This document shows positions 1 through 64,000 of a stretch of 64,000 bases of DNA, piece by piece. Both the position numbers and the translations under genes were made by a program. Source of the stretch: Streptococcus rubneri. GTDB lineage: Bacteria; Bacillota; Bacilli; Lactobacillales; Streptococcaceae. Position 1 is the stretch's first letter, and the number at the start of each line of letters is the position of its first letter. The notes beneath the pieces are model-generated. The model was not told the origin of the DNA, made no database searches, and saw only the letters and a program-made list of their open reading frames with translations. The stretch spans positions 496,001-560,000 of the forward strand of contig NZ_SRRP01000001.1 of the NCBI RefSeq assembly GCF_004785935.1. The letters are read 5' to 3'.

Positions 1-350
1 TTGATTGTGAAGTCTGTGGCAGCCCGATGGTTATCAAGCTAGGCCGTTATGGAAAGTTCTATGCTTGTAGTAATTTCCCAGATTGTCACCATACCCAAGC
101 CATCGTGAAGGAGATTGGGGTGGAATGTCCAAATTGTCACCAGGGACAAATCATTGAACGTAAAACCAAACGGAACCGTATCTTCTATGGATGCAATCGT
201 TATCCGGACTGTGAATTCACCTCTTGGGACAAGCCCATCGGTCGGGACTGTCCAAAATGTGGTCAGTATTTGGTTGAAAAGAAAGTTCGTGGTGGTGGTA
301 AGCAGGTCGTATGTAGCAATGGCGACTATGAAGAAGAAAAAGTCAAATAA
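1..350 (+). CDS. topA: DNA topoisomerase I, C-terminal end (partial)
   Basis: This is the 3' end of topA; the reading frame is open from position 3 and the start lies outside the window. The visible ~115 residues are the C-terminal zinc-ribbon tail of bacterial type IA topoisomerase, which relaxes negative supercoils. Three ribbon repeats can be read: CEVC followed by [15 protein letters not shown], then CPNC followed by [10 protein letters not shown], then CPKC followed by [11 protein letters not shown]. The third repeat lacks the final cysteine of its second knuckle, so it is probably a degenerate ribbon. The catalytic tyrosine domain is not in the window. Identification is by the repeat pattern and is firm. 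Confidence 0.93.
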
Positions 351-368
351 TTATTTAGAATTATTTGA

Positions 369-442
369 TGTCTATTATAACGGCAATTTTTGTAAATGTC
401 TGTTATAATAGACATTTTTTGTTTTTTCTGTTATAATAGACA
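369..442. promoter_or_regulatory. Three-copy operator/promoter region of satD
   Basis: Three copies of one 18-bp, nearly palindromic site lie just upstream of satD. Site 2 (397-414) reads TGTCTGTTATAATAGACA. Site 3 (425-442) matches it except for its first bases. Site 1 (369-386) matches the reverse complement with about two to three changes. Each copy contains a TATAAT-like core, so the sites overlap possible -10 boxes, and site 3 ends 16 bp before the satD start codon. SatD carries a C-terminal helix-turn-helix, so autoregulation is the simplest inference. Confidence 0.7.
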
Positions 443-458
443 TATGGAGGTGAGGCTT

Positions 459-1136
459 ATGTATCTTGCTCTGATTGCAGATGTTATTGATTCCAAAATA
501 GTTCAAGAACGTTTTGACCTGCAAAAACAGTTAGAAAAAACGCTTCAGAAGATGAATGAGTTATTTGCAGATTACTTGGCATCGTGTTTTACCTTAACCT
601 TGGGGGATGAGTTTCAGGCGCTTTTAAAAGTGGATGCTCCTATTTTTCATATCATTGATACCTTACGTTCGGAAATTAGTCCTACCCAGCTTCGTTTTGG
701 TATTGGCCTTGGAGAGATTGTAACTGCTATTAATCCCTTGATAAGTATTGGAGCAGATGGTCCAGCTTATTGGAATGCACGCGCAGCCATCAATATGGTT
801 CATCAGAAAAATGATTATGGTAATACCCAAATCTATTTTTCCAGTGGGAATGAGAAGCATGACTTTTTTGTAAATGCGCTCATCGCTTCTGGAGAAGCCA
901 TTCGTTCGGGTTGGCGTGGCAGTCAGGAAGAAATTCTACAAGATCTTCTTAAGAGATTTGTATATAGTGAAAATTTTAGCCAGCAAGACTTGGCACAATC
1001 ACTCACTATCAACCCAAGTGCATTGTCTAAACGTTTGAAGAGTAGTAGTATTCGCGTATATTTACGTGGGAGAGAAGCTGGCCTTGCTAGCATCCAAGCT
1101 TTAGCAAAAGGAGATGGTCATGACAGGATTGTCTAA
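459..1136 (+). CDS. satD: SatD family protein (cyclase-like domain plus HTH)
   Basis: A 225-aa cytoplasmic protein of the SatD family, named from the S. mutans sat (acid tolerance) locus; its biochemical role is not established. I chose the ATG at 459 because GGAGGTGAGG lies just upstream; a longer frame from 396 has no ribosome site and overlaps the operators. The first ~130 residues carry motifs in the order seen in class III nucleotide cyclases: ALIADVIDS (Asp8/Asp11), TLGDEF (Asp50), RFGIGLGEIV (79-88) and an N-A-R motif near 107-109. Residues ~172-200 (FSQQDLAQSLTINPSALSKRL) form a helix-turn-helix. It overlaps the next gene by 17 bp. The SatD assignment is firm; the cyclase likeness is my inference. 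Confidence 0.88.
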   Translation: MYLALIADVIDSKIVQERFDLQKQLEKTLQKMNELFADYLASCFTLTLGDEFQALLKVDAPIFHIIDTLRSEISPTQLRFGIGLGEIVTAINPLISIGADGPAYWNARAAINMVHQKNDYGNTQIYFSSGNEKHDFFVNALIASGEAIRSGWRGSQEEILQDLLKRFVYSENFSQQDLAQSLTINPSALSKRLKSSSIRVYLRGREAGLASIQALAKGDGHDRIV

Positions 1137-1824
1137 TATCGTAACGAATTCGTATTTGATTCTCTTGTTGATTTGTCATTTGTTATCGGATTATTATTTT
1201 CAAAGCCAAAAGATGGCGGATCGCAAGGATAAGGATATAAAGGTATTAGGACGTCATATTCTCTATGTGGCGCTACCTCTTTTTGTTGTGGTGCTTGTTC
1301 ATCTGGATTTGTGGTGGATTTGCTCGCTTATTTTGCTAAGCCATGCAGGAATAGATTATGGTAAGCCATGGCTTCAAAAGAAGTTAAAGCTGAAAACCTC
1401 TTGGACTTTTGCGTTGGATCAAGTCTTGCATGTTGGTATCATTAGTTTCCTAGTCCTTTTGGGAGCAAAAAATGGCACTAGCTATCTGCCTATGGACAGT
1501 TTAAAGCTAATCTTTTATGTTCTCCTAGTTGGGAAACCAACCAATATTGTTTTTAAAATTCTTTTTGCCAAGTACCAACCAAACATGAAAAAGAAGATGG
1601 ATACGATTGCCGGAGCAGGTTCCATGATTGGCTTTTTAGAGCGTTTGGTTATTGGAGCCTGTCTCCTGTATGGCCAATTTGCTTCTATCGGCCTTGTCTT
1701 TACAGCTAAATCTATCGCTCGCTACAATAAGATTTCGGAGAATCCAGCCTTTGCGGAGTATTATTTGATTGGGTCCTTATTTAGTATCCTATCTGCCCTC
1801 TTTGCTGCTTGGTTATGTCTATAA
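1120..1824 (+). CDS. DUF3307 multi-pass membrane protein
   Basis: A 234-aa integral membrane protein with about six hydrophobic segments. Family hallmarks are visible: HLLSDYYFQSQKMADRK near the N-terminus, LLSHAGIDYGKP near residue 80, and FALDQVLHV near residue 105. The conserved His/Asp pairs suggest a buried polar or metal site, but no function is known. The ATG at 1120 is preferred over the one at 1114 because AAAGGAG ends at 1113. The gene starts inside satD, so the two are translationally coupled and probably form one functional unit. A terminator follows. Confidence 0.85.
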   Translation: MTGLSNIVTNSYLILLLICHLLSDYYFQSQKMADRKDKDIKVLGRHILYVALPLFVVVLVHLDLWWICSLILLSHAGIDYGKPWLQKKLKLKTSWTFALDQVLHVGIISFLVLLGAKNGTSYLPMDSLKLIFYVLLVGKPTNIVFKILFAKYQPNMKKKMDTIAGAGSMIGFLERLVIGACLLYGQFASIGLVFTAKSIARYNKISENPAFAEYYLIGSLFSILSALFAAWLCL

Positions 1825-1849
1825 GAAAACAAATAACAGACTAAAGTCT

Positions 1850-1881
1850 AGACAGGAGAGGAGGAGCCTTCCTGTCTTTTT
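1850..1881 (+). terminator. Terminator of the satD operon
   Basis: An 8-bp stem AGACAGGA/TCCTGTCT is followed by a run of Ts, 26 bp after the DUF3307 stop codon. The T-run merges into the trmFO promoter, which has an extended -10 (TGGTATAAT, 1894-1901). Confidence 0.8.
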
Positions 1882-1998
1882 ACTTGTCTTTTTGGTATAA
1901 TGGACCAAGTATGAATTTAGAAAGATTTGTGGGTGTCAAACAGTCCAGTTGGTTGTTTTAATATGGACTTAGGTTCCACCCAAAGAGGTATTAGTGTC

Positions 1999-3336
1999 AT
2001 GTCTCAATCTTATATCAATGTTATCGGTGCAGGCCTTGCTGGCTCGGAGGCGGCTTACCAGATTGCCCAACAGGGAATCCCAGTGAAGCTCTATGAAATG
2101 CGTGGGGTCAAATCCACTCCACAACACAAAACAGACAATTTTGCTGAGTTAGTTTGTTCGAACTCTCTTCGAGGAGATTCTCTGACCAATGCTGTCGGTC
2201 TCCTCAAAGAAGAAATGCGTCGCTTGGGTTCTGTCATCCTTGAAGCAGCTGAAGCGACTCGAGTACCAGCTGGTGGAGCTCTAGCAGTGGACCGCGAAGG
2301 CTTTGCTAATCGGATAACTGAGAAGGTATCCCAACACCCTCTCATCGAAGTGATTCGTGATGAAATCACAGAATTGCCAACGGATGCCATTACCGTTGTT
2401 GCAACTGGTCCTCTAACTAGTGATGCTTTAGCTGAAAAGATTCATGAGCTTAACGGAGGCGATGGCTTCTATTTTTATGATGCAGCTGCACCAATCATCG
2501 ATGTTAATACTGTCGATATGGACAAGGTTTATCTCAAGTCACGCTATGACAAAGGAGAAGCAGCTTATCTCAACTGCCCTATGACCAAACAAGAGTTTAT
2601 GGTTTTCCATGAGGCTTTGGTCAATGCAGAAGAAGCTCCTCTTAACTCTTTTGAAAAAGAAAAGTATTTCGAAGGCTGTATGCCAATTGAAGTCATGGCT
2701 AAACGAGGGATTAAAACTATGCTATATGGTCCTATGAAGCCAGTTGGCCTCGAGTATCCGGATGATTACAAAGGACCTCGTGATGGGGAGTTCAAGACAC
2801 CTTACGCGGTGGTTCAGCTTCGCCAAGACAATGCGGCTGGAAGTCTCTACAATATCGTCGGTTTCCAAACGCATCTCAAGTGGGGCGAGCAAAAACGGGT
2901 CTTCCAAATGATCCCTGGTTTGGAAAATGCTGAGTTTGTAAGATATGGAGTCATGCACCGCAATTCTTATATGGATTCACCAAACTTGCTTGAACAGACC
3001 TATCGCTCTAAGAAAAAAGCTAACCTCTTCTTTGCAGGGCAAATGACAGGGGTGGAAGGCTATGTCGAGTCAGCTGCTTCAGGTTTGGTGGCTGGGATCA
3101 ATGCAGCTCGCCTCTTTAAAGGTGAAGAAGCAGCTGTATTCCCTGAAACAACAGCTATCGGAAGCTTGGCTCACTATATCACCCATGCTGATAGCAAGCA
3201 TTTCCAACCCATGAATGTCAACTTTGGGATTATCAAGGAGCTGGAAGGTCCACGCATTCGTGATAAGAAGGAGCGCTATGAAAAGATTGCCCAACGTTCC
3301 TTAGAAGATTTAGCAAGCTTTATGGAAAAACTATAG
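1999..3336 (+). CDS. trmFO: tRNA U54 methyltransferase TrmFO (folate/FAD-dependent)
   Basis: A 445-aa cytoplasmic enzyme that makes m5U54 in the T-loop of tRNA using 5,10-methylene-THF and FADH2. The N-terminus has the FAD dinucleotide fold [14 protein letters not shown], followed by the TrmFO/GidA-type block [18 protein letters not shown] second FAD-contact region, [24 protein letters not shown], lies near the C-terminus. The start at ATG 1999 follows AAAGAGGT and gives the usual family length; a longer frame from 1927 has no support. It is monocistronic between its own extended -10 promoter and a downstream hairpin. Confidence 0.96.
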
Positions 3337-3345
3337 AAAATAGCA

Positions 3346-3373
3346 AAAAGTTAGGACAAGTCCAGACTTTTTC
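3346..3373 (+). terminator. Terminator after trmFO
   Basis: An interrupted hairpin (AAAAGT..GGA / TCC..ACTTTTT) lies 10 bp after the trmFO stop, with a T-run. The esterase promoter's TGGTATAAT extended -10 (3384-3391) follows directly. Confidence 0.55.
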
Positions 3374-3426
3374 TTATAAAAATGGTATAATGAATAAAAA
3401 TTTAGAATATAGAGAGTTTTCTGACA

Positions 3427-4254
3427 ATGAATAAATCCTATTTTTATTTAGAGATGAAGACACACGAGTTGAAAGTGCCTTATACCGGAAAACTCCGTCG
3501 TGTGCGAGTCTTATTACCTAAGAATTATGAAACAGATACTGATCGGCGCTACCCCGTAGTTTATTTTCATGATGGGCAAAATGTCTTCTATAGCAAGGAA
3601 GCCTATGTAGGTCACTCTTGGAAAGTCATTCCAGCCATTAAGCGGAATCCTGACATTAGTCGGATGATTGTCGTTGCCATTGATAATGATGGCTTACAGC
3701 GGATGAACGAATACTCTGCTTGGAAGTATAAGGAGTCCAATATTCCTGGGATGCAATTTGGTGGCAAGGGTATTGAGTACGGAGAGTTTGTTATGGAAGT
3801 GGTCAAACCTTTCATTGATCAAGAATATCGAACGCTTGCTGATCGAGAACATACAGCCATGATTGGCTCTTCGCTTGGTGGAAATATTACCCAATTTTTG
3901 GGCCTAGAATACCAAGATCAAATCGGTTGTCTGGGAGTCTTCTCCTCTGCCAACTGGTTGCACCAAGAGGCTTTTGACCGCTATATCGAGCGTAAAAAAT
4001 TATACGCAGATCAACGCATTTACATCTATGTGGGGACTGAAGAGGCTGATGATACAGATAAAACGCTGATGGCGGGGAATATCAAGCAAGCCTATATTGA
4101 CTCATCTCTTCGGTATTATCATGACATTATTCAACAAGGAGTAGCTTTAGAAAATATCGCCATTCGAATTCAATCTGGGGCTATCCACCATGAAGAAGCC
4201 TGGGCAGAGCATTTACCGGAATGTCTTCGTTTCTTAGCAGAGAAGTGGGACTAG
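3427..4254 (+). CDS. Esterase family alpha/beta hydrolase
   Basis: A 275-aa cytoplasmic protein (no signal peptide) of the esterase D/putative esterase family. The sequence shows YPVVYFHDGQN (oxyanion region, residues 42-52), the nucleophile elbow GSSLGG with Ser149, and a likely catalytic His in IHHEEAW near the C-terminus. The substrate is unknown; relatives include siderophore, acetyl and S-formylglutathione esterases. It is first in a three-gene unit with a second esterase and an ATP-grasp ligase, separated by 38 and 21 bp, suggesting a shared small-molecule pathway. Confidence 0.85.
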   Translation: MNKSYFYLEMKTHELKVPYTGKLRRVRVLLPKNYETDTDRRYPVVYFHDGQNVFYSKEAYVGHSWKVIPAIKRNPDISRMIVVAIDNDGLQRMNEYSAWKYKESNIPGMQFGGKGIEYGEFVMEVVKPFIDQEYRTLADREHTAMIGSSLGGNITQFLGLEYQDQIGCLGVFSSANWLHQEAFDRYIERKKLYADQRIYIYVGTEEADDTDKTLMAGNIKQAYIDSSLRYYHDIIQQGVALENIAIRIQSGAIHHEEAWAEHLPECLRFLAEKWD

Positions 4255-4292
4255 AAGCTTTTAAATTTTTATCATAAAGAAAGAGGGAACCT

Positions 4293-5033
4293 ATGAATAT
4301 AGAACATCTTAGCCACTGGAGTGGCCAACTTAACCGCGAAATGTATCTAAACCGTTATGGACATGCAGGGATTCCTGTAGTGGTCTTCGCTTCATCAGGT
4401 GGAAGCCATAATGAGTACTACGACTTTGGTATGATTGATGCCTGTGCTCAGTTTATCGAAGAAGGTCGGGTTCAATTTTTCACCCTTTCAAGTGTCGATA
4501 GTGAAAGCTGGCTTTGTAATTGGAAAAACCCTCACGACCGTGCAGAAATGCATCGTGCCTATGAACGCTACGTGATTGAAGAAGCCATTCCTTTCATTAA
4601 GCACAAAACGGGTTGGTTTGACCCAATGATGACAACCGGTTGCTCTATGGGAGCCTACCATGCCCTTAATTTCTTCTTGCAACATCCAGATGTTTTCAAC
4701 AAAGTTATAGCTTTGAGTGGTGTCTATGATGCTCGTTTCTTTGTTGGTGAGTTTGGTGGGGATGAAGCGATTTACCAAAACTCTCCATCTGATTACATTT
4801 GGCATCAAAATGATGGCTGGTTTATCGACCGTTACCGTCAGGCGGAAATTGTCGTTTGTACCGGTCTTGGAGCTTGGGAACAAGATGGTCTACCATCTTT
4901 CTACAAACTGAAAGAAGCCTTTGACCACAAAAACATCCCTGCTTGGTTTGCTGAATGGGGCCATGATGTAGCCCACGATTGGGAATGGTGGCGCAAACAA
5001 ATGCCCTATTTCCTAGGACAAATGTATCTATAA
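4293..5033 (+). CDS. Second esterase family alpha/beta hydrolase
   Basis: A 246-aa hydrolase, a distant relative of its upstream neighbour rather than a recent duplicate. The nucleophile elbow is TTGCSMGAYHA (Ser118) and the probable catalytic His lies in WGHDVAHDW near the C-terminus. It has no signal peptide. AAAGAGGG precedes the ATG. The substrate cannot be assigned. Sitting between another esterase and an ATP-grasp enzyme implies that acyl or ester groups on a common substrate are processed. Confidence 0.85.
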   Translation: MNIEHLSHWSGQLNREMYLNRYGHAGIPVVVFASSGGSHNEYYDFGMIDACAQFIEEGRVQFFTLSSVDSESWLCNWKNPHDRAEMHRAYERYVIEEAIPFIKHKTGWFDPMMTTGCSMGAYHALNFFLQHPDVFNKVIALSGVYDARFFVGEFGGDEAIYQNSPSDYIWHQNDGWFIDRYRQAEIVVCTGLGAWEQDGLPSFYKLKEAFDHKNIPAWFAEWGHDVAHDWEWWRKQMPYFLGQMYL

Positions 5034-5054
5034 GTCAAAAGGGAGGAGACCTCT

Positions 5055-6221
5055 ATGAATTATCTTGTTATTTCACCTTATTATCCACAAAATTTCCAAC
5101 AATTCACCATTGAGCTTGCTAATAAAGGTATCACTGTCTTGGGGATTGGTCAAGAACCTTATGAACAGTTAGACGAACCATTGCGCAATAGTTTGACAGA
5201 GTATTTCCGTGTTGAGAATTTGGAAAATCTGGACGAAGTCAAACGCGCAGTAGCTTTTCTTTTCTACAAACATGGGCCAATTGATCGCATTGAGTCCCAT
5301 AATGAATACTGGTTAGAATTGGATGCAGCTCTACGCGAGCAATTCAATGTCTTTGGTGCCAAGCCAAAAGATCTGAAGAAAACTAAGTTTAAATCAGAAA
5401 TGAAGAAACTCTTCAAAAAAGCAGGAGTTCCTGTCGTACCTGGTGCTGTGGTTAAAGCAGAAAAAGATATTGATAAGGCTGTGAAGAAAATTGGTCTACC
5501 TTTGATTGCTAAGCCAGATAATGGAGTGGGAGCAGCAGCGACCTTTAAACTTGAGACGCCAGAAGATGTCGATCATTTTAAAGCAGAATGGGATGGATAT
5601 ACAGAGTACTTCTTTGAGAAATTCGTAACCTCTAGTGAGATTTGTACCTTTGATGGATTGGTGGACCGCGACGGCAATATTGTCTTCTCGACGACTTTTG
5701 ACTATGCTTATACACCACTTGACCTGATGCTCTACAAAATGGACAATTCTTATTATGTCCTCAAAGAGATGGATCCAAAATTGCGTCAGTATGGGGAAGC
5801 GATTGTGAAAGCCTTTGGCATGAAGGAACGTTTCTTCCACATTGAGTTCTTCCGTGATGGGGATGACTATATTGCAATCGAGTACAATAATCGTCCAGCA
5901 GGTGGCTTTACCATTGATGTCTACAATTATGCACACTCTATTGACTTGTACCGTGGCTATGCAGCTCTCGTAGCTGGAGAACCTTTCCCAGCTTCTGAAT
6001 TTGAGCCTTTGTATTGCTTGGCAACTTCGCGTCGTGCTAATGCGGCCTATGCCCTTTCTGAGGAAGAAGTTTTGGCCAAATACCAGCATCAATTCCGAGT
6101 GAAGAAGGAGATGCCTGCAGCCTTTGCGGAACTCCAAGGTGATTACCTTTACATGTTAACAACACCAAGTCGTGAAGAATTAGAACAAATGATTCAGGAC
6201 TTTGGTCAACGCGCTGAATAA
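5055..6221 (+). CDS. ATP-grasp carboxylate-amine ligase
   Basis: A 388-aa ATP-grasp enzyme. An N-terminal Rossmann-like domain (MNYLVISPYYPQNF) is followed by the ATP-grasp core: the PLIAKPDNGVGAAATFKL loop at ~150-170, the EKFVTSSEICTFDG strand, and metal-ligand residues in FFHIEFF and IAIEYNNRPAGGF. The family joins a carboxylate to an amine or thiol through an acyl phosphate. The start follows GGGAGGAG. It is the last gene of the unit with two esterases and is followed by a strong terminator. The product is unknown; amino-acid or dipeptide ligation is one possibility. Confidence 0.87.
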   Translation: MNYLVISPYYPQNFQQFTIELANKGITVLGIGQEPYEQLDEPLRNSLTEYFRVENLENLDEVKRAVAFLFYKHGPIDRIESHNEYWLELDAALREQFNVFGAKPKDLKKTKFKSEMKKLFKKAGVPVVPGAVVKAEKDIDKAVKKIGLPLIAKPDNGVGAAATFKLETPEDVDHFKAEWDGYTEYFFEKFVTSSEICTFDGLVDRDGNIVFSTTFDYAYTPLDLMLYKMDNSYYVLKEMDPKLRQYGEAIVKAFGMKERFFHIEFFRDGDDYIAIEYNNRPAGGFTIDVYNYAHSIDLYRGYAALVAGEPFPASEFEPLYCLATSRRANAAYALSEEEVLAKYQHQFRVKKEMPAAFAELQGDYLYMLTTPSREELEQMIQDFGQRAE

Positions 6222-6228
6222 AATTGTG

Positions 6229-6256
6229 CCGATAGGTCTTTCCTATCGGTTTTTTA
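6229..6256 (+). terminator. Terminator of the esterase/ATP-grasp unit
   Basis: An 8-bp perfect stem CCGATAGG/CCTATCGG with a short loop and seven Ts starts 8 bp after the ATP-grasp stop. Confidence 0.93.
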
Positions 6257-6378
6257 TTCCCAAATCATCAAGAATATTTCAATATAAAACTTTGTGAATC
6301 TTTTATATAACAGTTGTAAAAACCATTTATATCAAGAACTTATGAAGATTAGTTTGTGAAGAAAATTGAGCATTATTT

Positions 6379-6407
6379 TTGACAGTGTTTTCATTTTTGG
6401 CTAGAAT
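6379..6407 (+). promoter_or_regulatory. pdh operon promoter
   Basis: TTGACA (6379-6384), a 17-bp spacer, and TAGAAT (6402-6407) form a near-consensus sigma-A promoter 36 bp before pdhA. Two TTTGTGAA motifs lie upstream (around 6291 and 6353). They resemble single Rex half-sites, but neither is paired, so redox control is not shown. Confidence 0.88.
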
Positions 6408-6443
6408 GAAAATGAATGAATAATTGCTTAGAAAGGCGAAAGA

Positions 6444-7412
6444 ATGGCAACATTAGACAAAAGTCTCTTATTGGATATGTTCCGTAAAATGGAAGAAATC
6501 CGTCGCATGGACTTAAAAATTGCACAGTTAGTAAAAAAAGGGAAAGTGCCAGGAATGACGCACTTTTCTGTAGGGGAAGAAGCAGCAAATGTTGGAGCGA
6601 TGCTGGCTTTAAATGATGACGATTTGCTGACCTCTAACCACCGTGGTCACGGACAAGCCATTGCAAAAGGAATCGACCTGAATGGAATGATGGCTGAAAT
6701 CCTTGGTAAGTATACCGGTACTTGTAAAGGAAAGGGTGGCTCTATGCACATCGCCGACCTTGATGCCGGGAACCTCGGTGCCAACGGTATCGTCGGTGGT
6801 GGTATGGGGATTGCCGTAGGTGCAGCTCTTACCCAACAAATGCATAAGACTGGAAAGATTGTTGTCTGCTTCTTTGGGGACGGCGCAACCAATGAAGGTG
6901 TCTTCCACGAAGCGGTCAATATGGCTTCCATCTGGAATCTTCCAGTTATTTTCTACTGTATCAATAATGGTTATGGAATCTCTGCTGACATCAAGAAAAT
7001 GACAAATGTGGAGCACATTCATGAGCGTAGTGCTGCTTACGGCATTCCAGGAATGTTTATTCCTGATGGTAACAACGTCATTGATGTCTATGAAGGATTC
7101 CAAAAAGCTGTTGAACACGTCCGCTCCGGTAAAGGTCCTGTCTTGATCGAAAGTGTCACCTATCGTTGGCTTGGTCACTCTTCATCTGACCCTGGTAAAT
7201 ACCGGACTCGTGAAGAAGTCGAAGAGTGGAAGAAGAAAGATCCGATTGAAAATCTTCGCAAGTATCTCCTTGAAAATGAAATTGCGAGCGCAGAAGAATT
7301 GGATCAGATTCAAGAAGAAGTGAAAGAAGCCGTTGAAGCTTCAGTGAAATTTGCGGAAGAAAGCCCATTCCCTCCACTCGAATCAGCTTTCGAAGATATT
7401 TACGCAGACTAA
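6444..7412 (+). CDS. pdhA: Pyruvate dehydrogenase E1 alpha subunit
   Basis: A 322-aa thiamine-diphosphate-dependent E1 alpha subunit that decarboxylates pyruvate in the cytoplasmic PDH complex. The ThDP/Mg motif is visible as FGDGATNEGVFHEAVNMASIWNLPVIFYCINN (~137-168), with the phosphorylation-loop region YRWLGHSSSDPGKYR near residue 240. The alpha-type short E1 pairs with pdhB 16 bp downstream. It is the first gene of pdhA-pdhB-pdhC-pdhD, behind a consensus promoter. Acetoin dehydrogenase E1 is the nearest alternative, but linkage to lplA and the E2/E3 architecture favour PDH. Confidence 0.93.
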   Translation: MATLDKSLLLDMFRKMEEIRRMDLKIAQLVKKGKVPGMTHFSVGEEAANVGAMLALNDDDLLTSNHRGHGQAIAKGIDLNGMMAEILGKYTGTCKGKGGSMHIADLDAGNLGANGIVGGGMGIAVGAALTQQMHKTGKIVVCFFGDGATNEGVFHEAVNMASIWNLPVIFYCINNGYGISADIKKMTNVEHIHERSAAYGIPGMFIPDGNNVIDVYEGFQKAVEHVRSGKGPVLIESVTYRWLGHSSSDPGKYRTREEVEEWKKKDPIENLRKYLLENEIASAEELDQIQEEVKEAVEASVKFAEESPFPPLESAFEDIYAD

Positions 7413-7428
7413 GGGGGAGTAGAGAATT

Positions 7429-8421
7429 ATGGAAACAAAATTAATGTCATTCCGCGATACCATTATCCTTGCTATGTCTGAGGAAATGCGTCGCGACGAA
7501 AATGTATTGTTGATGGGGGAAGATGTCGGAGTTTTCGGTGGAGACTTTGGAACTTCTGTAGGGATGCTAGAGGAATTTGGTCCAGAACGTGTTCGTGATT
7601 GTCCGATTTCTGAGGCTGCGATCTCAGGTGCAGCAGCTGGTGCAGCCATGACTGGACTTCGTCCAATCGTTGATATGACCTTCATGGATTTCTCAGTGAT
7701 TGCCATGGATGCTATCGTTAACCAAGCTGCGAAGACGCGCTACATGTTTGGCGGAAAAGGGCAAGTACCGATGACCGTTCGCTGTGCTGCTGGTAACGGA
7801 GTTGGTTCTGCAGCTCAACACTCCCAATCCTTGGAATCATGGTTCACCCATATTCCTGGTTTGAAAGTTGTTGCTCCAGGAACTCCAGCGGATATGAAGG
7901 GACTTCTCAAGTCATCTATCCGTGATAACAACCCCGTTATCATTCTTGAGTACAAATCAGAATTCAACCAAAAAGGGGAAGTGCCTGTTGATCCCGACTA
8001 TACCATTCCACTTGGTGTCGGAGAAATCAAACGTGAGGGTACTGATGTCACTGTCGTAACTTACGGGAAAATGCTTCGTCGTGTTATGCAAGCAGCTGAA
8101 GAATTAGCTGAAGAAGGCATTTCAGTAGAAGTAGTAGACCCACGTACCTTGGTTCCACTTGATAAAGAGATTATTATTAATTCTGTTAAGAAAACAGGAA
8201 AAGTCGTCCTTGTCAATGACGCCCATAAAACAAGTGGTTATATCGGTGAAATCTCAGCTATCATTTCTGAATCAGAAGCATTTGATTACTTGGATGCACC
8301 CATCCGTCGTTGTGCGGGTGAAGATGTGCCAATGCCTTACGCACAAAACCTTGAAAATGCAATGATTCCAACAGTTGAAAGCATCAAAGATGCCATTCGT
8401 AAAACGTATAATAAAGAATAA
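7429..8421 (+). CDS. pdhB: Pyruvate dehydrogenase E1 beta subunit
   Basis: A 330-aa transketolase-like E1 beta subunit. The N-terminal block RDTIILAMSEEMRRDENVLLMGEDVG and the sequence GRPIVDMTFMDFS-like GLRPIVDMTFMDFS match the family, and the C-terminal transketolase domain contains VTYGKMLRRVMQAAEELAEEGISVEVVDPRTLVPLD. It forms an alpha2-beta2 tetramer with PdhA. GGGGGAG lies just before the start. The gene is followed not by pdhC directly but by a 552-bp repeat array, which is unusual within an operon. Confidence 0.93.
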   Translation: METKLMSFRDTIILAMSEEMRRDENVLLMGEDVGVFGGDFGTSVGMLEEFGPERVRDCPISEAAISGAAAGAAMTGLRPIVDMTFMDFSVIAMDAIVNQAAKTRYMFGGKGQVPMTVRCAAGNGVGSAAQHSQSLESWFTHIPGLKVVAPGTPADMKGLLKSSIRDNNPVIILEYKSEFNQKGEVPVDPDYTIPLGVGEIKREGTDVTVVTYGKMLRRVMQAAEELAEEGISVEVVDPRTLVPLDKEIIINSVKKTGKVVLVNDAHKTSGYIGEISAIISESEAFDYLDAPIRRCAGEDVPMPYAQNLENAMIPTVESIKDAIRKTYNKE

Positions 8422-8973
8422 GACATAATTTAAATTATGTAGCATTTATTGAATCAGACGAAGAAACTTTGTATCTTTAAGATGCAAAGTTCTCTGCGTC
8501 CTTGATATCTTAGATTAGAGCACGGGCTAAAAGCTTGGAAAAAAGATAAATCTCCTTGACTTCATCGAAGTCTGAGTTGATTTCCTATTTTTCGGTCGCT
8601 TTTAAACGCCCTTTGCATCATAAAATTGAACTCGGGGCTAAAGTCTGTGTGAAAAAGATAAACTTTCCTAGAAACTAAAGTTTCTTCGTCAAGTTTCCTA
8701 TTTTCACTTTGACTTTTGACGCCCTTAGTATCTTGTAAATGAATCCGGACGGAGGCCTGTGAAAAAAAGATAGATTTCCTTGTGTTCATCGAACACATCG
8801 TCAATCTCCTATTTTTTCTTTGTCCTCTTCGTCCTTGATATCTTAGATTAGAGCACGGGCTAAAAGCTCGGAAAAAAGATAAATCTCCTTGACTTCATCG
8901 AAGTCTGCGTTGATTTCCTATTTTTCGGTCGCTTTTAAACGCCCTTTGCATCATAAATAGAATAGGAGAGGTC
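8422..8973 (+). repeat. Tandem hairpin-repeat array between pdhB and pdhC
   Basis: This 552-bp gap holds no credible gene. It consists of about four and a half units of ~110 bp. Each unit runs GAAAAAAGATAAA..TCC, a short perfect hairpin, then GATTTCCTATTTTT and a CGCCCTT..ATC region. The unit hairpins differ in sequence but keep their form: AACTTTG../..GATGCAAAGTT (8466-8492), GACTTCATCGAAGTC (8558-8572), AGAAAC..GTTTCT (8670-8684), TGTGTTCATCGAACACA (8781-8797), and GACTTCATCGAAGTC again (8891-8905). Segments 8497-8624 and 8830-8957 are a 128-bp direct repeat with only two differences. The last unit ends at the pdhC ribosome site. Confidence 0.85.
8423..8440. repeat. AT-rich palindrome abutting the pdhB stop
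   Basis: ACATAATTTAAATTATGT is a perfect 18-bp palindrome starting 2 bp after the pdhB stop codon. It shares the ACATAA-N6-TTATGT plan with sites at 18925, 21867 and 29274, each of which also abuts a stop codon. Confidence 0.6.
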
Positions 8974-10017
8974 ATGGCTGATGATAAGCTAAGAGCGACT
9001 CCTGCGGCTAGAAAATTAGCGGATGATCTTGGGATCAACCTCTATGATGTTTCTGGTTCAGGCGCAAACGGTCGTGTCCACAAAGAAGACGTGGAAACAT
9101 ATAAAGACACAAATGTGGTTCGCATTTCACCACTTGCAAAACGAATTGCTTTAGAACACAATATTGCTTGGCAAGAAATCCAAGGAACTGGTCATCGTGG
9201 TAAGATCATGAAGAAGGATGTCCTTGCTTTCCTTCCTGAGAATATTGAGAAGGATACCATTAAGTCACCTGCCCAAATTGAGAAGGTAGAAGAGGCTCCT
9301 GATAATGTAACACCTTATGGTGAGATCGAGCGAATTCCGATGACACCAATGCGTAAGGTGATTGCTCAACGGATGGTGGAATCTTATTTGACAGCACCAA
9401 CCTTTACATTGAACTATGACGTCGATATGTCTCAAATGTTGGCCCTTCGTAAGAAGGTATTGGATCCAATCATGGAAGCAACTGGCAAGAAAGTCACTGT
9501 AACAGATTTGCTTTCTCTTGCGGTTGTTAAGACCTTGATGAAACATCCATACATCAATGCGTCATTGACGGAAGATGGCAAAACCATCATCACTCACAAC
9601 TATGTCAACTTGGCTATGGCGGTTGGGATGGACAATGGACTGATGACACCGGTTGTCTATAACGCAGAAAAGATGACTTTATCAGAGTTGGTGGTAGCCT
9701 TCAAGGACGTTATCGGACGTACCTTGGACGGTAAATTAGCCCCAAGCGAATTGCAAAATTCAACCTTTACTATCAGTAACTTGGGAATGTTTGGTGTTCA
9801 ATCTTTTGGACCGATTATCAACCAACCAAACTCTGCCATTCTTGGGGTTAGCGCAACTGTTGAAAAACCAGTTGTAGTTAATGGTGAAATCGTCATTCGT
9901 CCAATCATGAGCTTGGGCTTGACCATTGACCACCGCGTTGTCGATGGTATGGCTGGTGCCAAATTCATGAAAGACTTGAAAGCCTTGATTGAAGACCCGA
10001 TTTCAATGTTGGTCTAA
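8974..10017 (+). CDS. pdhC: PDH E2 dihydrolipoamide acetyltransferase without a lipoyl domain
   Basis: A 347-aa E2 core that transfers the acetyl group to CoA. There is no N-terminal lipoyl domain. Instead the protein begins with two peripheral-subunit-binding domains in tandem: RATPAARKLADDLGINLYDVSG at ~6-40 and RISPLAKRIALEHNIAWQEIQG at ~50-86. The catalytic domain from ~120 carries the active-site motif TIDHRVVDGMAGA near the C-terminus (His and Asp of HxxxDG). The lipoyl domain is on E3 in the next gene. AGGAGAGG precedes the ATG, so the missing domain is not a misplaced start. Related streptococci share this arrangement. Confidence 0.93.
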   Translation: MADDKLRATPAARKLADDLGINLYDVSGSGANGRVHKEDVETYKDTNVVRISPLAKRIALEHNIAWQEIQGTGHRGKIMKKDVLAFLPENIEKDTIKSPAQIEKVEEAPDNVTPYGEIERIPMTPMRKVIAQRMVESYLTAPTFTLNYDVDMSQMLALRKKVLDPIMEATGKKVTVTDLLSLAVVKTLMKHPYINASLTEDGKTIITHNYVNLAMAVGMDNGLMTPVVYNAEKMTLSELVVAFKDVIGRTLDGKLAPSELQNSTFTISNLGMFGVQSFGPIINQPNSAILGVSATVEKPVVVNGEIVIRPIMSLGLTIDHRVVDGMAGAKFMKDLKALIEDPISMLV

Positions 10018-10058
10018 TCAACGAGAGAGAATAGAAACAAGAAAAAGAGGGAAATAAA

Positions 10059-11765
10059 ATGGCCTTAGAAGTAATTATGCCAAAAGCCGGCGTAGATATG
10101 ACCGAAGGACAAATCGTTCAGTGGAATAAAAAAGTCGGCGAATTTGTAAAAGAAGGAGAAATTCTCCTTGAAATCATGACAGATAAAGTCAGCATGGAAT
10201 TGGAAGCTGAAGAAGATGGCTACTTGATTGCTATCTTAAAAGGGGACGGCGAGACTGTTCCTGTAACAGAAGTGATTGGTTACCTTGGTGAAGAAGGGGA
10301 GAACATTCCAACAGCTGGAGCAGCTACTCCAGAAGCAAGTCCAGCGCCAGCTGCAGCAAGTGCTTCAAATGATGACAATAAGAGCGATGATGCTTATGAT
10401 ATCGTTGTTATTGGTGGTGGACCTGCTGGTTATGTTGCTGCCATTAAAGCAGCTCAATTAGGTGGTAAGGTTGCTCTTGTTGAGAAATCTGAACTTGGTG
10501 GAACTTGCTTGAACCGCGGATGTATCCCAACTAAGACTTACCTACACAACGCTGAAATCATTGAAAATATCGGTCATGCGGCAAACCGTGGGATCATCAT
10601 TGATAATCCTAGCTTCACAGTAGATATGGACAAGGTTCTTGAAACCAAGAACAAGGTTGTAAATACTTTGGTTGGTGGTGTTGCAGGACTTCTTCGTAGC
10701 TACGGAGTTGATGTTCATAAGGGTATCGGTACCATTACGAAAGATAAGAATGTTTTGGTTAATGGTTCTGAGTTACTTGAAACTAAGAAGATTATCCTTG
10801 CTGGTGGTTCAAAAGTCAGCAAGATTAACGTTCCTGGCATGGAATCATCCCTTGTAATGACCAGTGATGACATCTTGGATATGAATGAAGTCCCAGAAAG
10901 CCTTGTGATCATTGGTGGTGGGGTTGTCGGTATCGAACTTGGTCAAGCCTTCATGACCTTTGGTTCTAAGGTTACGGTCATCGAAATGATGGATCGCATT
11001 GTCCCAGCAATGGATGCGGAAGTATCTAAGAACCTTCGCTTGATCCTTGAACGCAAAGGTATGACTATCTTGACAGATACTAAACTGCAAGAAATCATTG
11101 AAGAAGATGGCAAACTCCGTATCAAGGTTGAAGGAAAAGACGATATCATTGCAAATAAAGCTCTTCTTTCAATCGGTCGTGTTCCAGATCTTGAAGGAAT
11201 CGGTGAAGTGGAGTTTGAATTGGATCGTGGTCGTATCAAGGTCAATGAATACATGGAAACATCTGTTCCAGGTATCTACGCACCAGGTGATATCAACGGT
11301 ACGAAGATGTTGGCTCACGCTGCCTTCCGTATGGGTGAAGTTGCTGCTGAAAATGCCCTTAAAGGAAATCACGCTGTTGCCAAATTGAACTTAACTCCTG
11401 CAGCTATCTACACACTTCCAGAAGTTGCGGCTGTTGGTTTGACAGAAGAACAAGCTCGTGAGAAATATGATGTCCAAATCGGTAAATTCAATTTTGCCGC
11501 AAACGGACGTGCCATTGCATCAGATGCGGCTCAAGGTTTTGTTAAGGTCATTGCAGACAAGAAATATGGTGAAGTTCTTGGGGTTCACATCATTGGTCCA
11601 GCAGCAGCTGAATTGATCAACGAAGCTTCAACTATCATTGAGATGGAAATCACTGTAGAAGAAATGCTCAAGACCATCCATGGGCACCCAACCTTCTCAG
11701 AAGTGATGTACGAAGCCTTTGCGGATGTACTTGGAATGGCCATCCATTCACCTAAGAAAAAATAA
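10059..11765 (+). CDS. pdhD: PDH E3 dihydrolipoamide dehydrogenase with N-terminal lipoyl domain
   Basis: A 568-aa flavoprotein that reoxidises dihydrolipoamide with NAD+. Residues 1-80 are a lipoyl domain with the attachment lysine in MTDKVSMELE (Lys43). An Ala/Pro/Ser linker follows (~85-112), then a class I pyridine nucleotide-disulfide oxidoreductase: IVVIGGGPAGY, the redox disulfide in GGTCLNRGCIPTK, the second dinucleotide fold VIIGGGVVGIELGQ, and the His-Glu pair in HGHPTFSE. It is about 100 aa longer than a plain E3 because of the lipoyl domain, which compensates for its absence in PdhC. Confidence 0.95.
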   Translation: MALEVIMPKAGVDMTEGQIVQWNKKVGEFVKEGEILLEIMTDKVSMELEAEEDGYLIAILKGDGETVPVTEVIGYLGEEGENIPTAGAATPEASPAPAAASASNDDNKSDDAYDIVVIGGGPAGYVAAIKAAQLGGKVALVEKSELGGTCLNRGCIPTKTYLHNAEIIENIGHAANRGIIIDNPSFTVDMDKVLETKNKVVNTLVGGVAGLLRSYGVDVHKGIGTITKDKNVLVNGSELLETKKIILAGGSKVSKINVPGMESSLVMTSDDILDMNEVPESLVIIGGGVVGIELGQAFMTFGSKVTVIEMMDRIVPAMDAEVSKNLRLILERKGMTILTDTKLQEIIEEDGKLRIKVEGKDDIIANKALLSIGRVPDLEGIGEVEFELDRGRIKVNEYMETSVPGIYAPGDINGTKMLAHAAFRMGEVAAENALKGNHAVAKLNLTPAAIYTLPEVAAVGLTEEQAREKYDVQIGKFNFAANGRAIASDAAQGFVKVIADKKYGEVLGVHIIGPAAAELINEASTIIEMEITVEEMLKTIHGHPTFSEVMYEAFADVLGMAIHSPKKK

Positions 11766-11783
11766 TATTATCCTTTCAATTGA

Positions 11784-11913
11784 TTTTCTTAAAGTAGTAC
11801 GGACGGCAGCGACCTCTATTAGAGTTCCATGCCTAAAAATTGAGCCTCTTGTCTCAATTTTTCCGAGAAATGTAACGATAACTCGTTACATTTCTTTTTA
11901 CTACTTCAGAAAA
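11784..11913 (+). other. Branched RNA-like secondary structure between pdhD and lplA
   Basis: A closing helix, AAGTAGTA (11792-11799) with TACTACTT (11899-11906), is extended by TTTTC/GAAAA. It encloses three hairpins: GGCA..CTCT-ATT-AGAG..TGCC (11805-11832), AAAAATTGAG/CTCAATTTTT (11835-11862), and GAAATGTAACGA/TCGTTACATTTC (11867-11894). The layout is a four-way junction of ~130 nt. I do not recognise a named riboswitch. It may be a structured leader for lplA or a small mobile repeat. Confidence 0.55.
11867..11899 (+). terminator. Probable terminator of the pdh operon
   Basis: A 12-bp perfect stem with a 4-nt loop is followed directly by TTTTT, about 100 bp after pdhD. It is also the third hairpin of the larger branched structure. 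Confidence 0.75.
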
Positions 11914-11993
11914 TTAAGTGAAATTCAACTATTTCTGTCTAATGCTCATCCTGCTATGAGTAGGATTTATAAAACGAATTTTTTGGAATTACT

Positions 11994-12983
11994 ATGAAAT
12001 ACATTATCAATCATTCAAACGACACTGCTTTTAATATTGCTTTAGAGGAATATGCTTTTAAACACCTTTTGGACGAGGATCAAATCTTCCTTCTTTGGAT
12101 TAACAAACCATCTATTATTGTAGGACGTCACCAAAATACCATCGAGGAAATTAACCGTGACTATGTTCGTGAAAATGGAATTGAAGTAGTCCGTCGAATC
12201 AGTGGTGGTGGAGCTGTTTACCATGATTTGAACAACCTTAACTATACCATCATTTCAAAAGAAGATGAAAACAAGGCCTTTGACTTCAAGAGCTTCTCTA
12301 CTCCGGTTATCAATACTTTGGCTGAACTTGGTGTTAAAGCTGAATTTACAGGCCGTAACGACTTAGAAATCGACGGTAAGAAATTCTGTGGCAATGCCCA
12401 AGCCTATATCAATGGCCGGATCATGCACCATGGTTGTCTTCTCTTTGACGTGGATTTGTCAGTCCTAGCTAACGCACTTAAAGTTTCTAAAGATAAGTTT
12501 GAATCAAAAGGGGTTAAATCAGTCCGTGCTCGAGTAACTAATATTATCGATGAGTTGCCAGAAAAAATCACGGTTGAAGAGTTCCGGGACCTACTTTTGG
12601 ACTACATGAAGAAAGAATACCCTGAGATGACAGAATATGTCTTCTCGGATGAAGAATTGGCTGAAATCAATCGTATCAAGGAAACCAAGTTTGGTACCTG
12701 GGATTGGAACTATGGAAAGTCTCCTGAATACAATGTCCGTCGTGGCACTAAATTCCCTAGCGGTAAGGTTGAAATCTTCGCTAACGTCATTGAATCAAAA
12801 ATTCAAGATATCAAGATTTACGGTGACTTCTTTGGTATCGAAGACGTAGCGGCAGTAGAAGATGTCCTTCGTGGTGTCAAATACGAACGCGAAGACGTTC
12901 TTAAAGCCCTACAAACCATTAACCTAGGTCGTTACTTCGCAGGAATCACTGCAGAAGAAATTGCTGAAGCAGTGGTGGAATAA
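11994..12983 (+). CDS. lplA: Lipoate-protein ligase A
   Basis: A 329-aa ligase that adenylates free lipoate and attaches it to the lipoyl lysine, presumably of PdhD. The catalytic domain shows the family motifs RRISGGGAVYHDLNNLNYT (~65-84), GRNDLEIDGKKFCGNAQ (~119-135) with the conserved lysine, and RIMHHGCLLFDVDL. A C-terminal accessory domain runs from ~245 onward. Only a weak ribosome site (TTGGAATT) precedes the ATG. Its place straight after the pdh operon fits its role. Confidence 0.95.
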   Translation: MKYIINHSNDTAFNIALEEYAFKHLLDEDQIFLLWINKPSIIVGRHQNTIEEINRDYVRENGIEVVRRISGGGAVYHDLNNLNYTIISKEDENKAFDFKSFSTPVINTLAELGVKAEFTGRNDLEIDGKKFCGNAQAYINGRIMHHGCLLFDVDLSVLANALKVSKDKFESKGVKSVRARVTNIIDELPEKITVEEFRDLLLDYMKKEYPEMTEYVFSDEELAEINRIKETKFGTWDWNYGKSPEYNVRRGTKFPSGKVEIFANVIESKIQDIKIYGDFFGIEDVAAVEDVLRGVKYEREDVLKALQTINLGRYFAGITAEEIAEAVVE

Positions 12984-12992
12984 AGTCATAAG

Positions 12993-13170
12993 AGAGTGGG
13001 ACAGAAATCGGAAATTCGTTAGAATTCGATTTCGTCGTCCCACCTCCGCACAGTTGAGTAGGGCTGTAAAAGCTGACGAAATCAGCGTAGTAGAGCCCAG
13101 TCAACCACTGCGTCTTGCTCGACAATCCAAAGACAATTGAGAGGCTAGGACTTTTGTCCCAGCCTCTTTT
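12993..13170 (+). repeat. ~178-bp intergenic repeat, copy 1
   Basis: First of three copies in the window (others at 42528-42706 and, inverted, 59852-60030). It has three hairpins: GTGGGAC/GTCCCAC at the left, a long central stem around CAGTTGAGTAGGGCT with GCTGA/TCAGC inside, and GAGGCTaGGAC/GTCCcAGCCTC followed by Ts at the right. The right end works as the lplA terminator. It contains no open frame of note. Confidence 0.92.
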
Positions 13171-13172
13171 TT

Positions 13173-13226
13173 TGAAACTAGTTTCACATAAAAATTATTG
13201 TTTTACTAAGGATTTTGTAGTATAGT
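13173..13226 (+). promoter_or_regulatory. Promoter and palindrome upstream of the ABC transporter operon
   Basis: TTGTTT (13198-13203), a 17-bp spacer and TATAGT (13221-13226) form a plausible promoter with a ~125-nt leader. A perfect 14-bp palindrome TGAAACTAGTTTCA lies at 13173-13186. Thirteen of its 14 bases recur at 61429-61442, upstream of ccdA. Confidence 0.55.
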
Positions 13227-13356
13227 AAAGGTGGAAAAGTGTATTCGCTTACAAAGAATGTAACTGTAATTTGTAAAACTCAGTAATTATTAAACAACGA
13301 AATTAATTGACTAGCTAGGTATTACTTTCCTTTTCTGCTTTAGAAAGTGTGATGAT

Positions 13357-15366
13357 ATGAAACGTGTCTTTATTATTTTATCAAACCTTTTCATCTCTAG
13401 CTTTTTGATTTGGATTGCCTTTATTTCTCCAAATACGGTTATCCACCGCAGTCTTCCGGTAGTAGGTGTGGTGAAACAAGAAAAGAGCGTCACATATGAA
13501 GAGTTATCTTCCAGTTTAGACCGCTTGGCAAGGGAAAATCATAGTATAATTGCCCGTCAGATACAAAGAACAGACTCTAAGGGGCAGGTTGTTTTCACCT
13601 ATGAAATCTACGGAGAGGGAAAACTTCCTCTTGGGATTAAAAGAGAGAAGAAAGAACTGGCTGCCAAAGAAAGCCTGCTAAAGAATTATTATATATTAAC
13701 AGGTGATTTGGAAACTGAAAAGCTGGATCAAACTCTTCATACTCTTGGTTTCTCACAAACTTTTATTGAGAAACCGAATCCTCTGCAGACCCTTATTGCC
13801 TTTTTTGGCTCAGGTTCACAATCACTTGCCTTGGTTATTTTTATCATTAGTTTTAGCTCTTTGACGATTATACAAAAAACACTTGAAATGAGAAGTGCTG
13901 GGATTCGATATATTTCAGGAATGAGACGCTTGCAAGTTTTCGGACATTCTCTAAAAGATGATAGTATAGAGTTGCTTTTGGGATGTATTGGCGCAAGTAT
14001 AATGGGTGCTGTTCTGATTTATTGTTTTCAATTGACACCTTTTTCCTATTCCATCGTCATTTTCAGTAGTATTATTTACAATGGGATTTTACTAATTTTG
14101 TCTGTTTTCTTATCTTTCCTCTTTGCATATAGTATTCAAACGATTCATTTAGTCCCCCTTTTAAAAGGGAAGGTTCCATTGAAGCGCATATTGGTTTTCC
14201 TCTTTATTTGTCAATTTCTCGCTGTGGCATTAATTGGCCTTGCGATTCATCGAATCAGTATTTATGGATCAGTCTGGCAAACTCACCAAGAGGGAAGTGA
14301 GGCTTGGTTAAAACAGTCGAATTGGGTCCAAATTAGTACAAGTCGGGAGGATTTTTCACAGAAAACAAACAAAGAGACGCAAATTGAGGACAGAGCAAAA
14401 TGGTCTAAGCTCATCGAGTCTGGTATTGAAAATGGTGGTCTTTTAGCTTATCATAATCTCGTATCTTTTAGTTCAAAAGGAGTTATGACGGATCCTAGTA
14501 CAGGTAAAGAGTTTTCAATCACAGATTACGATCCTCTTGCCAATAGCCTGTATGTCACTCCAAATTATCTTGATATCCAAAGGATCTCAGTTTCCCCTGA
14601 GGAAAAAGAGCGCTTGAATCACTTGCAAGCTGGAGAATTTGGACTCTTACTTCCGGAAAAATTAAAAGGTCGAGAAGAGGAGATGATCAAACGATATGAA
14701 GATTATCTATCTCCTCGAGATGATCAAGGAAATATCACCTTATCAATGAAGGCGCAGGTAACGTATATTCCGAATCATCAAAAACGCTTTATCTACAACA
14801 ACACACCAATTAGCTATAAGCAATTCTTTACCGATCCGGTTTTAGTGGTTATTCAACCTGAAAGTTTTGGAGGCTATGAGAATCCATATTTCACCCACCT
14901 TGATTCCTACCTTTATTTTAATGGGCTTCAGAATAGTAAGAAGCTAATCGCTGAGTATAATCTTGAAAAAAGTGTTAGTCAGTACGACTATGCAGTGGAC
15001 GTTTACCAGCAAATGGCCCAAAAAATACAAATAGAAAATCTCATGGCGATTGCAGGAGGAGTCTTTGGTATAGCAACCTCTGTTCTTCTTTTTAACACTA
15101 TGAATTTCCTATATTTTGAAGAGTTTAGAAAACAAATCTTCTTGAAGAAGATTGCAGGTCTGGGATTTGTAAACATTCACCAAATGATTTTGCTCTCAGA
15201 AAGTAGCCTCTTGCTATTAGGAAGCCTCTTGGTATTCCTTCTCACTCAAGAATGGTGGATTGCTCTTGTCACTCTCTTTCTATTTATTACTAATGCTTGG
15301 TTCATTCTCCTGTACCGGTCTCATAAAGAAGACCACTTGTTAGCCACTGTACTGAAAGGAGCCTAA
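13357..15366 (+). CDS. Bacteriocin-associated integral membrane protein (lactococcin 972 type permease)
   Basis: A 669-aa membrane protein resembling the bact_immun_7tm/DUF1430 family. An N-terminal membrane segment (4-24) precedes a ~120-residue external domain. About four segments follow at ~155-300, then a second large external domain (~300-550). The last three segments (~560-660) include IAGGVFGIATSVLLFNTMNFLYFEEFRKQ. This is a MacB/FtsX-like plan. The ATPase gene starts one base after its stop, so they form one exporter. In known clusters this pair accompanies a lactococcin-972-like peptide gene, but none is visible within 350 bp upstream or between downstream genes. Export of, or immunity to, a peptide is inferred. 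Confidence 0.8.
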   Translation: MKRVFIILSNLFISSFLIWIAFISPNTVIHRSLPVVGVVKQEKSVTYEELSSSLDRLARENHSIIARQIQRTDSKGQVVFTYEIYGEGKLPLGIKREKKELAAKESLLKNYYILTGDLETEKLDQTLHTLGFSQTFIEKPNPLQTLIAFFGSGSQSLALVIFIISFSSLTIIQKTLEMRSAGIRYISGMRRLQVFGHSLKDDSIELLLGCIGASIMGAVLIYCFQLTPFSYSIVIFSSIIYNGILLILSVFLSFLFAYSIQTIHLVPLLKGKVPLKRILVFLFICQFLAVALIGLAIHRISIYGSVWQTHQEGSEAWLKQSNWVQISTSREDFSQKTNKETQIEDRAKWSKLIESGIENGGLLAYHNLVSFSSKGVMTDPSTGKEFSITDYDPLANSLYVTPNYLDIQRISVSPEEKERLNHLQAGEFGLLLPEKLKGREEEMIKRYEDYLSPRDDQGNITLSMKAQVTYIPNHQKRFIYNNTPISYKQFFTDPVLVVIQPESFGGYENPYFTHLDSYLYFNGLQNSKKLIAEYNLEKSVSQYDYAVDVYQQMAQKIQIENLMAIAGGVFGIATSVLLFNTMNFLYFEEFRKQIFLKKIAGLGFVNIHQMILLSESSLLLLGSLLVFLLTQEWWIALVTLFLFITNAWFILLYRSHKEDHLLATVLKGA

Positions 15367-15367
15367 T

Positions 15368-15994
15368 ATGATTAGCATAGAACATTTAACCAAATCATTT
15401 GGCCAACGAACGGTCTTTCAAGATTTGAGCTTGCAATTTACAGAAGGTAAGGTCTATGCTCTGATCGGAAATAGTGGGTGTGGTAAAACAACCTTGCTTA
15501 ATATCTTGGCGAAGATAGAGCCTTATGAAAAAGGGAGTATAAGCTATAAAGGGCAAGAACTGAAACAGATCAAACAGCATCACTTTTTTAAGCATGAATT
15601 AGGCTATCTCTTTCAAAACTTTGGCCTACTTGAAAACGAGACTATCGCTACAAATTTAGATCTGGGTTTGATTGGGCAAAAATTAACGAAAAAAGAGAAG
15701 AAACAGCAAGAAGAAGAAGTGCTCAAGAAAGTAGGATTGGCTTACCTTGCTCTGGATCAAAAGATTTATGAATTATCTGGGGGAGAGGCGCAACGTGTCG
15801 CATTAGCTAAAGTTATTTTAAAAGATCCACCTTTAATTTTGGCAGATGAACTAACTGCAGCACTGGATCCAGAAACCTCACAAGAGGTGATGGACTTGCT
15901 CTTAATGTTAAAGAGTCAAGAGCGTATAATCATTATTGCAACCCATAATCCAGTAATTTGGGAAAAAGCTGACGAAGTGGTAAAGCTCAACTAG
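15368..15994 (+). CDS. ABC transporter ATPase (lactococcin 972 group)
   Basis: A 208-aa ATP-binding subunit. It has Walker A GNSGCGKTT (~33-41), the Q-loop in LFQNFGLLENE, the signature LSGGEAQRVALAK and Walker B LILADELTAALDPE, in normal order with an H-loop in IATHN. It is short, as expected for the LolD/MacB-type group. An ATG immediately after the permease stop, preceded by AAAGGAG, points to tight coupling. It energises the permease for peptide export or resistance. Confidence 0.92.
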   Translation: MISIEHLTKSFGQRTVFQDLSLQFTEGKVYALIGNSGCGKTTLLNILAKIEPYEKGSISYKGQELKQIKQHHFFKHELGYLFQNFGLLENETIATNLDLGLIGQKLTKKEKKQQEEEVLKKVGLAYLALDQKIYELSGGEAQRVALAKVILKDPPLILADELTAALDPETSQEVMDLLLMLKSQERIIIIATHNPVIWEKADEVVKLN

Positions 15995-16064
15995 TCCATG
16001 GCTGAAGAATAGTTTGATTTTCTACATTATCTTTTATAGCTAGCTATTCATGAGGTATAGGCTG

Positions 16065-17198
16065 ATGAAGAAAAAAGATCATGTCAAACAAAAATTTTTA
16101 AGTTTTATCATCATTGGGATTATCATACTCTTATCAGCCTGCACTCTTGTAGGACCACAAAAAAAATCTCCTTCCGGTAGTACCAATGTGTCTAGGAAAA
16201 TAGGATTCGAGGAAAGAAAGGCAGAAGATTTATTAAAAAATTCTATTTCTATTCCTTATCCAGATGGGAAAATCTTTACACCTACCGCGCTGTCAAATGA
16301 TGGGATTGCTTATGGCGAGGCTGTTGACCAAGGACACGAAGATCAGAATTATCTTGCCAGTATGAATATACATACCAAGGAGTTTCAAAAGATAAAAGAT
16401 GTTGAAAAGACATCTAATCTGACTCATGTAGCTGTTAGCTATGTAGACCATGATATTGTTATTTTTGAAGAGTATGATCAACTCAATCAGACAGGGATTT
16501 ACTATCTTTGGAAGATAAAAGACGCATCTTTAACGACACTGATCGATAGGAGACCTATTGGAACGGTTCCAGTTACTCAAGTAGCTCGATCCAACCAGAA
16601 ACTCTTTATAAATTATGAAGTAGGCGATAGCCTATATCAAATTGAAGAATTTGACCTTGAAACAGGGTCTCATCAGACGATTGAATCAGAAAATAGCAGT
16701 TTTCCGAATGTCTTTAAAGATTACTTGTATTATGTACAAATTGATAACACAGCTTTAACCACAAAAATTGTAGCCTACTCCTTAAGTGATGGGCAGAAAA
16801 AGGTTATAGATCAAACAAAGGATGATCAATGCTATTATGTCGATTTATTGACGAATGGGCACAATCTCCTTTACTTGGTTGCAAATAATAAAGATGCTTC
16901 ATTTACCTTTGAAAATAAAAACCATAAGAAGATATTTTCTACTTCGCAGGCAGAAACCTCCATATATCGCAATATTTATCTCACCTATATGGGAGAAAGA
17001 AGAAGTGAGGAGCGAGTTAAATCACAGTATTATTTGTGGGATTTAAAGCATCAGATTCATTATTTATATGATCATGGCCCCATTTTGCTATCAGATAAAG
17101 GAATTTTATGGATTCAATTCAAAAAGAAGGATAGTGAGATTCCAAAAGGTGAAATCTATCGAAATGAAAACTCCGTGATGCGCTATCAAGAATGGTAG
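16065..17198 (+). CDS. Predicted lipoprotein, beta-propeller-like, unknown function
   Basis: A 377-aa lipoprotein. The signal peptide ends in the lipobox LSAC with Cys26 as the lipidation site. I chose ATG 16065, which has GAGGT 8 bp upstream, over the ATG at 16050. The mature part has recurrent beta-strand stretches spaced ~45 residues apart, such as DGIAYGEAVD, GIYYLWKIKD, SLYQIEEFDL and TKIVAYSLSD. This suggests a beta-propeller, though no repeat signature is strict. It lies 70 bp after the ATPase and overlaps the upstream region of the C39-like lipoprotein, so it likely acts with the exporter on the outer membrane face. Confidence 0.75.
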   Translation: MKKKDHVKQKFLSFIIIGIIILLSACTLVGPQKKSPSGSTNVSRKIGFEERKAEDLLKNSISIPYPDGKIFTPTALSNDGIAYGEAVDQGHEDQNYLASMNIHTKEFQKIKDVEKTSNLTHVAVSYVDHDIVIFEEYDQLNQTGIYYLWKIKDASLTTLIDRRPIGTVPVTQVARSNQKLFINYEVGDSLYQIEEFDLETGSHQTIESENSSFPNVFKDYLYYVQIDNTALTTKIVAYSLSDGQKKVIDQTKDDQCYYVDLLTNGHNLLYLVANNKDASFTFENKNHKKIFSTSQAETSIYRNIYLTYMGERRSEERVKSQYYLWDLKHQIHYLYDHGPILLSDKGILWIQFKKKDSEIPKGEIYRNENSVMRYQEW

Positions 17199-17212
17199 AA
17201 AGGAGAAAAATC

Positions 17213-18103
17213 ATGAAAAAAGTTCATTTATTCCTTGTACTTCTGACTTTGCTTGGTTTATCTGGCTGTAAAGAGACACCAAAAGAAAGTAAAACAAGTC
17301 CTTCCAGCTCTCGTAAGGTCACACCCTCTTTATCAACAACAGTTAGTGTAGAAACAAAGGAGCGTACGGAACCCAATCCACCAATGCCAGCAGAGGTAGC
17401 AGAGCGATTGAAAATTAAGGAAGGCAATACGGAAGCCGGTAGTCAGGAAACTTTACCATCCTTAAACCAGAAACAAGCTTCATTGCAAGAGGCTACGCAA
17501 CCTTCTCAATCAATCAAACAAGAAACATCGACCAAAGAGAATCAAGGAATCCGAAAACTATTGCCTATTTCTTTAAAACTTCAAGAAGAATGGTATTTCT
17601 GTGCTCCTGCGACAGTCCATATGATGCTGGCTAGTCGAGGGGTTAGCGTCTCTCAACATCAATTGGCTAAGGAAATGGGGACTTATAATCCCTATGGGAC
17701 TCATAATCGAGATGCGATTCGCGTCTTGAATCAGAATCTATTTGGCTATCCAGAACCAAGTGGAAACCAAGCAGGTTATCGACTAGCTACTGTAACAGAC
17801 GCTCGTCCAGATTCTGAAGATATCCGAATCTTTAAAGAACGCGTGCGCAAAGATATTGATGATGGCTATCCTCTCTATTACACCTTCAATGTGGCACAAA
17901 TCTATCCTGGAAAAAGTGGGGAACATAATGTGATTGGAGTAGGCTATGAATTGACAGCAGATGGAAAGGACATCTCAGCAATCTATTATCTAGACCCCGA
18001 TACACATGTACAGGATCCAACCTATGGAGGCTTGAAGAAACTGACACCAGAGGAGTTATTAGCAGCCATGGTTACATGCGGTGAGAAAAATTATGCCTGG
18101 TGA
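17213..18103 (+). CDS. C39-like cysteine peptidase lipoprotein
   Basis: A 296-aa lipoprotein with lipobox LSGC (Cys19), then a Ser/Thr/Glu-rich tether (~20-112) and a C39-type papain-like domain. The catalytic cysteine is in EEWYFCAPATVHMML (Cys130), the histidine in GEHNVIGVGYEL (His238) and the acid in YYLDPDTHV (Asp261). The ATG at 17213 follows AAAGGAG; a longer frame from 17192 overlaps the previous gene. Placement after a bacteriocin-type ABC exporter suggests it cleaves an exported or foreign peptide at the cell surface. The substrate is unknown. Confidence 0.82.
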   Translation: MKKVHLFLVLLTLLGLSGCKETPKESKTSPSSSRKVTPSLSTTVSVETKERTEPNPPMPAEVAERLKIKEGNTEAGSQETLPSLNQKQASLQEATQPSQSIKQETSTKENQGIRKLLPISLKLQEEWYFCAPATVHMMLASRGVSVSQHQLAKEMGTYNPYGTHNRDAIRVLNQNLFGYPEPSGNQAGYRLATVTDARPDSEDIRIFKERVRKDIDDGYPLYYTFNVAQIYPGKSGEHNVIGVGYELTADGKDISAIYYLDPDTHVQDPTYGGLKKLTPEELLAAMVTCGEKNYAW

Positions 18104-18218
18104 GAAAATATAGTCGTAAAACGAAAGTTAGTTCATGACACGGCCTCTTTTCTTGATATTCAAAAATAATGAGAGTAGAATATAGAGGAAATCTGAACAA
18201 AAAAGGGGATCATATTCG

Positions 18219-18860
18219 ATGATGAAAATTCCAGTTGAAAATCTTGGTCTATTTGAACAATTAGATCGTATAGTAGTGGCTTTTTTTAGCAAGCAACAAC
18301 CTTCAAGTCCATATGATTTGAATATCAGTATTACACAAGAACACCTTGACCAGAAAAAGCAAGAGCTAGAGCCATTAGGTTATCAAGCTGTCCAACTACC
18401 ATTAGGAATGGCTTTAGATAATATCATCCAGCAACCTCATTATAAAAATTTAATCCTTGGCGGACTTGCTCCCGACGAAATTATAGTCAGCAAAGAAGAA
18501 TTAATGCCTTTGAAAGATATTGTAGATAGTTTTTGTATTATGTACGCTGCAGCGAATAACAGACTGGAAAATAGTAAGGCTTATGAATTAATGAAAGATA
18601 AGACGGTTTATTTTATTGGTAAACTATTTACAGATTTTCCAAAAGCAGGTGATGAAATTGCGTATTTAGGAATTGATCGAATAGCGAGCGATGGTACACC
18701 ATATGACGCAGTTAAATGCTTTCTAACGGAAGAGAGTGCAGAGAAGTTCAATGGTGAGAAAAGACCCGTCACCCCTGCAAACTTGGCCTATCTAAAATCA
18801 TTCTGGGGAAAACCAGTCATTATTGAGCCACACCGTAATTATTGGATCGAATTTTTATAG
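18219..18860 (+). CDS. Hypothetical protein, SseB-like tail
   Basis: A 213-aa soluble protein with no signal or membrane segment. I do not recognise a firm family. The C-terminal third (YDAVKCFLTEESAEKFN..PVTPANLAYLKSFWGKPVIIEPHRNYWIEF) has the look of an SseB-type domain, which is a weak call. GGGGAT lies 8 bp before the ATG. A 115-bp gap without a terminator separates it from the C39-like gene, so it may be the last gene of the same transcript. A bidirectional terminator follows. Confidence 0.7.
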   Translation: MMKIPVENLGLFEQLDRIVVAFFSKQQPSSPYDLNISITQEHLDQKKQELEPLGYQAVQLPLGMALDNIIQQPHYKNLILGGLAPDEIIVSKEELMPLKDIVDSFCIMYAAANNRLENSKAYELMKDKTVYFIGKLFTDFPKAGDEIAYLGIDRIASDGTPYDAVKCFLTEESAEKFNGEKRPVTPANLAYLKSFWGKPVIIEPHRNYWIEFL

Positions 18861-18868
18861 AAAGTATA

Positions 18869-18909
18869 AAAGAGCGTAAGATTCCATAAAAAAATCTTAC
18901 GCTCTTTTT
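18869..18909. terminator. Bidirectional terminator between the hypothetical gene and xerS
   Basis: Long arms AGAGCGTAAGATT/AATCTTACGCTCT carry T-runs on both strands. They separate the left (+) and right (-) gene blocks at the replichore junction. Confidence 0.93.
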
Positions 18910-18924
18910 CTAATAGAATAGCTG

Positions 18925-18946
18925 TTACATAATTTCCGTTATGTAA
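18925..18946. repeat. AT-rich palindrome abutting the xerS stop
   Basis: TTACATAA-N6-TTATGTAA, ending 2 bp downstream of the xerS stop codon. Same motif as at 21867 and 29274. Confidence 0.65.
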
Positions 18947-18948
18947 TC

Positions 18949-20019
18949 TTATAAACTATCCAAGGCATTTTTCTGTTCATCATTAACAATATGCGTATAC
19001 AAGTCTGTAACTTGGGTGCTAGCATGTCCCAGCTGGTGGCTGACCAAAACCTGTGATTTGGTTGCATCATAGAGACGCGTTGCTAATGTATGGCGTAGTT
19101 TATGGGGCGTCACTCGGACTTTGAAGTCTTCAGAATACTTGGCCACCATCTTTTCAACACTAGAAGCATCAATCCGGTTTGGAACACCTCGATACAAGGT
19201 TAAGAATAGGGCTGTATCAGTTTTTTCTGTCTTGTAACGTTTGTCTCGAATTGCAAGATATTGCTCCAGATAAGGCTTAGCAAAGGCAGCAACATTAACA
19301 GAGTCTCGTTTTCCACCTTTTCGAGTGACGTCAATGACCATCATCTTAAGATTAAGGTCACGAAGGTCCAAGTTGACTGCCTCAGATAAACGGACACCAG
19401 AGGCAAGAAGGAGTGCGATAATGGCTAAATCTCGCTCTTTATTCTTATTAAAGGAGGATAAGGCGCGATTTGAGAGTGTTTGAGGGTACTCCTGGTCGAT
19501 ATAGTTAAGAAAACCTTCTGTTTCATCCCCTAAAAAGAGTTTTTGCTTGATATTTTCAGCTCGAGCAGCCAAGGTTTCTTTCTTTTTCTTGGTAGCAACC
19601 TTCTTCATGACATTGCGGTAGAAATACGGTTCCCCTTGCTCGTTTTCAACTTCCTCAGTCAAATACTTATAGAGACTAGACAGTGCAGAAAGGGTGCGGT
19701 TAATCGTTGTTTGGGAAACCCCGTTTTTTGTCGTATTGGCATTGAGCAGAGGACGTTCACGTAAGTAAAGAATAAAGGATTCCATGTCTTTCTTGGTCAT
19801 GTGCTCCAGAACATCTAAAGGGATCTCGGCCATGGTATCAGCATCCGATATACCAGATTCCAAAACCCAGGTGAAAAATCGATCGTATTCCTTTAAGTAT
19901 TCGTACAAGGTCGTAAAACTGTATGGAACGGCCAGTTTTGATTGGTAATATTCCAATACGTACCAAGGCATGACTTGTTTGAGTTTATCAATCCGTTCTA
20001 ATAAGATCTCGCGTTTCAT
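18949..20019 (-). CDS. xerS: Tyrosine recombinase XerS
   Basis: A 356-aa single-gene chromosome-dimer resolvase of streptococci and lactococci, acting with FtsK at dif_SL. An N-terminal SAM-like core-binding domain (~1-165) precedes the catalytic domain. That domain contains Arg in [10 protein letters not shown], the HKLRH box in [11 protein letters not shown], His in LGHASTQV and the nucleophile Tyr in TDLYTHI. The ATG at 20019 follows GGAG; the frame extends to a TTG at 20031 but without a ribosome site. The family's target site lies 52 bp upstream. It is not a phage integrase: there is no phage context and the length and dif linkage are those of XerS. Confidence 0.96.
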
Positions 20020-20047
20020 GTTTTTCTCCAAATCTTTCTATACTAGT

Positions 20048-20076
20048 AGTATAGCATAGCCAGATATATTTTTCAA
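20048..20076 (-). promoter_or_regulatory. xerS promoter overlapping dif_SL
   Basis: On the minus strand, TTGAAA (20076-20071), a 17-bp spacer and TATACT (20053-20048) form a good promoter. The -35 hexamer is the last six bases of the dif_SL site. Confidence 0.8.
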
Positions 20077-20101
20077 GAAAATTATAGTTTTTCGGAAAGA
20101 T
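20071..20101 (-). other. dif_SL chromosome dimer resolution site
   Basis: The 31-bp site reads on the minus strand ATCTTTCCGAAAAACT.. ..ATAATTTTCTTGAAA, matching my memory of the streptococcal/lactococcal dif_SL. It lies immediately upstream of xerS, its usual place. It marks the replication terminus; gene strand bias flips here. Confidence 0.92.
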
Positions 20102-20294
20102 GTTATAGGGTTTATATAGGACTGTTTTAGTTTTAGGATAAACCATTTTCAGCTCCAAAATACACTTTAATCAAAAACCGACGTAAAAAATCCCTAAAGG
20201 ACTGTTGTCTTCTAGGGATTTAGTGTATCCTTGAGCTGTTTATTCGACAATTTGATTATATTACATGTGTCAAAAATATCTCTTTATTTATTTT

Positions 20295-20375
20295 TTAGAA
20301 CATGTAGTATGTATAAATTGCAATAATAGAAAGGATTAAGAAGATTAACAAGATAATAATAATTATTTTTTTCAT
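20295..20375 (-). CDS. Possible 26-aa hydrophobic peptide
   Basis: An open frame encodes MKKIIIIILLIFLILSIIAI followed by YTYYMF, a single membrane segment with a positive N-terminus. No clear ribosome site precedes it. It could be a small membrane peptide or chance in AT-rich DNA. Confidence 0.3.
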   Translation of the reverse strand: MKKIIIIILLIFLILSIIAIYTYYMF

Positions 20376-20756
20376 GATTTATTAATAATACTGACCCTTA
20401 AGATACAGTATACTCCTTTCTAGGAAGAATTCTTATTATCCCTATCTTTATTATAGGTCTACAGCAATTTATATTCAATTATTTATATGTGAAAGTAGTT
20501 TCAGAATTTGAACTTTAAATTTTTTATTATACATTGATTATCATTGAAAATAATGTACAAATTAATTTCTCAGATTAGAGGATATTAAGTACTAGAAAAC
20601 ATACAAAATACCACTCCAGAATAATGTACAAAACAAAAATAAAGTACACTTCTTAAAGAATGTACTTTATGCTTCTAATTCAGTTGTATCAATTGTTTAG
20701 CTCATGTTAAGTCAATTGTACATAAACTTATGGTTTTACTGTATACCTTTTTTAAC

Positions 20757-20796
20757 AAAACAATCAGCAAATCTCACGGATCTACTGATTGTTTTT
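20757..20796 (-). terminator. Terminator of the acetylxylan esterase gene
   Basis: Arms AAAACAATCAG/CTGATTGTTTT enclose a ~17-nt loop and are followed on the minus strand by a T-rich run, 11 bp beyond the stop. Confidence 0.75.
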
Positions 20797-20806
20797 CTTC
20801 TGTATC

Positions 20807-21790
20807 TTATTTTTCTACATATCGAAAGGAAATCTTGCTACCACAGAGCCAATTGTATACACGATCATTGACTTGGACATTCATAGCTTCATGGGCATAT
20901 TCTGGCATGATTAAATGCTCTTTTGGACCTTCTAATCGATTATAAATGGCAAACTGTGTCACAGGATAACAGACATCATCATCTAATCCTGTAATCATGT
21001 GAACCTGTCCTTTAATGCGATGGGCAAAATTTTTCACATCAATATAGGCTAAGGTCTCCATGATTTGGTCTTCCGTTTCATGGAACGGATCATGGAATTT
21101 GAAATAACGGAAAAGCTCGTCATAGGCTTCACTGGTGTTTCCAATCTCTAATACACGTCTGAAATCCGATAAGAATGGATAAATGGCTACTATTTGTTGG
21201 ATTCGGGGATTCAATCCGGCAGCTACCAGGGCCAGGGCACCACCTTGAGAGGCTCCATAGCTGGCTAGTTTGCTGTCGTCAACTTGAGGAAAGCTAGCTA
21301 CAATTTCAATTAACTGGTAAAGATCTAAGTAGACATCCTTATAAAATAGCTCATCTGGACCTTCCACAGCTCCGCGGATAATCTGTCCTTTTACAGTATT
21401 TCCAAGTGGTGATCGATCTCCGTCTGTTGAATAGCCTGATTGACCTCTTACGTCCATAGACACAACTCCATAGCCAGCTACTGTATAAGCCAGCATGTCT
21501 GTCCAATCCCAACAACGGCCCATATAACCATGAAAATGGAAAATAACTGGAATCTTTTGATCTGTTTTTGGGAAAACAACCCGTGCATAAACAAGACCAT
21601 CTCGTGTTCCTTTAAAGCTTAATTCATAACAAACAACATTTGGAATGCTGAAATTTTGCTCTTCGAGCTTGTATTTAGGCAGTTCAGTAATCTTTTCTAG
21701 GGTTTGATCCCAAAAGGTATCAAAGTCTGCGGGCACTTCATCCCGTCCCCTGTAATCTTTCATTAATTCTAGTAATTTAGGATCTTTCAT
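20807..21790 (-). CDS. Acetylxylan esterase / cephalosporin-C deacetylase family
   Basis: A 327-aa intracellular carbohydrate esterase family 7 type enzyme that removes acetyl groups from acetylated sugars. The fold is alpha/beta hydrolase with HFHGYMGRCWDW (oxyanion), RGQSGYSTDGD, the nucleophile elbow GASQGGALAL, ITGLDDDVCYP (Asp) and the terminal His in PEYAHEAMN. There is no signal peptide, so the substrates are imported acetyl oligosaccharides. It is monocistronic, with AGGAGG-type sequence before the ATG. Confidence 0.92.
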   Translation of the reverse strand: MKDPKLLELMKDYRGRDEVPADFDTFWDQTLEKITELPKYKLEEQNFSIPNVVCYELSFKGTRDGLVYARVVFPKTDQKIPVIFHFHGYMGRCWDWTDMLAYTVAGYGVVSMDVRGQSGYSTDGDRSPLGNTVKGQIIRGAVEGPDELFYKDVYLDLYQLIEIVASFPQVDDSKLASYGASQGGALALVAAGLNPRIQQIVAIYPFLSDFRRVLEIGNTSEAYDELFRYFKFHDPFHETEDQIMETLAYIDVKNFAHRIKGQVHMITGLDDDVCYPVTQFAIYNRLEGPKEHLIMPEYAHEAMNVQVNDRVYNWLCGSKISFRYVEK

Positions 21791-21866
21791 AAAACCCTCC
21801 TTAGGTATATGTAATCGCTACCAAAAATGTACCATATTTACTTAAGGATTGCAAGAGACAAATGAA

Positions 21867-21892
21867 AATTACATAACCGAAATTATGTAATT
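21867..21892. repeat. AT-rich palindrome abutting the 21896 gene stop
   Basis: Ten-bp arms AATTACATAA/TTATGTAATT around a 6-nt centre, ending 3 bp downstream of the minus-strand hydrolase stop codon. Same family as at 18925 and 29274. Confidence 0.65.
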
Positions 21893-21895
21893 TAC

Positions 21896-22663
21896 TTATA
21901 GATTCAAAAATAGACTTAATTGTTTCACTAGATCTGGATTAGTGGGTAAAGCTGAATGATGAGCCTTGCGTCCTTTTAAATTTACTTCTGTATAGGCTTG
22001 TTTCTCAAAAATTGATTGTGCTGCTTTTGCACTAGAAAGAGGGACGATGCCATCTGATGTTCCAGAAAAGCTACCAACAAAGTTAAGGACCTCTACTTCT
22101 TTTCCTAGGCGATGCTTCCATGTTTGAAAATCATCATACATCTCTTGGTTGAATTGGTAAGGACTACCAATAATAGCGAGCTTCCTTACGGTCAGCTTTT
22201 TCTTTTCTAAAAAGCCACTTTCCAATAAACCAGTCAAAACTAGACCACCATTGGAGTGCCCGACTGCCTTGAACTCTGTAAAATAATAGTGATCAAGAAG
22301 ATAGGTAAGAGCGATCTTAAGGGATTCGATTTGCTGCTTGATATTGCTGTAACCATCTCGATTATTCTCAAAGCCAATCACAATCATCGGATTCGGCTCT
22401 TTTGTATTCAGTCTTCCCTCCATCTCTATAGAATCATCTTTATTGACTTTTATTTTTAAGAGACTCTGTTTTTTTCTGGAAAAGCGATGGAGCATGCGGA
22501 TGGTTCCATTGAAACGCTGGATACTGGCTGAACTACCAGGTACAAAGATGATCGGTCTGATCGGTGGTTTCTTCGACCCTTTTGGGAATTCAAAGGGCTT
22601 GCTGTGGGAAGAAAAGAGTCTTACAAAGAAACGAATGAGTTGTTGAAATAGTTTTTTTAACAT
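21896..22663 (-). CDS. DUF915 alpha/beta hydrolase
   Basis: A 255-aa alpha/beta hydrolase of the DUF915 group. A hydrophobic/basic N-terminus (MLKKLFQQLIRFFVRLF) may be a membrane anchor rather than a cleaved signal. It shows PIIFVPGSSASIQRFN (oxyanion), AVGHSNGGLVLTGLLE with the nucleophile Ser, GSFSGTSDGIVPLSSA (Asp) and the His in GRKAHHSALP. Relatives are called cell-surface hydrolases; the substrate is unknown. It stands 66 bp downstream of ffh on the same strand, without an obvious terminator between them. Confidence 0.85.
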   Translation of the reverse strand: MLKKLFQQLIRFFVRLFSSHSKPFEFPKGSKKPPIRPIIFVPGSSASIQRFNGTIRMLHRFSRKKQSLLKIKVNKDDSIEMEGRLNTKEPNPMIVIGFENNRDGYSNIKQQIESLKIALTYLLDHYYFTEFKAVGHSNGGLVLTGLLESGFLEKKKLTVRKLAIIGSPYQFNQEMYDDFQTWKHRLGKEVEVLNFVGSFSGTSDGIVPLSSAKAAQSIFEKQAYTEVNLKGRKAHHSALPTNPDLVKQLSLFLNL

Positions 22664-22729
22664 GTTTCCTCTAGTAGTAGTTTCTAAAAGAACCCAGAAC
22701 AGTGTGTTCCAGGCCCTTATTAGAAATAA

Positions 22730-24301
22730 TTATTTCCGTTTTTTCTTATTCTTGCGCATTTGTTTGGCCATCTTGTTCATCGCCCGTTTCATCATGAACT
22801 CGCCGGCTTTTCCTTTGAGACCACCACCGAACATTTGGCTCATGTCAGGCATCCCAGCGCCTCCGCCAAGAGCTGATAAGTCAGGCATCCCGCCTTGACC
22901 CATCATCCCTTCGAGGGCAGACATATCAGGCATGCCACCTGGCATATTCTTCGGCATATTATTTGGATTAAGCCCCATTTGTTTCATCATCTTGTTCATA
23001 TCACCAGAGAGGACACCTTGCATCATCTGCTTGGCTTGGTTAAAGTCCTTGATGAATTTATTCACTTCGACAAAGCTGTTTCCTGAACCAGCAGCAATCC
23101 GACGACGACGGCTAGGGTTTAACAAATCTGGATTTTCGCGTTCAGCTGGGGTCATAGAAGATACAATGGCGCGTTTCCGAGCAATTTCTCGTTCATCTAC
23201 CTTAAGGTTCTTCATGGCTGGATTGTTGGCCATACCTGGAAGCATCTTGAGTAGATCTTCCATTGGTCCCATGTTTTGAACTTGGTCTAACTGGTCGATA
23301 AAGTCGTTGAAATCAAAGGTATTTTCCCGCATCTTCTCAGCGAGTTCAATGGAGCGTTTCTCATCGTATTCTTGAGAAGCCTTCTCGATCAGCGTCAGCA
23401 TATCCCCCATACCGAGGATCCGGCCAGACATGCGGTCTGGGTGGAAGGTTTCGATATCAGTGATTTTTTCACCAGTACCAGTGAATTTGATTGGCTTCCC
23501 AGTAATCTGACGGACAGAAAGGGCTGCACCACCACGGGTATCCCCATCAATCTTGGTCAAGATGACCCCGGTCACTTCGAGTTGTTCGTTAAACTCACGC
23601 GCCACATTGGCTGCTTCTTGACCGATCATGGCATCCACAACCAAGAGGATTTCATTTGGCTCGGCAAGAGCTTTGACATCGCGCAACTCGCCCATGAGTT
23701 TTTCATCGATTTGCAGACGACCAGCCGTATCGATCAAGACATAGTCATTGTGGTTGGCTCTTGCTTGCTCCAAACCTTGACGAACGATCTCAACTGCAGG
23801 GACTTCTGTACCGAGTGAGAAGACAGGGACATTGATCTGTTGACCAAGAGTCTTCAACTGATCAATGGCAGCTGGACGATAGATATCGGCCGCAATCATC
23901 AAAGGACGTGCATTTTCTTCTTTGACTAATTTGTTAGCCAATTTCCCAGCAAAGGTTGTTTTACCAGCCCCCTGAAGACCGACCATCATGATAATAGTTG
24001 GAATCTTAGGCGACTTGATAATGTCTGCTGTCTCAGAACCCAAAATGGCTGTCAATTCTTCATCGACAATCTTCACGATTTGTTGGGCAGGGTTGAGGGT
24101 TTCAATGACCTCATGCCCTACGGCCCGCTCGCGGACGCGTTTGATAAAGTCTTTTACAACAGGAAGGGCAACGTCGGCCTCTAAGAGGGCTAGACGAATT
24201 TCTTTGGTTGCTTCTTGGACATCCGCTTCAGAGATTTTTCCTTTCTTACGAAGATTTTTAAAGACGTTCTGTAAACGTTCGGTTAAACTTTCAAATGCCA
24301 T
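22730..24301 (-). CDS. ffh: Signal recognition particle GTPase Ffh
   Basis: A 523-aa SRP54 protein that binds 4.5S RNA and signal sequences and delivers ribosomes to FtsY. N domain (1-90), G domain with GLQGAGKTTFAGKLA, DTAGR and TKIDGDTRGGAAL, then a Met-rich M domain (~300-480). The C-terminal tail is a long glycine/methionine run (GGMPDMSALEGMMGQGGM and similar) ending in a basic KKKRK stretch. It is cotranscribed with ylxM and an intervening 71-aa gene. In S. mutans ylxM-ffh continues into satC-D-E; here satD lies 21 kb away. Confidence 0.96.
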   Translation of the reverse strand: MAFESLTERLQNVFKNLRKKGKISEADVQEATKEIRLALLEADVALPVVKDFIKRVRERAVGHEVIETLNPAQQIVKIVDEELTAILGSETADIIKSPKIPTIIMMVGLQGAGKTTFAGKLANKLVKEENARPLMIAADIYRPAAIDQLKTLGQQINVPVFSLGTEVPAVEIVRQGLEQARANHNDYVLIDTAGRLQIDEKLMGELRDVKALAEPNEILLVVDAMIGQEAANVAREFNEQLEVTGVILTKIDGDTRGGAALSVRQITGKPIKFTGTGEKITDIETFHPDRMSGRILGMGDMLTLIEKASQEYDEKRSIELAEKMRENTFDFNDFIDQLDQVQNMGPMEDLLKMLPGMANNPAMKNLKVDEREIARKRAIVSSMTPAERENPDLLNPSRRRRIAAGSGNSFVEVNKFIKDFNQAKQMMQGVLSGDMNKMMKQMGLNPNNMPKNMPGGMPDMSALEGMMGQGGMPDLSALGGGAGMPDMSQMFGGGLKGKAGEFMMKRAMNKMAKQMRKNKKKRK

Positions 24302-24318
24302 ATTTTTCTCCTATTTAT

Positions 24319-24534
24319 TCAATTCAGTGGAAATCGTCCGAAATGTTGCAAACACTCTAGTTCTTCGGGTGTGACTTCTTTCATGATTTCATTTGGATAT
24401 CCCCAACAGCTAAAACCTATTTGCATAGCTTTAGAGATATCATTGGGCGAGATAATCTGTAGTCTAGTAGGAAATGGTTCCTCTGCGGCTAATAGTTTGC
24501 AAGGTATTCCTTGATAAATAACGAGACTGCCCAT
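24319..24534 (-). CDS. Small hypothetical protein between ylxM and ffh
   Basis: A 71-aa soluble protein, MGSLVIYQGIPCKLLAAEEP.. with no recognised domain. GGGAG sits 6 bp before the ATG, and it lies 2 bp after ylxM and 17 bp before ffh in the same direction, so it is very likely translated. Two cysteines and no membrane segment are visible. A role linked to SRP is only suggested by position. Confidence 0.72.
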   Translation of the reverse strand: MGSLVIYQGIPCKLLAAEEPFPTRLQIISPNDISKAMQIGFSCWGYPNEIMKEVTPEELECLQHFGRFPLN

Positions 24535-24536
24535 GA

Positions 24537-24869
24537 TTACTCCCGATTGTCAATACTTGTTAAAATCTCAACTTGCTTTTGTAGAAAAGTATCCTCTGGA
24601 TAACGCTCCAAAATCTGATCAAAAATCTGACTGCGAACAATGTAGTCAGAATACATATGAAGCTTCATTTCATAATCTTCCAGTATCTTTTCTGTACGTT
24701 TGATATTATCATAAACAGCTTGGCGACTAACACCGAACTCTTCCGCAATTTCAGCCAAGCTGTAATCATCTGCATAATAGAGCTCGATATAGTTCATCTG
24801 CTTGTCTGTCAAAAGTGCTGCGTAAAACTCAAAGAGAGCATTCATTCGGTTGGTTTTCTCAATTTCCAT
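24537..24869 (-). CDS. ylxM: YlxM, SRP-associated HTH protein
   Basis: A 110-aa sigma-70-region-4-like helix-turn-helix protein ([28 protein letters not shown] at ~40-67) that stimulates SRP function in streptococci. I take the start at [16 protein letters not shown], the usual family N-terminus; the frame runs 9 codons further upstream. A TATAAT at 24882-24877 is placed so that transcription would begin about at this ATG, hinting at a leaderless mRNA. It leads the ylxM-orf71-ffh operon. Confidence 0.92.
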
Positions 24870-24884
24870 ACCTTTCATTATATC

Positions 24885-24910
24885 AAAAAAGCCCACTAAA
24901 GACTAGCGGG
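24885..24910 (-). terminator. Terminator of the KASIII cluster
   Basis: On the minus strand, stem CCCGCTA/TAGTGGG (one G-T pair) is followed by CTTTTTT, 40 bp after the KASIII gene and directly before ylxM. Confidence 0.75.
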
Positions 24911-24949
24911 ACTTGATGCTTTTTGAGCTTGAAATAATAGGATCTATCA

Positions 24950-25894
24950 TTAGAGTTTTAGTGCTAACATATTGACTGTCATCCCTGCTGCAGTTCCTAT
25001 CAAGAAGATGGTATCTCCCTCCTTCACATAGCCATGATCAAGCGCATAGGCTAAACCAAAAGGAACAGCAACAGAAACCATATTGCCATAATCGCTAACG
25101 ATGTTAAGATACTGATGGTCTGGTACGCCTAATTTCTCCATGACCAAAGGAAGAGCACGACTGGCTTGGTGAGGAATGATATAGTCTACATTGGCAAGCG
25201 ATAAGCCAACCTTGTCTTGAAATTCTTGGAACATTTCTGGAATAACACGCGCAGATAGAAGCAAAATCTTCTTACCCTTCATGTCAAACATAAAATCGGT
25301 TTTGGTCGCTTCACTATAATGTTTTGGATGGTAGGCTGTTAAACCGCCGCGAATCTCTGTATCATGGGCCCCCTTAGACCAGGTCCGTTGAAGGCTTGCA
25401 ATCACTCCTAAATCTTCCGTCGTGCTTTCAAAGATAAAAGCAGCAGCCCCATCACTAAACAATTCATAGCTTTCTTTCTGCTTTGGATTGAGACCTAGGC
25501 TTCCCACCTCACTTGAAACAATGAGGACACGCTTGTACTCGCCACCTTCGATCAGATAAGAAATAGTACTAAGGGCTGAAATAAAGCTGGTACAAGTGGT
25601 ATTAATATCCATAGCGGGAATGGTCAAGTCTTTGGCCACTCGTTCATGGATTAGAGCTGCCGTACATGGAATCGGCTGAACCCCTACGGCGCTCGCTGAA
25701 ACTAGGCAGTCAATATCTGCCATGGTCAATTCTGCCTGCTTTAGAGCCTGTTCAATAGCACGAGCGGCTAGGTCAATCTGAGATTCTTCATCTTCTTTTA
25801 CTCGGTAACGTGTCTGGTCCTTAAAGGTGACTTGATGCTTGGGTAAGGCTGTTCCATAGCCTTTAATACGAACGTGTCTTTGTACACTTGTCAT
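24950..25894 (-). CDS. KASIII-like 3-oxoacyl synthase
   Basis: A 314-aa FabH-like condensing enzyme. The catalytic Cys is in INTTCTSFISA (Cys101), His in IIPHQASRALP and Asn in SDYGNMVSVAVPFG, so all three are present. The start at ATG 25894 follows AGGAGG. It is not the housekeeping fabH, as no fab genes adjoin it. It is the last gene of a cluster with an adenylate-forming enzyme, an MBL-fold hydrolase and an SDR, 11 bp apart from the first of these. This set recalls head-to-head acyl condensation pathways (OleA/C/D) or a lipid natural product; the product is unknown. Confidence 0.87.
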   Translation of the reverse strand: MTSVQRHVRIKGYGTALPKHQVTFKDQTRYRVKEDEESQIDLAARAIEQALKQAELTMADIDCLVSASAVGVQPIPCTAALIHERVAKDLTIPAMDINTTCTSFISALSTISYLIEGGEYKRVLIVSSEVGSLGLNPKQKESYELFSDGAAAFIFESTTEDLGVIASLQRTWSKGAHDTEIRGGLTAYHPKHYSEATKTDFMFDMKGKKILLLSARVIPEMFQEFQDKVGLSLANVDYIIPHQASRALPLVMEKLGVPDHQYLNIVSDYGNMVSVAVPFGLAYALDHGYVKEGDTIFLIGTAAGMTVNMLALKL

Positions 25895-25905
25895 AATGCT
25901 TCCTC

Positions 25906-27174
25906 CTATTTGTGAAGACGTTGTACGCGCTTGAGTTTGCGACTTGTGTCCCATTGGTAGTCAATAAAGGTAAGGTTGGGGATGATAAAGCCCTTTTGAT
26001 CTGCTAAGACTTGAAATTGGTTGAGGATAGCCTCTTCTATCTCAGGTGAACGTTTGCTGAGGGCAACCTGAACTTGTCCATCTTCTGTTTGAGTCACTTG
26101 ATAGTCTTGAATCCCTTCTACAAAAAGGATACAACGCCGAATGAAGTCTGGATAAACCATCTGTAGCTCGCCATCTGCTTTTTTGAAATAAAAGATGTCG
26201 TCCGAGCGGCCCTCTATTTTAGCAATCCGTGTAAAGACAGAACCACAACTGCAGAGCTCAGGATCCTCTACCAGAATATCATTGAGCCGGTAGCGGAAAA
26301 TAGGTTGGCTACTACGTTTAAAATCTGTAATGATAGGATAAAAACGGTGGTCATCCAAATAGTCTTTTTCCACTAATAAAATGTCCTCGTTGAGGTGCAA
26401 GTTCCCCTCAGAACAGGTACAGGCTAAAAAACCTTCTGTCGCTTGGTAGACCTGATCGACCTTAGACAGATGAAATGCCTGACGGATAAGGTCTCGGTCT
26501 CTATCCTCTAAGATTTCAGCTACGGAAACGACCTTTTGTGGTTGAATCTGTAGGGTCTGATTTTCTAAATACTTGGTTAAATCCAATAAGGTAGAGGCTG
26601 GAGCCACAAGGATAGTCGGCTGGTAGTCATTCAAACGCCCGATATGCTCTTGGCTATCTTTGAAAATATCAAAATATTCTAAGCGAATCAAGGGAGAATT
26701 GATGGTTTGATAGAGCTCGTTATCAGCTCGGAGGAAAAAGGCAATGCGGTGCCCAAAGAGCTTCCCTTTGGGAAGCATTTTAGCGAGAATAGCGGCTGCC
26801 CACATACTACGTTCTGTTTCTGTGGTGATAAAAATGCCTCGGTGGCCGGAGGTACCAGAGGAAAGACCCACTGCCACTTCTCCTTGCATCTCTGTAAAAT
26901 CACGAGACTGCTCTCCGCGAATGGCCATTTCAAGAGCCTGGTCCCGGTCGATTCCTTGGGTGTTTAACTCATTGAAATGATCCATCATAAAGGTCTTGTC
27001 CATATAGCGGAAGTCCTTTGGAAGGCCTTGAGCGAAATAGGGCGAATGTTGGAGTAAGAAGTCCTGGTATTTTTGCAGCTCTTTCTCTTGGTAGCGCTCG
27101 AGTTCCTCTCGGTTCTTAAAGCGGTGCTCCCAGCGGGTCTGGCAAAAGGTTTTAAGAAAGGTCCATTTTTTCAT
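25906..27174 (-). CDS. Adenylate-forming enzyme, F390 synthetase/PaaK-like
   Basis: A 422-aa member of the ANL superfamily in the PaaK/F390-synthetase branch. The ATP-binding loop is VAVGLSSGTSGHRGIFITTE (~101-120). Later motifs are YQATEGFLACTCSEGNLHLNEDILLVE and RYRLNDILVEDPELCSCGSVFTRIAKIEGRSDDIFYF, the last being the conserved arginine/hinge region with two cysteines. It activates a carboxylic acid as acyl-AMP. Its first 23 bases overlap the end of the MBL gene. It would supply or consume the acyl unit handled by the KASIII partner. Confidence 0.82.
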   Translation of the reverse strand: MKKWTFLKTFCQTRWEHRFKNREELERYQEKELQKYQDFLLQHSPYFAQGLPKDFRYMDKTFMMDHFNELNTQGIDRDQALEMAIRGEQSRDFTEMQGEVAVGLSSGTSGHRGIFITTETERSMWAAAILAKMLPKGKLFGHRIAFFLRADNELYQTINSPLIRLEYFDIFKDSQEHIGRLNDYQPTILVAPASTLLDLTKYLENQTLQIQPQKVVSVAEILEDRDRDLIRQAFHLSKVDQVYQATEGFLACTCSEGNLHLNEDILLVEKDYLDDHRFYPIITDFKRSSQPIFRYRLNDILVEDPELCSCGSVFTRIAKIEGRSDDIFYFKKADGELQMVYPDFIRRCILFVEGIQDYQVTQTEDGQVQVALSKRSPEIEEAILNQFQVLADQKGFIIPNLTFIDYQWDTSRKLKRVQRLHK

Positions 27175-27967
27175 CTAGTATCCTTTCTACCCGATCCATT
27201 GGATCATGACTGACAAGAACAGCAATCCCTTGATGTACCAAGGACCGCAAGAAATTGACGTTTTCTAAATAGGCCTCAACATTATCCTGAACTTGACTAG
27301 GAATCCAGCGCATCTGCTCTGTCAAGGGAAGAAGGTCAATTCCCCAACAGAGATCAGCCCCGATAAACAATTGGTACTCTGGAAGGAATAGGCAACCCTG
27401 TCCCTTAGCGTGCCCATCATGGGAACTAAGGAGAATACTGCCGTCTCCAAAGACATCCTCTGTTGCCGTATAAGGAAAAAGAGGATTGGTTTCTTGAGGT
27501 TGCATGATTTGGACGGATTCTTCAAAATAATCCGGCAAAAACTCTTTAAAAATTAAATCCTTAAAGCTGGGCTTCTGGTAGACCTGATAGGCTCTCTCGG
27601 TAACCAAGAAGCGCGCCTGTTTGAAACAACCCGCACCTCCTAGATGGTCTGGATGAAAATGTGAGAGGATGACATAAGATATGTCATCTGGTGAAATCCC
27701 AGTCGCTTGAAGCAAGCAATCAATCTGGTCCTCCTTTTTCATCTGCATAGGAGTTCCAAGACGGTAATAAAGATAACGGAATTTGCTTTTAATCTCATAA
27801 TGATAGCCCGTATCGTAGAGAATATAACCATGCTCTCGGTGTTTGAGGAGATAGACGCCGGCTGGAAAAACCATCTTCTTTCTTTTCTGCCCCTTAAAGA
27901 GCAAGGCAAGATCGCTGGTACAATAGCCAGCAGGGAAGTACTTAATGCTTTCGATAATCTTGGACAT
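27152..27967 (-). CDS. MBL-fold metallohydrolase
   Basis: A 271-aa metallo-beta-lactamase fold hydrolase. The metal-binding motif HFHPDHLGGAG (HxHxDH) is intact, with further ligands in LLSSHDGHAKGQG and VLVSHDPMDR. It resembles N-acyl-homoserine-lactonase-type enzymes, but the substrate cannot be inferred. ATG 27967 follows AAGGAGGG; the longer frame to 28039 overlaps the SDR gene. It overlaps both neighbours, so the four cluster genes are translationally coupled. It may hydrolyse an acyl ester or thioester in the pathway. Confidence 0.87.
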   Translation of the reverse strand: MSKIIESIKYFPAGYCTSDLALLFKGQKRKKMVFPAGVYLLKHREHGYILYDTGYHYEIKSKFRYLYYRLGTPMQMKKEDQIDCLLQATGISPDDISYVILSHFHPDHLGGAGCFKQARFLVTERAYQVYQKPSFKDLIFKEFLPDYFEESVQIMQPQETNPLFPYTATEDVFGDGSILLSSHDGHAKGQGCLFLPEYQLFIGADLCWGIDLLPLTEQMRWIPSQVQDNVEAYLENVNFLRSLVHQGIAVLVSHDPMDRVERILDEKMDLS

Positions 27968-28919
27968 ACTTGGCAATTCCCTCCTTGATGCTGATGCGTG
28001 GCTCATAGCCCAACTCCTCTCTTGCTTTTGAAATATCAAGAGTCTGGCTATAACGCAACAGGTAGTAGGTATAGCGAGTTAATGGTGGCTCTCCTTTTAG
28101 AGGTAAGACCCGATAAAGAACTTCTAAGCTCGAAGCTAAGCCACCTAGAAGAAAGGCCGGTAGTTTTTTATAACGAATAGGAAGTCCCAAGCCCTGCAAG
28201 GCTTCTTCGATCAGTTCCTTAAAGGGAGTCGGCTCGCCGTTGGTAATGTTGTAGACTTGACCTTCTGCCTGATTTGCTTTCAGAGCCAAAGCGATGGCCA
28301 AGGCAACATTCTCGACACAGGTCATGTCCATCAATTGCTTGCCCTCTTTGATTAAGGGGATTCCAATTTTTTGGCTTAGCTTGAGAACACGAGGAAGGAT
28401 GCTTGTATCCCCAACGCCAAAGAGCCCACGTGGACGGAGGATGATGGTTGGAACATCCGGGTAAGCAGGAAAGAGCTTCTCTGATAAGAGCTTACTTTTG
28501 ATGTAGTTGTTTAAATGATTTTCAGCTGGAGCATCTTCTTCCTTGATGCCGATTTGGTCTTTTGGAGCAGCGTAAATACTTGGTGAAGAAACATAGACCA
28601 AGCGATGTATTTTATTAGTACGACAAGCTTCTAAAACATGCTGGGTACCAAGGACGTTAGCTTGGTAAAAACTCTCCCAAGGACCCCAAACCGTTGATAA
28701 AGCTCCAGCGTGGACGACCATTTCAACGCCCTTGCAGGCCTCTTCTACTGCTTGCTTGGAACTCAGATCTCCTTTGAAGAATTCCACCTGGTCTGAAACC
28801 AAGCTTTGCCCTACTGCCTCATTCCGACCAAAGGCGCGAACAAAGTAGCCTTCTGCTACTAACTCTTTTACCACGTATTTTCCTAGAAAACCTGTTGCCC
28901 CTGTTACAAGTACTTTCAT
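27942..28919 (-). CDS. NAD-dependent epimerase/dehydratase (3-beta-HSD type SDR)
   Basis: A 325-aa extended short-chain dehydrogenase. It has the nucleotide fold MKVLVTGATGFLGKYVVKEL, DLSS.. and HAGALSTVWGPWESFY, and the catalytic Ser in VYVSSPSIYA. The usual YxxxK appears as NYIKSKLLSE. The clade is like OleD and 3-beta-hydroxysteroid dehydrogenases, which reduce beta-keto acids. It was preceded by a glycosyltransferase whose stop overlapped its ATG, but that gene is now broken. It is the first intact gene of the KASIII cluster. Confidence 0.87.
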   Translation of the reverse strand: MKVLVTGATGFLGKYVVKELVAEGYFVRAFGRNEAVGQSLVSDQVEFFKGDLSSKQAVEEACKGVEMVVHAGALSTVWGPWESFYQANVLGTQHVLEACRTNKIHRLVYVSSPSIYAAPKDQIGIKEEDAPAENHLNNYIKSKLLSEKLFPAYPDVPTIILRPRGLFGVGDTSILPRVLKLSQKIGIPLIKEGKQLMDMTCVENVALAIALALKANQAEGQVYNITNGEPTPFKELIEEALQGLGLPIRYKKLPAFLLGGLASSLEVLYRVLPLKGEPPLTRYTYYLLRYSQTLDISKAREELGYEPRISIKEGIAKYVQDYRKH

Positions 28920-29273
28920 AGCGCCTCCTTTTTAACTAAGTGATGAATTTCTTTCTTTAAAATGCTGGTGACATCATAGGCCAAGGCTCTCTTTTGGAGC
29001 TCTTTGAGTTGGGACCAGTCTTTTCTTGCAAGTAATGCTCAAAGGCTTGAGCAATCTTTTGACTCTTGTCCATGGGAGCTTGCAAGGCTACTCCTGCTTC
29101 TACTCCACGAATAACGTAATCATATTGGTCATAGTCATGCGGGAGGATTAAAGCTGGAATCCCATTTTTGATGCATTGAAAGAAAATCCCTGCACCACCA
29201 TGGTGGATAACATAATCCATTTGTAGGATATAGCTTTCATAAGGGAGATAGGTAAGGATAGATACATTTTGTA
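28916..29273 (-). pseudogene. Glycosyltransferase remnant (MGT/UGT family), truncated and frameshifted
   Basis: Only the C-terminal third of a macrolide/UDP-glycosyltransferase is left. The donor-site motif YVIHHGGAGIFFQCIKNGIPALILPHDYDQYDY is readable. In the 5' direction coding continues (NVSILTYLPYESYILQ) to a stop inside the palindrome at 29274-29297. Near 29035 the frame shifts: after EHYL, the next frame reads ARKDWSQLKELQKRALAYDVTSILKKEIHHLVKKEAL and ends at a TGA overlapping the SDR start codon. A one-base deletion explains this. It is therefore dead by both 5' loss and frameshift, and once belonged to the KASIII cluster. Confidence 0.85.
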
Positions 29274-29297
29274 TTTACATAATATAATTTATGTAAA
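29274..29297. repeat. AT-rich palindrome at the gntR stop and glycosyltransferase break
   Basis: A perfect 9-6-9 inverted repeat TTTACATAA-N6-TTATGTAAA, ending at the base before the gntR stop codon (29298) and exactly where the glycosyltransferase remnant begins. Confidence 0.7.
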
Positions 29298-29996
29298 TCA
29301 ATTATTTTCTAAGTAAAATTCAAACCGCTCTCCAACATACTGACTCTTTACATATTCAAAGGCTGTGCCATTATCTAAGTAAGAAACTTGCGTCAGGCCA
29401 AGGATGGCCTGTCCTTTAGGGATTTCTAGATATTCAGCAATCTTTTCTTTGGCCAAGCGAGCGTAAATAGTTTGTTGTGATTTACCAATGCGATAGCCGT
29501 GTTTTTCCAAGGTTTGGAAGAAATGGCTGGTTACTTCTTCTTTTTTGAAGTTTTTGATAAACTTCTCTGGAATCGAGGCAACTTCATAAACAACAGGGAC
29601 CCCATCCGCATAACGAACCCGTTCCATACGTACGATGGTTTCAGTCTTGTCGATACCAAGCTTATCTACTTCTTGAAGGCTTGGAATGGTGCGTTTGTAG
29701 GAAATTACCTGTGTCGAAGGGATCTTTCCTTGGGCCTTCATGATTTCAGTAAAACTGGTTGTCCCCCGCATCTTTTCCTGGACGCGCGTGCTAGCGACAA
29801 AGGTCCCACTGCCTACACGACGCTCCAGTACTCCTTCTTCTACCAAGAGAGTGATGGCTTGACGGAGGGTCATCCGACTCACCTGGAACTTTTCTGCCAG
29901 GTCCCGTTCGCTTGGTAAGCGTTGTCCGATTTTCCAGATTTTCTGGTCAATCTCTGCCTTGATTTGGTCGTGAATTTGAATGTATGCTGGGATCAT
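29298..29996 (-). CDS. GntR/HutC family transcriptional regulator
   Basis: A 232-aa DNA-binding regulator. The N-terminal winged helix (MIPAYIQIHDQIKAEIDQ.., RLPSERDLAEKFQVSRMTLRQAITLLVEEGVLERRVGSGTFVA) is followed by a UTRA effector domain (~90-230) with FEYVKSQYVGERFEFYLE at the end. UTRA domains bind small ligands such as sugar phosphates or amino acids. It diverges from guaA and is upstream of the broken KASIII cluster. A GntR gene beside guaA is, as I recall, common in streptococci, so its targets may be elsewhere. Confidence 0.92.
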   Translation of the reverse strand: MIPAYIQIHDQIKAEIDQKIWKIGQRLPSERDLAEKFQVSRMTLRQAITLLVEEGVLERRVGSGTFVASTRVQEKMRGTTSFTEIMKAQGKIPSTQVISYKRTIPSLQEVDKLGIDKTETIVRMERVRYADGVPVVYEVASIPEKFIKNFKKEEVTSHFFQTLEKHGYRIGKSQQTIYARLAKEKIAEYLEIPKGQAILGLTQVSYLDNGTAFEYVKSQYVGERFEFYLENN

Positions 29997-30091
29997 ATTG
30001 CTACTCTTTCTATCTGTTAAAACCTATTGTAGCGCAAATTTATCAAATCTTCAATCCTAGTCAGTCTTGATTGGTAATGAAGGGCCTTTTG

Positions 30092-30100
30092 TGTTAGAAT
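30092..30100 (+). promoter_or_regulatory. guaA promoter, extended -10
   Basis: TG-T-TAGAAT (30092-30100) is an extended -10 box 35 bp before guaA; no good -35 at standard spacing. No guanine riboswitch aptamer is visible in the 138-bp gap. Confidence 0.6.
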
Positions 30101-30134
30101 AGAGGAAAAGAATTTTCTAGAAGAAGGGGAAAAG

Positions 30135-31700
30135 ATGACAAACCTATCAACTGATTTGCATGATGTTGAAAAAATTATCGTGCTTGACTACGGTAGCCAG
30201 TACAATCAGCTTATTTCACGTCGTATTCGTGAGATTGGTGTCTTTTCAGAATTGAAGAGCCACAAAATTACTGCAGCTGAAGTTCGTGAAATCAATCCAG
30301 TTGGGATCGTTCTTTCAGGCGGACCAAACTCAGTGTATGAAGAAGGGTCTTTCGATATTGATCCTGAAATTTTTGAACTTGGAATTCCAATTCTTGGGAT
30401 CTGTTATGGAATGCAGCTATTAACTCACAAGCTTGGAGGAAAGGTTGTACCCGCAGGGGACGCTGGTAACCGTGAGTATGGTCAATCTGAGCTAAACTTA
30501 GCTGAATCTTCTGCTCTCTTTGAGGGAACACCTGATAAACAGTTGGTCTTGATGAGCCACGGTGATGCTGTAACAGAAATCCCTGCTGACTTTGTCCGTA
30601 CAGGTACTTCTGCTGACTGTCCTTATGCATCGATTGAAAACCCAGACAAGAAAATTTACGGTATCCAATTCCACCCTGAAGTTCGGCACTCAGTTCACGG
30701 CTATGATATCCTTCGTAACTTTGCCTTGAATATCTGTGGTGCCAAAGGTGACTGGACAATGGATAACTTTATCGAGATGCAAATCAAACAAATCCGTGAG
30801 AAAGTTGGAGACAAACGTGTCCTCCTTGGTCTCTCTGGTGGTGTTGACTCTTCTGTCGTTGGAGTTCTTCTCCAAAAAGCGATCGGGGATCAATTGATCT
30901 GTATCTTTGTAGACCACGGTCTTCTTCGTAAAGGAGAAGCTGACCAAGTCATGGATATGCTTGGTGGTAAGTTTGGTTTGAACATTGTCAAAGCTGATGC
31001 TGCGAAACGCTTCTTGGATAAATTGGCAGGTGTATCTGACCCTGAACAAAAACGGAAGATTATCGGTAACGAGTTTGTCTATGTCTTTGACGACGAAGCA
31101 AGCAAACTAACAGACGTGAAATTCCTTGCTCAAGGAACACTCTATACAGACGTCATCGAGTCAGGTACGGATACTGCTCAAACTATCAAGTCTCACCACA
31201 ACGTGGGTGGTCTTCCAGAAGATATGCAGTTTGAACTGATCGAGCCGCTCAACACTCTTTACAAGGATGAAGTTCGTGCTCTTGGAACTGAACTTGGTAT
31301 GCCAGACCACATCGTATGGCGCCAACCATTCCCAGGTCCAGGACTTGCAATCCGTGTTATGGGTGAAATCACTGAAGAAAAACTCGAAACAGTCCGTGAA
31401 TCAGACGCTATCCTTCGTGAAGAAATTGCTAAAGCTGGTCTTGACCGCGACATCTGGCAATACTTCACTGTTAACACTGGCGTTCGTTCAGTAGGTGTTA
31501 TGGGCGATGGTCGTACTTACGACTATACCATTGCCATCCGTGCTATCACTTCTATCGATGGAATGACAGCTGACTTCGCTAAGATTCCTTGGGAAGTTCT
31601 CCAAAAAATCTCAGTTCGTATCGTAAACGAAGTTGACCACGTTAACCGTATCGTCTACGATATCACAAGTAAACCACCTGCAACCGTTGAGTGGGAATAG
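30135..31700 (+). CDS. guaA: GMP synthase (glutamine-hydrolysing)
   Basis: A 521-aa cytoplasmic enzyme that converts XMP to GMP using glutamine and ATP. The class I amidotransferase domain has GICYGMQ (catalytic Cys) and QFHPEVRHS (His, Glu). The PP-loop ATPase has [17 protein letters not shown], and the C-terminal dimerisation domain ends in [19 protein letters not shown] precedes the ATG. It is the only long + strand gene in the right replichore until 57 kb, so it runs against the fork. Together with guaC-xpt-pbuX it covers guanine nucleotide metabolism. Confidence 0.97.
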
Positions 31701-31719
31701 AATAACTATTAGAAAAATA

Positions 31720-31763
31720 AAATACCCTATTAGAAATTAATTTTCTAATAGGGTATTTTTTTG
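31720..31763 (+). terminator. guaA terminator
   Basis: A perfect long stem AATACCCTATTAGAAA/TTTCTAATAGGGTATT with a small loop and seven Ts, 20 bp after guaA. Confidence 0.95.
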
Positions 31764-31845
31764 AATCACAATCTAAAGGTGTTTTATTCTACTTAGACTA
31801 CTTAATACGTTTAAATAATTGGTACTCTTTCTTGCTGTTATCCTT

Positions 31846-33363
31846 TTACTCAACGTCTTTCTCAGACACAATCTTTGGGTATTCTCGAACTTCAGATGGA
31901 TCATGGTGGGGACTCCAAACTTGGGCCAGGAAGGGTTCACGTTTGGCTCTTTCTCCATAGTTCCAAGAGCTACTTTCACATAATGGGCAAAAATGGCCAG
32001 CTTCTAGTACCAACTTTGGACTGGCGGTAAATTCGTGGCCAAAGGCACAGCGAAAATGCAACTTCTCAGACCAGTTCCCTTTTTCCATCTGTGAAGAGAG
32101 GCACTCTCCTCCACGAAAGACTGCTGCTCCTCTCAGATCTTCTAGATCCAATTGTTCTGGAGATTTACTTTCATCATAACCATGGTCTATGATTTGCTGA
32201 GTGGACCATGCTGTAAAATGCTCCATGTCACTCAATTTATTTGGCAAAGACTTCCATTTGTCTCGGTTTCCCCAGTAGGCTTCAATTTGTGGTTCTAGGT
32301 TATCTTCGATAAAACGGAGGGTTCCAAAGCGCGTGCGGGCGATTTTCTTGAATTGATACTGAATAATCTTCCCTAAGAGCTTCTGGCCTCCTGGCAACTT
32401 GTTTATCAGACGAATAGCATGGATTCCCCAACCTACATTTTTTTCTAAAGAGCTATAAAAGTAGTCAATGGAATCGCTCTGGAAATGTAAAAAATTTTCT
32501 AAGATGTCAGAATCCAAATAGTAATGGCCATGAAAATTTTGGGTTGCATAGAGCTTAGGATTAATGACATTATCTAAGTTGCTAAAGCCCAGCTTACCAC
32601 CGTAAAAGGCCTGAAAGAGCTCATAGGTACTGACGCGACAACTTTCACCACCTCCAATGTTGTAGACATGATTCCAAAAATCCTCTGCTAGGCTTCCTGC
32701 TGCCTCATACTGGCAGAGATGGGCAATCATTCGACCTGAATCACGATCCGAAACATACTCTAGGACATTATCTAGACAATTGTGAAAGATAATCGCATCT
32801 CGAATACTAGCCATAGCAGGGCCCATCATTCCTGTCTGTCGTAGGCTCACCCAATAAGACAAACCAGATTCAATTAGATAGCGTTCGGCTGTCACCTTTG
32901 AAACAGCGTAGTAATCGAAGATAGAAGGTTTGATGGGATCCCCGACTCTCCCCCAATGAAGCCCTGGCATACGATCTCCAGTTTGTGCGACTGTGCCAAT
33001 GCTAACAAGTTTGGTTGCTGTCTCCTGTCCCCAATGGTAGATGGCGGAGACAAGATTTTTCATGGACCCAAAATTAACCTGCATGGCTTTTATGGGATCA
33101 TAATCTGCAGCTGGTGAGACAAAGGCAGCAATGTGAATGACCAGATCTATTCCTTTCATCAACTCAGTGACGAAGGCTGGATCAGTCAAATTTCCATAAA
33201 CAATCTGAATCTTAGGAATTGAGACATAAGGACGCATGATGGTTCGATCTTTATCCGTATCCATTACAGGTAAGAGCAAGTCAAAATTTCTCTCTCCTGC
33301 TAGAATTGCTTTCAAACTTTCTTGGCCCATTGCACCAGAGGCACCTGTAAGTAAGATTTTCAT
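31846..33363 (-). CDS. NAD-dependent epimerase/dehydratase with C-terminal zinc-ribbon-like tail
   Basis: A 505-aa protein. Residues 1-~270 are an extended SDR: MKILLTGASGAMGQE, DLVIHIAAFVSPAADYDPI, catalytic FDYYAVSKVTAERYL (YxxxK) and the later VYNIGGGES. A ~150-residue middle part has no recognised motif. The last ~90 residues include FRCAFGHEFTASPKLVLEAGHFCPLCESSSW, a C..H...H/C..C pattern that looks like a metal-binding ribbon. Its length is well above the ~310-330 aa of simple SDRs. It is monocistronic downstream of guaA on the opposite strand. The substrate is unknown. Confidence 0.82.
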   Translation of the reverse strand: MKILLTGASGAMGQESLKAILAGERNFDLLLPVMDTDKDRTIMRPYVSIPKIQIVYGNLTDPAFVTELMKGIDLVIHIAAFVSPAADYDPIKAMQVNFGSMKNLVSAIYHWGQETATKLVSIGTVAQTGDRMPGLHWGRVGDPIKPSIFDYYAVSKVTAERYLIESGLSYWVSLRQTGMMGPAMASIRDAIIFHNCLDNVLEYVSDRDSGRMIAHLCQYEAAGSLAEDFWNHVYNIGGGESCRVSTYELFQAFYGGKLGFSNLDNVINPKLYATQNFHGHYYLDSDILENFLHFQSDSIDYFYSSLEKNVGWGIHAIRLINKLPGGQKLLGKIIQYQFKKIARTRFGTLRFIEDNLEPQIEAYWGNRDKWKSLPNKLSDMEHFTAWSTQQIIDHGYDESKSPEQLDLEDLRGAAVFRGGECLSSQMEKGNWSEKLHFRCAFGHEFTASPKLVLEAGHFCPLCESSSWNYGERAKREPFLAQVWSPHHDPSEVREYPKIVSEKDVE

Positions 33364-33599
33364 GGTTTATCCTTCTTCTATCATCCCTTCGAATTGAAAT
33401 GAGACACTATCCTATTATAGTCGTATTATACTCCTCTAAGGTCTATATTTCAAATTGAAATCAAGAAGTTCGATTGGCTTTATAGAATTTTGAGACAAGA
33501 AATAATGACGTTAGCTATCAGCTTGTTTCTGTGTTATAATATAGATGAGGAAACGTATAATATTTTTGGCTTCGTTCAAAGAAAGCGAGGTGATGAAGG

Positions 33600-33953
33600 A
33601 TGCGTAAAATCTTGCACACTCTTCCTTACTATTTGGTTCTTCTCTTCTTTTATTGGCCCTTCTATGAGTTGATTTTTCTTCTGATCACAGATCCACTCGT
33701 CCAGAAGGGAGTCCTTATCAATAATCTTTTCTTTTATTCTCCTCTAGCGACCTTCTTGGTCTCCTTCCTATATTGTTATCGCCATCATTTTACGATGTGG
33801 TGGTTGCTTGGAGTTGCTCTCATCTTTTGTTTTACCATCCTCACTCTAAATGACTTCATCCTCTTGTATTTACTAGCCTATGAAGTATGCGCATTAATAG
33901 GCCTGGCTTGTGGAGCAGGTCTCAGGTTTGTTTTTATGAAAAAGAAAGTATAA
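33600..33953 (+). CDS. Small four-helix membrane protein, unknown
   Basis: A 117-aa hydrophobic protein with about four membrane segments (residues ~8-30, 43-59, 67-86, 88-110) and a basic end, KKKV. I do not recognise a named family. GAGGTG lies 7 bp before ATG 33600, and an extended -10 (TGTTATAAT, ~33533-33541) lies upstream. An overlapping frame from 33490 is a shadow. A hairpin terminator follows 6 bp after the stop. Confidence 0.75.
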   Translation: MRKILHTLPYYLVLLFFYWPFYELIFLLITDPLVQKGVLINNLFFYSPLATFLVSFLYCYRHHFTMWWLLGVALIFCFTILTLNDFILLYLLAYEVCALIGLACGAGLRFVFMKKKV

Positions 33954-33958
33954 ATTGC

Positions 33959-33991
33959 AAAACACCTCTCAGTAGTCTGGGAGGTGTTTTC
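33959..33991. terminator. Terminator shared by the membrane protein and DUF1002 genes
   Basis: AAAACACCTC/GAGGTGTTTT with a 12-nt loop and T-runs on both strands, lying between convergent genes. Confidence 0.88.
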
Positions 33992-34035
33992 ATCTATGGT
34001 CAAATGAGGAAATGTTCCATTCATGTGGATGCTAG

Positions 34036-35121
34036 TTAGCCAGCAATAAAGCTTTTAAAGAAGTTAATAATAGCTTGAATAAGGCCTAGAAGGAAATCAA
34101 TAATCGTATGGAAGAGATTGGTAAAGAAGTCAGAGAATGGGGTCCAAAGGTTCCTAAAGAAGCTTACAATCCCATCCCAAAGATTCGTGAAAAAGTTCCC
34201 ACTATCTTTTAATAAGCCATTCGCATCGAAATTTAGGTTGATATTGTCAAAGGTATCCCCAGCTTTTTCAATAATATTGTCCTTCAAGTCAGTTAGAGTT
34301 TTGGTAAAATTCTTACTGTTAATGACCTTGCTCTTGGAAAGTTTAACACCAAAGTTGACAATAAGTGTGATCTGATTGTTAGTCATAGCCCCGTCTAGCT
34401 GATAGTTTTTTAGGGTTTCTTCAACGATTTTTTGAACATCTTCCTTTGTTAGATCTTGATTCTTATTTTTAGCATTTGCTATGGCTGCTTTAATGTCCGT
34501 TAAGGCAACGTTTAACTTGTCTGCATGGTAATTGTCTTTACCAGCATTTTCTTCGTTAATCTTCGCAAGGGTCGTTAATTCTTCTTGTGCCAACTCTTTG
34601 TTTTCTTGAGGAACTTTAGCACCGCTCTTTTCTAGTGAATAATAGATTCCTGCAAGAGCACTCTCTCCAGTGACTTGAACAGGGGAAGCCACTGTGATCT
34701 TGGCATGCTCTACTCCAAGTGTGATGGCGGCATTGCGGTACATATCAGCCGATACCTTGGTGATGTTTTGTGGGGTCACAATATTGACTTCAAGGGTTTC
34801 CTTATTGCCAAGTTTTTGAATCTTGACAGATGAGTATAGTTCGAGACTATCATCGTTGGCTACATTCATAATTGATGAGTAGACAGAAGGAGTCATGGTT
34901 TTCCACTCCTTCTTATCTTTCTCACTGTCATAATTCAAAAGACCAAGAGTTTGTTCAACTTGGAGAGCATCTAGTGAATAGCCAAGGACGTAATCCGGCT
35001 GGACATAGCTTTCATCGATGACCTTTTGAACGTTAGTATCAGCTGAAACACTTGGGAATCCAGAGACCAAGGTAAGTAGGCTAGCCAATGCGATGGTTAT
35101 TTTTTTCAGTTTAGTTTTCAT
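34036..35121 (-). CDS. DUF1002 secreted protein
   Basis: A 361-aa exported protein with a signal peptide (MKTKLKKITIALASLLTLVSGFPSVSA, cleavage near 27). The mature part has the DUF1002 features DYVLGYSLDALQVEQTLGLLNY and VTGESALAGIYYSLE, followed by a helical Lys/Glu/Asn-rich middle. The C-terminus (~300-361) is aromatic and amphipathic (FFTNLWDGIVSFFRNLWTPFSDFF..LLGLIQAIINFFKSF), suggesting membrane association. Function is unknown. It is monocistronic on its own transcript, with a 228-bp upstream gap. Confidence 0.83.
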   Translation of the reverse strand: MKTKLKKITIALASLLTLVSGFPSVSADTNVQKVIDESYVQPDYVLGYSLDALQVEQTLGLLNYDSEKDKKEWKTMTPSVYSSIMNVANDDSLELYSSVKIQKLGNKETLEVNIVTPQNITKVSADMYRNAAITLGVEHAKITVASPVQVTGESALAGIYYSLEKSGAKVPQENKELAQEELTTLAKINEENAGKDNYHADKLNVALTDIKAAIANAKNKNQDLTKEDVQKIVEETLKNYQLDGAMTNNQITLIVNFGVKLSKSKVINSKNFTKTLTDLKDNIIEKAGDTFDNINLNFDANGLLKDSGNFFTNLWDGIVSFFRNLWTPFSDFFTNLFHTIIDFLLGLIQAIINFFKSFIAG

Positions 35122-35302
35122 ATTCTATTCCCCACATTTTCTCTTCTATGAATTGGATAACAGATTAGTTCTTCTCTTTTTAGCAATGAAAAAGGAAACA
35201 AACACCCGTTGTTTACCTGTTGTCTATTTTACTCCATCAATCTTAATTATTTCTTACAACTATTTTAAAAAGATATGACATATTATTTTGTGTATCAAAG
35301 TA

Positions 35303-35330
35303 ATAAAAAAGGGGACCTTAAACCCCTTCA
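35303..35330 (-). terminator. Terminator of the glyA-lysozyme-like operon
   Basis: On the minus strand, AAGGGG/CCCCTT is followed by TTTTTTATT, 20 bp after the lysozyme-like gene. Confidence 0.75.
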
Positions 35331-35349
35331 GCTATCTATAAGATAATGA

Positions 35350-35952
35350 TCAAAACCAAGAAAAGAGTTTCATGATCAATTGATTGACCTCAACGAGACG
35401 CGAATAATAATAATTTCCACCATTTACGTAAAGCTCTGATCCATGTAGGATAGAAATGGGGTGAAGGTAGAGATAGGTTTTCCCTGTTACATTACCAAGG
35501 CTCGGCGCGACCACCTTTTTTGAGTATTGGCGGGCCAAGTCTAGACTGTTCTTTCCACCATTTTTAGCCACGTAATCAATATAATCCTGGCCAAAGTTAT
35601 AGGCTTGAACAGCGGTCCAAGAATCTACTTTCTTGTCTTTGGCCTTACGCAGGTTATCAGACAAGGTTAAAATACCTTGACGAATACTTTCTTTGTTATC
35701 GGTGATCGAATTGGTCTGCCCGGTTGCACTTTCACTAGCTTGCATGACATCATCTTCTTTACCCTTGGTCTCAGTATAAATCATGGCAAGGATGAGATCC
35801 TCGTTAGCGCTAGTATCCTCTTCTGCTAAGACTTCGCGCACCAAGTCCCGATAGGTCATGACTTGTTTGACATCGCGATGGATATGATAGCCCTTGTATA
35901 TGCCGAAAACGAGCAAGAGACAAAAGAAAATTTTAATTATTCGTTTGATCAT
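35350..35952 (-). CDS. Lysozyme-like cell wall hydrolase, membrane anchored
   Basis: A 200-aa protein with an N-terminal membrane anchor ([18 protein letters not shown], ~4-22) and an external lysozyme-like/transglycosylase domain. The likely catalytic Glu is in [17 protein letters not shown], with later blocks [20 protein letters not shown] and [15 protein letters not shown]. It matches the pneumococcal lysozyme-like family found downstream of glyA. It overlaps the nucleoid-associated protein gene by one base and is the last gene of its operon. Murein remodelling is inferred from family. Confidence 0.87.
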
Positions 35953-36926
35953 TATTTACTCTGAATATCCTCTATATTCTTAATCAAAATCGAGTAGGTT
36001 CCATTATCGTTCTGGATAAATTCTACCGATTCTGCATCTTCGTAGACATGATTGGGAACTAGGAGTTCAATCCCATTGGAGAGAGATAGTTTCTGGTTCT
36101 CAAATTTCTTTAATTGGCGGCTGGCATCAATTTCATCAAAACGGACAGGCTCAGGAATAGCTTCTTTGACTTGGTCGACAAAGCTGAGACGAGCTGTAAG
36201 ATTGGAATCAAATAGGTCATTAGCGAGTTCTTCGGGTGAGAGCTCATTCTTCTCTTCCAATTGATTGAAAATAGCAGACTTGACCTTGGATTGGAATTGG
36301 AAATCATCCTGATTAAAATTCTCAGCAATACGGTTAGCTGTCTTCTCAATTTCCTTGATGGATTTCTTAGGGGAAATTTTTGGAGCTACTTGGAGTAAGG
36401 CATCCGAAAAATAATTAAGAAAGGTTCCATTGTACTTGATTCGTTTTTCAATCAAATAGTATTTTCGACTTTGTAAGTTGATTACCAAAGCCTCGTCAGC
36501 ACCTGTTCCGAAACCAGGTAAGTTATTCTGAGTTAGCTTGATTGGGTTATCCACTTCCCCACCAAGATGGGTCAAGGTTTCCCGCAAGGCGATCCGAAGA
36601 AAGGCAAAATGATCCACCCCTTCTTTTGAGAATTGGATAAACACCAAATCGTTGGTCTTTTGATTCTCAGAGACGACAAATTCTTCTTTCCAGCGATTGG
36701 CTACGGCTACTGAAGTTTCTAGGAGATCATCCGTGATCATCTCAAGGAATGGATTGTCTTCCTCAAAAATACCAGTCTTGGCCTCATCGGAATAGACCTG
36801 CTCAATCTTTTTGCGCAAGTACTCCTCAATTTTTGGTGTGATATTCAGGAATTTATCCGCTAAATAGAGTTCAGTATCGTCTGGGCTGAATTGATGAATG
36901 ATGGCTTTCTTTACGTAAATATCCAT
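35952..36926 (-). CDS. Nucleoid-associated protein, NdpA/YejK family
   Basis: A 324-aa protein of the 37-kDa nucleoid-associated family. The opening [28 protein letters not shown] and the central [38 protein letters not shown] match family members I remember from glyA loci of streptococci. It is cytoplasmic, with no signal. It sits 9 bp after glyA and is coupled to the lysozyme-like gene. A DNA-binding role is known for E. coli YejK and only inferred here. Confidence 0.83.
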
Positions 36927-36934
36927 AAGATGGT

Positions 36935-38191
36935 TTAGTCCTCATAAAGTGGGAAGGCATCTGTCAAGGTTTTGACTTGGTCCCGTACTTCTTCTAAAAC
37001 AGCTGGTTGATCCGCATTCTTCAATGCTTTGATGATCAATTCAGCAACTGTACGGCTTTCTTTTTCACCAAAGCCACGGGCTGTAATGGCTGCTGTCCCA
37101 ATCCGAATCCCACTAGTCTTAAATGGAGATAGGGTTTCATAAGGAATAGAGTTTTTGTTAAGGGTGATGTTGACTTCATCCAGCAAGTTTTGAGCTACCT
37201 TGCCATTTTCGACAACTTTGGTGACATCAACAAGGAAAAGATGGTTTTCGGTTCCACCAGAAATGACACGGAAATCTGAATCTTGCAAGAAGACATCTAC
37301 CATGGCTTTACTGTTTTTAATCACATTAGTTGCATACTTTTTAAAGGCAGGATCAAGTGCTTCCTTGAAGGCTACTGCTTTGGCTGCGATGACATGCTCC
37401 AAAGGTCCGCCTTGGATACCAGGGAAGATTGCAGAATTGATCTTCTTCGCCAAATCTTCATCATTTGTCAAAATCAAGCCACCACGTGGGCCACGAAGAG
37501 TTTTGTGAGTCGTCGTAGTCGTGATGTGAGCATAAGGAACTGGGCTTGGATGAAGACCTGCAGCTACCAAGCCAGCGATATGGGCCATGTCAACCATGAG
37601 CTTGGCCCCTACTGCATCTGCAATCTCACGGAATTTTGAGAAATCAATAATCTGAGAGTAGGCTGAAGCACCAGCAACGATGAGTTTTGGTTTGACTTCT
37701 TGGGCTTGTTTTAAGATAGCGTCAAAATCCAAGAGTTCTGTTTCAGGATCCACACTGTAGGATACAAAGTTGTAGGTTTGACCTGAGAAGCTCACAGAAG
37801 CACCGTGAGTCAAATGGCCACCAGCAGCCAGATCCATTCCCATAACAGTGTCTCCAGGCTCAATCAAGGCCATATAGGCAGCACAGTTAGCCTGACTACC
37901 TGAGTGGGGTTGAACATTGGCAAACTTAGCACCAAAAATTTCCTTTGCTCGTTCAATCGCCAAGCTTTCAACGACGTCTACAACATCTGTCCCACCGTAG
38001 TAACGACGACCCGGATAGCCTTCGGCATATTTATTGGTCAGGATAGACCCTTGTGCAGCCATAACTGCCTTTGAAACGACGTTCTCAGAAGCAATCAACT
38101 CGATATTGTTTTGCTGGCGCTCCTCCTCTTTCGCGATGGCATTCCATAGGTCCGCATCGTAAGCTTTGTAATCTTCTTTATCAAAAATCAT
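36935..38191 (-). CDS. glyA: Serine hydroxymethyltransferase
   Basis: A 418-aa PLP enzyme that interconverts serine and glycine and makes 5,10-methylene-THF. The PLP lysine is in the block [16 protein letters not shown], and N-terminal residues [12 protein letters not shown] and [18 protein letters not shown] are standard. It is the central gene of the tdk-to-lysozyme run, 12 bp after the acetyltransferase. Its folate product is also the methyl donor for TrmFO. Confidence 0.97.
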
Positions 38192-38202
38192 AGATCTTCT
38201 CC

Positions 38203-38634
38203 TTAAATAAATTTTATAAAACGTTTTTGTAGCTTATCGCAGCTATAACCGACATGTTCGTAGAAGGCATGAGCCTCAATGCGGTAATCAGCTGAGTTTA
38301 AGCGAATAAAAGCGTACACTCTTTGTTTGGCTTCTTGTTCTAATCCTTGAAGCAAAGTTTTCCCGATGCCTTTTCCTTGCTGATCTGGTAAAACCGCAAG
38401 AGCCAGAACATTAAAACCTGGATCCGAGTAAAGTGACTGGTAAACTTCTGCATGAACATAACCAAGCAGTTGTTGGGTCTCGCTATCTTCAAACCCGATG
38501 AAAAAATGGTGAGCATCTTTAGTTAGTTTAGCTAGTTGCTGGGCTGTTTTCTCAGTAGAAAAAGAGTAGCCTAATGCTTGCTCGTTAATCTGACTTAAAG
38601 CCTCCACATCTGTTAATAAAAGGTTACGTAACAT
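38203..38634 (-). CDS. GNAT N-acetyltransferase
   Basis: A 143-aa acetyltransferase with the acetyl-CoA loop [22 protein letters not shown] and a C-terminal [13 protein letters not shown] took ATG 38634, preceded by GGGAGG, giving [16 protein letters not shown]; the longer frame to 38697 lies within tsaC. It overlaps tsaC by 11 bp. RimI-like acetylation of a ribosomal protein is possible, given neighbours acting in translation, but is not shown. Confidence 0.88.
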
Positions 38635-39235
38635 CTTCTTCCTCCCAGAAAGGAATCTCTGGTACACGCTCAAGGATCTCCGAACGTGTAATGGCACCCT
38701 GACGCAAGATGCGAGCTTTAGGACCCGTGAGGTCTAGAATAGTTGAATCTTGGCCAGTTAGAAAGCTATCGTCTTCAAGTCCTAAAACTCCATGGCCAAG
38801 TTCCTTAAGAATTTGCTGGCACTGGGTTCCACTAGCTTTCCCTGAGAGATTGGCAGAAGGTCCGATCAAGGGACCCGTTTTACGAATTAATTCCAATGTC
38901 TTTGGATGCGCTGGCATCCGAAAGCCAACCGAAGCCATCCCGGAATTGATCCAAGCTGGAACCTTTTCATTAGCCTCAAGGATGATGGTTAAAGGGCCTG
39001 GTAAAAAACTTGCAACCAATTTGGACAGGTAGGATGGTTGATTCTTCGAATAAAATCGAATTTCTTTTTCGCTGGAAATATTTAAATTCATAGCCTTCTC
39101 GCGAGGGCGTTGCTTTAGAGAATATACCTGATCAACTGCTGTTTCATCCAGAGCTTTGGCAAAGAGGCCATAGACGGTTTCTGTCGGTAAGACAACTGCG
39201 CGGCCAGCTTCTATTTCTTTCTCAAATGAATCCAT
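38624..39235 (-). CDS. tsaC: L-threonylcarbamoyladenylate synthase
   Basis: A 203-aa Sua5/YwlC/YrdC-domain enzyme making threonylcarbamoyl-AMP for t6A37 of ANN-decoding tRNAs. The fold motifs AGRAVVLPTETVYGLFAKA, KQRPREKAMNLNI, PGPLTIILEA and PLIGPSANLSGKASGTQ are all present. It lacks the extra C-terminal Sua5 domain, so it is the short TsaC type. It overlaps prmC by 14 bp and the acetyltransferase by 11 bp in a translation-factor operon. Confidence 0.93.
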   Translation of the reverse strand: MDSFEKEIEAGRAVVLPTETVYGLFAKALDETAVDQVYSLKQRPREKAMNLNISSEKEIRFYSKNQPSYLSKLVASFLPGPLTIILEANEKVPAWINSGMASVGFRMPAHPKTLELIRKTGPLIGPSANLSGKASGTQCQQILKELGHGVLGLEDDSFLTGQDSTILDLTGPKARILRQGAITRSEILERVPEIPFWEEEDVT

Positions 39236-40058
39236 TGTCTACTACTACCATTCTATCTTGTCCAAATTGGTCTTTTAGAACTCGAACTTGTTTGTCAGGA
39301 AATACCTCTTGAAAGAGCTCTTTGACTTTGGCTCCTTGCTTATAACCAATTTCTAAATAAATCTTTCCGTCTGGTGTTAAAACACTCGGTGCTTGCTGGG
39401 CAATCTTTTCGTAGATAGCATAGCCGTCTCTATCCGCAAAGAGGGCTAAGTGGGGCTCAGAGGCTAAAACGTTCTCTCCAACTTCATCTACATCATCCCG
39501 AGAGATATAGGGAGGATTAGACACAATCAGGTCATAAGGACCTTCTATCTGGTCCAGAACGTCTGAAGTTTTGAAATCAACTACTGCTTCTAGCTGGTTA
39601 GCATTTTCTTGAGCAAGCTCCAAAGCCTCTTCTGACACATCACTAGCTTGAATCTGCCAGGAAGGTCTAGCAATGGCTAAGCTAATCGCAATGGCGCCAC
39701 TACCTGTTCCGATATCCAGAACTTGTAAGGTATCCCCATCATTTTCTTCCAGAATGAGAGAGACCAATTCTTCTGTTTCAGGTCGTGGAATCAGCACGCG
39801 CTTATCAACCGTAAAAACATGGCCACAAAATTCGGCGCTCCCAATAATATACTGGGCAGGGACGTGATGTTTCAACTGCTCAAAGATGGAATCAAGTAAG
39901 GCCTGATCCTCTACTTCCACTTCTTTTTGCAAGGCAAGGACAAAGTCTGTAAAGGTCCAGTTTTTTAAAGCACGATATGCGAAGGAGAGGCTTTCTGCTT
40001 CCTCTCCAACGGCTATTAATGCTTCTTCATACTGGGCTAATAATGGTCCCAACAACAT
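39222..40058 (-). CDS. prmC: Release factor glutamine methyltransferase
   Basis: A 278-aa SAM-dependent enzyme that methylates the GGQ glutamine of peptide release factors. It shows VLDIGTGSGAIAISLA (SAM loop) and the substrate motif LIVSNPPYIS (NPPY), with QYIIGSAEFCGHVFTVDKRVLIPRPETEELV before them. It starts at the base where prfA ends, so it is coupled to its own substrate's gene. Confidence 0.95.
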   Translation of the reverse strand: MLLGPLLAQYEEALIAVGEEAESLSFAYRALKNWTFTDFVLALQKEVEVEDQALLDSIFEQLKHHVPAQYIIGSAEFCGHVFTVDKRVLIPRPETEELVSLILEENDGDTLQVLDIGTGSGAIAISLAIARPSWQIQASDVSEEALELAQENANQLEAVVDFKTSDVLDQIEGPYDLIVSNPPYISRDDVDEVGENVLASEPHLALFADRDGYAIYEKIAQQAPSVLTPDGKIYLEIGYKQGAKVKELFQEVFPDKQVRVLKDQFGQDRMVVVDNGFI

Positions 40059-41137
40059 TATTTGTTCAACTCTTCTAGTTTTTGTGTTTGATCATACAAG
40101 ACTAAAGCATCGACCACTTCATCTAATTTACCAGATAAGATGGTATCCAATTTTTGAAGGGTCAAGCCAATCCTGTGATCGGTCACACGGTTTTGAGGGA
40201 AGTTGTAAGTCCGGATCCGCTCTGAACGGTCACCAGTACCGATAGTAGACTTACGCTCAGCGTCCTGCTCGTCTTGGGCAATCTGAGCAAAGTGGTCAGC
40301 CACACGCGCACGGATGATCTTCATGGCTTTTTCACGGTTCTTCTGTTGGGTCCGTTCTTCCTGCATCTCTACCTTGATGTTGGTTGGCAAGTGGACGATA
40401 CGAACGGCTGTTGCAACCTTGTTGACGTTTTGTCCACCCGCACCAGATGCGTGGTAGATGTCAATCCGAAGGTCTTTTGGATCAATGTCGTACTCAACTT
40501 CTTCAATTTCTGGCATGACCAGAACGGTTGCTGTAGAGGTATGGACACGACCTTGGCTTTCCGTCACAGGAACGCGTTGTACCCGGTGGGCACCAGATTC
40601 ATACTTGAGTTTCGAGTAGACCGATTGACCAGAAACCATGGCCACTACTTCTTTAATTCCGCCAACGCCATTGTAGGAAGCTTCCATGACTTCAAAGCGC
40701 CAGCCTTGGCTTTCCGCATATTTTTGGTACATCTGCAAGAGGTCGCCAGCAAACAACTGAGCTTCGTCCCCTCCTGCTGCTCCACGGATTTCCAAGATAA
40801 TGTTCTTGTCATCATTTGGATCTTTTGGAAGAAGTAAGATCTTCAGTTTTTCTTCATACTCTTCTTTTTCAGCCTTGGCATCTTTCAGCTCTTGCTTGGC
40901 CATTTCTTCCAAATCTGCATCTCCGCCTGCTTCCTTGATCATTTCTTCAGCATCGACGATATTTTGAAGCACTTGCTTGTACTCTCGGTAGGCTGTCACC
41001 GTGTCGCGAGTGGAAGCCTCTTCTTTTGAAAGCTCCATAAAGCGTTTGGTATCAGAGACTACATCAGGGTCACTCAGTAATTCTCCTAACTCTTCATAAC
41101 GGTCTTCTACAGCTTGTAGTTGATCATAGATATTCAT
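40058..41137 (-). CDS. prfA: Peptide chain release factor 1
   Basis: A 359-aa RF1 recognising UAA and UAG. The GGQ motif is in [18 protein letters not shown], with the codon-recognition domain around [16 protein letters not shown]. Its stop overlaps the prmC start (TAATG). It follows a GNAT gene by 15 bp; tdk lies further upstream, as in other streptococci. Confidence 0.97.
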
Positions 41138-41152
41138 GTTTGCTCCTTAATT

Positions 41153-41626
41153 CTAGGTTGTTAGATCATAGATTGCTACAATTTCGTCTTCTATGACTTG
41201 GCCAGTCTCTTTAAATCCATAATGGAGATAACAAGATCTCGCATGTTTATTTTCTGGTTCATAAGATAACCAAAGACTTGTTGCTTTTCCAGCTGGCTCT
41301 GTTCGAACAAAGTCAATGACTGCATCCATAGTCGGTTTAAAATAGCCTAAACCTTGAAATCGTTTATCGATCATAAAACGAAATAACAAGTAGTTCCCCT
41401 TACTGATCCCAATTTTCCGGTCATAGGCAATCATAACAAAACCAATTAATACTTCCTTATCATAAACTGCTAAGGGAGCTATAAAATCACCATTTTTATC
41501 ATATACATAGGCTTCAGCTAAACTAATGGAATTGGATGCAATAAAATTCCTTTGGTTTGGATGAACTTCTAGATTTAAAACGTTAAAATAATTCTCTATT
41601 GTAATATATTTTAAACAAATAGACAT
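41153..41626 (-). CDS. GNAT family acetyltransferase
   Basis: A 157-aa acetyltransferase of the aminoglycoside/diamine type: LIGFVMIAYDRKIGISKGNYLLFRFMIDKRFQGLGYFKPTMDAVIDFV is close to the spermine/spermidine N-acetyltransferase pattern, with the CoA loop slightly degenerate (FQGLGYFK in place of QGKGIGK). AGAGAGG-type sequence lies upstream of the ATG. It is inserted between tdk and prfA. The substrate is unknown; a polyamine is a reasonable guess. Confidence 0.82.
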   Translation of the reverse strand: MSICLKYITIENYFNVLNLEVHPNQRNFIASNSISLAEAYVYDKNGDFIAPLAVYDKEVLIGFVMIAYDRKIGISKGNYLLFRFMIDKRFQGLGYFKPTMDAVIDFVRTEPAGKATSLWLSYEPENKHARSCYLHYGFKETGQVIEDEIVAIYDLTT

Positions 41627-41647
41627 TTTTATCCTCTCTAAAACGTT

Positions 41648-42232
41648 CTAGACGCTTTCAGTTGGGATGTCTGGATTAAAATAATGCTTGCGGCAAACCG
41701 AGATATAGGTCTCATGCCCACCAATCTGGATTTGCTCTCCGTCGTAGACAGGTTTGCCCGCTTGGGTGCGCAAGACCATGGTCGCTTTACGAGAACAGTA
41801 TTGGCAGATGGTCTTGATCTCTTCGATCTTGTCCGCTAGCAACAGCAAATGTTCAGAACCCTCAAAGAGTTCGTTTCGGAAATCATTTTTGAGGCCAAAA
41901 GCCATGACGGGCACATCTAGTTCATCAACGACTCTCGCCAAGTCATAAACGTGATGGCGTTTGAGAAACTGAGCTTCATCGACCAAGACGCAGTAGGGTT
42001 TTTCTTCTAGCCCTTGGATATAACCGAAGATATCTGTATCGTCTTCAATTGCGATGGCTTCCCGTTTCATACCAATCCGGCTAGAGACTACTCCAAAACC
42101 ATCACGTGTATCGATGGCAGAAGTCATGATGACCACGCCTTTGCCTTGTTCTTCATAATTATGGGCTACCTTCAAAATTTCGATGGTTTTACCTGAGTTC
42201 ATCGTCCCATATTTATAATATAATTGTGCCAT
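41648..42232 (-). CDS. tdk: Thymidine kinase
   Basis: A 194-aa type II thymidine kinase that phosphorylates thymidine for salvage. The P-loop is [14 protein letters not shown], Walker B-like [15 protein letters not shown], and a zinc site is formed by [10 protein letters not shown] and a second C..H near the end (SVCRKHYF). It is the first gene of the tdk-GNAT-prfA-prmC-tsaC-GNAT-glyA run and diverges from the tautomerase gene. Confidence 0.95.
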
Positions 42233-42344
42233 TTTCCTTCTGTTCTCTCTAAAAGTGTTTCATTATATTTTACCATATTTTTGCCCAGCTTTGTATCCCA
42301 AAATGTGATAAAATAGACTTAAGATTTATAGAGGAGGTGGCGCA

Positions 42345-42527
42345 ATGCCATTTGTACGTATTGATTTATTCGAAGGGCGCACCTTGGAACAAAAGAAAGC
42401 TTTGGCCAAGGAAGTAACCGAGGCTGTCGTTCGGAATACAGGTGCACCACAATCTGCTGTCCATGTCATTATCAATGATATGCCTGAAGGAACCTACTTC
42501 CCTCAAGGTGAGATGCGCACTAAATAA
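42345..42527 (+). CDS. 4-oxalocrotonate tautomerase family protein
   Basis: A 60-aa tautomerase subunit starting MPFVRIDLFEGRT, with the catalytic N-terminal Pro exposed after Met removal, and the conserved arginine region. Family members form hexamers. Streptococci lack aromatic degradation, so the physiological reaction is unknown. GGAGGTGG precedes the ATG. The 178-bp repeat starts at the base after its stop codon and ends it transcriptionally. Confidence 0.92.
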   Translation: MPFVRIDLFEGRTLEQKKALAKEVTEAVVRNTGAPQSAVHVIINDMPEGTYFPQGEMRTK

Positions 42528-42706
42528 GAGAGTGGGACAGAAATCGGTAATTCGTTAGAATTCGATTTCGTGGTCCTACCTCCGCACAGTTGAGTAGGGC
42601 TGTAAAAGCTGATGAAATCAGCGTAGTAGAGCCCACTCAACCACTGCGTTTTGCTCGATAATCCAAAGACAATTGAGAGGCTAGGACTTTTGTCCCAGCC
42701 TCTTTT
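42528..42706 (+). repeat. ~178-bp intergenic repeat, copy 2
   Basis: Same element as at 12993-13170 with only scattered changes. It begins right after the tautomerase stop codon and ends inside the last bases of the convergent MATE gene, so it serves as terminator for the + strand gene. Confidence 0.92.
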
Positions 42707-44051
42707 AGGAAATTTGGTATTTCTTTTGAATCTGCCATAGTCGCATCTGGTAACAAATACCACTAACGACAATGCTAGAAATTAAGCCAATCCAGTAGGC
42801 ATACGGACCTAGGTTGGTGACATGGTCTAAAAAGATCCCCAATGGAATAGAGACACACCAGTAACTAAAGACACCAAGTAAGAAGGGAACGGTAGTATCC
42901 TTGTAACCCCGAAGAATCCCTTGAATCGGTGCTGCGACTGTATCTGCTATTTGGAACAGTAGACTATAGGTCATAAAGATGGCTGTCTGGTGGATAAATT
43001 TCGGATCAGTTCCATAGAGACCCGCCACTTGATAGCGATACAGATAGAGGAAAGTAAGGGTAAAGAAGGCAAATCCAAAGGCTGTCCAGCGTCCGATCCG
43101 ACAATATTGACGAACGACATCGGGACGACCAGCCCCAATCTCGTAGGATACAATAATAGCCATGGTATTGGAGATGCTAGCTGGGAAAGCGTACATAAGG
43201 GTTGAGAAGTTCATGGCCGACTGGTGACTGGCAATAGTCATAGATGGGAATTTAGCCATGAGCAAGCCGACTACAGAGAAGATAATCACTTCAGCAAATA
43301 CAATCCCTCCAATCGGTAAGCCCAGGCGAATCGTCTCTTTCATCTCTTTGAGGTTGAGAGGTTGAATCTTCCATAGTTGGTAGATAGCTACTTTAGGGTG
43401 CTTAAAGAGGATCAAAAAAGCAATGATGAGGAGGACCCAGTAGGCCAAGGATGTCCCTAGTCCCGCTCCTGCTCCTCCTAGCTCAGGTAGACCAAAAGCT
43501 CCATAGATCAACATGTAGTTAAAACTAGCGTTTAAAGGCAATAAGAGGAGCATGAGGTACATGGACAAGCGAGTGAGCCCTAAGGTATCCAGCAAGGAAC
43601 GGACCACACTAAAGAGTAAAAGAGGCAAAATTCCTAGAGAGAGAAAGGCTAAATAATGGGTCGCAATCCCAGCTACGACACTTTCTAAACCGATTTTTCT
43701 TAAGACAATCGGTGCAATCAGCAAGACAAAAGCGATCAAGAGGACAGCCATCATAAAAGAGAGATAAATGAATTGATAAAAATCAGAAGCAATTCTTTTT
43801 TTATTCCCCTGCCCTAAATGATGACCGATAATTGGTGTTAAAGCTGACACAATCCCTGTTAAAAAGGTAAAAAAGGGATTCCAAAGACTAGTGGCAGTCG
43901 AAACTCCAGCTAAGTCCAAGGTATTGTATTGTCCTGTCATGGCTGTATCAACAAAACTAGCAGAGTAGTTAGCAAGTTGATAGACCAGGAGAGGGATAAA
44001 TAGACTGACAAATAAGCGCAAGCGCTCTTTAAAATGATGGGTTAAATACAT
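42705..44051 (-). CDS. MATE family efflux transporter
   Basis: A 448-aa inner-membrane antiporter with 12 predicted segments in two homologous halves; the first half begins VSLFIPLLVYQLANYSASFVDTAMTGQYNT and includes the typical GIVSALTPIIGHHLGQGNKKR. The second half begins KEMKETIRLGLPIGGIVFAEVIIFSVVGLL. It exports cationic drugs or metabolites with Na+ or H+. The last codons overlap the right end of the 178-bp repeat, so that element may have supplied its 3' end. Confidence 0.93.
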   Translation of the reverse strand: MYLTHHFKERLRLFVSLFIPLLVYQLANYSASFVDTAMTGQYNTLDLAGVSTATSLWNPFFTFLTGIVSALTPIIGHHLGQGNKKRIASDFYQFIYLSFMMAVLLIAFVLLIAPIVLRKIGLESVVAGIATHYLAFLSLGILPLLLFSVVRSLLDTLGLTRLSMYLMLLLLPLNASFNYMLIYGAFGLPELGGAGAGLGTSLAYWVLLIIAFLILFKHPKVAIYQLWKIQPLNLKEMKETIRLGLPIGGIVFAEVIIFSVVGLLMAKFPSMTIASHQSAMNFSTLMYAFPASISNTMAIIVSYEIGAGRPDVVRQYCRIGRWTAFGFAFFTLTFLYLYRYQVAGLYGTDPKFIHQTAIFMTYSLLFQIADTVAAPIQGILRGYKDTTVPFLLGVFSYWCVSIPLGIFLDHVTNLGPYAYWIGLISSIVVSGICYQMRLWQIQKKYQIS

Positions 44052-44130
44052 GGTAGGACTCTCTTCTTATCAAGTTAAAATTTTCTCTTACCACTCTACT
44101 ATATGTCTCCTTAAATGTCAAAAAAATTAA

Positions 44131-44163
44131 AAAACTGAAGATCTAACGGATCCTCAGTTTATT
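44131..44163 (-). terminator. Terminator of xpt-pbuX
   Basis: AAACTGAaGATC/GGATCcTCAGTTT, with a T-run on the minus strand, starting 5 bp after pbuX. Confidence 0.82.
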
Positions 44164-44167
44164 TAGA

Positions 44168-45430
44168 TTATTTTTTGTTGCGGTTCAAGATGGCGTTCAG
44201 AATAATTGCTAAGACGCTGGCAACAACAATTCCGTTTGCAAAGAACATTTTAAAGGCGCTTGGTAGGCCATTAAAGAGGGTGCTGTTGTTCAATCCTACC
44301 CCTGCTGCAATCGATACAGCCGCGATGAGAAAATTGTGCTCATTGTGTTCAAAATCAACACGCGCAAGGATCTGCATCCCTTGAATAGATACAAAACCAA
44401 ACATGACCAACATAGCTCCACCAAGTACTGGACTTGGGATGATTTGCGCCAAAGCTCCAAACTTAGGAAGGAGACCAAGAAGAACGAGGAAACCAGCCGC
44501 GTAGTAGATTGGAAGACGGGTCTTGATACCAGATAATTTCACCAAGCCGACGTTTTGTGAGAACCCTGTGTAGGGGAAGGTATTGAAGATACCACCTAGA
44601 AGTACGGCCAACCCTTCAGCGCGGTAGCCATTACGGAGGCGCGTGCTATCAATTGGATCTTTTGTAATATCTGAAAGAGCAAGATAGACACCAGTCGATT
44701 CGACCATAGAAACTGTCGCGATGATACACATCATGACGATTGAAGTGATTTCAAACTTAGGGGCTCCAAAGAAGAATGGTGTGGGAACGTGAACGACTGG
44801 AGCTTGTGATACGGGTGCGAAGTCCACCAAGCCCATAGAAGCCGCGATAGCGGTTCCTACAATCAACCCAATCAAAATAGAGATGGATTTGATAAAGCCT
44901 GTCGTATAGATGTTGACTACAAGAATAATGAGAATGGTAATCACGGCCAAGAGCAAACTTTGAACCGTTGGTTCTTCGGCGTTGTTTCCCATATTTCCGA
45001 TCGCTACTGGAATCAAGGTCAAACCAATGGTCGTAATGACAGATCCTGTCACGATGGATGGAAAGAGGTTGGCGATTTTTGAGAAGAAACCTGAGACCAG
45101 AACCACGTAAATCCCTGAAACAATCAAGGCACCAAACATGGCCCCACTACCATGGCTAGCCCCAATCATGCTAAGAGGTGCTACAGACTGGAAGGCCACC
45201 CCAAGGACGACTGGAAGACCAATCCCGAAATGTTTGTTTAACTGCAATTGCAGGAAGGTGGCTACCCCACACATAAAGATATCTGTAGAGATGAGATAGG
45301 TTAGTTGCTGGGCATTATATCCCAAAGCGCCCGCAATCATAATCGGTACTAGAATAGAACCCGAATACATGGCTAATAGGTGTTGCAAGCCTAGAATGGC
45401 TGCCTGTGAATGGTTTTCTTGTTTTTGCAT
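44168..45430 (-). CDS. pbuX: Xanthine permease
   Basis: A 420-aa NCS2-family nucleobase/H+ symporter with ~12-14 membrane segments. Family motifs include LQHLLAMYSGSILVPIMIAGALG, GLPVVLGVAFQSVAPL and the signature region FPYTGFSQNVGLVKLSGIKTR. Its ATG overlaps the xpt stop (TAATG), a firm sign of coupling. Under riboswitch control through xpt. Specificity for xanthine over guanine is taken from linkage to xpt. Confidence 0.93.
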   Translation of the reverse strand: MQKQENHSQAAILGLQHLLAMYSGSILVPIMIAGALGYNAQQLTYLISTDIFMCGVATFLQLQLNKHFGIGLPVVLGVAFQSVAPLSMIGASHGSGAMFGALIVSGIYVVLVSGFFSKIANLFPSIVTGSVITTIGLTLIPVAIGNMGNNAEEPTVQSLLLAVITILIILVVNIYTTGFIKSISILIGLIVGTAIAASMGLVDFAPVSQAPVVHVPTPFFFGAPKFEITSIVMMCIIATVSMVESTGVYLALSDITKDPIDSTRLRNGYRAEGLAVLLGGIFNTFPYTGFSQNVGLVKLSGIKTRLPIYYAAGFLVLLGLLPKFGALAQIIPSPVLGGAMLVMFGFVSIQGMQILARVDFEHNEHNFLIAAVSIAAGVGLNNSTLFNGLPSAFKMFFANGIVVASVLAIILNAILNRNKK

Positions 45431-46011
45431 TAGATGTCTGCCTCCTTAAATACAACCTGACCATTTTCAAAACGGTCCAAACGAGCAAGTGAAACAACTG
45501 GGTAGCCGAGTTCTTCTAGTAGTCCACGGCCATCCTGGAAAGATTTCTCGATGACGATACCGACCGCTTCTACACTGGCACCAGCTTGTTCGATGATCTG
45601 GATTAAGCCCTTAGCTGCTTGGCCATTTGCTAGGAAGTCATCAACGATTAAGACGCGATCATCTGGTGTTAAAAACTTGCTAGCAATGGAAACCGTACTG
45701 GTCACTTGCTTGGTAAAGGAATAGACTTCTGCTGTCAAAATCCCTTCATTCATGGTAATATTCTTGGCTTTTTTGGCAAAGATCATGGGAAGTTCCAAAG
45801 CTTCTGCCACATAGAGGGCAGGAGCGATCCCGGATGCTTCAATGGTCACAACCTTGGTCAGACCAGCATCTTTAAAGCGGTCCGCAAAAGCCTTCCCAAT
45901 TTCTTTCATCAACTGGTAATCCACTTGGTGGGTCAAGAAGGAATCGACCTTGAGGATATTCTCTCCCAAGACATATCCGTCTTTCAATATGCGTTCTTCT
46001 AATAATTTCAT
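45430..46011 (-). CDS. xpt: Xanthine phosphoribosyltransferase
   Basis: A 193-aa type I PRTase that converts xanthine and PRPP to XMP, which GuaA then turns into GMP. The PRPP motif is [16 protein letters not shown], and the N-terminal [31 protein letters not shown] is typical of Xpt. A purine riboswitch and attenuator precede it. It is coupled to pbuX. Confidence 0.95.
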
Positions 46012-46035
46012 GTTTTCTCCTAAACAGTTTGGAAC

Positions 46036-46064
46036 AAAAATAGAGACTTACTAAGTAAGCCTCT
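46036..46064 (-). terminator. Attenuator hairpin in the xpt leader
   Basis: On the minus strand, AGAGGCTTACTTAGTAAGTCTCT folds back on itself and is followed by ATTTTTG. The CTTACTT arm can also pair with the AATAAGTAAG end of the aptamer P1, the classic switch geometry. Confidence 0.78.
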
Positions 46065-46100
46065 ACAGAATCCAAGTATCACTGGATCAATCTAAGACTT

Positions 46101-46163
46101 ACTTATTGTTAGGTGTTCCGGCACCTTGTAGAGACCTTGCGCCAATCCGCAAGATAAATAAGT
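46101..46163 (-). ncRNA. Purine riboswitch aptamer upstream of xpt
   Basis: On the minus strand: P1 ACTTATT/AATAAGT, P2 CTTGCG/CGCAAG with a 6-nt loop, the GTCTCTAC joining segment typical of purine riboswitches, and P3 AGGTG/CACCT. It sits in the guaC-xpt gap upstream of an attenuator. J1/2 and loop L2 look shorter than the B. subtilis type and I cannot match the L2/L3 kissing bases, so this may be a variant. Guanine or xanthine sensing is inferred. Confidence 0.75.
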
Positions 46164-46173
46164 AATTGTAGTT

Positions 46174-47157
46174 TTAATGAGAGTCACCATTCCAGATAGA
46201 ATTCTTTACGATGACATAATCGACATGCTTGAGATCAGCAACCTTGCGACCTCCAGCATAGGAAATAGAACTTTGCAAGTCTTGCTCCATCTCTGTCAAG
46301 GTATCTTGCAGATGACCTTTGGCTGGTAGAAGGATTTTCTTACCTTCAACATTTTTATAGGCCCCTTTTTGGTACTCTGAAGCAGATCCATAATACTCTT
46401 TAAAGGCTTCCCCATCGACTTCAACGGTTTTTCCTGGGCTTTCAATGTGACCTGCAAAGAGAGAACCGATCATGACCATACTAGCACCAAAACGAATGGA
46501 TTTCGCAATATCTCCATGGGTCCGAATTCCGCCATCTGCAATAATCGGCTTGCGAGCTGCTTTTGAACACCAACGAAGGGCAGCTAATTGCCAACCGCCA
46601 GTACCAAAGCCAGTCTTCACTTTTGTGATGCAGACCTTACCAGGTCCGATCCCGACCTTGGTAGCATCTGCTCCGGCGTTTTCCAACTCACGAACAGCTT
46701 CTGGGGTTCCGACATTTCCTGCGATGACAAAGGTATCTGGTAATTCCTTCTTGATATGCTGGATCATTTGGATGACGCTATCTGAGTGTCCGTGAGCGAT
46801 ATCGATGGTGATGTATTCTGGTGCGTCGTCCTTGAGTTGAGTCACAAAGTCGTACTCATAGTCTTTTACTCCAACTGAAATGGAAGCAATTAAGCCCTGA
46901 TCGTGCATACGTTTGATAAAGGGAATGCGACCAGCTTCGTCAAAGCGGTGCATAATGTAAAAATATCCCCCTTTAGCCAGTTGTTCTGCCACATCCTCAT
47001 CCAGGATAGTCTGCATGTTGGCAGGTACCACTGGTAGCTTGAAGGTGTGCTTACCAAACTGAACGGTCGTGTCAGCTTCTGCACGACTTTTGATAATACA
47101 CTTGTTAGGGATTAATTGAATATCTTCGTAATCAAAGATTGGAAATTCGTTTAACAT
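46174..47157 (-). CDS. guaC: GMP reductase
   Basis: A 327-aa IMPDH/GMPR-family enzyme that deaminates GMP to IMP with NADPH. The catalytic loop is [16 protein letters not shown] (Cys), with the phosphate-binding [32 protein letters not shown] took ATG 47157 ([15 protein letters not shown]), the usual family start, because a promoter with TTGAAT and TATAAT at 47260-47232 would begin transcription at about 47225; the longer frame starting at 47226 lies at that point. It is followed by the xpt riboswitch leader, with no terminator between. Confidence 0.93.
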
Positions 47158-47231
47158 ACGGATTGGAATCTCGTTTCTAAATTTTAAATCGTGATGCGTC
47201 ATCACTACGTCTTCCGACGTTTCCATTCAAG

Positions 47232-47260
47232 ATTATAGCAAAGATACGGAGTCGATTCAA
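47232..47260 (-). promoter_or_regulatory. guaC promoter
   Basis: TTGAAT (47260-47255), a 17-bp spacer and TATAAT (47237-47232) on the minus strand; leader of about 70 nt. Confidence 0.82.
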
Positions 47261-47336
47261 TTAGTATGCTGATTATTGAATTAATGTTCGGAAATTACCA
47301 GACGATTAGTTAGAGCAACTTCTTTATTTGAGTTGT

Positions 47337-48059
47337 TTATGAACAAATCTGAAGCCAATTGATGATTTCTTTGCTGACAAGATTAGGAACGGCTGTATAA
47401 AAATCGTGACTGAGATCCTTTAAGAGTACCTTCTTGATAGAAGGATCTAAATTTTCAAGTGCTCTAGTTCTCCAATCGGGCTCATCTTCGTATTTAGGTC
47501 CGATGAATAAGGCCTTGGTATCCGTTAGTGGAGCTTGAAAAGATCGAAGCTCCCTTCTGACTCTCAGCAGGGAAAGAACAGCTTGTGGATCTAGATCCAG
47601 TTCATAATGATGGAGGTCAGGATTCCAACGATAACTGGATTGGATGGCCTTTACAGTGGCTTGCGAAGGATTGTCAGTATCTCCAAGTTCACTTGCAACT
47701 GCTTCCTCTAGAGATGAAAATACCTGTTGCTTCAGATAGGCGAGTGTCTCTTCGATTTCCTGTTCTAGTGGTAAGATCTGGTCCATATCAAGATAGCCAC
47801 CATCTAGCAGAACCAGGCGTGTAATTTGCGGCATTTTGGATGCTAGGTATCGAGCCAAATCTCCACCCAGTGAATGGGCAATGATACAAGTATTTTCATT
47901 AGAATCCGCATGGGCTTCAAACCAATCTACTAAATCTTTTGCAGATTCCAGTTTCACCCTATAGGGATCTAGATAGGTGATGGGAAAAGGAAAGTAGGAA
48001 GCAAATTCGGTCATATGATTTTTGTTACTTCCGAGACCTCCGATAAAGTAAAACTTCAT
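47337..48059 (-). CDS. Alpha/beta hydrolase, unknown substrate
   Basis: A 240-aa cytoplasmic hydrolase with the elbow CIIAHSLGGDLARYLASK and start MKFYFIGGLGSNKNH (oxyanion region). Catalytic His is probably LKDLSHDFYTAVP. I do not recognise a subfamily. It overlaps the upstream O-acetyltransferase gene by 4 bp (ATGA), so the two are co-translated. A hydrolase/acetyltransferase pair could act on opposite directions of one acylation, but this is speculative. Confidence 0.83.
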   Translation of the reverse strand: MKFYFIGGLGSNKNHMTEFASYFPFPITYLDPYRVKLESAKDLVDWFEAHADSNENTCIIAHSLGGDLARYLASKMPQITRLVLLDGGYLDMDQILPLEQEIEETLAYLKQQVFSSLEEAVASELGDTDNPSQATVKAIQSSYRWNPDLHHYELDLDPQAVLSLLRVRRELRSFQAPLTDTKALFIGPKYEDEPDWRTRALENLDPSIKKVLLKDLSHDFYTAVPNLVSKEIINWLQICS

Positions 48060-48616
48060 TCTTTCACCTCTATTTTCTTAATGATTCTGGCTGGATTACC
48101 AGCTAGGACCACATTATCCCCGAAGGATTTGGTCACCACTGCTCCTGCTCCAACCACGACATTATCGCCTATGGTCACGCCTGGAAGGATGATAGCTCCC
48201 CCACCCGCCCAGAAGTTGTCTCCAATCGTTATTGGAGCTCCATATTCTTTTCCTGAATTCCGCTCATCTGGATCTAGCGGATGGAGAGGGGTGAGAAATT
48301 GGCAATTGGGGCCAATCATGGCATTCTTTCCAATCCTGATCGGGCAAACATCCAGCATGGTTAGGTTCCAGTTGGCATAAAAGTTCTCTCCCAAGTGGAT
48401 ATTCACTCCATAATCACAAGCCAAAAAAGGATGAATGGAAACATTATTCCCTGTGGATCCGAACCAACTTTTTATGAGTTGGCTCCGTTTCTCCCCATCT
48501 GCATCTTGGTTAAAGGTAAATTGCTTGGTCCGAGCTTCTTGGGCCAACTTCCTCAATTCTGGATCCATGGGACTGTAGAACTCGCCAGTAATCATCTTTT
48601 CATATTCCGTTTTCAT
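48056..48616 (-). CDS. Sugar O-acetyltransferase, maltose/galactoside type
   Basis: A 186-aa left-handed beta-helix acetyltransferase of the LacA/Maa family. It opens MKTEYEKMITGEFYSPMDPELRKLAQEAR, has hexapeptide repeats (e.g. IGKNAMIGPNCQFLTPLHPLDPDERNSGKEYGAPITIGDNFWAGGGAIILPGVTIGDNVVVGAGAVVTKSF) and the catalytic His in PLHPLD. It acetylates a sugar hydroxyl, the counterpart of the acetyl esterase at 20807, though they are 27 kb apart. Confidence 0.92.
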   Translation of the reverse strand: MKTEYEKMITGEFYSPMDPELRKLAQEARTKQFTFNQDADGEKRSQLIKSWFGSTGNNVSIHPFLACDYGVNIHLGENFYANWNLTMLDVCPIRIGKNAMIGPNCQFLTPLHPLDPDERNSGKEYGAPITIGDNFWAGGGAIILPGVTIGDNVVVGAGAVVTKSFGDNVVLAGNPARIIKKIEVKE

Positions 48617-48636
48617 AATTATCTCCCGTCTGATAG

Positions 48637-48661
48637 TAAAAAACCACTCATAGTGAGTGGG
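48637..48661 (-). terminator. Terminator of the 41-aa membrane peptide gene
   Basis: Stem CCACTCA/TGAGTGG with a 3-nt loop and a T-run on the minus strand, 13 bp after the peptide stop. Confidence 0.85.
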
Positions 48662-48673
48662 CTTGTTTATCTC

Positions 48674-48799
48674 TTAATGGTACATCAGGTAGCCATCGAA
48701 GAGCTCAAATATTTTTCCTATCGCTCGGAAAACAAGAGCAGCAACAAGGGCAAGCAGCAAGAAGTAAGCTACAGCAAAAATCACACTAATGATCATCAT
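48674..48799 (-). CDS. 41-aa single-pass membrane protein
   Basis: A 41-aa peptide, MMIISVIFAVAYFLLLALVA followed by ALVFRAIGKIFELFDGYLMYH. It has one membrane helix (~4-26) and an amphipathic cationic/aromatic tail. AGGAG stands 6 bp before the double ATG, and a terminator follows, so it is almost certainly a separate small gene. Function unknown; the form fits small stress-response membrane proteins or toxin-like peptides, but no antitoxin RNA can be recognised. Confidence 0.78.
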   Translation of the reverse strand: MMIISVIFAVAYFLLLALVAALVFRAIGKIFELFDGYLMYH

Positions 48800-48937
48800 G
48801 ACACACTCCTATTTAATGTACTTTTTCCACCCTCTATTATACTCCTGGCTTATTTTAGATTCAAGGAAAACGCTATCAAAATTTGATTTGTTTTCAATTT
48901 GTAATTTACAAAAATTTTCAGACGGTTCAAAAATAAT

Positions 48938-48990
48938 AAAAAGCAGGATTCTTACTCAGATATCGTTTTAACTATCTACTCCTGCTTTTT
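48938..48990. terminator. Terminator downstream of tatA
   Basis: AAAAAGCAGGA/TCCTGCTTTTT arms with a ~31-nt loop and T-runs on both strands, 65 bp past the tatA stop. Confidence 0.78.
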
Positions 48991-49055
48991 TACTATTATT
49001 GAAAATGAAAGAAAAAAAGATAGTTCTGTCAGAAAATATTATGAAAGGTAAGCTA

Positions 49056-49253
49056 TTATTCTTCGAGCTTATCAGTCTTTTCTTTCTCCTCTTCTTTTTC
49101 AGTTGCACCATTGTTGACGGCTGACTTGAATTCAGAAAACATTTTTCCAAGCGAGTGTCCTAACTCAGGCAAACGCTTTGGTCCAAAGATTAAGAGGGCT
49201 CCCAGGATAATAATAATCAGGCCTGGTGCACCGATATCACGTAAAATTCCCAT
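49056..49253 (-). CDS. tatA: Twin-arginine translocase subunit TatA
   Basis: A 65-aa protein with one N-terminal helix (LIIIILGALLIFGPKRLPELGHSLGKMFSEFKSAV) having the FGPKRLPELG hinge, and a charged, Glu/Lys-rich tail. With TatC it forms a minimal translocase of folded proteins. It is the last gene of the efe operon, 2 bp after tatC. No tatB is present, as usual in Gram-positives. Confidence 0.95.
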   Translation of the reverse strand: MGILRDIGAPGLIIIILGALLIFGPKRLPELGHSLGKMFSEFKSAVNNGATEKEEEKEKTDKLEE

Positions 49254-49255
49254 AT

Positions 49256-49975
49256 TTATCTCCTTTTTTGTATACGGTTATAGATGATGCGACTGATGCT
49301 CAGACTTACTTCGTAAAGCAAGATAAGAGGCACGGTCATAGCTAGATCACTGATAAAATCAGCAGGGGTCAGGATGACGGCTAGTACCAGCAATAGGAAG
49401 TAGGCTATCCGCCGATAGCGACTTAACCAGTCTGGCGTTAAGATATGAATCGAGGTCAAAAAGGCTACAATGACCGGTAATTCAAACAAGACCCCCAAAG
49501 GAACGGTCGTATGAAAGATGAAGGCCAAGTAGTTCTGTGCCGTTAACTGAATGGTAAACTGTCCTTGTCCTAACGTTAAGAGTACCTCTAAGATAGCTGG
49601 ACTAACTAGATAATAGCCGAAGACCAAGCCTAGCAAGAAACATATCAAACTAGCGGGCACATAGAGCAGAATAGCTCCTGCTTCTCCTTTTCTCAAAGCT
49701 GGCTTTACAAATTGCCAGACTTGAAAGAGGGTGAAGGGCAGGGTGATGGTAAAAGCCATTAAGCTTGCCAACTGAAGGTAGATGCTTAAAATGTCATTAG
49801 GGCCAAGGACCAAGAGTTTCTCTCGAAATCCAGCCGTCAAATAGGCATAAAGCTGATCAGAAAACAAGAGGGCTCCACAAAAGACAAGGAAAAAACAAAG
49901 GATACAAGCGATGAAGCGTCGCCTAAACTCGCTTAAATGCTCTACAATAGTGAGCCTTCTATCTTCATTTTTCAT
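49256..49975 (-). CDS. tatC: Twin-arginine translocase subunit TatC
   Basis: A 239-aa, six-segment membrane protein that recognises Tat signals. It has LTIVEHLSEFRRRFI near the N-terminus and FELPVIVAFL in the later half, both TatC hallmarks. It overlaps efeU by 11 bp. The only Tat signal seen in the window is that of EfeB, so the translocase seems dedicated to it. Confidence 0.95.
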   Translation of the reverse strand: MKNEDRRLTIVEHLSEFRRRFIACILCFFLVFCGALLFSDQLYAYLTAGFREKLLVLGPNDILSIYLQLASLMAFTITLPFTLFQVWQFVKPALRKGEAGAILLYVPASLICFLLGLVFGYYLVSPAILEVLLTLGQGQFTIQLTAQNYLAFIFHTTVPLGVLFELPVIVAFLTSIHILTPDWLSRYRRIAYFLLLVLAVILTPADFISDLAMTVPLILLYEVSLSISRIIYNRIQKRR

Positions 49976-51647
49976 CTTGCTTCACCGTCACAATCCCGAC
50001 AATAAGAACGAATAGAACTTGGCAAGCAAGAACTTCCCAGCTCGGGTAGATTCCAGCCCAATCGATGGTTGGGAAATTACTCAAGATATGATTGGGAAGC
50101 ATGTTGGTTAATTGGAGCGAGTGTAGGCTCACCCCTAGCATCTTAAAGGCCAGGGCGTAAATCATCCAAGTCAAGAGGAAGAAAATCTTATGTGGCTTGA
50201 CCAGATGGCTTGCCTTGGTCATGAGAATGGCAAGAATGGCTAAAACTGCAAGAGCCAAACCGATCCCTAGGAAGAAATCAAAGGAGCGAATACGAGGGAG
50301 GATTCCCACATAGAAGAGAATGGTCTCAGCTCCCTCACGGAAGACAGCTAAGAAACTGAGAGCAAACATGGAAATGAAACTTCCAGTTGCTGTCACAGCC
50401 TTCATCTGACTTTCCATGAATTGGTTCCATTTTTTTACAGAGGACTTGCGATGCAACCAAATCCCAATGACAATCATCATCCCTACTGCGATGATCCCTA
50501 CTGCTCCTTCTATGACCTCACGGTTGGAAGCAGAGGTAACAGCAGGGAATAAGAATTGAAGAGCGACTGCAATGGCTGCACTGGCTAGGATACCTAGAAG
50601 AGCCCCTGCATAGACCCATTTCAAGCCTTTGAATAGTTTTGCTGACTTGAGAACTGTCACCAAAGCCATGACAATCAAAAGTGCTTCGACTCCCTCGCGT
50701 AAGAGGATCAACATAGCGTCAACCGCCGAATAAGAGGCGGTGGTATCAATAGCAGACAGATCCCTAATCAGGACTTCTAGTTGCTTTTGATACTTGCTTT
50801 CATTTCCCTTGACCATGATGACAGGACTTTGACTTTCCACCCGAGTATAGAGACCAGGATTGGTCGTGCTGACATCGCCCTCGATTGTTGGCCAAATGGT
50901 AATGAACTCCTTCATGACTTGACTAGCTTGGCTAGTCTCATTTGCTTGGAAGAGACTAAGAGCTTTCTTGAGGAGCTTAATTCCGTCTGAAAGGGTCAGA
51001 TTGGAGCTTGTTTCCTCAATCTTTTCCCCACTGATAAATTGATCCAACACATTTTTTAGGTCATTGTAAGAAGATTGGATGGAGTCAAAGTTTGTAGGCT
51101 CCGTTTCGATTGCACTTCTCAAGAAGGAGATAGCTGTTTCTACTTTTCCATAGTAAGCTGTACTATGATCTCTGACAACCGCTTCATTCCGAGTCCAAGT
51201 GTTGTTTAAATCGGCATAAGCCTTTCGTGTTGTCTGGAGATCTTTTGCTGTGATCGCCTCTTGTAACTTCTCAAAGTAAGGCTGCAAGCGAGTTTCTAGC
51301 TTCTCCTTTTCAGCATCCAGATCGACTGGATTTTGCTCTTTTTCAAAGGTTAGCAAGGAAGTGGAGACAGTCACCAATTGCTTTTCTGTGATCTCGCCTT
51401 CCAAGTCCAAACTCTTCTGGACTTCTTTTCCTGCCTTGGAATCATGATCGGCTTTCTTAAGAAATTCTTCTTTTATCTCTGCGACAAGAGTGTGAGCTTT
51501 TTCTTGATCCTTATCCCGAACTGCTGTCGTTGCATCTGTGATTTTGATAAAGAGATCACTATAGGACTCAGCTTGGACAGGGGTGACGATGAAAAAGAGG
51601 CAGGCTACTAGGACGACTAACAATTTATTCAAATAAGTCTTGACCAA
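49965..51647 (-). CDS. efeU: FTR1/EfeU iron permease with N-terminal extracytoplasmic domain
   Basis: A 560-aa iron permease. A signal-like segment (~7-26) leads into a ~270-residue extracellular helical domain, followed by seven membrane segments from ~300 to the end. Two REXXE iron-binding motifs, REGVEALLIVMAL and REGAETILFYVG, are present, as in FTR1 proteins. The start is TTG at 51647, placed right after AAGGAGGG. It overlaps efeB by 23 bp. It imports ferric iron made by the EfeB peroxidase. Confidence 0.93.
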   Translation of the reverse strand: MVKTYLNKLLVVLVACLFFIVTPVQAESYSDLFIKITDATTAVRDKDQEKAHTLVAEIKEEFLKKADHDSKAGKEVQKSLDLEGEITEKQLVTVSTSLLTFEKEQNPVDLDAEKEKLETRLQPYFEKLQEAITAKDLQTTRKAYADLNNTWTRNEAVVRDHSTAYYGKVETAISFLRSAIETEPTNFDSIQSSYNDLKNVLDQFISGEKIEETSSNLTLSDGIKLLKKALSLFQANETSQASQVMKEFITIWPTIEGDVSTTNPGLYTRVESQSPVIMVKGNESKYQKQLEVLIRDLSAIDTTASYSAVDAMLILLREGVEALLIVMALVTVLKSAKLFKGLKWVYAGALLGILASAAIAVALQFLFPAVTSASNREVIEGAVGIIAVGMMIVIGIWLHRKSSVKKWNQFMESQMKAVTATGSFISMFALSFLAVFREGAETILFYVGILPRIRSFDFFLGIGLALAVLAILAILMTKASHLVKPHKIFFLLTWMIYALAFKMLGVSLHSLQLTNMLPNHILSNFPTIDWAGIYPSWEVLACQVLFVLIVGIVTVKQDEK

Positions 51648-52833
51648 TGTACCCTCCTTCCTTCACACCTCCGAAGCAGGCAAAGAGGCCACTGCCAATG
51701 TGGGTCACATATTCATTCATCTTATCGTCTGCCCCTAGATTGGTTTGGATTTTCACAAAGCTGTCTGGATCCTTTTGAAAGGCAATAAAAAGCAATCCTG
51801 CATCAAACTGCCCCGTTTTCGGATCAATCCCATCAGAGTAAGAATAAGAGCGTCGCAAAATTGGCAGATCCACTTCTTTAGCCAAACGGACATGTGAATC
51901 AACTGGTAAGAGGGAGAGGTCCACTTCGTCAAACTCGTTTTGCTTTCCAAATGGTGCGCCACTTTCTTTATAGCGTCCAAAGGTATTTTCTTGCTCCTGC
52001 AGGTTGGTCCGGTCCCAGGTCTCTAGGTGCATGATAATCCTGCGGACAGCCATATAAGAACCGTTTTTCATCCAGTCATTACTATCAGCCCAGACCACCT
52101 TATCAAAATCTTTCTCCGTTGTGACGTTGGCAGTCCCATCCTTAAAGCCAAAAAGGTTCCTTGGAGTTTCCATACGATCCCCAATAGCAGCAAAGCCTGA
52201 TTGGCTCCACTTCATGGTCACCTTGATCCGTCCTTTACGGATCAGATTGCGGACAGCATGAAAGGCCACCTGCTCATCATCTGCACATGCTTGGATAACG
52301 ATATCACCACCCGTATACTGCTCTCTCAACTGTTCCTTAGGAAAAGCTGGCAAATCCCGGAAGAGTTTGGGACGCTTCTTCTCAAGGCCTAGTTTGGTCA
52401 AAAAGCTAGCCGAAACACCAAAGGTTAGGGTGAGGCGGTAAGGATTTAGTCCGACAGTTTCCCCAGTGTCACTTGGTGGCAAGAGAGCGTTGGAACCATC
52501 CTTTTTGACCAGTTCGCCATTGACTAATTTCTGGCTATAATCTGTCCAATCTTTAAACAACTGTATCAATTCGTTTTTATCTGTCGTCCGGAGATCGAGC
52601 ACCACAAAATAGATATTCTTCTGCATGGGGGTTGTAATCCCTGCCTGGTGCTTGCCGTAAAAACTAATTTCTTCTTGACCGTCTGCGATTTGCTTGGAGC
52701 CGTGCTCCTTATTAGCGAAAAAAGCAGAAGCACCGGAGAGACCAAGTGCTAAGCCTGCTCCCCCAATACCTGCTTTTTTCAGAAATTCGCGACGATCCAT
52801 CTTCTTTTCAAAAAAATTTTCGTCTTTTGTCAT
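51625..52833 (-). CDS. efeB: EfeB, Tat-exported Dyp-type haem peroxidase
   Basis: A 402-aa haem peroxidase of the Dyp family. The signal has the twin-arginine motif DRREFLKKAGIGG followed by a hydrophobic run ending in GASAFFA. The Dyp hallmark GFKDGTAN (GxxDG) is present, and the terminal region PDSFVKIQTNLGADDKMNEYVTHIGSGLFACFGG matches. It oxidises ferrous to ferric iron outside the cell. The stop overlaps efeU, and the start follows efeO by 2 bp. Confidence 0.95.
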   Translation of the reverse strand: MTKDENFFEKKMDRREFLKKAGIGGAGLALGLSGASAFFANKEHGSKQIADGQEEISFYGKHQAGITTPMQKNIYFVVLDLRTTDKNELIQLFKDWTDYSQKLVNGELVKKDGSNALLPPSDTGETVGLNPYRLTLTFGVSASFLTKLGLEKKRPKLFRDLPAFPKEQLREQYTGGDIVIQACADDEQVAFHAVRNLIRKGRIKVTMKWSQSGFAAIGDRMETPRNLFGFKDGTANVTTEKDFDKVVWADSNDWMKNGSYMAVRRIIMHLETWDRTNLQEQENTFGRYKESGAPFGKQNEFDEVDLSLLPVDSHVRLAKEVDLPILRRSYSYSDGIDPKTGQFDAGLLFIAFQKDPDSFVKIQTNLGADDKMNEYVTHIGSGLFACFGGVKEGGYIGQDLFE

Positions 52834-52835
52834 CG

Positions 52836-53705
52836 TTATTTACCGTTTAAAATGATTCCCATTTGAGAGAGAGGTTCTCCCAATTTTGTAACTGCTTCTG
52901 CTAGTTCTTTGGTATCTTCTTCTGTTAGATCAGTATATGATTTATAGTTAGATTCATCCGTCATATGTTTGTCTAACAAGTCATTCACCGCCTTGAATTC
53001 TGTCTCTAGGGTTTTCACTAGCTTAGCGTCCTTTTTCTCAATAAGAGGTTTGAAGAGAGCAAAGATCTTTTCAGCCCCTTCGATATTGGCACGGAAGTCA
53101 TAGAGATCTGTATGAGAGAAAATTTCTTCTTCCCCAGTGATCTTTTGTGTCGCCACTTCATTCAAGAGGTCAACTGCACCTGTCAACATCAAATCTGGGG
53201 TCACTTCTACTGTCGCAATCTTGGCTTTCAACTCTTTGATATCATTTACCAATTGTTCTGCATATTTTACAGTGCCTTCGGTTGTGTTTTCTTCCCACAA
53301 GATGCGTTCGATACGGTGGAAGCCTGACCAACCTTCTTCAGATTTGTTTTCATCAACATAGTCAACAAGTCGGAAGTCAATCTTGACATCAGATTCTCCG
53401 AAGCTTTCAGCGATCGGTTCAGAGCGTTCATAAGACATCCGAATCAAAGGATAGACCTTCTTAGCTTCTTCTAAATCACCACTTTTGAGGACTCTTTGAA
53501 ATTCCTCTGTATCTTTTAACAATTGATCGATTTGGCCTTGCACAAACTCCTTGTATTCACTTGTCGCTTCATCCAAGGATTTTTGGTCTTCTTTGGACAA
53601 TTTCACTGTTGAAGAAGAACTGTTTGTAGTTGTGTTTTTTGAAGATGTATTGGCACAGCCTGCTAATAAAGCGACTGATAAGAGTGTTACTGCAAGTTTT
53701 TTCAT
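52836..53705 (-). CDS. efeO: EfeO/EfeM iron-binding lipoprotein (imelysin domain)
   Basis: A 289-aa lipoprotein with lipobox LLAGC (Cys17). The imelysin/peptidase M75-like domain carries HxxE in GFHRIERILWE, the iron site of EfeO-type proteins. The cupredoxin domain of E. coli EfeO is missing, so this is the short EfeM form. It is the first gene of efeO-efeB-efeU-tatC-tatA and follows the promoter by ~35 bp. It probably captures ferrous or ferric iron for the peroxidase and permease. Confidence 0.93.
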   Translation of the reverse strand: MKKLAVTLLSVALLAGCANTSSKNTTTNSSSSTVKLSKEDQKSLDEATSEYKEFVQGQIDQLLKDTEEFQRVLKSGDLEEAKKVYPLIRMSYERSEPIAESFGESDVKIDFRLVDYVDENKSEEGWSGFHRIERILWEENTTEGTVKYAEQLVNDIKELKAKIATVEVTPDLMLTGAVDLLNEVATQKITGEEEIFSHTDLYDFRANIEGAEKIFALFKPLIEKKDAKLVKTLETEFKAVNDLLDKHMTDESNYKSYTDLTEEDTKELAEAVTKLGEPLSQMGIILNGK

Positions 53706-53741
53706 GAGAATTTCTCCTGGATTCGTTTTTTTACGTGGTCT

Positions 53742-53770
53742 ATTATAGCAAAAATTTTCTCATTTTTCAA
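53742..53770 (-). promoter_or_regulatory. efe operon promoter
   Basis: TTGAAA (53770-53765), 17-bp spacer, and TATAAT (53747-53742) on the minus strand. I see no clear Fur or PerR box, though TTGACAATTGTT lies just upstream. Confidence 0.8.
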
Positions 53771-53799
53771 CAATTGTCAGAAAACTTTAATAAATTGAA

Positions 53800-55341
53800 T
53801 TAAAGGAGTAATTCTTTCACCCGACCGATATCTGTCTCTTTTACTACCAGGTAGATGCTATCTCCTAGATAGAGGCGGGTGCTACCATGTACTGTACTAT
53901 TTTTGCCATTATGCTGATGAGTTGTGATTAGGAGGTCTCTCGGTAGGTCTAAATCTCGAACCTGACGGCCTGCTATTTTCTCTGATACTGGAATTTCGAT
54001 CAGGGTTAAGACATCAGAACCGCTGGTCACCTCAGGCATCAATTGCTCCAGCATAGCTTCGTAGACAGGGGCACCTTTTACTAGATCCATGGTAATGTAA
54101 GCTGTCAAAGTAACCAAGCCAATCGGCATCAAGGTTCGAATATCTCCTACCATTTCGGTCACTAGAATCATTGCCGTTAAGGGCGCTTTTGAAATGGCAC
54201 TGAAATAACCACTCATTCCCAAAATAACAAACAAGGGCAGTTGATTTGGCTGAATGAGACCAAGCTGCAATAACACTGCAGCAACCAAGGCTCCTAAGAC
54301 AGAGCCAAGAGCTAGAATCGGAAGAAAGATGCCACCAGGAAGACCACTACCGTAACTGATCATACTCCAGATAAAACGAATAGCAAAATAAAGGAATAAG
54401 GTCTGTACGCTATGAGGAATGTGGGCTAGGTCTAAAACTAAGTGGTGACCACCCCCCAGTAGATGAGGGAAATAGAAACCAATTGGTAGAATTAAAAGAA
54501 AGGCAAAGATGGGACGATAAGGAGCTGTTACATGAAGCCAGTTGCCAAGTTTTTCATAGACACGTCCAATATTTAAAACAGCTATTTCATAGAGATAGCC
54601 AGATAGTCCGAGAAAAATACCCATGGCAAGAAAAATCCAATAGCTGGATAAATCGATATGGGGGATGTGATCGGGCATGTTTAAAATAGGAGTTTGACCG
54701 AAAACGTTGAGAGAGACAAAGTTGGCGACCAAACTAGCAGCCAAGGTAGATACCCAGAAGACTCGAGAAAAGTGATGATAAACTTCTTCTACTACAAAGA
54801 GAAGACCCGCAATCGGAGCGTTGAAAGCTGCTGCCAAACCTGCTGCAGACCCACTTGCAATCAAGGCCCTTTCTTCTACTGGACTAAGAGCAAGTTTTTT
54901 AGCCAAGCCCTTTCCTCCCATGGCACCCAATTGGATACTAGGTCCTTCACGTCCTAACATCAAGCCACTGGCGATCGCTAAGATCCCTAAAATGTATTTC
55001 TGCCAGAGAGTTGACCACCAGTCAATTTGAAGGAGCCCTTTCAATTCTGCCTCAACTTGAGGAATTCCGGAACCTTTTACGTTTGAATTCTTTTTGATGA
55101 ATTGACAAGCTAATAGGATGATACAAAGATAGAGTATAAGGATGGCGGCCCAATTGAGAGGGGAATGGTCTAGATTTTTATAGAGCTGCTGTACAAAATT
55201 GAAAAGGTGCTCGATGAAGAAACGGAAGCTAGAAACAATAGCTCCGACAACTACTCCTACCAAAGCTCCCCTAGCAACCTGTGACAAAATAGATTTTGAA
55301 GTTGACTGAAATTCTTTTTGGATTTGCTGACTTTGTTTCAT
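53800..55341 (-). CDS. ClC chloride channel/antiporter with TrkA-C domain
   Basis: A 513-aa ClC protein with ~10-12 membrane helices followed by a cytoplasmic RCK_C/TrkA-C domain (~430-513). Ion-path motifs NVKGSGIPQVEAEL, GREGPSIQLGAMGG (gating Glu) and LPGGIFLPILALGSVLG are intact. The TrkA-C tail may sense a nucleotide or anion. Roles in acid or fluoride resistance are possible for the family. It is monocistronic, just upstream of the efe operon promoter region. Confidence 0.93.
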   Translation of the reverse strand: MKQSQQIQKEFQSTSKSILSQVARGALVGVVVGAIVSSFRFFIEHLFNFVQQLYKNLDHSPLNWAAILILYLCIILLACQFIKKNSNVKGSGIPQVEAELKGLLQIDWWSTLWQKYILGILAIASGLMLGREGPSIQLGAMGGKGLAKKLALSPVEERALIASGSAAGLAAAFNAPIAGLLFVVEEVYHHFSRVFWVSTLAASLVANFVSLNVFGQTPILNMPDHIPHIDLSSYWIFLAMGIFLGLSGYLYEIAVLNIGRVYEKLGNWLHVTAPYRPIFAFLLILPIGFYFPHLLGGGHHLVLDLAHIPHSVQTLFLYFAIRFIWSMISYGSGLPGGIFLPILALGSVLGALVAAVLLQLGLIQPNQLPLFVILGMSGYFSAISKAPLTAMILVTEMVGDIRTLMPIGLVTLTAYITMDLVKGAPVYEAMLEQLMPEVTSGSDVLTLIEIPVSEKIAGRQVRDLDLPRDLLITTHQHNGKNSTVHGSTRLYLGDSIYLVVKETDIGRVKELLL

Positions 55342-55413
55342 AAATTTTCTTAAACTCCAAGATTGATTGTCTTTATTATACTATTTTTCGCAACTCCTGA
55401 GTATGAGATCATC

Positions 55414-55442
55414 AAAAAAAACGCTCGAATGAGCGTTTTTTT
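55414..55442 (-). terminator. nox terminator
   Basis: ACGCTC/GAGCGT, 4-nt loop, with T-runs on both strands, 8 bp after the nox stop. Confidence 0.93.
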
Positions 55443-55449
55443 CACTTAA

Positions 55450-56826
55450 TTATTCAGCAGTTAAAGCCGCCATTGTGATGTAGTTGTATGGTTTATTGAA
55501 GTGTGGCAAGAAGAATAGGTCTGTCAAAGCCAATTTTTCAATTGTAACGTGTTCTTGAATAGCAAGTGAGAACATGTGGATACCCATTGAGATTGCAGCA
55601 TCGCGTGATACCATTTGGGCACCAAGGATTTCACGACTATCTTGATCATAAACGATCTTGATAGCAACTTCATGGTTGTCATGTTTGATAAATTCTGGTT
55701 TTTGAAGATCGTTGAAGCCAGTTTCAACAGCGTTGTATCCTGCTGCTTTTGCTTTTTCAAGTGTCAAACCGGTTGAAACCATGTGAAGACCATAGATTGA
55801 GATACCATTTGATCCTTGAACACCGATTCCTTCAAGCTCATGTCCACAAGCATTGTAAGCACCTACGATACCAGTACGAACAGCGTTTGAAGCAAGAGCG
55901 ATGTAGCTAATGTCTTTACGAGCGTTGTCATAAACAGTCGCACAGTCACCTACAGCGAATACACCTGGGATAGAAGTTTCTTGTTTCTTGTTAACAAGGA
56001 AGGCACCGTTACGGAAGAGTTCGATCTTACCATCAGCAAGGGCTGTGTTTGGACGGAAACCAACAGCAAGAATGACCATGTCAACGTCGAATGTTTCTTT
56101 ATCAGTTACCAAGCGTTCTACTTTACCGTCACCTTGGATGGCTTTAACAGTTTGACCAAGTGCCAAACGGATATTGTGGTCTTCCAAGTTTTTCGCCATC
56201 ATTTGTGTGAAGTCTTTGTCATAGTATCCGTTCAAGACAGTGTCAACGATATCAACGAGTACCACTTCTTTTCCAAGACGTTCGAAAGCTTCAGCAAGCT
56301 CAACACCGATGTAACCACCACCGACAACAGCGATACGCTCAAGGTGTTTGCTCTTGTCTTCAAGTTTCTTAATAACTTCTTCAGCGTTTTGGTACAATTT
56401 AACGAATTGTACATTTTCAAGAGTTGCTTTGAATTCACGGTTACCTTTAACAATTTCAACACCTTCGATTGGTGGCAAGATTGGAGTTGAACCAGTTGCG
56501 AAGATCAATTTTTCATATGATTCTTTGTGTTCTTTACCTTCGACTTCTGCAGTCACAACTTTGTTGTCGTAATCAATTGAAAGAACTGGTGAGTTCATGT
56601 AAACTTTAGCGCCTTTAGCTTCTAATTTTTCTTTATCAGAATAGAACAAGCCTTCAGGTCCATCAATTTGTTCACCAATCCAAAGAGCCATTCCGCATCC
56701 AAGGAATGAGATGTTTGAGTTTTGGTCAAAAACAACGATTTCATTTTCGTTTCCAAAATTATCCAACATTGTGTTGATACATGCAGTTCCAGCGTGGTTA
56801 GCACCCACAACTACGATTTTACTCAT
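55450..56826 (-). CDS. nox: NADH oxidase, water-forming
   Basis: A 458-aa FAD enzyme that reduces O2 to water with NADH. It has the dinucleotide fold [13 protein letters not shown], the redox Cys44 in [12 protein letters not shown], the second fold [17 protein letters not shown] and [11 protein letters not shown]. The ATG at 56826 follows AAAGGTAGG; the longer frame to 56892 contains the promoter (extended -10 TGTTATAAT). It regenerates NAD+ for the PDH complex in aerobic conditions and competes with H2O2-forming oxidases. Confidence 0.95.
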
Positions 56827-57041
56827 AGAAATAATCCTACCTTTAATTTTATTTACCATACAATTATAACATGAAAATGGTATCGTTTCCAATTTTTTTG
56901 CTTACAGTTTGTGATAATATTTTCAATTCTATTTTCATAAGTTCTGAAAAATGTCAATAAATTTGCTCGGGGGGATTGTGAAATGGCTTTCTTTTTGTTA
57001 AACTTGAAGTAGGTGAATATTGGAAAGGTGGTTTACTATTT

Positions 57042-57965
57042 GTGGAACTAACTAGTCGATCCGAACGCCTAATGGGCTCCACCATAACCGTTTCGATTTC
57101 TCATCAACAAGCTGACCAAATACTGGCAGATTGCTTTAGTCTCCTGCGATCCTATGAGCATCGCTTTAGTGCTAATGACCCTTCTTCTGAATTGATGGAG
57201 GTCAATCAAAAGGCTGGCATTGAACCCGTAGAGGTTCATCCTGATCTTTTTTCATTGATTGCTCTAGGAACCAGACATAGTCAAGCGCAAGGAAGTCATT
57301 TAAACATTGCGATTGGTCCACTTGTCCAAACTTGGAGAATTGGTTTCTCTGATGCTAGGAAACCTGATCAAGGGGAAATTGAACAAGCCCTAACAGTCAT
57401 CGACTCTCATCAGATTTGCTTGGATCCGGATCAACAAACTGTTTTTCTCAAAAGAAAAGGGATGAAAATTGATCTAGGTGCTTTAGCAAAGGGATTTAGT
57501 GCTGATTTACTAGCTAACTATCTCAGGAGTCAGGGGATTGAACAGGCTTTAATTGATTTGGGGGGCAATATTCTTACCATCGGTCAAAACCCTGTCAGTC
57601 ATCGCCCTTGGAGAATTGGGATTCAAGATCCTCAGCTTCCAAGAGGAGAACATTTACTGGTTCTATCTGTAACAGATAAGTCCGTCGTGACGTCAGGTAC
57701 TTATGTTCGTCACCTCGAGGTTGACGGCCAGTCCTTCCATCATATTTTTGATCCCCAAACCGGCTATCCTGTCGAAACGGAACTGGCAAGTCTCACGATT
57801 ATTTCTGATCGATCAGTTGACGGAGAGATTTGGACCACCCGCTTGTTCGGTGAAGAACCGAGCAACATTTTAAACATTGTTGAAACCTTACCTGGCATGG
57901 ATGCTATTCTAGTCTATCAGTCAGGTCGCCTCGCCTATACTAGTGGGCTTCATGATTATTTGTAA
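57042..57965 (+). CDS. apbE: FAD:protein FMN transferase, ApbE family
   Basis: A 307-aa enzyme that transfers FMN onto threonine of a target flavoprotein. It has the ApbE core FSANDPSSELMEVN, KIDLGALAKGFSADLLANYLRSQGIEQALIDLGGNIL, and FHHIFDPQTGYPVE. The start is GTG at 57042, 10 bp after AAAGGTGG; no better ATG is in frame. There is no obvious lipobox, so it may act inside the cell. It heads a unit with two flavin reductases 24 bp and 18 bp apart, which suggests flavin-linked electron transfer. Confidence 0.93.
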   Translation: MELTSRSERLMGSTITVSISHQQADQILADCFSLLRSYEHRFSANDPSSELMEVNQKAGIEPVEVHPDLFSLIALGTRHSQAQGSHLNIAIGPLVQTWRIGFSDARKPDQGEIEQALTVIDSHQICLDPDQQTVFLKRKGMKIDLGALAKGFSADLLANYLRSQGIEQALIDLGGNILTIGQNPVSHRPWRIGIQDPQLPRGEHLLVLSVTDKSVVTSGTYVRHLEVDGQSFHHIFDPQTGYPVETELASLTIISDRSVDGEIWTTRLFGEEPSNILNIVETLPGMDAILVYQSGRLAYTSGLHDYL

Positions 57966-57989
57966 TTTTAATTTCAGAAAGGAATTTCC

Positions 57990-58595
57990 ATGACAAAACT
58001 TATTGCGATCGTTGGAACAAACTCCAAACGTTCAACAAACCGCCAACTACTTCAATACATGCAAAAGCATTTTGCTGATAAGGCAGAGATTGAATTGGTT
58101 GAGATTAAAGATATCCCTGTCTTCAACAAGCCAGCCAACAAACAAGTCCCTGAGACTATCTTAGAGATTGCTACGAAAATTGAGGAAGCTGATGGCGTCA
58201 TCATTGGTACGCCAGAATATGATCACTCCATCCCTGCTGTATTGATGAGTGCACTTGCTTGGCTATCTTACGGGATCTACCCATTATTAAGCAAACCAGT
58301 GATGATTACTGGTGCTTCTTATGGTACACTTGGTTCCTCTCGTGCCCAATTGCAACTGCGTCAAATCTTGAACTCACCAGAAATTAAAGCCACTGTCCTT
58401 CCAGACGAATTCTTGCTTTCTCACTCTCTTCAAGCATTTGATCAAAATGGTGACTTAGTAGATCTTGACGTCATCAAGAAATTGGATGCTATCTTTGATG
58501 ACTTCCGTATCTTTGTTAAAGTTACTGAAAAATTGCGCAACGCTCAAGAATTACTTCGTAAAGATGCCGAAGACTTCGACTGGGAAAACTTGTAA
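57990..58595 (+). CDS. NADPH-dependent FMN reductase, small subunit type
   Basis: A 201-aa flavodoxin-like reductase: IAIVGTNSKRSTNRQLLQYM at the start, EADGVIIGTPEYDHSIPAVLMSALAWLS (FMN phosphate/hinge) and PVMITGASYGTLGSSRAQLQLR. It resembles the small subunit of the H2O2-producing NADH-flavin reductase of Lactobacillus johnsonii (Nfr1/Nfr2), from memory. It pairs with the longer paralogue directly downstream and with ApbE upstream. Confidence 0.88.
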   Translation: MTKLIAIVGTNSKRSTNRQLLQYMQKHFADKAEIELVEIKDIPVFNKPANKQVPETILEIATKIEEADGVIIGTPEYDHSIPAVLMSALAWLSYGIYPLLSKPVMITGASYGTLGSSRAQLQLRQILNSPEIKATVLPDEFLLSHSLQAFDQNGDLVDLDVIKKLDAIFDDFRIFVKVTEKLRNAQELLRKDAEDFDWENL

Positions 58596-58613
58596 GATAG
58601 GAGACATACTAGC

Positions 58614-59849
58614 ATGAAATTTGTAGGACTTGTAGGATCTAACTACGACCAATCATATAACCGCAAACTTTTGGAATTCATCCGTCGTCATTTTAAGATC
58701 AAATTTGAATTAGAAGTTCTTGAAATCGACGAAGTTCCAATGTTCAACCAAGATGAAAAATGGGACGAAAGCTTCCAATTGCGTCTCCTTAACAATAAAA
58801 TCACTCGTGCCGATGGAGTCATTATTGCAACTCCTGAACACAACCACACCATTTCAGCAGGACTAAAATCTGTTTTAGAATGGCTTTCCTATGAAGTGCA
58901 TCCTTTTGAAAGCAAACCGGTCATGATTGTAGGTGCTTCTTACTACGACCAAGGGACTTCTCGTGCTCAAGTTCACCTTCGTAAAATACTTGATGCTCCA
59001 GGTGTCAATGCCTATACCCTTCCAGGGAACGAATTCCTTCTCGGAAAAGCGAAAGAAGCTTTTGACGCAGATGGCAACATCACGAACGAAGGAACTGTAA
59101 AATTCCTTGAAACTTGTTTAGATAACTTTGTGAAATACGTAGGAGTCGTTTCTAAATTGAAAAAACCAAAACCAATTGATCCAGAAGATTTGGATTGCGG
59201 AAAACCAATCGCTACTACCATCACTGAGGTTGACCCAGATGATCCAGATTGGGTAGAAAAAGTCGCAGAAATTACAGGTGCTGTATCAGGCGATACTTAT
59301 GTCAAATTGGACCACGGTATCCTGACTGTTAATCAAATCGATATGTTCTTAAAAGCTATGCCATTTGAGTTAACTTATGCGGATGATAACAACCAGTTCC
59401 TCTACTACAACAATGCTCACCAAGATCCAGATACCATGTTTGCTAAACGCGTGCCACCTCAATCTGGTAGCCGGATGTCAACTGTTCATGGTTCACTTCC
59501 ACCAGCACGTATGAAAAACGTTGAATGGGTAATCGGCACTCTTCGCAACGGAAACCAGGAATATGTTCGTACCATTGTTCCAGGATCTCCTGAAGGCGTG
59601 ATCAATACTCATAACTACCAAGCAATGTACTATCCAGATGGCTCATATGCTGGTATCAATGAGATCGTCTTCAACTTCCAACCATGGTTGGACTGGTATC
59701 TTCAAACAACAGGTCAACGCCTTGTAGGCGGTAGCGGACCATTTGCTCCTGCTGGTGGCCATGGGGATGCAGATGCAACTTCAGGTGCTTCAGATGCTGG
59801 AGGACACGGTGACGCAGCTGCTGATGCTACATCTGGTGCAAGCAACTAA
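58614..59849 (+). CDS. NADPH-dependent FMN reductase with PAS-like domain and repeat tail
   Basis: A 411-aa protein. Residues 1-185 are a second FMN reductase domain (VGLVGSNYDQSYNRKLLEF, RADGVIIATPEHNHTISAGLKSVLEWLS). Residues ~225-375 resemble the PAS-like C-terminal part of DUF438 proteins (FLKAMPFELTYADDNNQFLYYNNAHQDPDTMFAKRVPPQSG), a likely flavin or haem pocket. The last ~35 residues are two copies of GGHGDA..ATSGAS, an Ala/Gly/Asp/His-rich low-complexity tail. With the 201-aa partner it may form a heteromeric flavin reductase. Confidence 0.85.
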   Translation: MKFVGLVGSNYDQSYNRKLLEFIRRHFKIKFELEVLEIDEVPMFNQDEKWDESFQLRLLNNKITRADGVIIATPEHNHTISAGLKSVLEWLSYEVHPFESKPVMIVGASYYDQGTSRAQVHLRKILDAPGVNAYTLPGNEFLLGKAKEAFDADGNITNEGTVKFLETCLDNFVKYVGVVSKLKKPKPIDPEDLDCGKPIATTITEVDPDDPDWVEKVAEITGAVSGDTYVKLDHGILTVNQIDMFLKAMPFELTYADDNNQFLYYNNAHQDPDTMFAKRVPPQSGSRMSTVHGSLPPARMKNVEWVIGTLRNGNQEYVRTIVPGSPEGVINTHNYQAMYYPDGSYAGINEIVFNFQPWLDWYLQTTGQRLVGGSGPFAPAGGHGDADATSGASDAGGHGDAAADATSGASN

Positions 59850-59851
59850 TA

Positions 59852-60030
59852 AAAAGAGGCTAGGACAAAAGTCCTAGCCTCTTAATTGTCTTTGGATTGT
59901 CGAGCAAGACGCAGTGGTTGAGTGGCCTCTACTACGCTGATTTCATCAGCTTTTACAGCCCTACTCAACTGTGCGGAGGTGGGACAACGAAATCGAATTC
60001 TAACGAATTACCGATTTCTGTCCCACTCTC
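59852..60030 (-). repeat. ~178-bp intergenic repeat, copy 3, inverted
   Basis: Reverse-complement copy of the elements at 12993 and 42528. It begins 2 bp after the flavin-reductase stop and ends 4 bp before the convergent thioredoxin-like gene, so it is a bidirectional terminator. Confidence 0.92.
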
Positions 60031-60034
60031 TTTT

Positions 60035-60604
60035 TTATTTCAACTCTTTGATAATCTTCTTGGCATCTTCGTTTGAAATAGCCCCTAATTGAACATGTCC
60101 AATCTTTCCTTGGCTATCGATAAAGACTTCAGTAGGGATCGAACGAACCTGGTAATCCATAAAGGCAGATCCGTCTGGATTGTACAAAACAGGCACTGAT
60201 TGATAATCTTGTTGGGCAAACCATTCAACAAACTCATCTTCTGTTTTTTCCCCTTGCATTCCAGGCGCCATAACCGTGAGAATCTCAAAGTCCCGGTCCT
60301 TTTCTTCAACTAATTTATTGAGTTCAGGCATGCTTTGGCGACAAGGACCACACCAAGTCGCCCAGAATTTCAAGTAAACCTTTTTACCTCTGTAGTCTGA
60401 AAGTTTAACCGTATTTCCCTTCATGTCTTTGAGTTCAAAGTCACTCGCTTCTGTTCCGACTAAAGGATGTTTACTAGTAGCCGTGTTTGTCGTTGTTTGT
60501 TTGTTCATATTGTTCATACTAGTCTCGCTGGATTGCTCCATAGAACAAGCGGTCAGTAAAGCGAGTGACAGGATTGAAAAACAAGTATATTTAAAAAATT
60601 TCAT
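60035..60604 (-). CDS. TlpA/ResA-type extracytoplasmic thioredoxin lipoprotein
   Basis: A 189-aa lipoprotein with lipobox LLTAC (Cys20) and a thioredoxin fold with active site KFWATWCGPCRQSMPEL and cis-Pro in VRSIPTEVFID. It resembles the pneumococcal Etrx1/Etrx2 proteins that donate electrons to surface methionine sulfoxide reductase. It follows ccdA by 21 bp on the same strand; CcdA supplies reducing power. The msrAB gene that often completes this set is absent on the downstream side. Confidence 0.92.
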   Translation of the reverse strand: MKFFKYTCFSILSLALLTACSMEQSSETSMNNMNKQTTTNTATSKHPLVGTEASDFELKDMKGNTVKLSDYRGKKVYLKFWATWCGPCRQSMPELNKLVEEKDRDFEILTVMAPGMQGEKTEDEFVEWFAQQDYQSVPVLYNPDGSAFMDYQVRSIPTEVFIDSQGKIGHVQLGAISNEDAKKIIKELK

Positions 60605-60625
60605 GGTAAAAAACCTCCGTTAAAT

Positions 60626-61333
60626 TTAAGAAAAGATAGCAGACAAGCTATTCAATTGTCCCAAAAGCAATAAGATCCCCATAATGATGATGATCAAGCC
60701 ACCAATCTTCTTTAGTAACAAGAGATGGGGTTTTAGACGATTAAAGTATGGGAGAACGATCCCAGATGCTATAGCTAGAAGCAAGAATGGAATAGCCATC
60801 CCTAATGTATAAATGAAAAGGTAAACGGCTCCCATAAGGGCATCTTGGCCATTGGATGCTGCTAAGGCAAGTACAGAGCCAAGAACAGGACCGATACATG
60901 GCGTCCATCCAAAGCTAAAACCAAGTCCAAGGAGAAAAGCTGAAAATAATTCATTCTTGTGCTTGTTTGCCCCGAAATCCATTGTCTTCTGTTTCTCTAG
61001 GAAATTAAAATGAAAGACTTCCATCTGATGAAGACCAAGGATAATGATCAACGCTCCCATCAGGTAACGGAACCAGTTGGTGTACATGATCTGACCAAGC
61101 AAACCTGCCCCGAAACCAATGAGGAGGAAAATAACAGAAATCCCTGCGATAAAACACAAGGTCTTTACAATCCCATGCCAGCGAATCTTTTTCCCAAAAA
61201 TCTGAACGGATTTTTCCTGATCGCTTCCTAGCAAGACGCCGATATACACCGGAAGCAATGGAAAGACACAGGGGGAGAAGAAAGAGAGGACGCCGGCAAG
61301 AAAGACAGTCGACGAGAAAACAATTTGGTTCAT
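60626..61333 (-). CDS. ccdA: CcdA thiol-disulfide electron carrier
   Basis: A 235-aa, six-segment membrane protein that carries electrons from cytoplasmic thioredoxin to the outside. The conserved Cys residues are in SFFSPCVFPLLPVYIG and GWTPCIGPVLG. It is cotranscribed with the TlpA-like lipoprotein. TATACT with an upstream TG (~61369-61361) is a possible -10. A 13/14 match to a palindrome near 13173 lies at 61429-61442. Confidence 0.95.
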   Translation of the reverse strand: MNQIVFSSTVFLAGVLSFFSPCVFPLLPVYIGVLLGSDQEKSVQIFGKKIRWHGIVKTLCFIAGISVIFLLIGFGAGLLGQIMYTNWFRYLMGALIIILGLHQMEVFHFNFLEKQKTMDFGANKHKNELFSAFLLGLGFSFGWTPCIGPVLGSVLALAASNGQDALMGAVYLFIYTLGMAIPFLLLAIASGIVLPYFNRLKPHLLLLKKIGGLIIIIMGILLLLGQLNSLSAIFS

Positions 61334-61451
61334 AACTTACTCCGTATATTGATATGATACAACTAGTATAGCACTCCAACAGCTAAATTAAAAATTTCTG
61401 CTACGCTTTGATTATTAAATAATCAGTTAGAAACTAGTTTCAAAACCAAAT

Positions 61452-61482
61452 AAAAACTCCAAAGAACATAACTTTGGAGTTC
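61452..61482 (-). terminator. brnQ terminator
   Basis: AACTCCAAAG/CTTTGGAGTT arms with a T-run on the minus strand, 11 bp past the brnQ stop. Confidence 0.9.
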
Positions 61483-61492
61483 AATTGACTAT

Positions 61493-62812
61493 CTATTCCT
61501 CTTTTGCACTTTGTTTATTTGGCAAGAAAAGCGATAGGACAATACCAACTACTGCTGGTAGTAACCATGGGAGGGATTGGGTAGCAAAAGGCAAGTGCTT
61601 AATGATGTTTGCTAGTCCTGCAAGTTTAAAGGTACTTGACAGAACATCTGCAATCGCAACCAAGCTAACTAGGAACATAGTCAGCTGCATTCCTGGTTTT
61701 GATAGTTGAGTAAATTTATTTACAATCACAATCAACACAATAGTAATGGTGATTGGATAGAGGATCATCAAAACAGGCAATGAATAAGCAATAATGGCAC
61801 TCAAACCAAGATTGGCAATGGAGAATCCAATCAAGGTAAAGAGAGTTGCATAGACTTTGTAAGAAATTTTAGGGAAAGTGTTATGGAAAAATTCCCCTGT
61901 CGATACGATCAAACCGGCTGTTGTTGTGAAACAAGTCACCGTCACCATGCCTGCAAGGAAAATTTGAGCAACTGAGCCAAGGATAGCCTTGGTTGCTTCT
62001 GAGAGGACATAAACACCCTTATTGGCATCGGAAGCCATCACTTCTGCTGGAATTGGGAAGTGATTTCCAAGGTAACCCAATCCAATATACAAAATACTAA
62101 AGCCAATGGCTACAACGATGCCAACAATCCAGATCGTTTTAATGTATTCTTTCTTGCTGGTGAAACCAAGTTGATTAAGAGTAGTCACTGCGATGACGCT
62201 AAAGGCTACTGAAGCAAGAGCATCCAAGGTGTTATACCCTTCAAGGAAACCTTGACCAAAGGCAGATGCTTGGTAGGCTTCTGTTGCCACTTGAGGCGCG
62301 TTTCCGCTGTACTTGAGAGCACCAAGGACAACGAGGACAACGATCAAGATAGCAAAGACAGGTGTTAAAATCCGACCAATACTATCTAGGATTTTAGAAG
62401 GGTACAAGGCAATCAAATAGGCTAAACAAAAATAAACTAAGGTAAAGACAAAGAGACTCAGTCTACCACTTGATTGTCCTAACAATGGAGCGATCCCAAC
62501 CTCATAGGAAACAGTAGCTGTTCTTGGAATAGCAAAGAAGGGACCAATAGACAGATACAAGGCTACCAGATAAACGATGGCAAACCAAGGAGCAATTTTT
62601 CGTGAAATCTCATGGATATACCCTTTAGGATTGAGTGTACCAACAATCAAGGTAATAATCGCAATCCCTACTCCTGATAAGACAAATCCAGCAATAGCTG
62701 GCCAAAAATGGCTACCCGATTGGGCACCTAGTGCAGGCGGAAAGATTAAGTTTCCTGCACCGAAGAAAATACCAAATAACAGTAAACCTGTTAAGGAACC
62801 TTTTCGTAACAT
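61493..62812 (-). CDS. brnQ: Branched-chain amino acid carrier BrnQ (LIVCS)
   Basis: A 439-aa Na+ or H+ symporter for Ile, Leu and Val with 12 membrane segments. Family motif LLFGIFFGAGNLIFPPALG is at the N-terminus, with ASVAFSVIAVTTLNQLG in the middle. Its promoter is TTGCTA-17-TATACT (62871-62843). No T-box leader or CodY-type box is evident in the 370-bp upstream gap, which is surprising for a BCAA gene. Confidence 0.95.
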   Translation of the reverse strand: MLRKGSLTGLLLFGIFFGAGNLIFPPALGAQSGSHFWPAIAGFVLSGVGIAIITLIVGTLNPKGYIHEISRKIAPWFAIVYLVALYLSIGPFFAIPRTATVSYEVGIAPLLGQSSGRLSLFVFTLVYFCLAYLIALYPSKILDSIGRILTPVFAILIVVLVVLGALKYSGNAPQVATEAYQASAFGQGFLEGYNTLDALASVAFSVIAVTTLNQLGFTSKKEYIKTIWIVGIVVAIGFSILYIGLGYLGNHFPIPAEVMASDANKGVYVLSEATKAILGSVAQIFLAGMVTVTCFTTTAGLIVSTGEFFHNTFPKISYKVYATLFTLIGFSIANLGLSAIIAYSLPVLMILYPITITIVLIVIVNKFTQLSKPGMQLTMFLVSLVAIADVLSSTFKLAGLANIIKHLPFATQSLPWLLPAVVGIVLSLFLPNKQSAKEE

Positions 62813-62842
62813 ATGTTCTCCTTTTTATGTTGAATCTTTTCT

Positions 62843-62871
62843 AGTATAACAGCTTTCATCCTCCGTAGCAA
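62843..62871 (-). promoter_or_regulatory. brnQ promoter
   Basis: TTGCTA (62871-62866), a 17-bp spacer and TATACT (62848-62843), the -10 extended by an upstream TG, all on the minus strand. The rest of the 62872-63090 gap to the lipoprotein promoter shows nothing I can name. Confidence 0.8.
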
Positions 62872-63090
62872 TAATTTTTACTGAATTTATGTCATTTAAC
62901 ATAAAGCTACTGGAAGACCCATCTAGCATTTCTGCTTTTCTTAATCTTTCCTAGGTTACTTAATGAGATTAGTCATCTACTGAATTTCCTATTCCAATAA
63001 TGACTCGCTTCCTCTTCCTTGCCCCGCATAGCTTTAAATTGATTTGAACCTTGTGACTTTTAAAAATAACAGAAAGATATCTAGGTGGGA

Positions 63091-63119
63091 TTGCTTTTAA
63101 AAACCTTCTATATTAAAAT
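63091..63119 (+). promoter_or_regulatory. ltp promoter
   Basis: TTGCTT (63091-63096), 17-bp spacer and TAAAAT (63114-63119), with AGAAAGAAGG before the ATG. Confidence 0.75.
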
Positions 63120-63182
63120 GGTATTAAACTAAAGAAATGTGCCAAAAATGAATGGCATTAAAATTAGAAAGAAGGACCTCTC

Positions 63183-63773
63183 ATGAAGAAACTAATCACC
63201 CTTGCCCTTGTGAGTTTGTCTACAATTTCCCTGACTGCTTGTGTTATCAAACCTGTTAGCAAGAATGATTCGTCATCATCAGAAGCAAAAATGGAACAAA
63301 AAACATCAGCTTCAAGTAAAGAAAGCTTATCAACTGGCTATAAAAATGCCCTTGAACAAGCGAAGTATTATCTAGAGATATTCCCATCCTCCAAAGAAGG
63401 ACTCAAAAAAAAATTGATTGAATCTGAGGAATTTTCAAAAGATGAAGTACAAGCTGCGATAGATGAAATTACTGATGAGGTTGATTGGAAGGCTAACGCC
63501 GTTAAAAAGGCAGAAACGTATCTAAAGACTGTCCATTTTTCTAAATATAAACTCCTGAGTCATCTTAGTGGCTATGAAAAATTCACCCAAGAAGAAGCAG
63601 CCTACGCAGTAGAACATGTTAAAGCTGATTGGAACTTGCAAGCCTTAGAGAAAGCGAGGGACTTTCGAAAATATGGGAATCGTTCTCCTGAAGAAATAAA
63701 GAAAAGATTAGTAGAATTTGAATATTTCACAGAACAGGAAGCTAACTACGCTATAGAGCATCTAGATCAATAA
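63183..63773 (+). CDS. Ltp family host cell surface-exposed lipoprotein
   Basis: A 196-aa lipoprotein with lipobox LTAC (Cys20) and a Ser/Lys linker (~25-50). Three copies of a ~45-residue helical repeat follow: ALEQAKYYLEIFPSSKEGLKKKLIESEEFSKDEVQAAID, AVKKAETYLKTVHFSKYKLLSHLSGYEKFTQEEAAYAVE and ALEKARDFRKYGNRSPEEIKKRLVEFEYFTEQEANYAIE. This matches the Ltp-type repeat of streptococcal phage TP-J34, which blocks phage DNA injection. No other phage gene is near, so it is probably a chromosomal homologue. Superinfection exclusion is inferred. Confidence 0.87.
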   Translation: MKKLITLALVSLSTISLTACVIKPVSKNDSSSSEAKMEQKTSASSKESLSTGYKNALEQAKYYLEIFPSSKEGLKKKLIESEEFSKDEVQAAIDEITDEVDWKANAVKKAETYLKTVHFSKYKLLSHLSGYEKFTQEEAAYAVEHVKADWNLQALEKARDFRKYGNRSPEEIKKRLVEFEYFTEQEANYAIEHLDQ

Positions 63774-63778
63774 AAAAA

Positions 63779-63802
63779 GCAGAGAGAAATCTCTGTTTTT
63801 TT
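63779..63802 (+). terminator. Terminator of the Ltp gene
   Basis: CAGAGA/TCTCTG with a 4-nt loop and seven Ts, 6 bp after the stop. A second hairpin, CCAAAGGTC/GACCTTTGG (63841-63866), serves the convergent gene. Confidence 0.88.
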
Positions 63803-63903
63803 CTGGATTATTTATGCTTTCTAGATGAGTAAATAAATAGCCAAAGGTCTATGGTGCGACCTTTGGTTGCTTTCTGATGTTTTTGTATATAAAGGGGTTA
63901 TTT

Positions 63904-64000
63904 CTAATGATCACTAAAGCGTCTGTATTCAATCCGGAAATCAAAGTAATTCTCTGCTTGCAGTTTATGGAAGATGTCCCGATAAGCCTCTTCATCAAAT
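63904..64000 (-). CDS. C-terminal end of an unidentified protein (partial)
   Basis: A minus-strand frame is open to the window edge and ends at 63904. The last 31 residues read FDEEAYRDIFHKLQAENYF then DFRIEYRRFSDH. Amphipathic character and the convergent terminator before it suggest a real gene. I do not recognise the family from this fragment. Confidence 0.6.
   Translation of the reverse strand, partial: FDEEAYRDIFHKLQAENYFDFRIEYRRFSDH

What the first reader, a model, noticed from the sequence alone, without database searches (positions are those of the whole stretch)
369..1824. SatD looks like a class III nucleotide-cyclase-type domain fused to an HTH and paired with a membrane protein
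Seen: SatD carries, in order, ADVIDS (Asp8/Asp11), TLGDEF (Asp50), RFGIGLGEIV and an N-A-R motif near 107-109. Class III cyclases show the same order: the metal-binding Asp of 'aDi', 'GD' of the second metal site, 'R.GI..G.v', and 'N.aaR'. Its C-terminus is a helix-turn-helix, and it overlaps a DUF3307 multi-pass protein. Inference: this could be a nucleotide-messenger sensor coupled to a membrane effector, formally similar in layout to Pycsar (cyclase plus membrane effector), or a cyclase-fold ligand sensor that lost catalysis. The acid-tolerance link of sat genes is known; the biochemistry is not, as far as I know.
Basis: partly seen in the sequence, partly recalled or inferred. Interest (0 to 1): 0.75.

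Follow-up and report, generated by a model that had tools for sequence, protein, structure and literature searches.

The report
Self-repressing regulator paired with membrane protein
The satD gene appears to encode a DNA-binding regulator that controls its own two-gene operon through evenly spaced binding sites and may keep its partner, a membrane protein of unknown function, in check; the proposed link of its front half to signal-making cyclase enzymes is suggestive but not proven.

Summary
The motifs are there; D8, S12, G49, D50 and G101 are invariant in 36 diverse SatDs, but the 'N-A-R' Asn is residue 106 and not conserved. Sequence comparison leans towards palm domains (GGDEF, Cas10) rather than class III cyclases, weakly; structure prediction failed, so the fold is open. 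Stronger findings: (1) Upstream of satD lie palindromes 28 bp apart covering the -35 and -10. 53 of 57 Streptococcus upstream regions have one, against 0.26% of shuffles; the spacing recurs in other Bacillota and Chloroflexi with other palindromes. SatD very probably controls its own operon. (2) The real partner is the C-terminal membrane domain of the DUF3307 protein: 50 of 53 genomes with it have SatD. (3) In Streptococcus the partner is repeatedly lost while SatD stays; the reverse was seen once, in a doubtful assembly. A transposon meta-analysis reports satD essential though accessory in S. pyogenes. Best reading: an autorepressor with a ligand-binding front domain that restrains a membrane partner, antitoxin-like. 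Repression, restraint and toxicity are inferred.

The parts
371..384 (+). operator O1 (TCYRTTATAAYRGA, 1 mismatch), starts 88 bp before the ATG
399..412 (+). operator O2 (exact), starts 60 bp before the ATG; overlaps the -35
427..440 (+). operator O3 (exact), starts 32 bp before the ATG; contains the -10
409..437 (+). sigma-70-type promoter TAGACA-17-TATAAT with TG before the -10; best match in 300-2050 (11 of 12)
   Evidence: a consensus match, not a mapped start
446..450 (+). ribosome-binding site GGAGG
   Evidence: sequence
459..1136 (+). satD, 225 aa (PF16264)
459..848 (+). SatD residues 1-130, candidate palm/cyclase-like domain with D8, S12, G49-D50-E51, R79-x-G-x-G-x-G, D100-G101, A107-R108
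   Evidence: fold not established
912..1073 (+). SatD residues about 152-205, helix-turn-helix
1120..1824 (+). DUF3307-family membrane protein, 234 aa, overlapping satD by 17 nt; six to seven hydrophobic segments
1156..1458 (+). PF11750 half of the partner (residues 13-113), degenerate or missing in some partners
1603..1821 (+). C-terminal domain of the partner (profile A6), the part that tracks SatD; G171, E174, K197, R201, G218 invariant in 75 of 75 rows

Best explanation
satD and the DUF3307 gene form one self-contained operon. SatD binds, through its C-terminal helix-turn-helix, a row of palindromes exactly 28 bp apart that cover the -35 and -10 of its own promoter, and represses it; the fixed spacing implies contact between neighbouring SatD molecules on DNA. 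The N-terminal domain keeps an invariant acidic pair (D8, D50) in a motif order like that of palm/cyclase domains, and most likely binds metal and a nucleotide-like ligand that sets the regulator's state. SatD restrains the membrane partner, through expression and perhaps directly, and the partner is harmful when unrestrained, so the pair behaves like an antitoxin and its effector. Shown computationally: the overlapping gene pair, the operator-like array, the invariant residues and the near-obligate pairing. Inferred: binding of SatD to the array, repression, ligand binding, restraint and toxicity.
For: Operators: at least one site with <=1 mismatch in 53 of 57 distinct Streptococcus upstream regions and two or more with <=2 mismatches in 54 of 57; shuffles give 0.26% and 0%. 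Palindrome pairs at exactly 28 bp in 13 of 55 non-streptococcal upstream regions, 0.1 expected from shuffles. Promoter overlap. Pairing: partner found in 136 of 146 SatD loci; C-terminal domain in 53 of 299 genomes, 50 with SatD. Asymmetric loss: in 284 Streptococcus genomes no DUF3307 genome lacks a satD gene, whole or damaged, once one spurious hit is removed; intact SatD with broken or missing partner in 18 judged genomes, damaged SatD with intact partner in 1, whose breaks lie in T runs in what appears to be the same assembly. Reported essential though accessory in S. pyogenes (PMC11323703, passages). Where a partner is recognisable, D8 in 128 of 128 and D50 in 131 of 131 readable rows; D8 replaced in 6 of 9 partner-less rows of the S. 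suis group that keep HTH and operators.
Against: No binding, expression or toxicity data. Operators could mediate activation. The losses are clustered in related species: 11 changes on the SatD tree, only 6 forced by well-supported branches. Outside Streptococcus one genome (G284, 61% complete) shows satD in two pieces beside an apparently intact partner. The essentiality claim rests on one meta-analysis, read as passages only. SatD persists without the partner in part of the S. suis group, so it may have another job, although there its D8 is often gone. Profile scores to GGDEF and Cas10 palms (24.3, 23.3) are barely above, or below, the best of 28 families from the same loci (23.1, 28.9), and a Streptococcus-rich full-length SatD profile scores only 19.2, 18.9 and 19.9 against GGDEF, Cas10 and cyclase.
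Confidence: 0.45

Rival explanations
1. SatD is an ordinary ligand-responsive autorepressor (palm-like sensor that lost or never had catalysis, plus HTH, laid out like PucR-type regulators); the DUF3307 protein is a useful membrane protein, for instance a transporter or stress protein, and is not toxic.
For: Operator array and HTH; weak GGDEF_2 matches in consistent register; PucR-type MabR combines a GGDEF domain without catalytic motifs with an HTH (PMC11617747, abstract and section headings). Decay of an effector before its regulator can have many reasons.
Against: Essential-but-accessory status in S. pyogenes and the one-sided pattern of loss are not expected of a merely useful target. Strict retention of both acidic residues is unusual for a sensor without metal or catalysis.
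Confidence: 0.3
2. SatD is an active nucleotide enzyme; its product, made all the time, keeps the membrane partner closed, as c-di-AMP from mCpol does in Panoptes, and SatD also controls transcription.
For: Two-gene layout and antitoxin-like pattern; D8 and D50 strictly kept with the partner; weak mCpol matches in 2 of 36 SatDs; Panoptes mechanism (PMC12657230, PMC12657218, passages).
Against: No canonical catalytic signature: the GG of GGDEF/GGDD is x-G, and the cyclase Asn is absent. The window's partner matches no PADLOC model and no Pfam model but PF11750, so no S-2TM-beta domain is seen. Profile evidence is near background level.
Confidence: 0.15
3. The N-terminal domain is not a palm or cyclase domain at all, but another alpha/beta fold whose acidic pair does something else.
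For: Single-pair profile scores are not separated from other families; D-x-x-x-S and G-D-E-x-Q are not the signatures of Cas10 or class III cyclases as seen in the sequences fetched here, nor of GGDEF (recalled); against solved structures the N-terminal part has only marginal hits, E 0.15 or worse (2kjp, 1ybt, 3i18).
Against: Weak matches from several directions (GGDEF_2, mCpol, GGDEF profile over residues 4-118, Cas10 profile) fall in the same register; 0 of 150 column shuffles reach the GGDEF or Cas10 scores.
Confidence: 0.3
4. SatD is a secretion or acid-tolerance protein, as its name says.
For: Name and annotation; S. mutans sat operon papers are cited for acid tolerance (reference lists).
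Against: The module lies near ffh only in some species (S. ratti, S. suis, S. porci), and near topA/trmFO, tsf, ruvB, opuA or SIR2 genes in others; the cited paper's own title assigns the role to Ffh (paper not held).
Confidence: 0.03

Closest known systems
PucR/CdaR-type regulators (GGDEF_2 domain plus C-terminal HTH; MabR)
   Same: A GGDEF-like palm domain followed by a C-terminal HTH with degenerate catalytic motif (MabR).
   Different: SatD matches GGDEF_2 only below cut-off in 3 of 36 members, keeps two invariant acidic residues, and travels with one membrane partner.
Panoptes (mCpol/OptS plus 2TM-beta/OptE)
   Same: Two-gene unit of a palm-type protein and a membrane protein; loss of the first appears harmful while the second is present (for SatD inferred and the loss pattern).
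   Different: SatD has an HTH and an operator array; no mCpol match above cut-off; no 2TM-beta domain seen in the partner; no nucleotide product known.
Type II toxin-antitoxin operons
   Same: Overlapping genes, first gene with a DNA-binding domain and palindromes in its own promoter, one-sided loss, reported essentiality of the first gene (defining features recalled).
   Different: The first protein carries a palm/cyclase-like domain; the presumed effector is a membrane protein with six to seven hydrophobic segments; no toxicity test.
Class III nucleotidyl cyclases and Pycsar
   Same: Order of motifs: Asp, GD about 42 residues later, R-x-G-I-G, then A-R.
   Different: No family match, no conserved catalytic Asn, profile comparison at noise.

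Membership tests
Class III nucleotidyl cyclase (PF00211) | Two metal-binding Asp in the first and second motif | tested here: met
   D8 and D50 in 36 of 36 diverse SatDs; metal binding itself not tested
Class III nucleotidyl cyclase (PF00211) | Match to the family profile | tested here: not met
   No Guanylate_cyc match in 30 of 36 SatDs scanned one by one at E<=0.05; profile score 19.0, 3 of 150 shuffles as high
Class III nucleotidyl cyclase (PF00211) | Transition-state Asn and Arg (N-x-A-A-R; role recalled) | tested here: not met
   N106 is Asn in 29 of 131 readable rows; R108 in 27 of 36 diverse
Class III nucleotidyl cyclase (PF00211) | Cyclase fold and cyclase activity | not testable with these tools
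   structure predictor switched off; no biochemistry
GGDEF / Cas10 palm superfamily | Profile similarity over the domain in motif register | tested here: inconclusive
   GGDEF score 24.3 over residues 4-118, Cas10 23.3, each 0 of 150 shuffles, but the best of 28 families from the same loci reach 23.1 and 28.9
GGDEF / Cas10 palm superfamily | GG(D/E)EF or GGDD signature | tested here: not met
   x-G-D-E-x-Q; the first Gly is missing
PucR-type regulator | GGDEF-like domain plus C-terminal HTH matched above cut-off | tested here: not met
   HTH present; GGDEF_2 below cut-off (17.9 against 24.5 bits at best)
Panoptes | mCpol-type synthase | tested here: not met
   2 of 36 weak mCpol matches, best E 0.0022, 18.8 bits against a cut-off of 26.4
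Panoptes | Adjacent membrane effector | tested here: met
   membrane partner found in 136 of 146 SatD loci; of another type than 2TM-beta as far as searches show, and not shown to be an effector
Panoptes | Nucleotide product restrains the effector | not testable with these tools
   needs biochemistry
Type II toxin-antitoxin operon | Antitoxin gene first, DNA-binding, operators in own promoter | tested here: met
   by sequence only; the order is reversed in a few loci, e.g. L016, L025-L028
Type II toxin-antitoxin operon | Antitoxin needed only while the toxin is present | tested here: inconclusive
   18 to 1 asymmetry in Streptococcus, not independent lineages; a contrary case outside the genus, G284; published essentiality
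Type II toxin-antitoxin operon | Second gene toxic alone | not testable with these tools
   needs expression test

The most novel reading that the evidence does not exclude
SatD is one protein that unites a nucleotide-handling palm domain with a DNA-binding repressor and serves as guard of a membrane effector of an undescribed family: while the palm site is occupied or active, the effector is silent; when a phage or stress empties it, the partner is both released and induced. That would be a Panoptes-like guard wired into transcription, present in Firmicutes, Chloroflexi, Actinobacteria, Proteobacteria and haloarchaea, and hidden under an acid-tolerance name.
Probability: 0.15. Interest if true: 0.85.

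Novelty: new variant of a known kind. Interest (0 to 1): 0.6.

Why it matters
A widespread family known only by a borrowed name gets a testable role: an operon-specific regulator with an unusual 28-bp operator array, bound to one membrane partner whose most conserved domain matches no Pfam model in the window's protein. It offers an explanation for the reported puzzle of a gene that is essential yet absent from about 29% of S. pyogenes genomes. If the front domain handles nucleotides, it adds a new guard-type signalling pair.

Tried and rejected
Class III cyclase as closest relative: rejected as unproven after the deeper profile lost the register (one search gave P 0.0068 in register with 9 cyclases, with 89 cyclases, gave P 0.074 and 0.026 with short matches; the match lay on the R-x-G-I-G motif, that out of register). 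A decisive profile-based palm assignment: rejected after 28 families from the same loci (one of them SatD itself) gave similar scores. Defence-system membership: no PADLOC family for P0002, P0003 and two other SatDs beyond one E 0.025 match in the HTH part. Viral carriage: no match in 50,697 phage records at E 1e-3 and none confirmed among 70 pattern matches in viral contigs. A large regulon: in the window's own genome, sites with <=1 mismatch to the 16-bp pattern lie at satD and at one other place. G332 as a DUF3307 orphan: rejected, my profile finds nothing there. G562 was left out of the count of missing partners because its contig ends about 0.7 kb past satD.

Literature: searches (open PMC library only; listings are capped) showed no paper on SatD biochemistry or on the pair; in the papers opened, SatD is a passing mention or a row in a gene list, apart from the essentiality finding. 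The 2001 sat operon paper is not held; its 1999 forerunner was seen only in reference lists and not looked up.

Full report
What is there. The window comes from a Streptococcus genome (inferred from its named relatives; the closest named SatD loci are 84-90% identical, S. australis, S. xiaochunlingii, S. parasanguinis and others). satD runs 459-1136 and the DUF3307 gene 1120-1824, between the end of a topA gene (zinc-ribbon part) and trmFO (named from recall of its sequence). SatD matches Pfam SatD (PF16264, 3.8e-80); the partner matches DUF3307 (PF11750, 3e-17) only over residues 13-113.

Conservation. In 36 diverse SatDs, D8, S12, G49, D50 and G101 are invariant, and N33, E51, Q53, R79, G81, G83, G85, A107 and A179 are at least 90% conserved. 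D11 and N106 are not conserved. Among 135 distinct rows whose locus holds a recognisable partner (profile over 150 bits; some rows are fragments), D8 is kept in 128 of 128 readable rows and D50 in 131 of 131.

Is it a cyclase? The order Asp, about 42 residues, GD, about 30 residues, R-x-G-I-G, about 20 residues, D-G, A-R resembles both class III cyclases and GGDEF/Cas10 palms. Weak family matches point to palms: GGDEF_2 in 3 of 36 members (best 0.0038), mCpol in 2 of 36 (best 0.0022), each stretch spanning the GDE motif. No Guanylate_cyc match was seen in the 30 members scanned one by one at E<=0.05. Against solved structures, matches to the N-terminal part are marginal (2kjp 0.15, 1ybt 0.51, 3i18 0.67); 1ybt is, from recall, a mycobacterial adenylyl cyclase domain, though the listing calls it a hydrolase. 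Profile against profile, residues 1-130 score 24.3 with GGDEF over residues 4-118, putting D8 on the first-strand Asp and GDEF on GGDEF; 23.3 with Cas10 palms; 19.0 with 89 cyclases. None of 150 column shuffles reach the first two, 3 reach the third. However, families from the same loci (28 clusters, one of them SatD) reach 23.1, 28.9 and 26.7, and that Streptococcus-rich full-length SatD cluster itself scores only 19.2, 18.9 and 19.9 (GGDEF, Cas10, cyclase). Known relatives compared in the same way score 32.7 (GGDEF-cyclase), 43.7 (GGDEF-Cas10) and 31.0 (Cas10-cyclase). Earlier runs: SatD against 9 cyclases P 0.0068 in register, against Cas10 P 0.012, reversed SatD 0.21 and 0.43; with more sequences 0.074 and 0.015. 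The palm assignment is therefore a lead, not a result.

The operator array. Three near-identical palindromes lie at 371-384, 399-412 and 427-440, exactly 28 bp apart. The best promoter match of the region, TAGACA-17-TATAAT at 409-437, has its -35 overlapping the second and its -10 inside the third. Of 57 distinct Streptococcus upstream regions (130 bp; regions with Ns and duplicates dropped), 53 have a site with at most one mismatch and 54 have at least two with at most two mismatches; dinucleotide shuffles give 0.26% and 0%, and the rest of the loci 0.002 per 130 bp. The consensus was drawn up from these same regions, so the shuffles are a control for chance, not for that choice. Examples are Anaeromonas, Abiotrophia, Erysipelothrix (Bacillota) and Anaerolineaceae (Chloroflexi); most of the other non-streptococcal regions show no such pair. 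Together with the HTH this makes autoregulation by SatD very probable, with contacts between neighbouring SatD units. Repression rather than activation is inferred from the overlap with -35 and -10. One other place in the genome comes within one mismatch.

The partner. Of 146 SatD loci (redundant, fetched by SatD similarity), 136 hold a partner by my profile, usually just after satD and in a few (L016, L025-L028) just before it; some are broken. The N-terminal PF11750 half is degenerate or missing in several partners (e.g. L004-L007, L016, L025-L028), while a C-terminal domain of about 75 residues is there in each of 75 non-redundant partners or pieces: G171, E174, K197, R201 and G218 in 75 of 75. 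A profile of that domain (A6) hits 53 of 299 genomes of the phylum; 50 have SatD. The other three are a very weak hit (G030), a 53-residue fragment (G253) and G268, where a divergent SatD lies next to it. Four SatD genomes have no hit to the domain (G082, G148, G205, G251). Eight genomes with PF11750 but without the C-terminal domain all lack SatD. So the C-terminal domain, not DUF3307 as Pfam draws it, is the part that tracks SatD. The best solved-structure match is E 0.87.

Who can be lost. In 284 Streptococcus genomes SatD is in 139 and PF11750 in 127; 126 overlap, and the odd one, G332, is a spurious hit. I inspected the sequence only of those flagged by short frames, stops or absence; the rest are taken as intact from their open frames. 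SatD intact with broken partner: G360, G337 (break at about the same place), G311, G314, G556, G399, G542, G503 (8). SatD intact with no partner: 10, plus G562, which cannot be judged at a contig end. SatD damaged: G559 and G563 (no partner), G468, G306, G335 and G393 (partner broken too; G393 by loss of the first 11 residues), G531 (partner intact). G531 appears to be the same assembly as L082 (HSISM1; contig lengths differ by 100 bases); in L082 two single-base deletions, one in satD and one upstream, lie in T runs, suggesting sequencing error. Outside the genus, G284 (61% complete) shows satD in two pieces beside an apparently intact partner, a case against the rule. On a tree of 79 SatDs, loss of the intact partner needs 11 changes, of which well-supported branches force 6. 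Taken as 11 against 1 this is one-sided; at the floor of 6 against 1 it would not be significant. In partner-less SatDs of the S. suis group, D8 is replaced in 6 of 9 distinct rows, near each other on the tree, while reading frame, HTH and operators remain: the acidic site seems to matter only while the partner is there. These rows are related, so this may be one or two events.

Independent support. A transposon meta-analysis of S. pyogenes reports satD as the single accessory gene (178 of 249 genomes) in the upper quarter of essentiality scores, essential in emm1, emm28 and emm49 strains (PMC11323703, passages). An essential gene that many strains lack is what an antitoxin-like guard would look like; the passages seen do not say so. 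Other mentions: an S. suis sRNA binds satD mRNA (PMC12005413, passages); satD falls to 0.47-fold with lysozyme in one S. gallolyticus strain (PMC5786311, passage); SatD differs between S. pyogenes M1 sublineages (PMC10210942, passage).

The name. Both topA and trmFO flank the pair within the fetched stretch in 29 of 80 named loci. Of the other places looked at (10 neighbour proteins scanned), the neighbour is ffh in S. ratti, S. suis (one small ORF between) and S. porci, tsf in a bin titled Fusobacteria, ruvB in Gemella, opuA in S. sanguinis, SIR2 in S. anginosus. It is a cassette with its own promoter found at many places; 'secretion and acid tolerance' most likely comes from the ffh neighbourhood (sat operon papers seen only as references; the 2001 one not held).

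Mechanism. Shown by computation: overlapping genes, operator-like array, pairing, invariant acidic residues, one-sided loss. Inferred: SatD represses its promoter by cooperative binding; its front domain binds metal and a nucleotide-like ligand; it keeps a membrane partner from doing harm. Whether restraint is only transcriptional, by contact, or by a product cannot be told. The Panoptes precedent, in which mCpol's c-di-AMP restrains a toxic two-helix membrane protein (PMC12657230, PMC12657218, passages), makes the last possibility worth testing, but SatD fails the sequence tests for mCpol.

Verdict. The finding is a regulator-partner pair with an unusual operator array and an undescribed membrane domain.

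Noticed in passing
G000:C1:1380955-1380970 (L352): A lone near-perfect SatD-type palindrome (1 mismatch) about 60 bp upstream of a small lipoprotein-like ORF on the minus strand; a possible second target.
   Followed up: partly
G000:C1:56228-56243 (L353): A weaker palindrome (2 mismatches) just before a FolD-like ORF (name from recall of the sequence); probably a chance overlap with a -10.
   Followed up: no
G472:C32 (L234, L235): satD and an intact DUF3307 gene lie about 17 kb apart in opposite orientation, so the two genes have been separated in this genome.
   Followed up: partly
L016, L025-L028: In a group of other Firmicutes the partner gene precedes satD, with a degenerate PF11750 half but an intact C-terminal domain.
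   Followed up: partly
L005-L007 (haloarchaeal, Sphingomonas and Agrobacterium plasmids): Short partners of about 145-160 residues keep essentially only the C-terminal domain, which may be the minimal partner.
   Followed up: partly
L033 (G235:C46): Two satD copies close together, one damaged, the other beside the partner.
   Followed up: no
L098:7464-8222: A DNA/RNA non-specific endonuclease gene (PF13930) lies just after the pair in S. sanguinis, on the other strand.
   Followed up: no
satD upstream regions: A 28-bp step is 2.67 helical turns of 10.5 bp, so three steps make eight full turns; successive SatD units would sit 120 degrees apart around the DNA.
   Followed up: no
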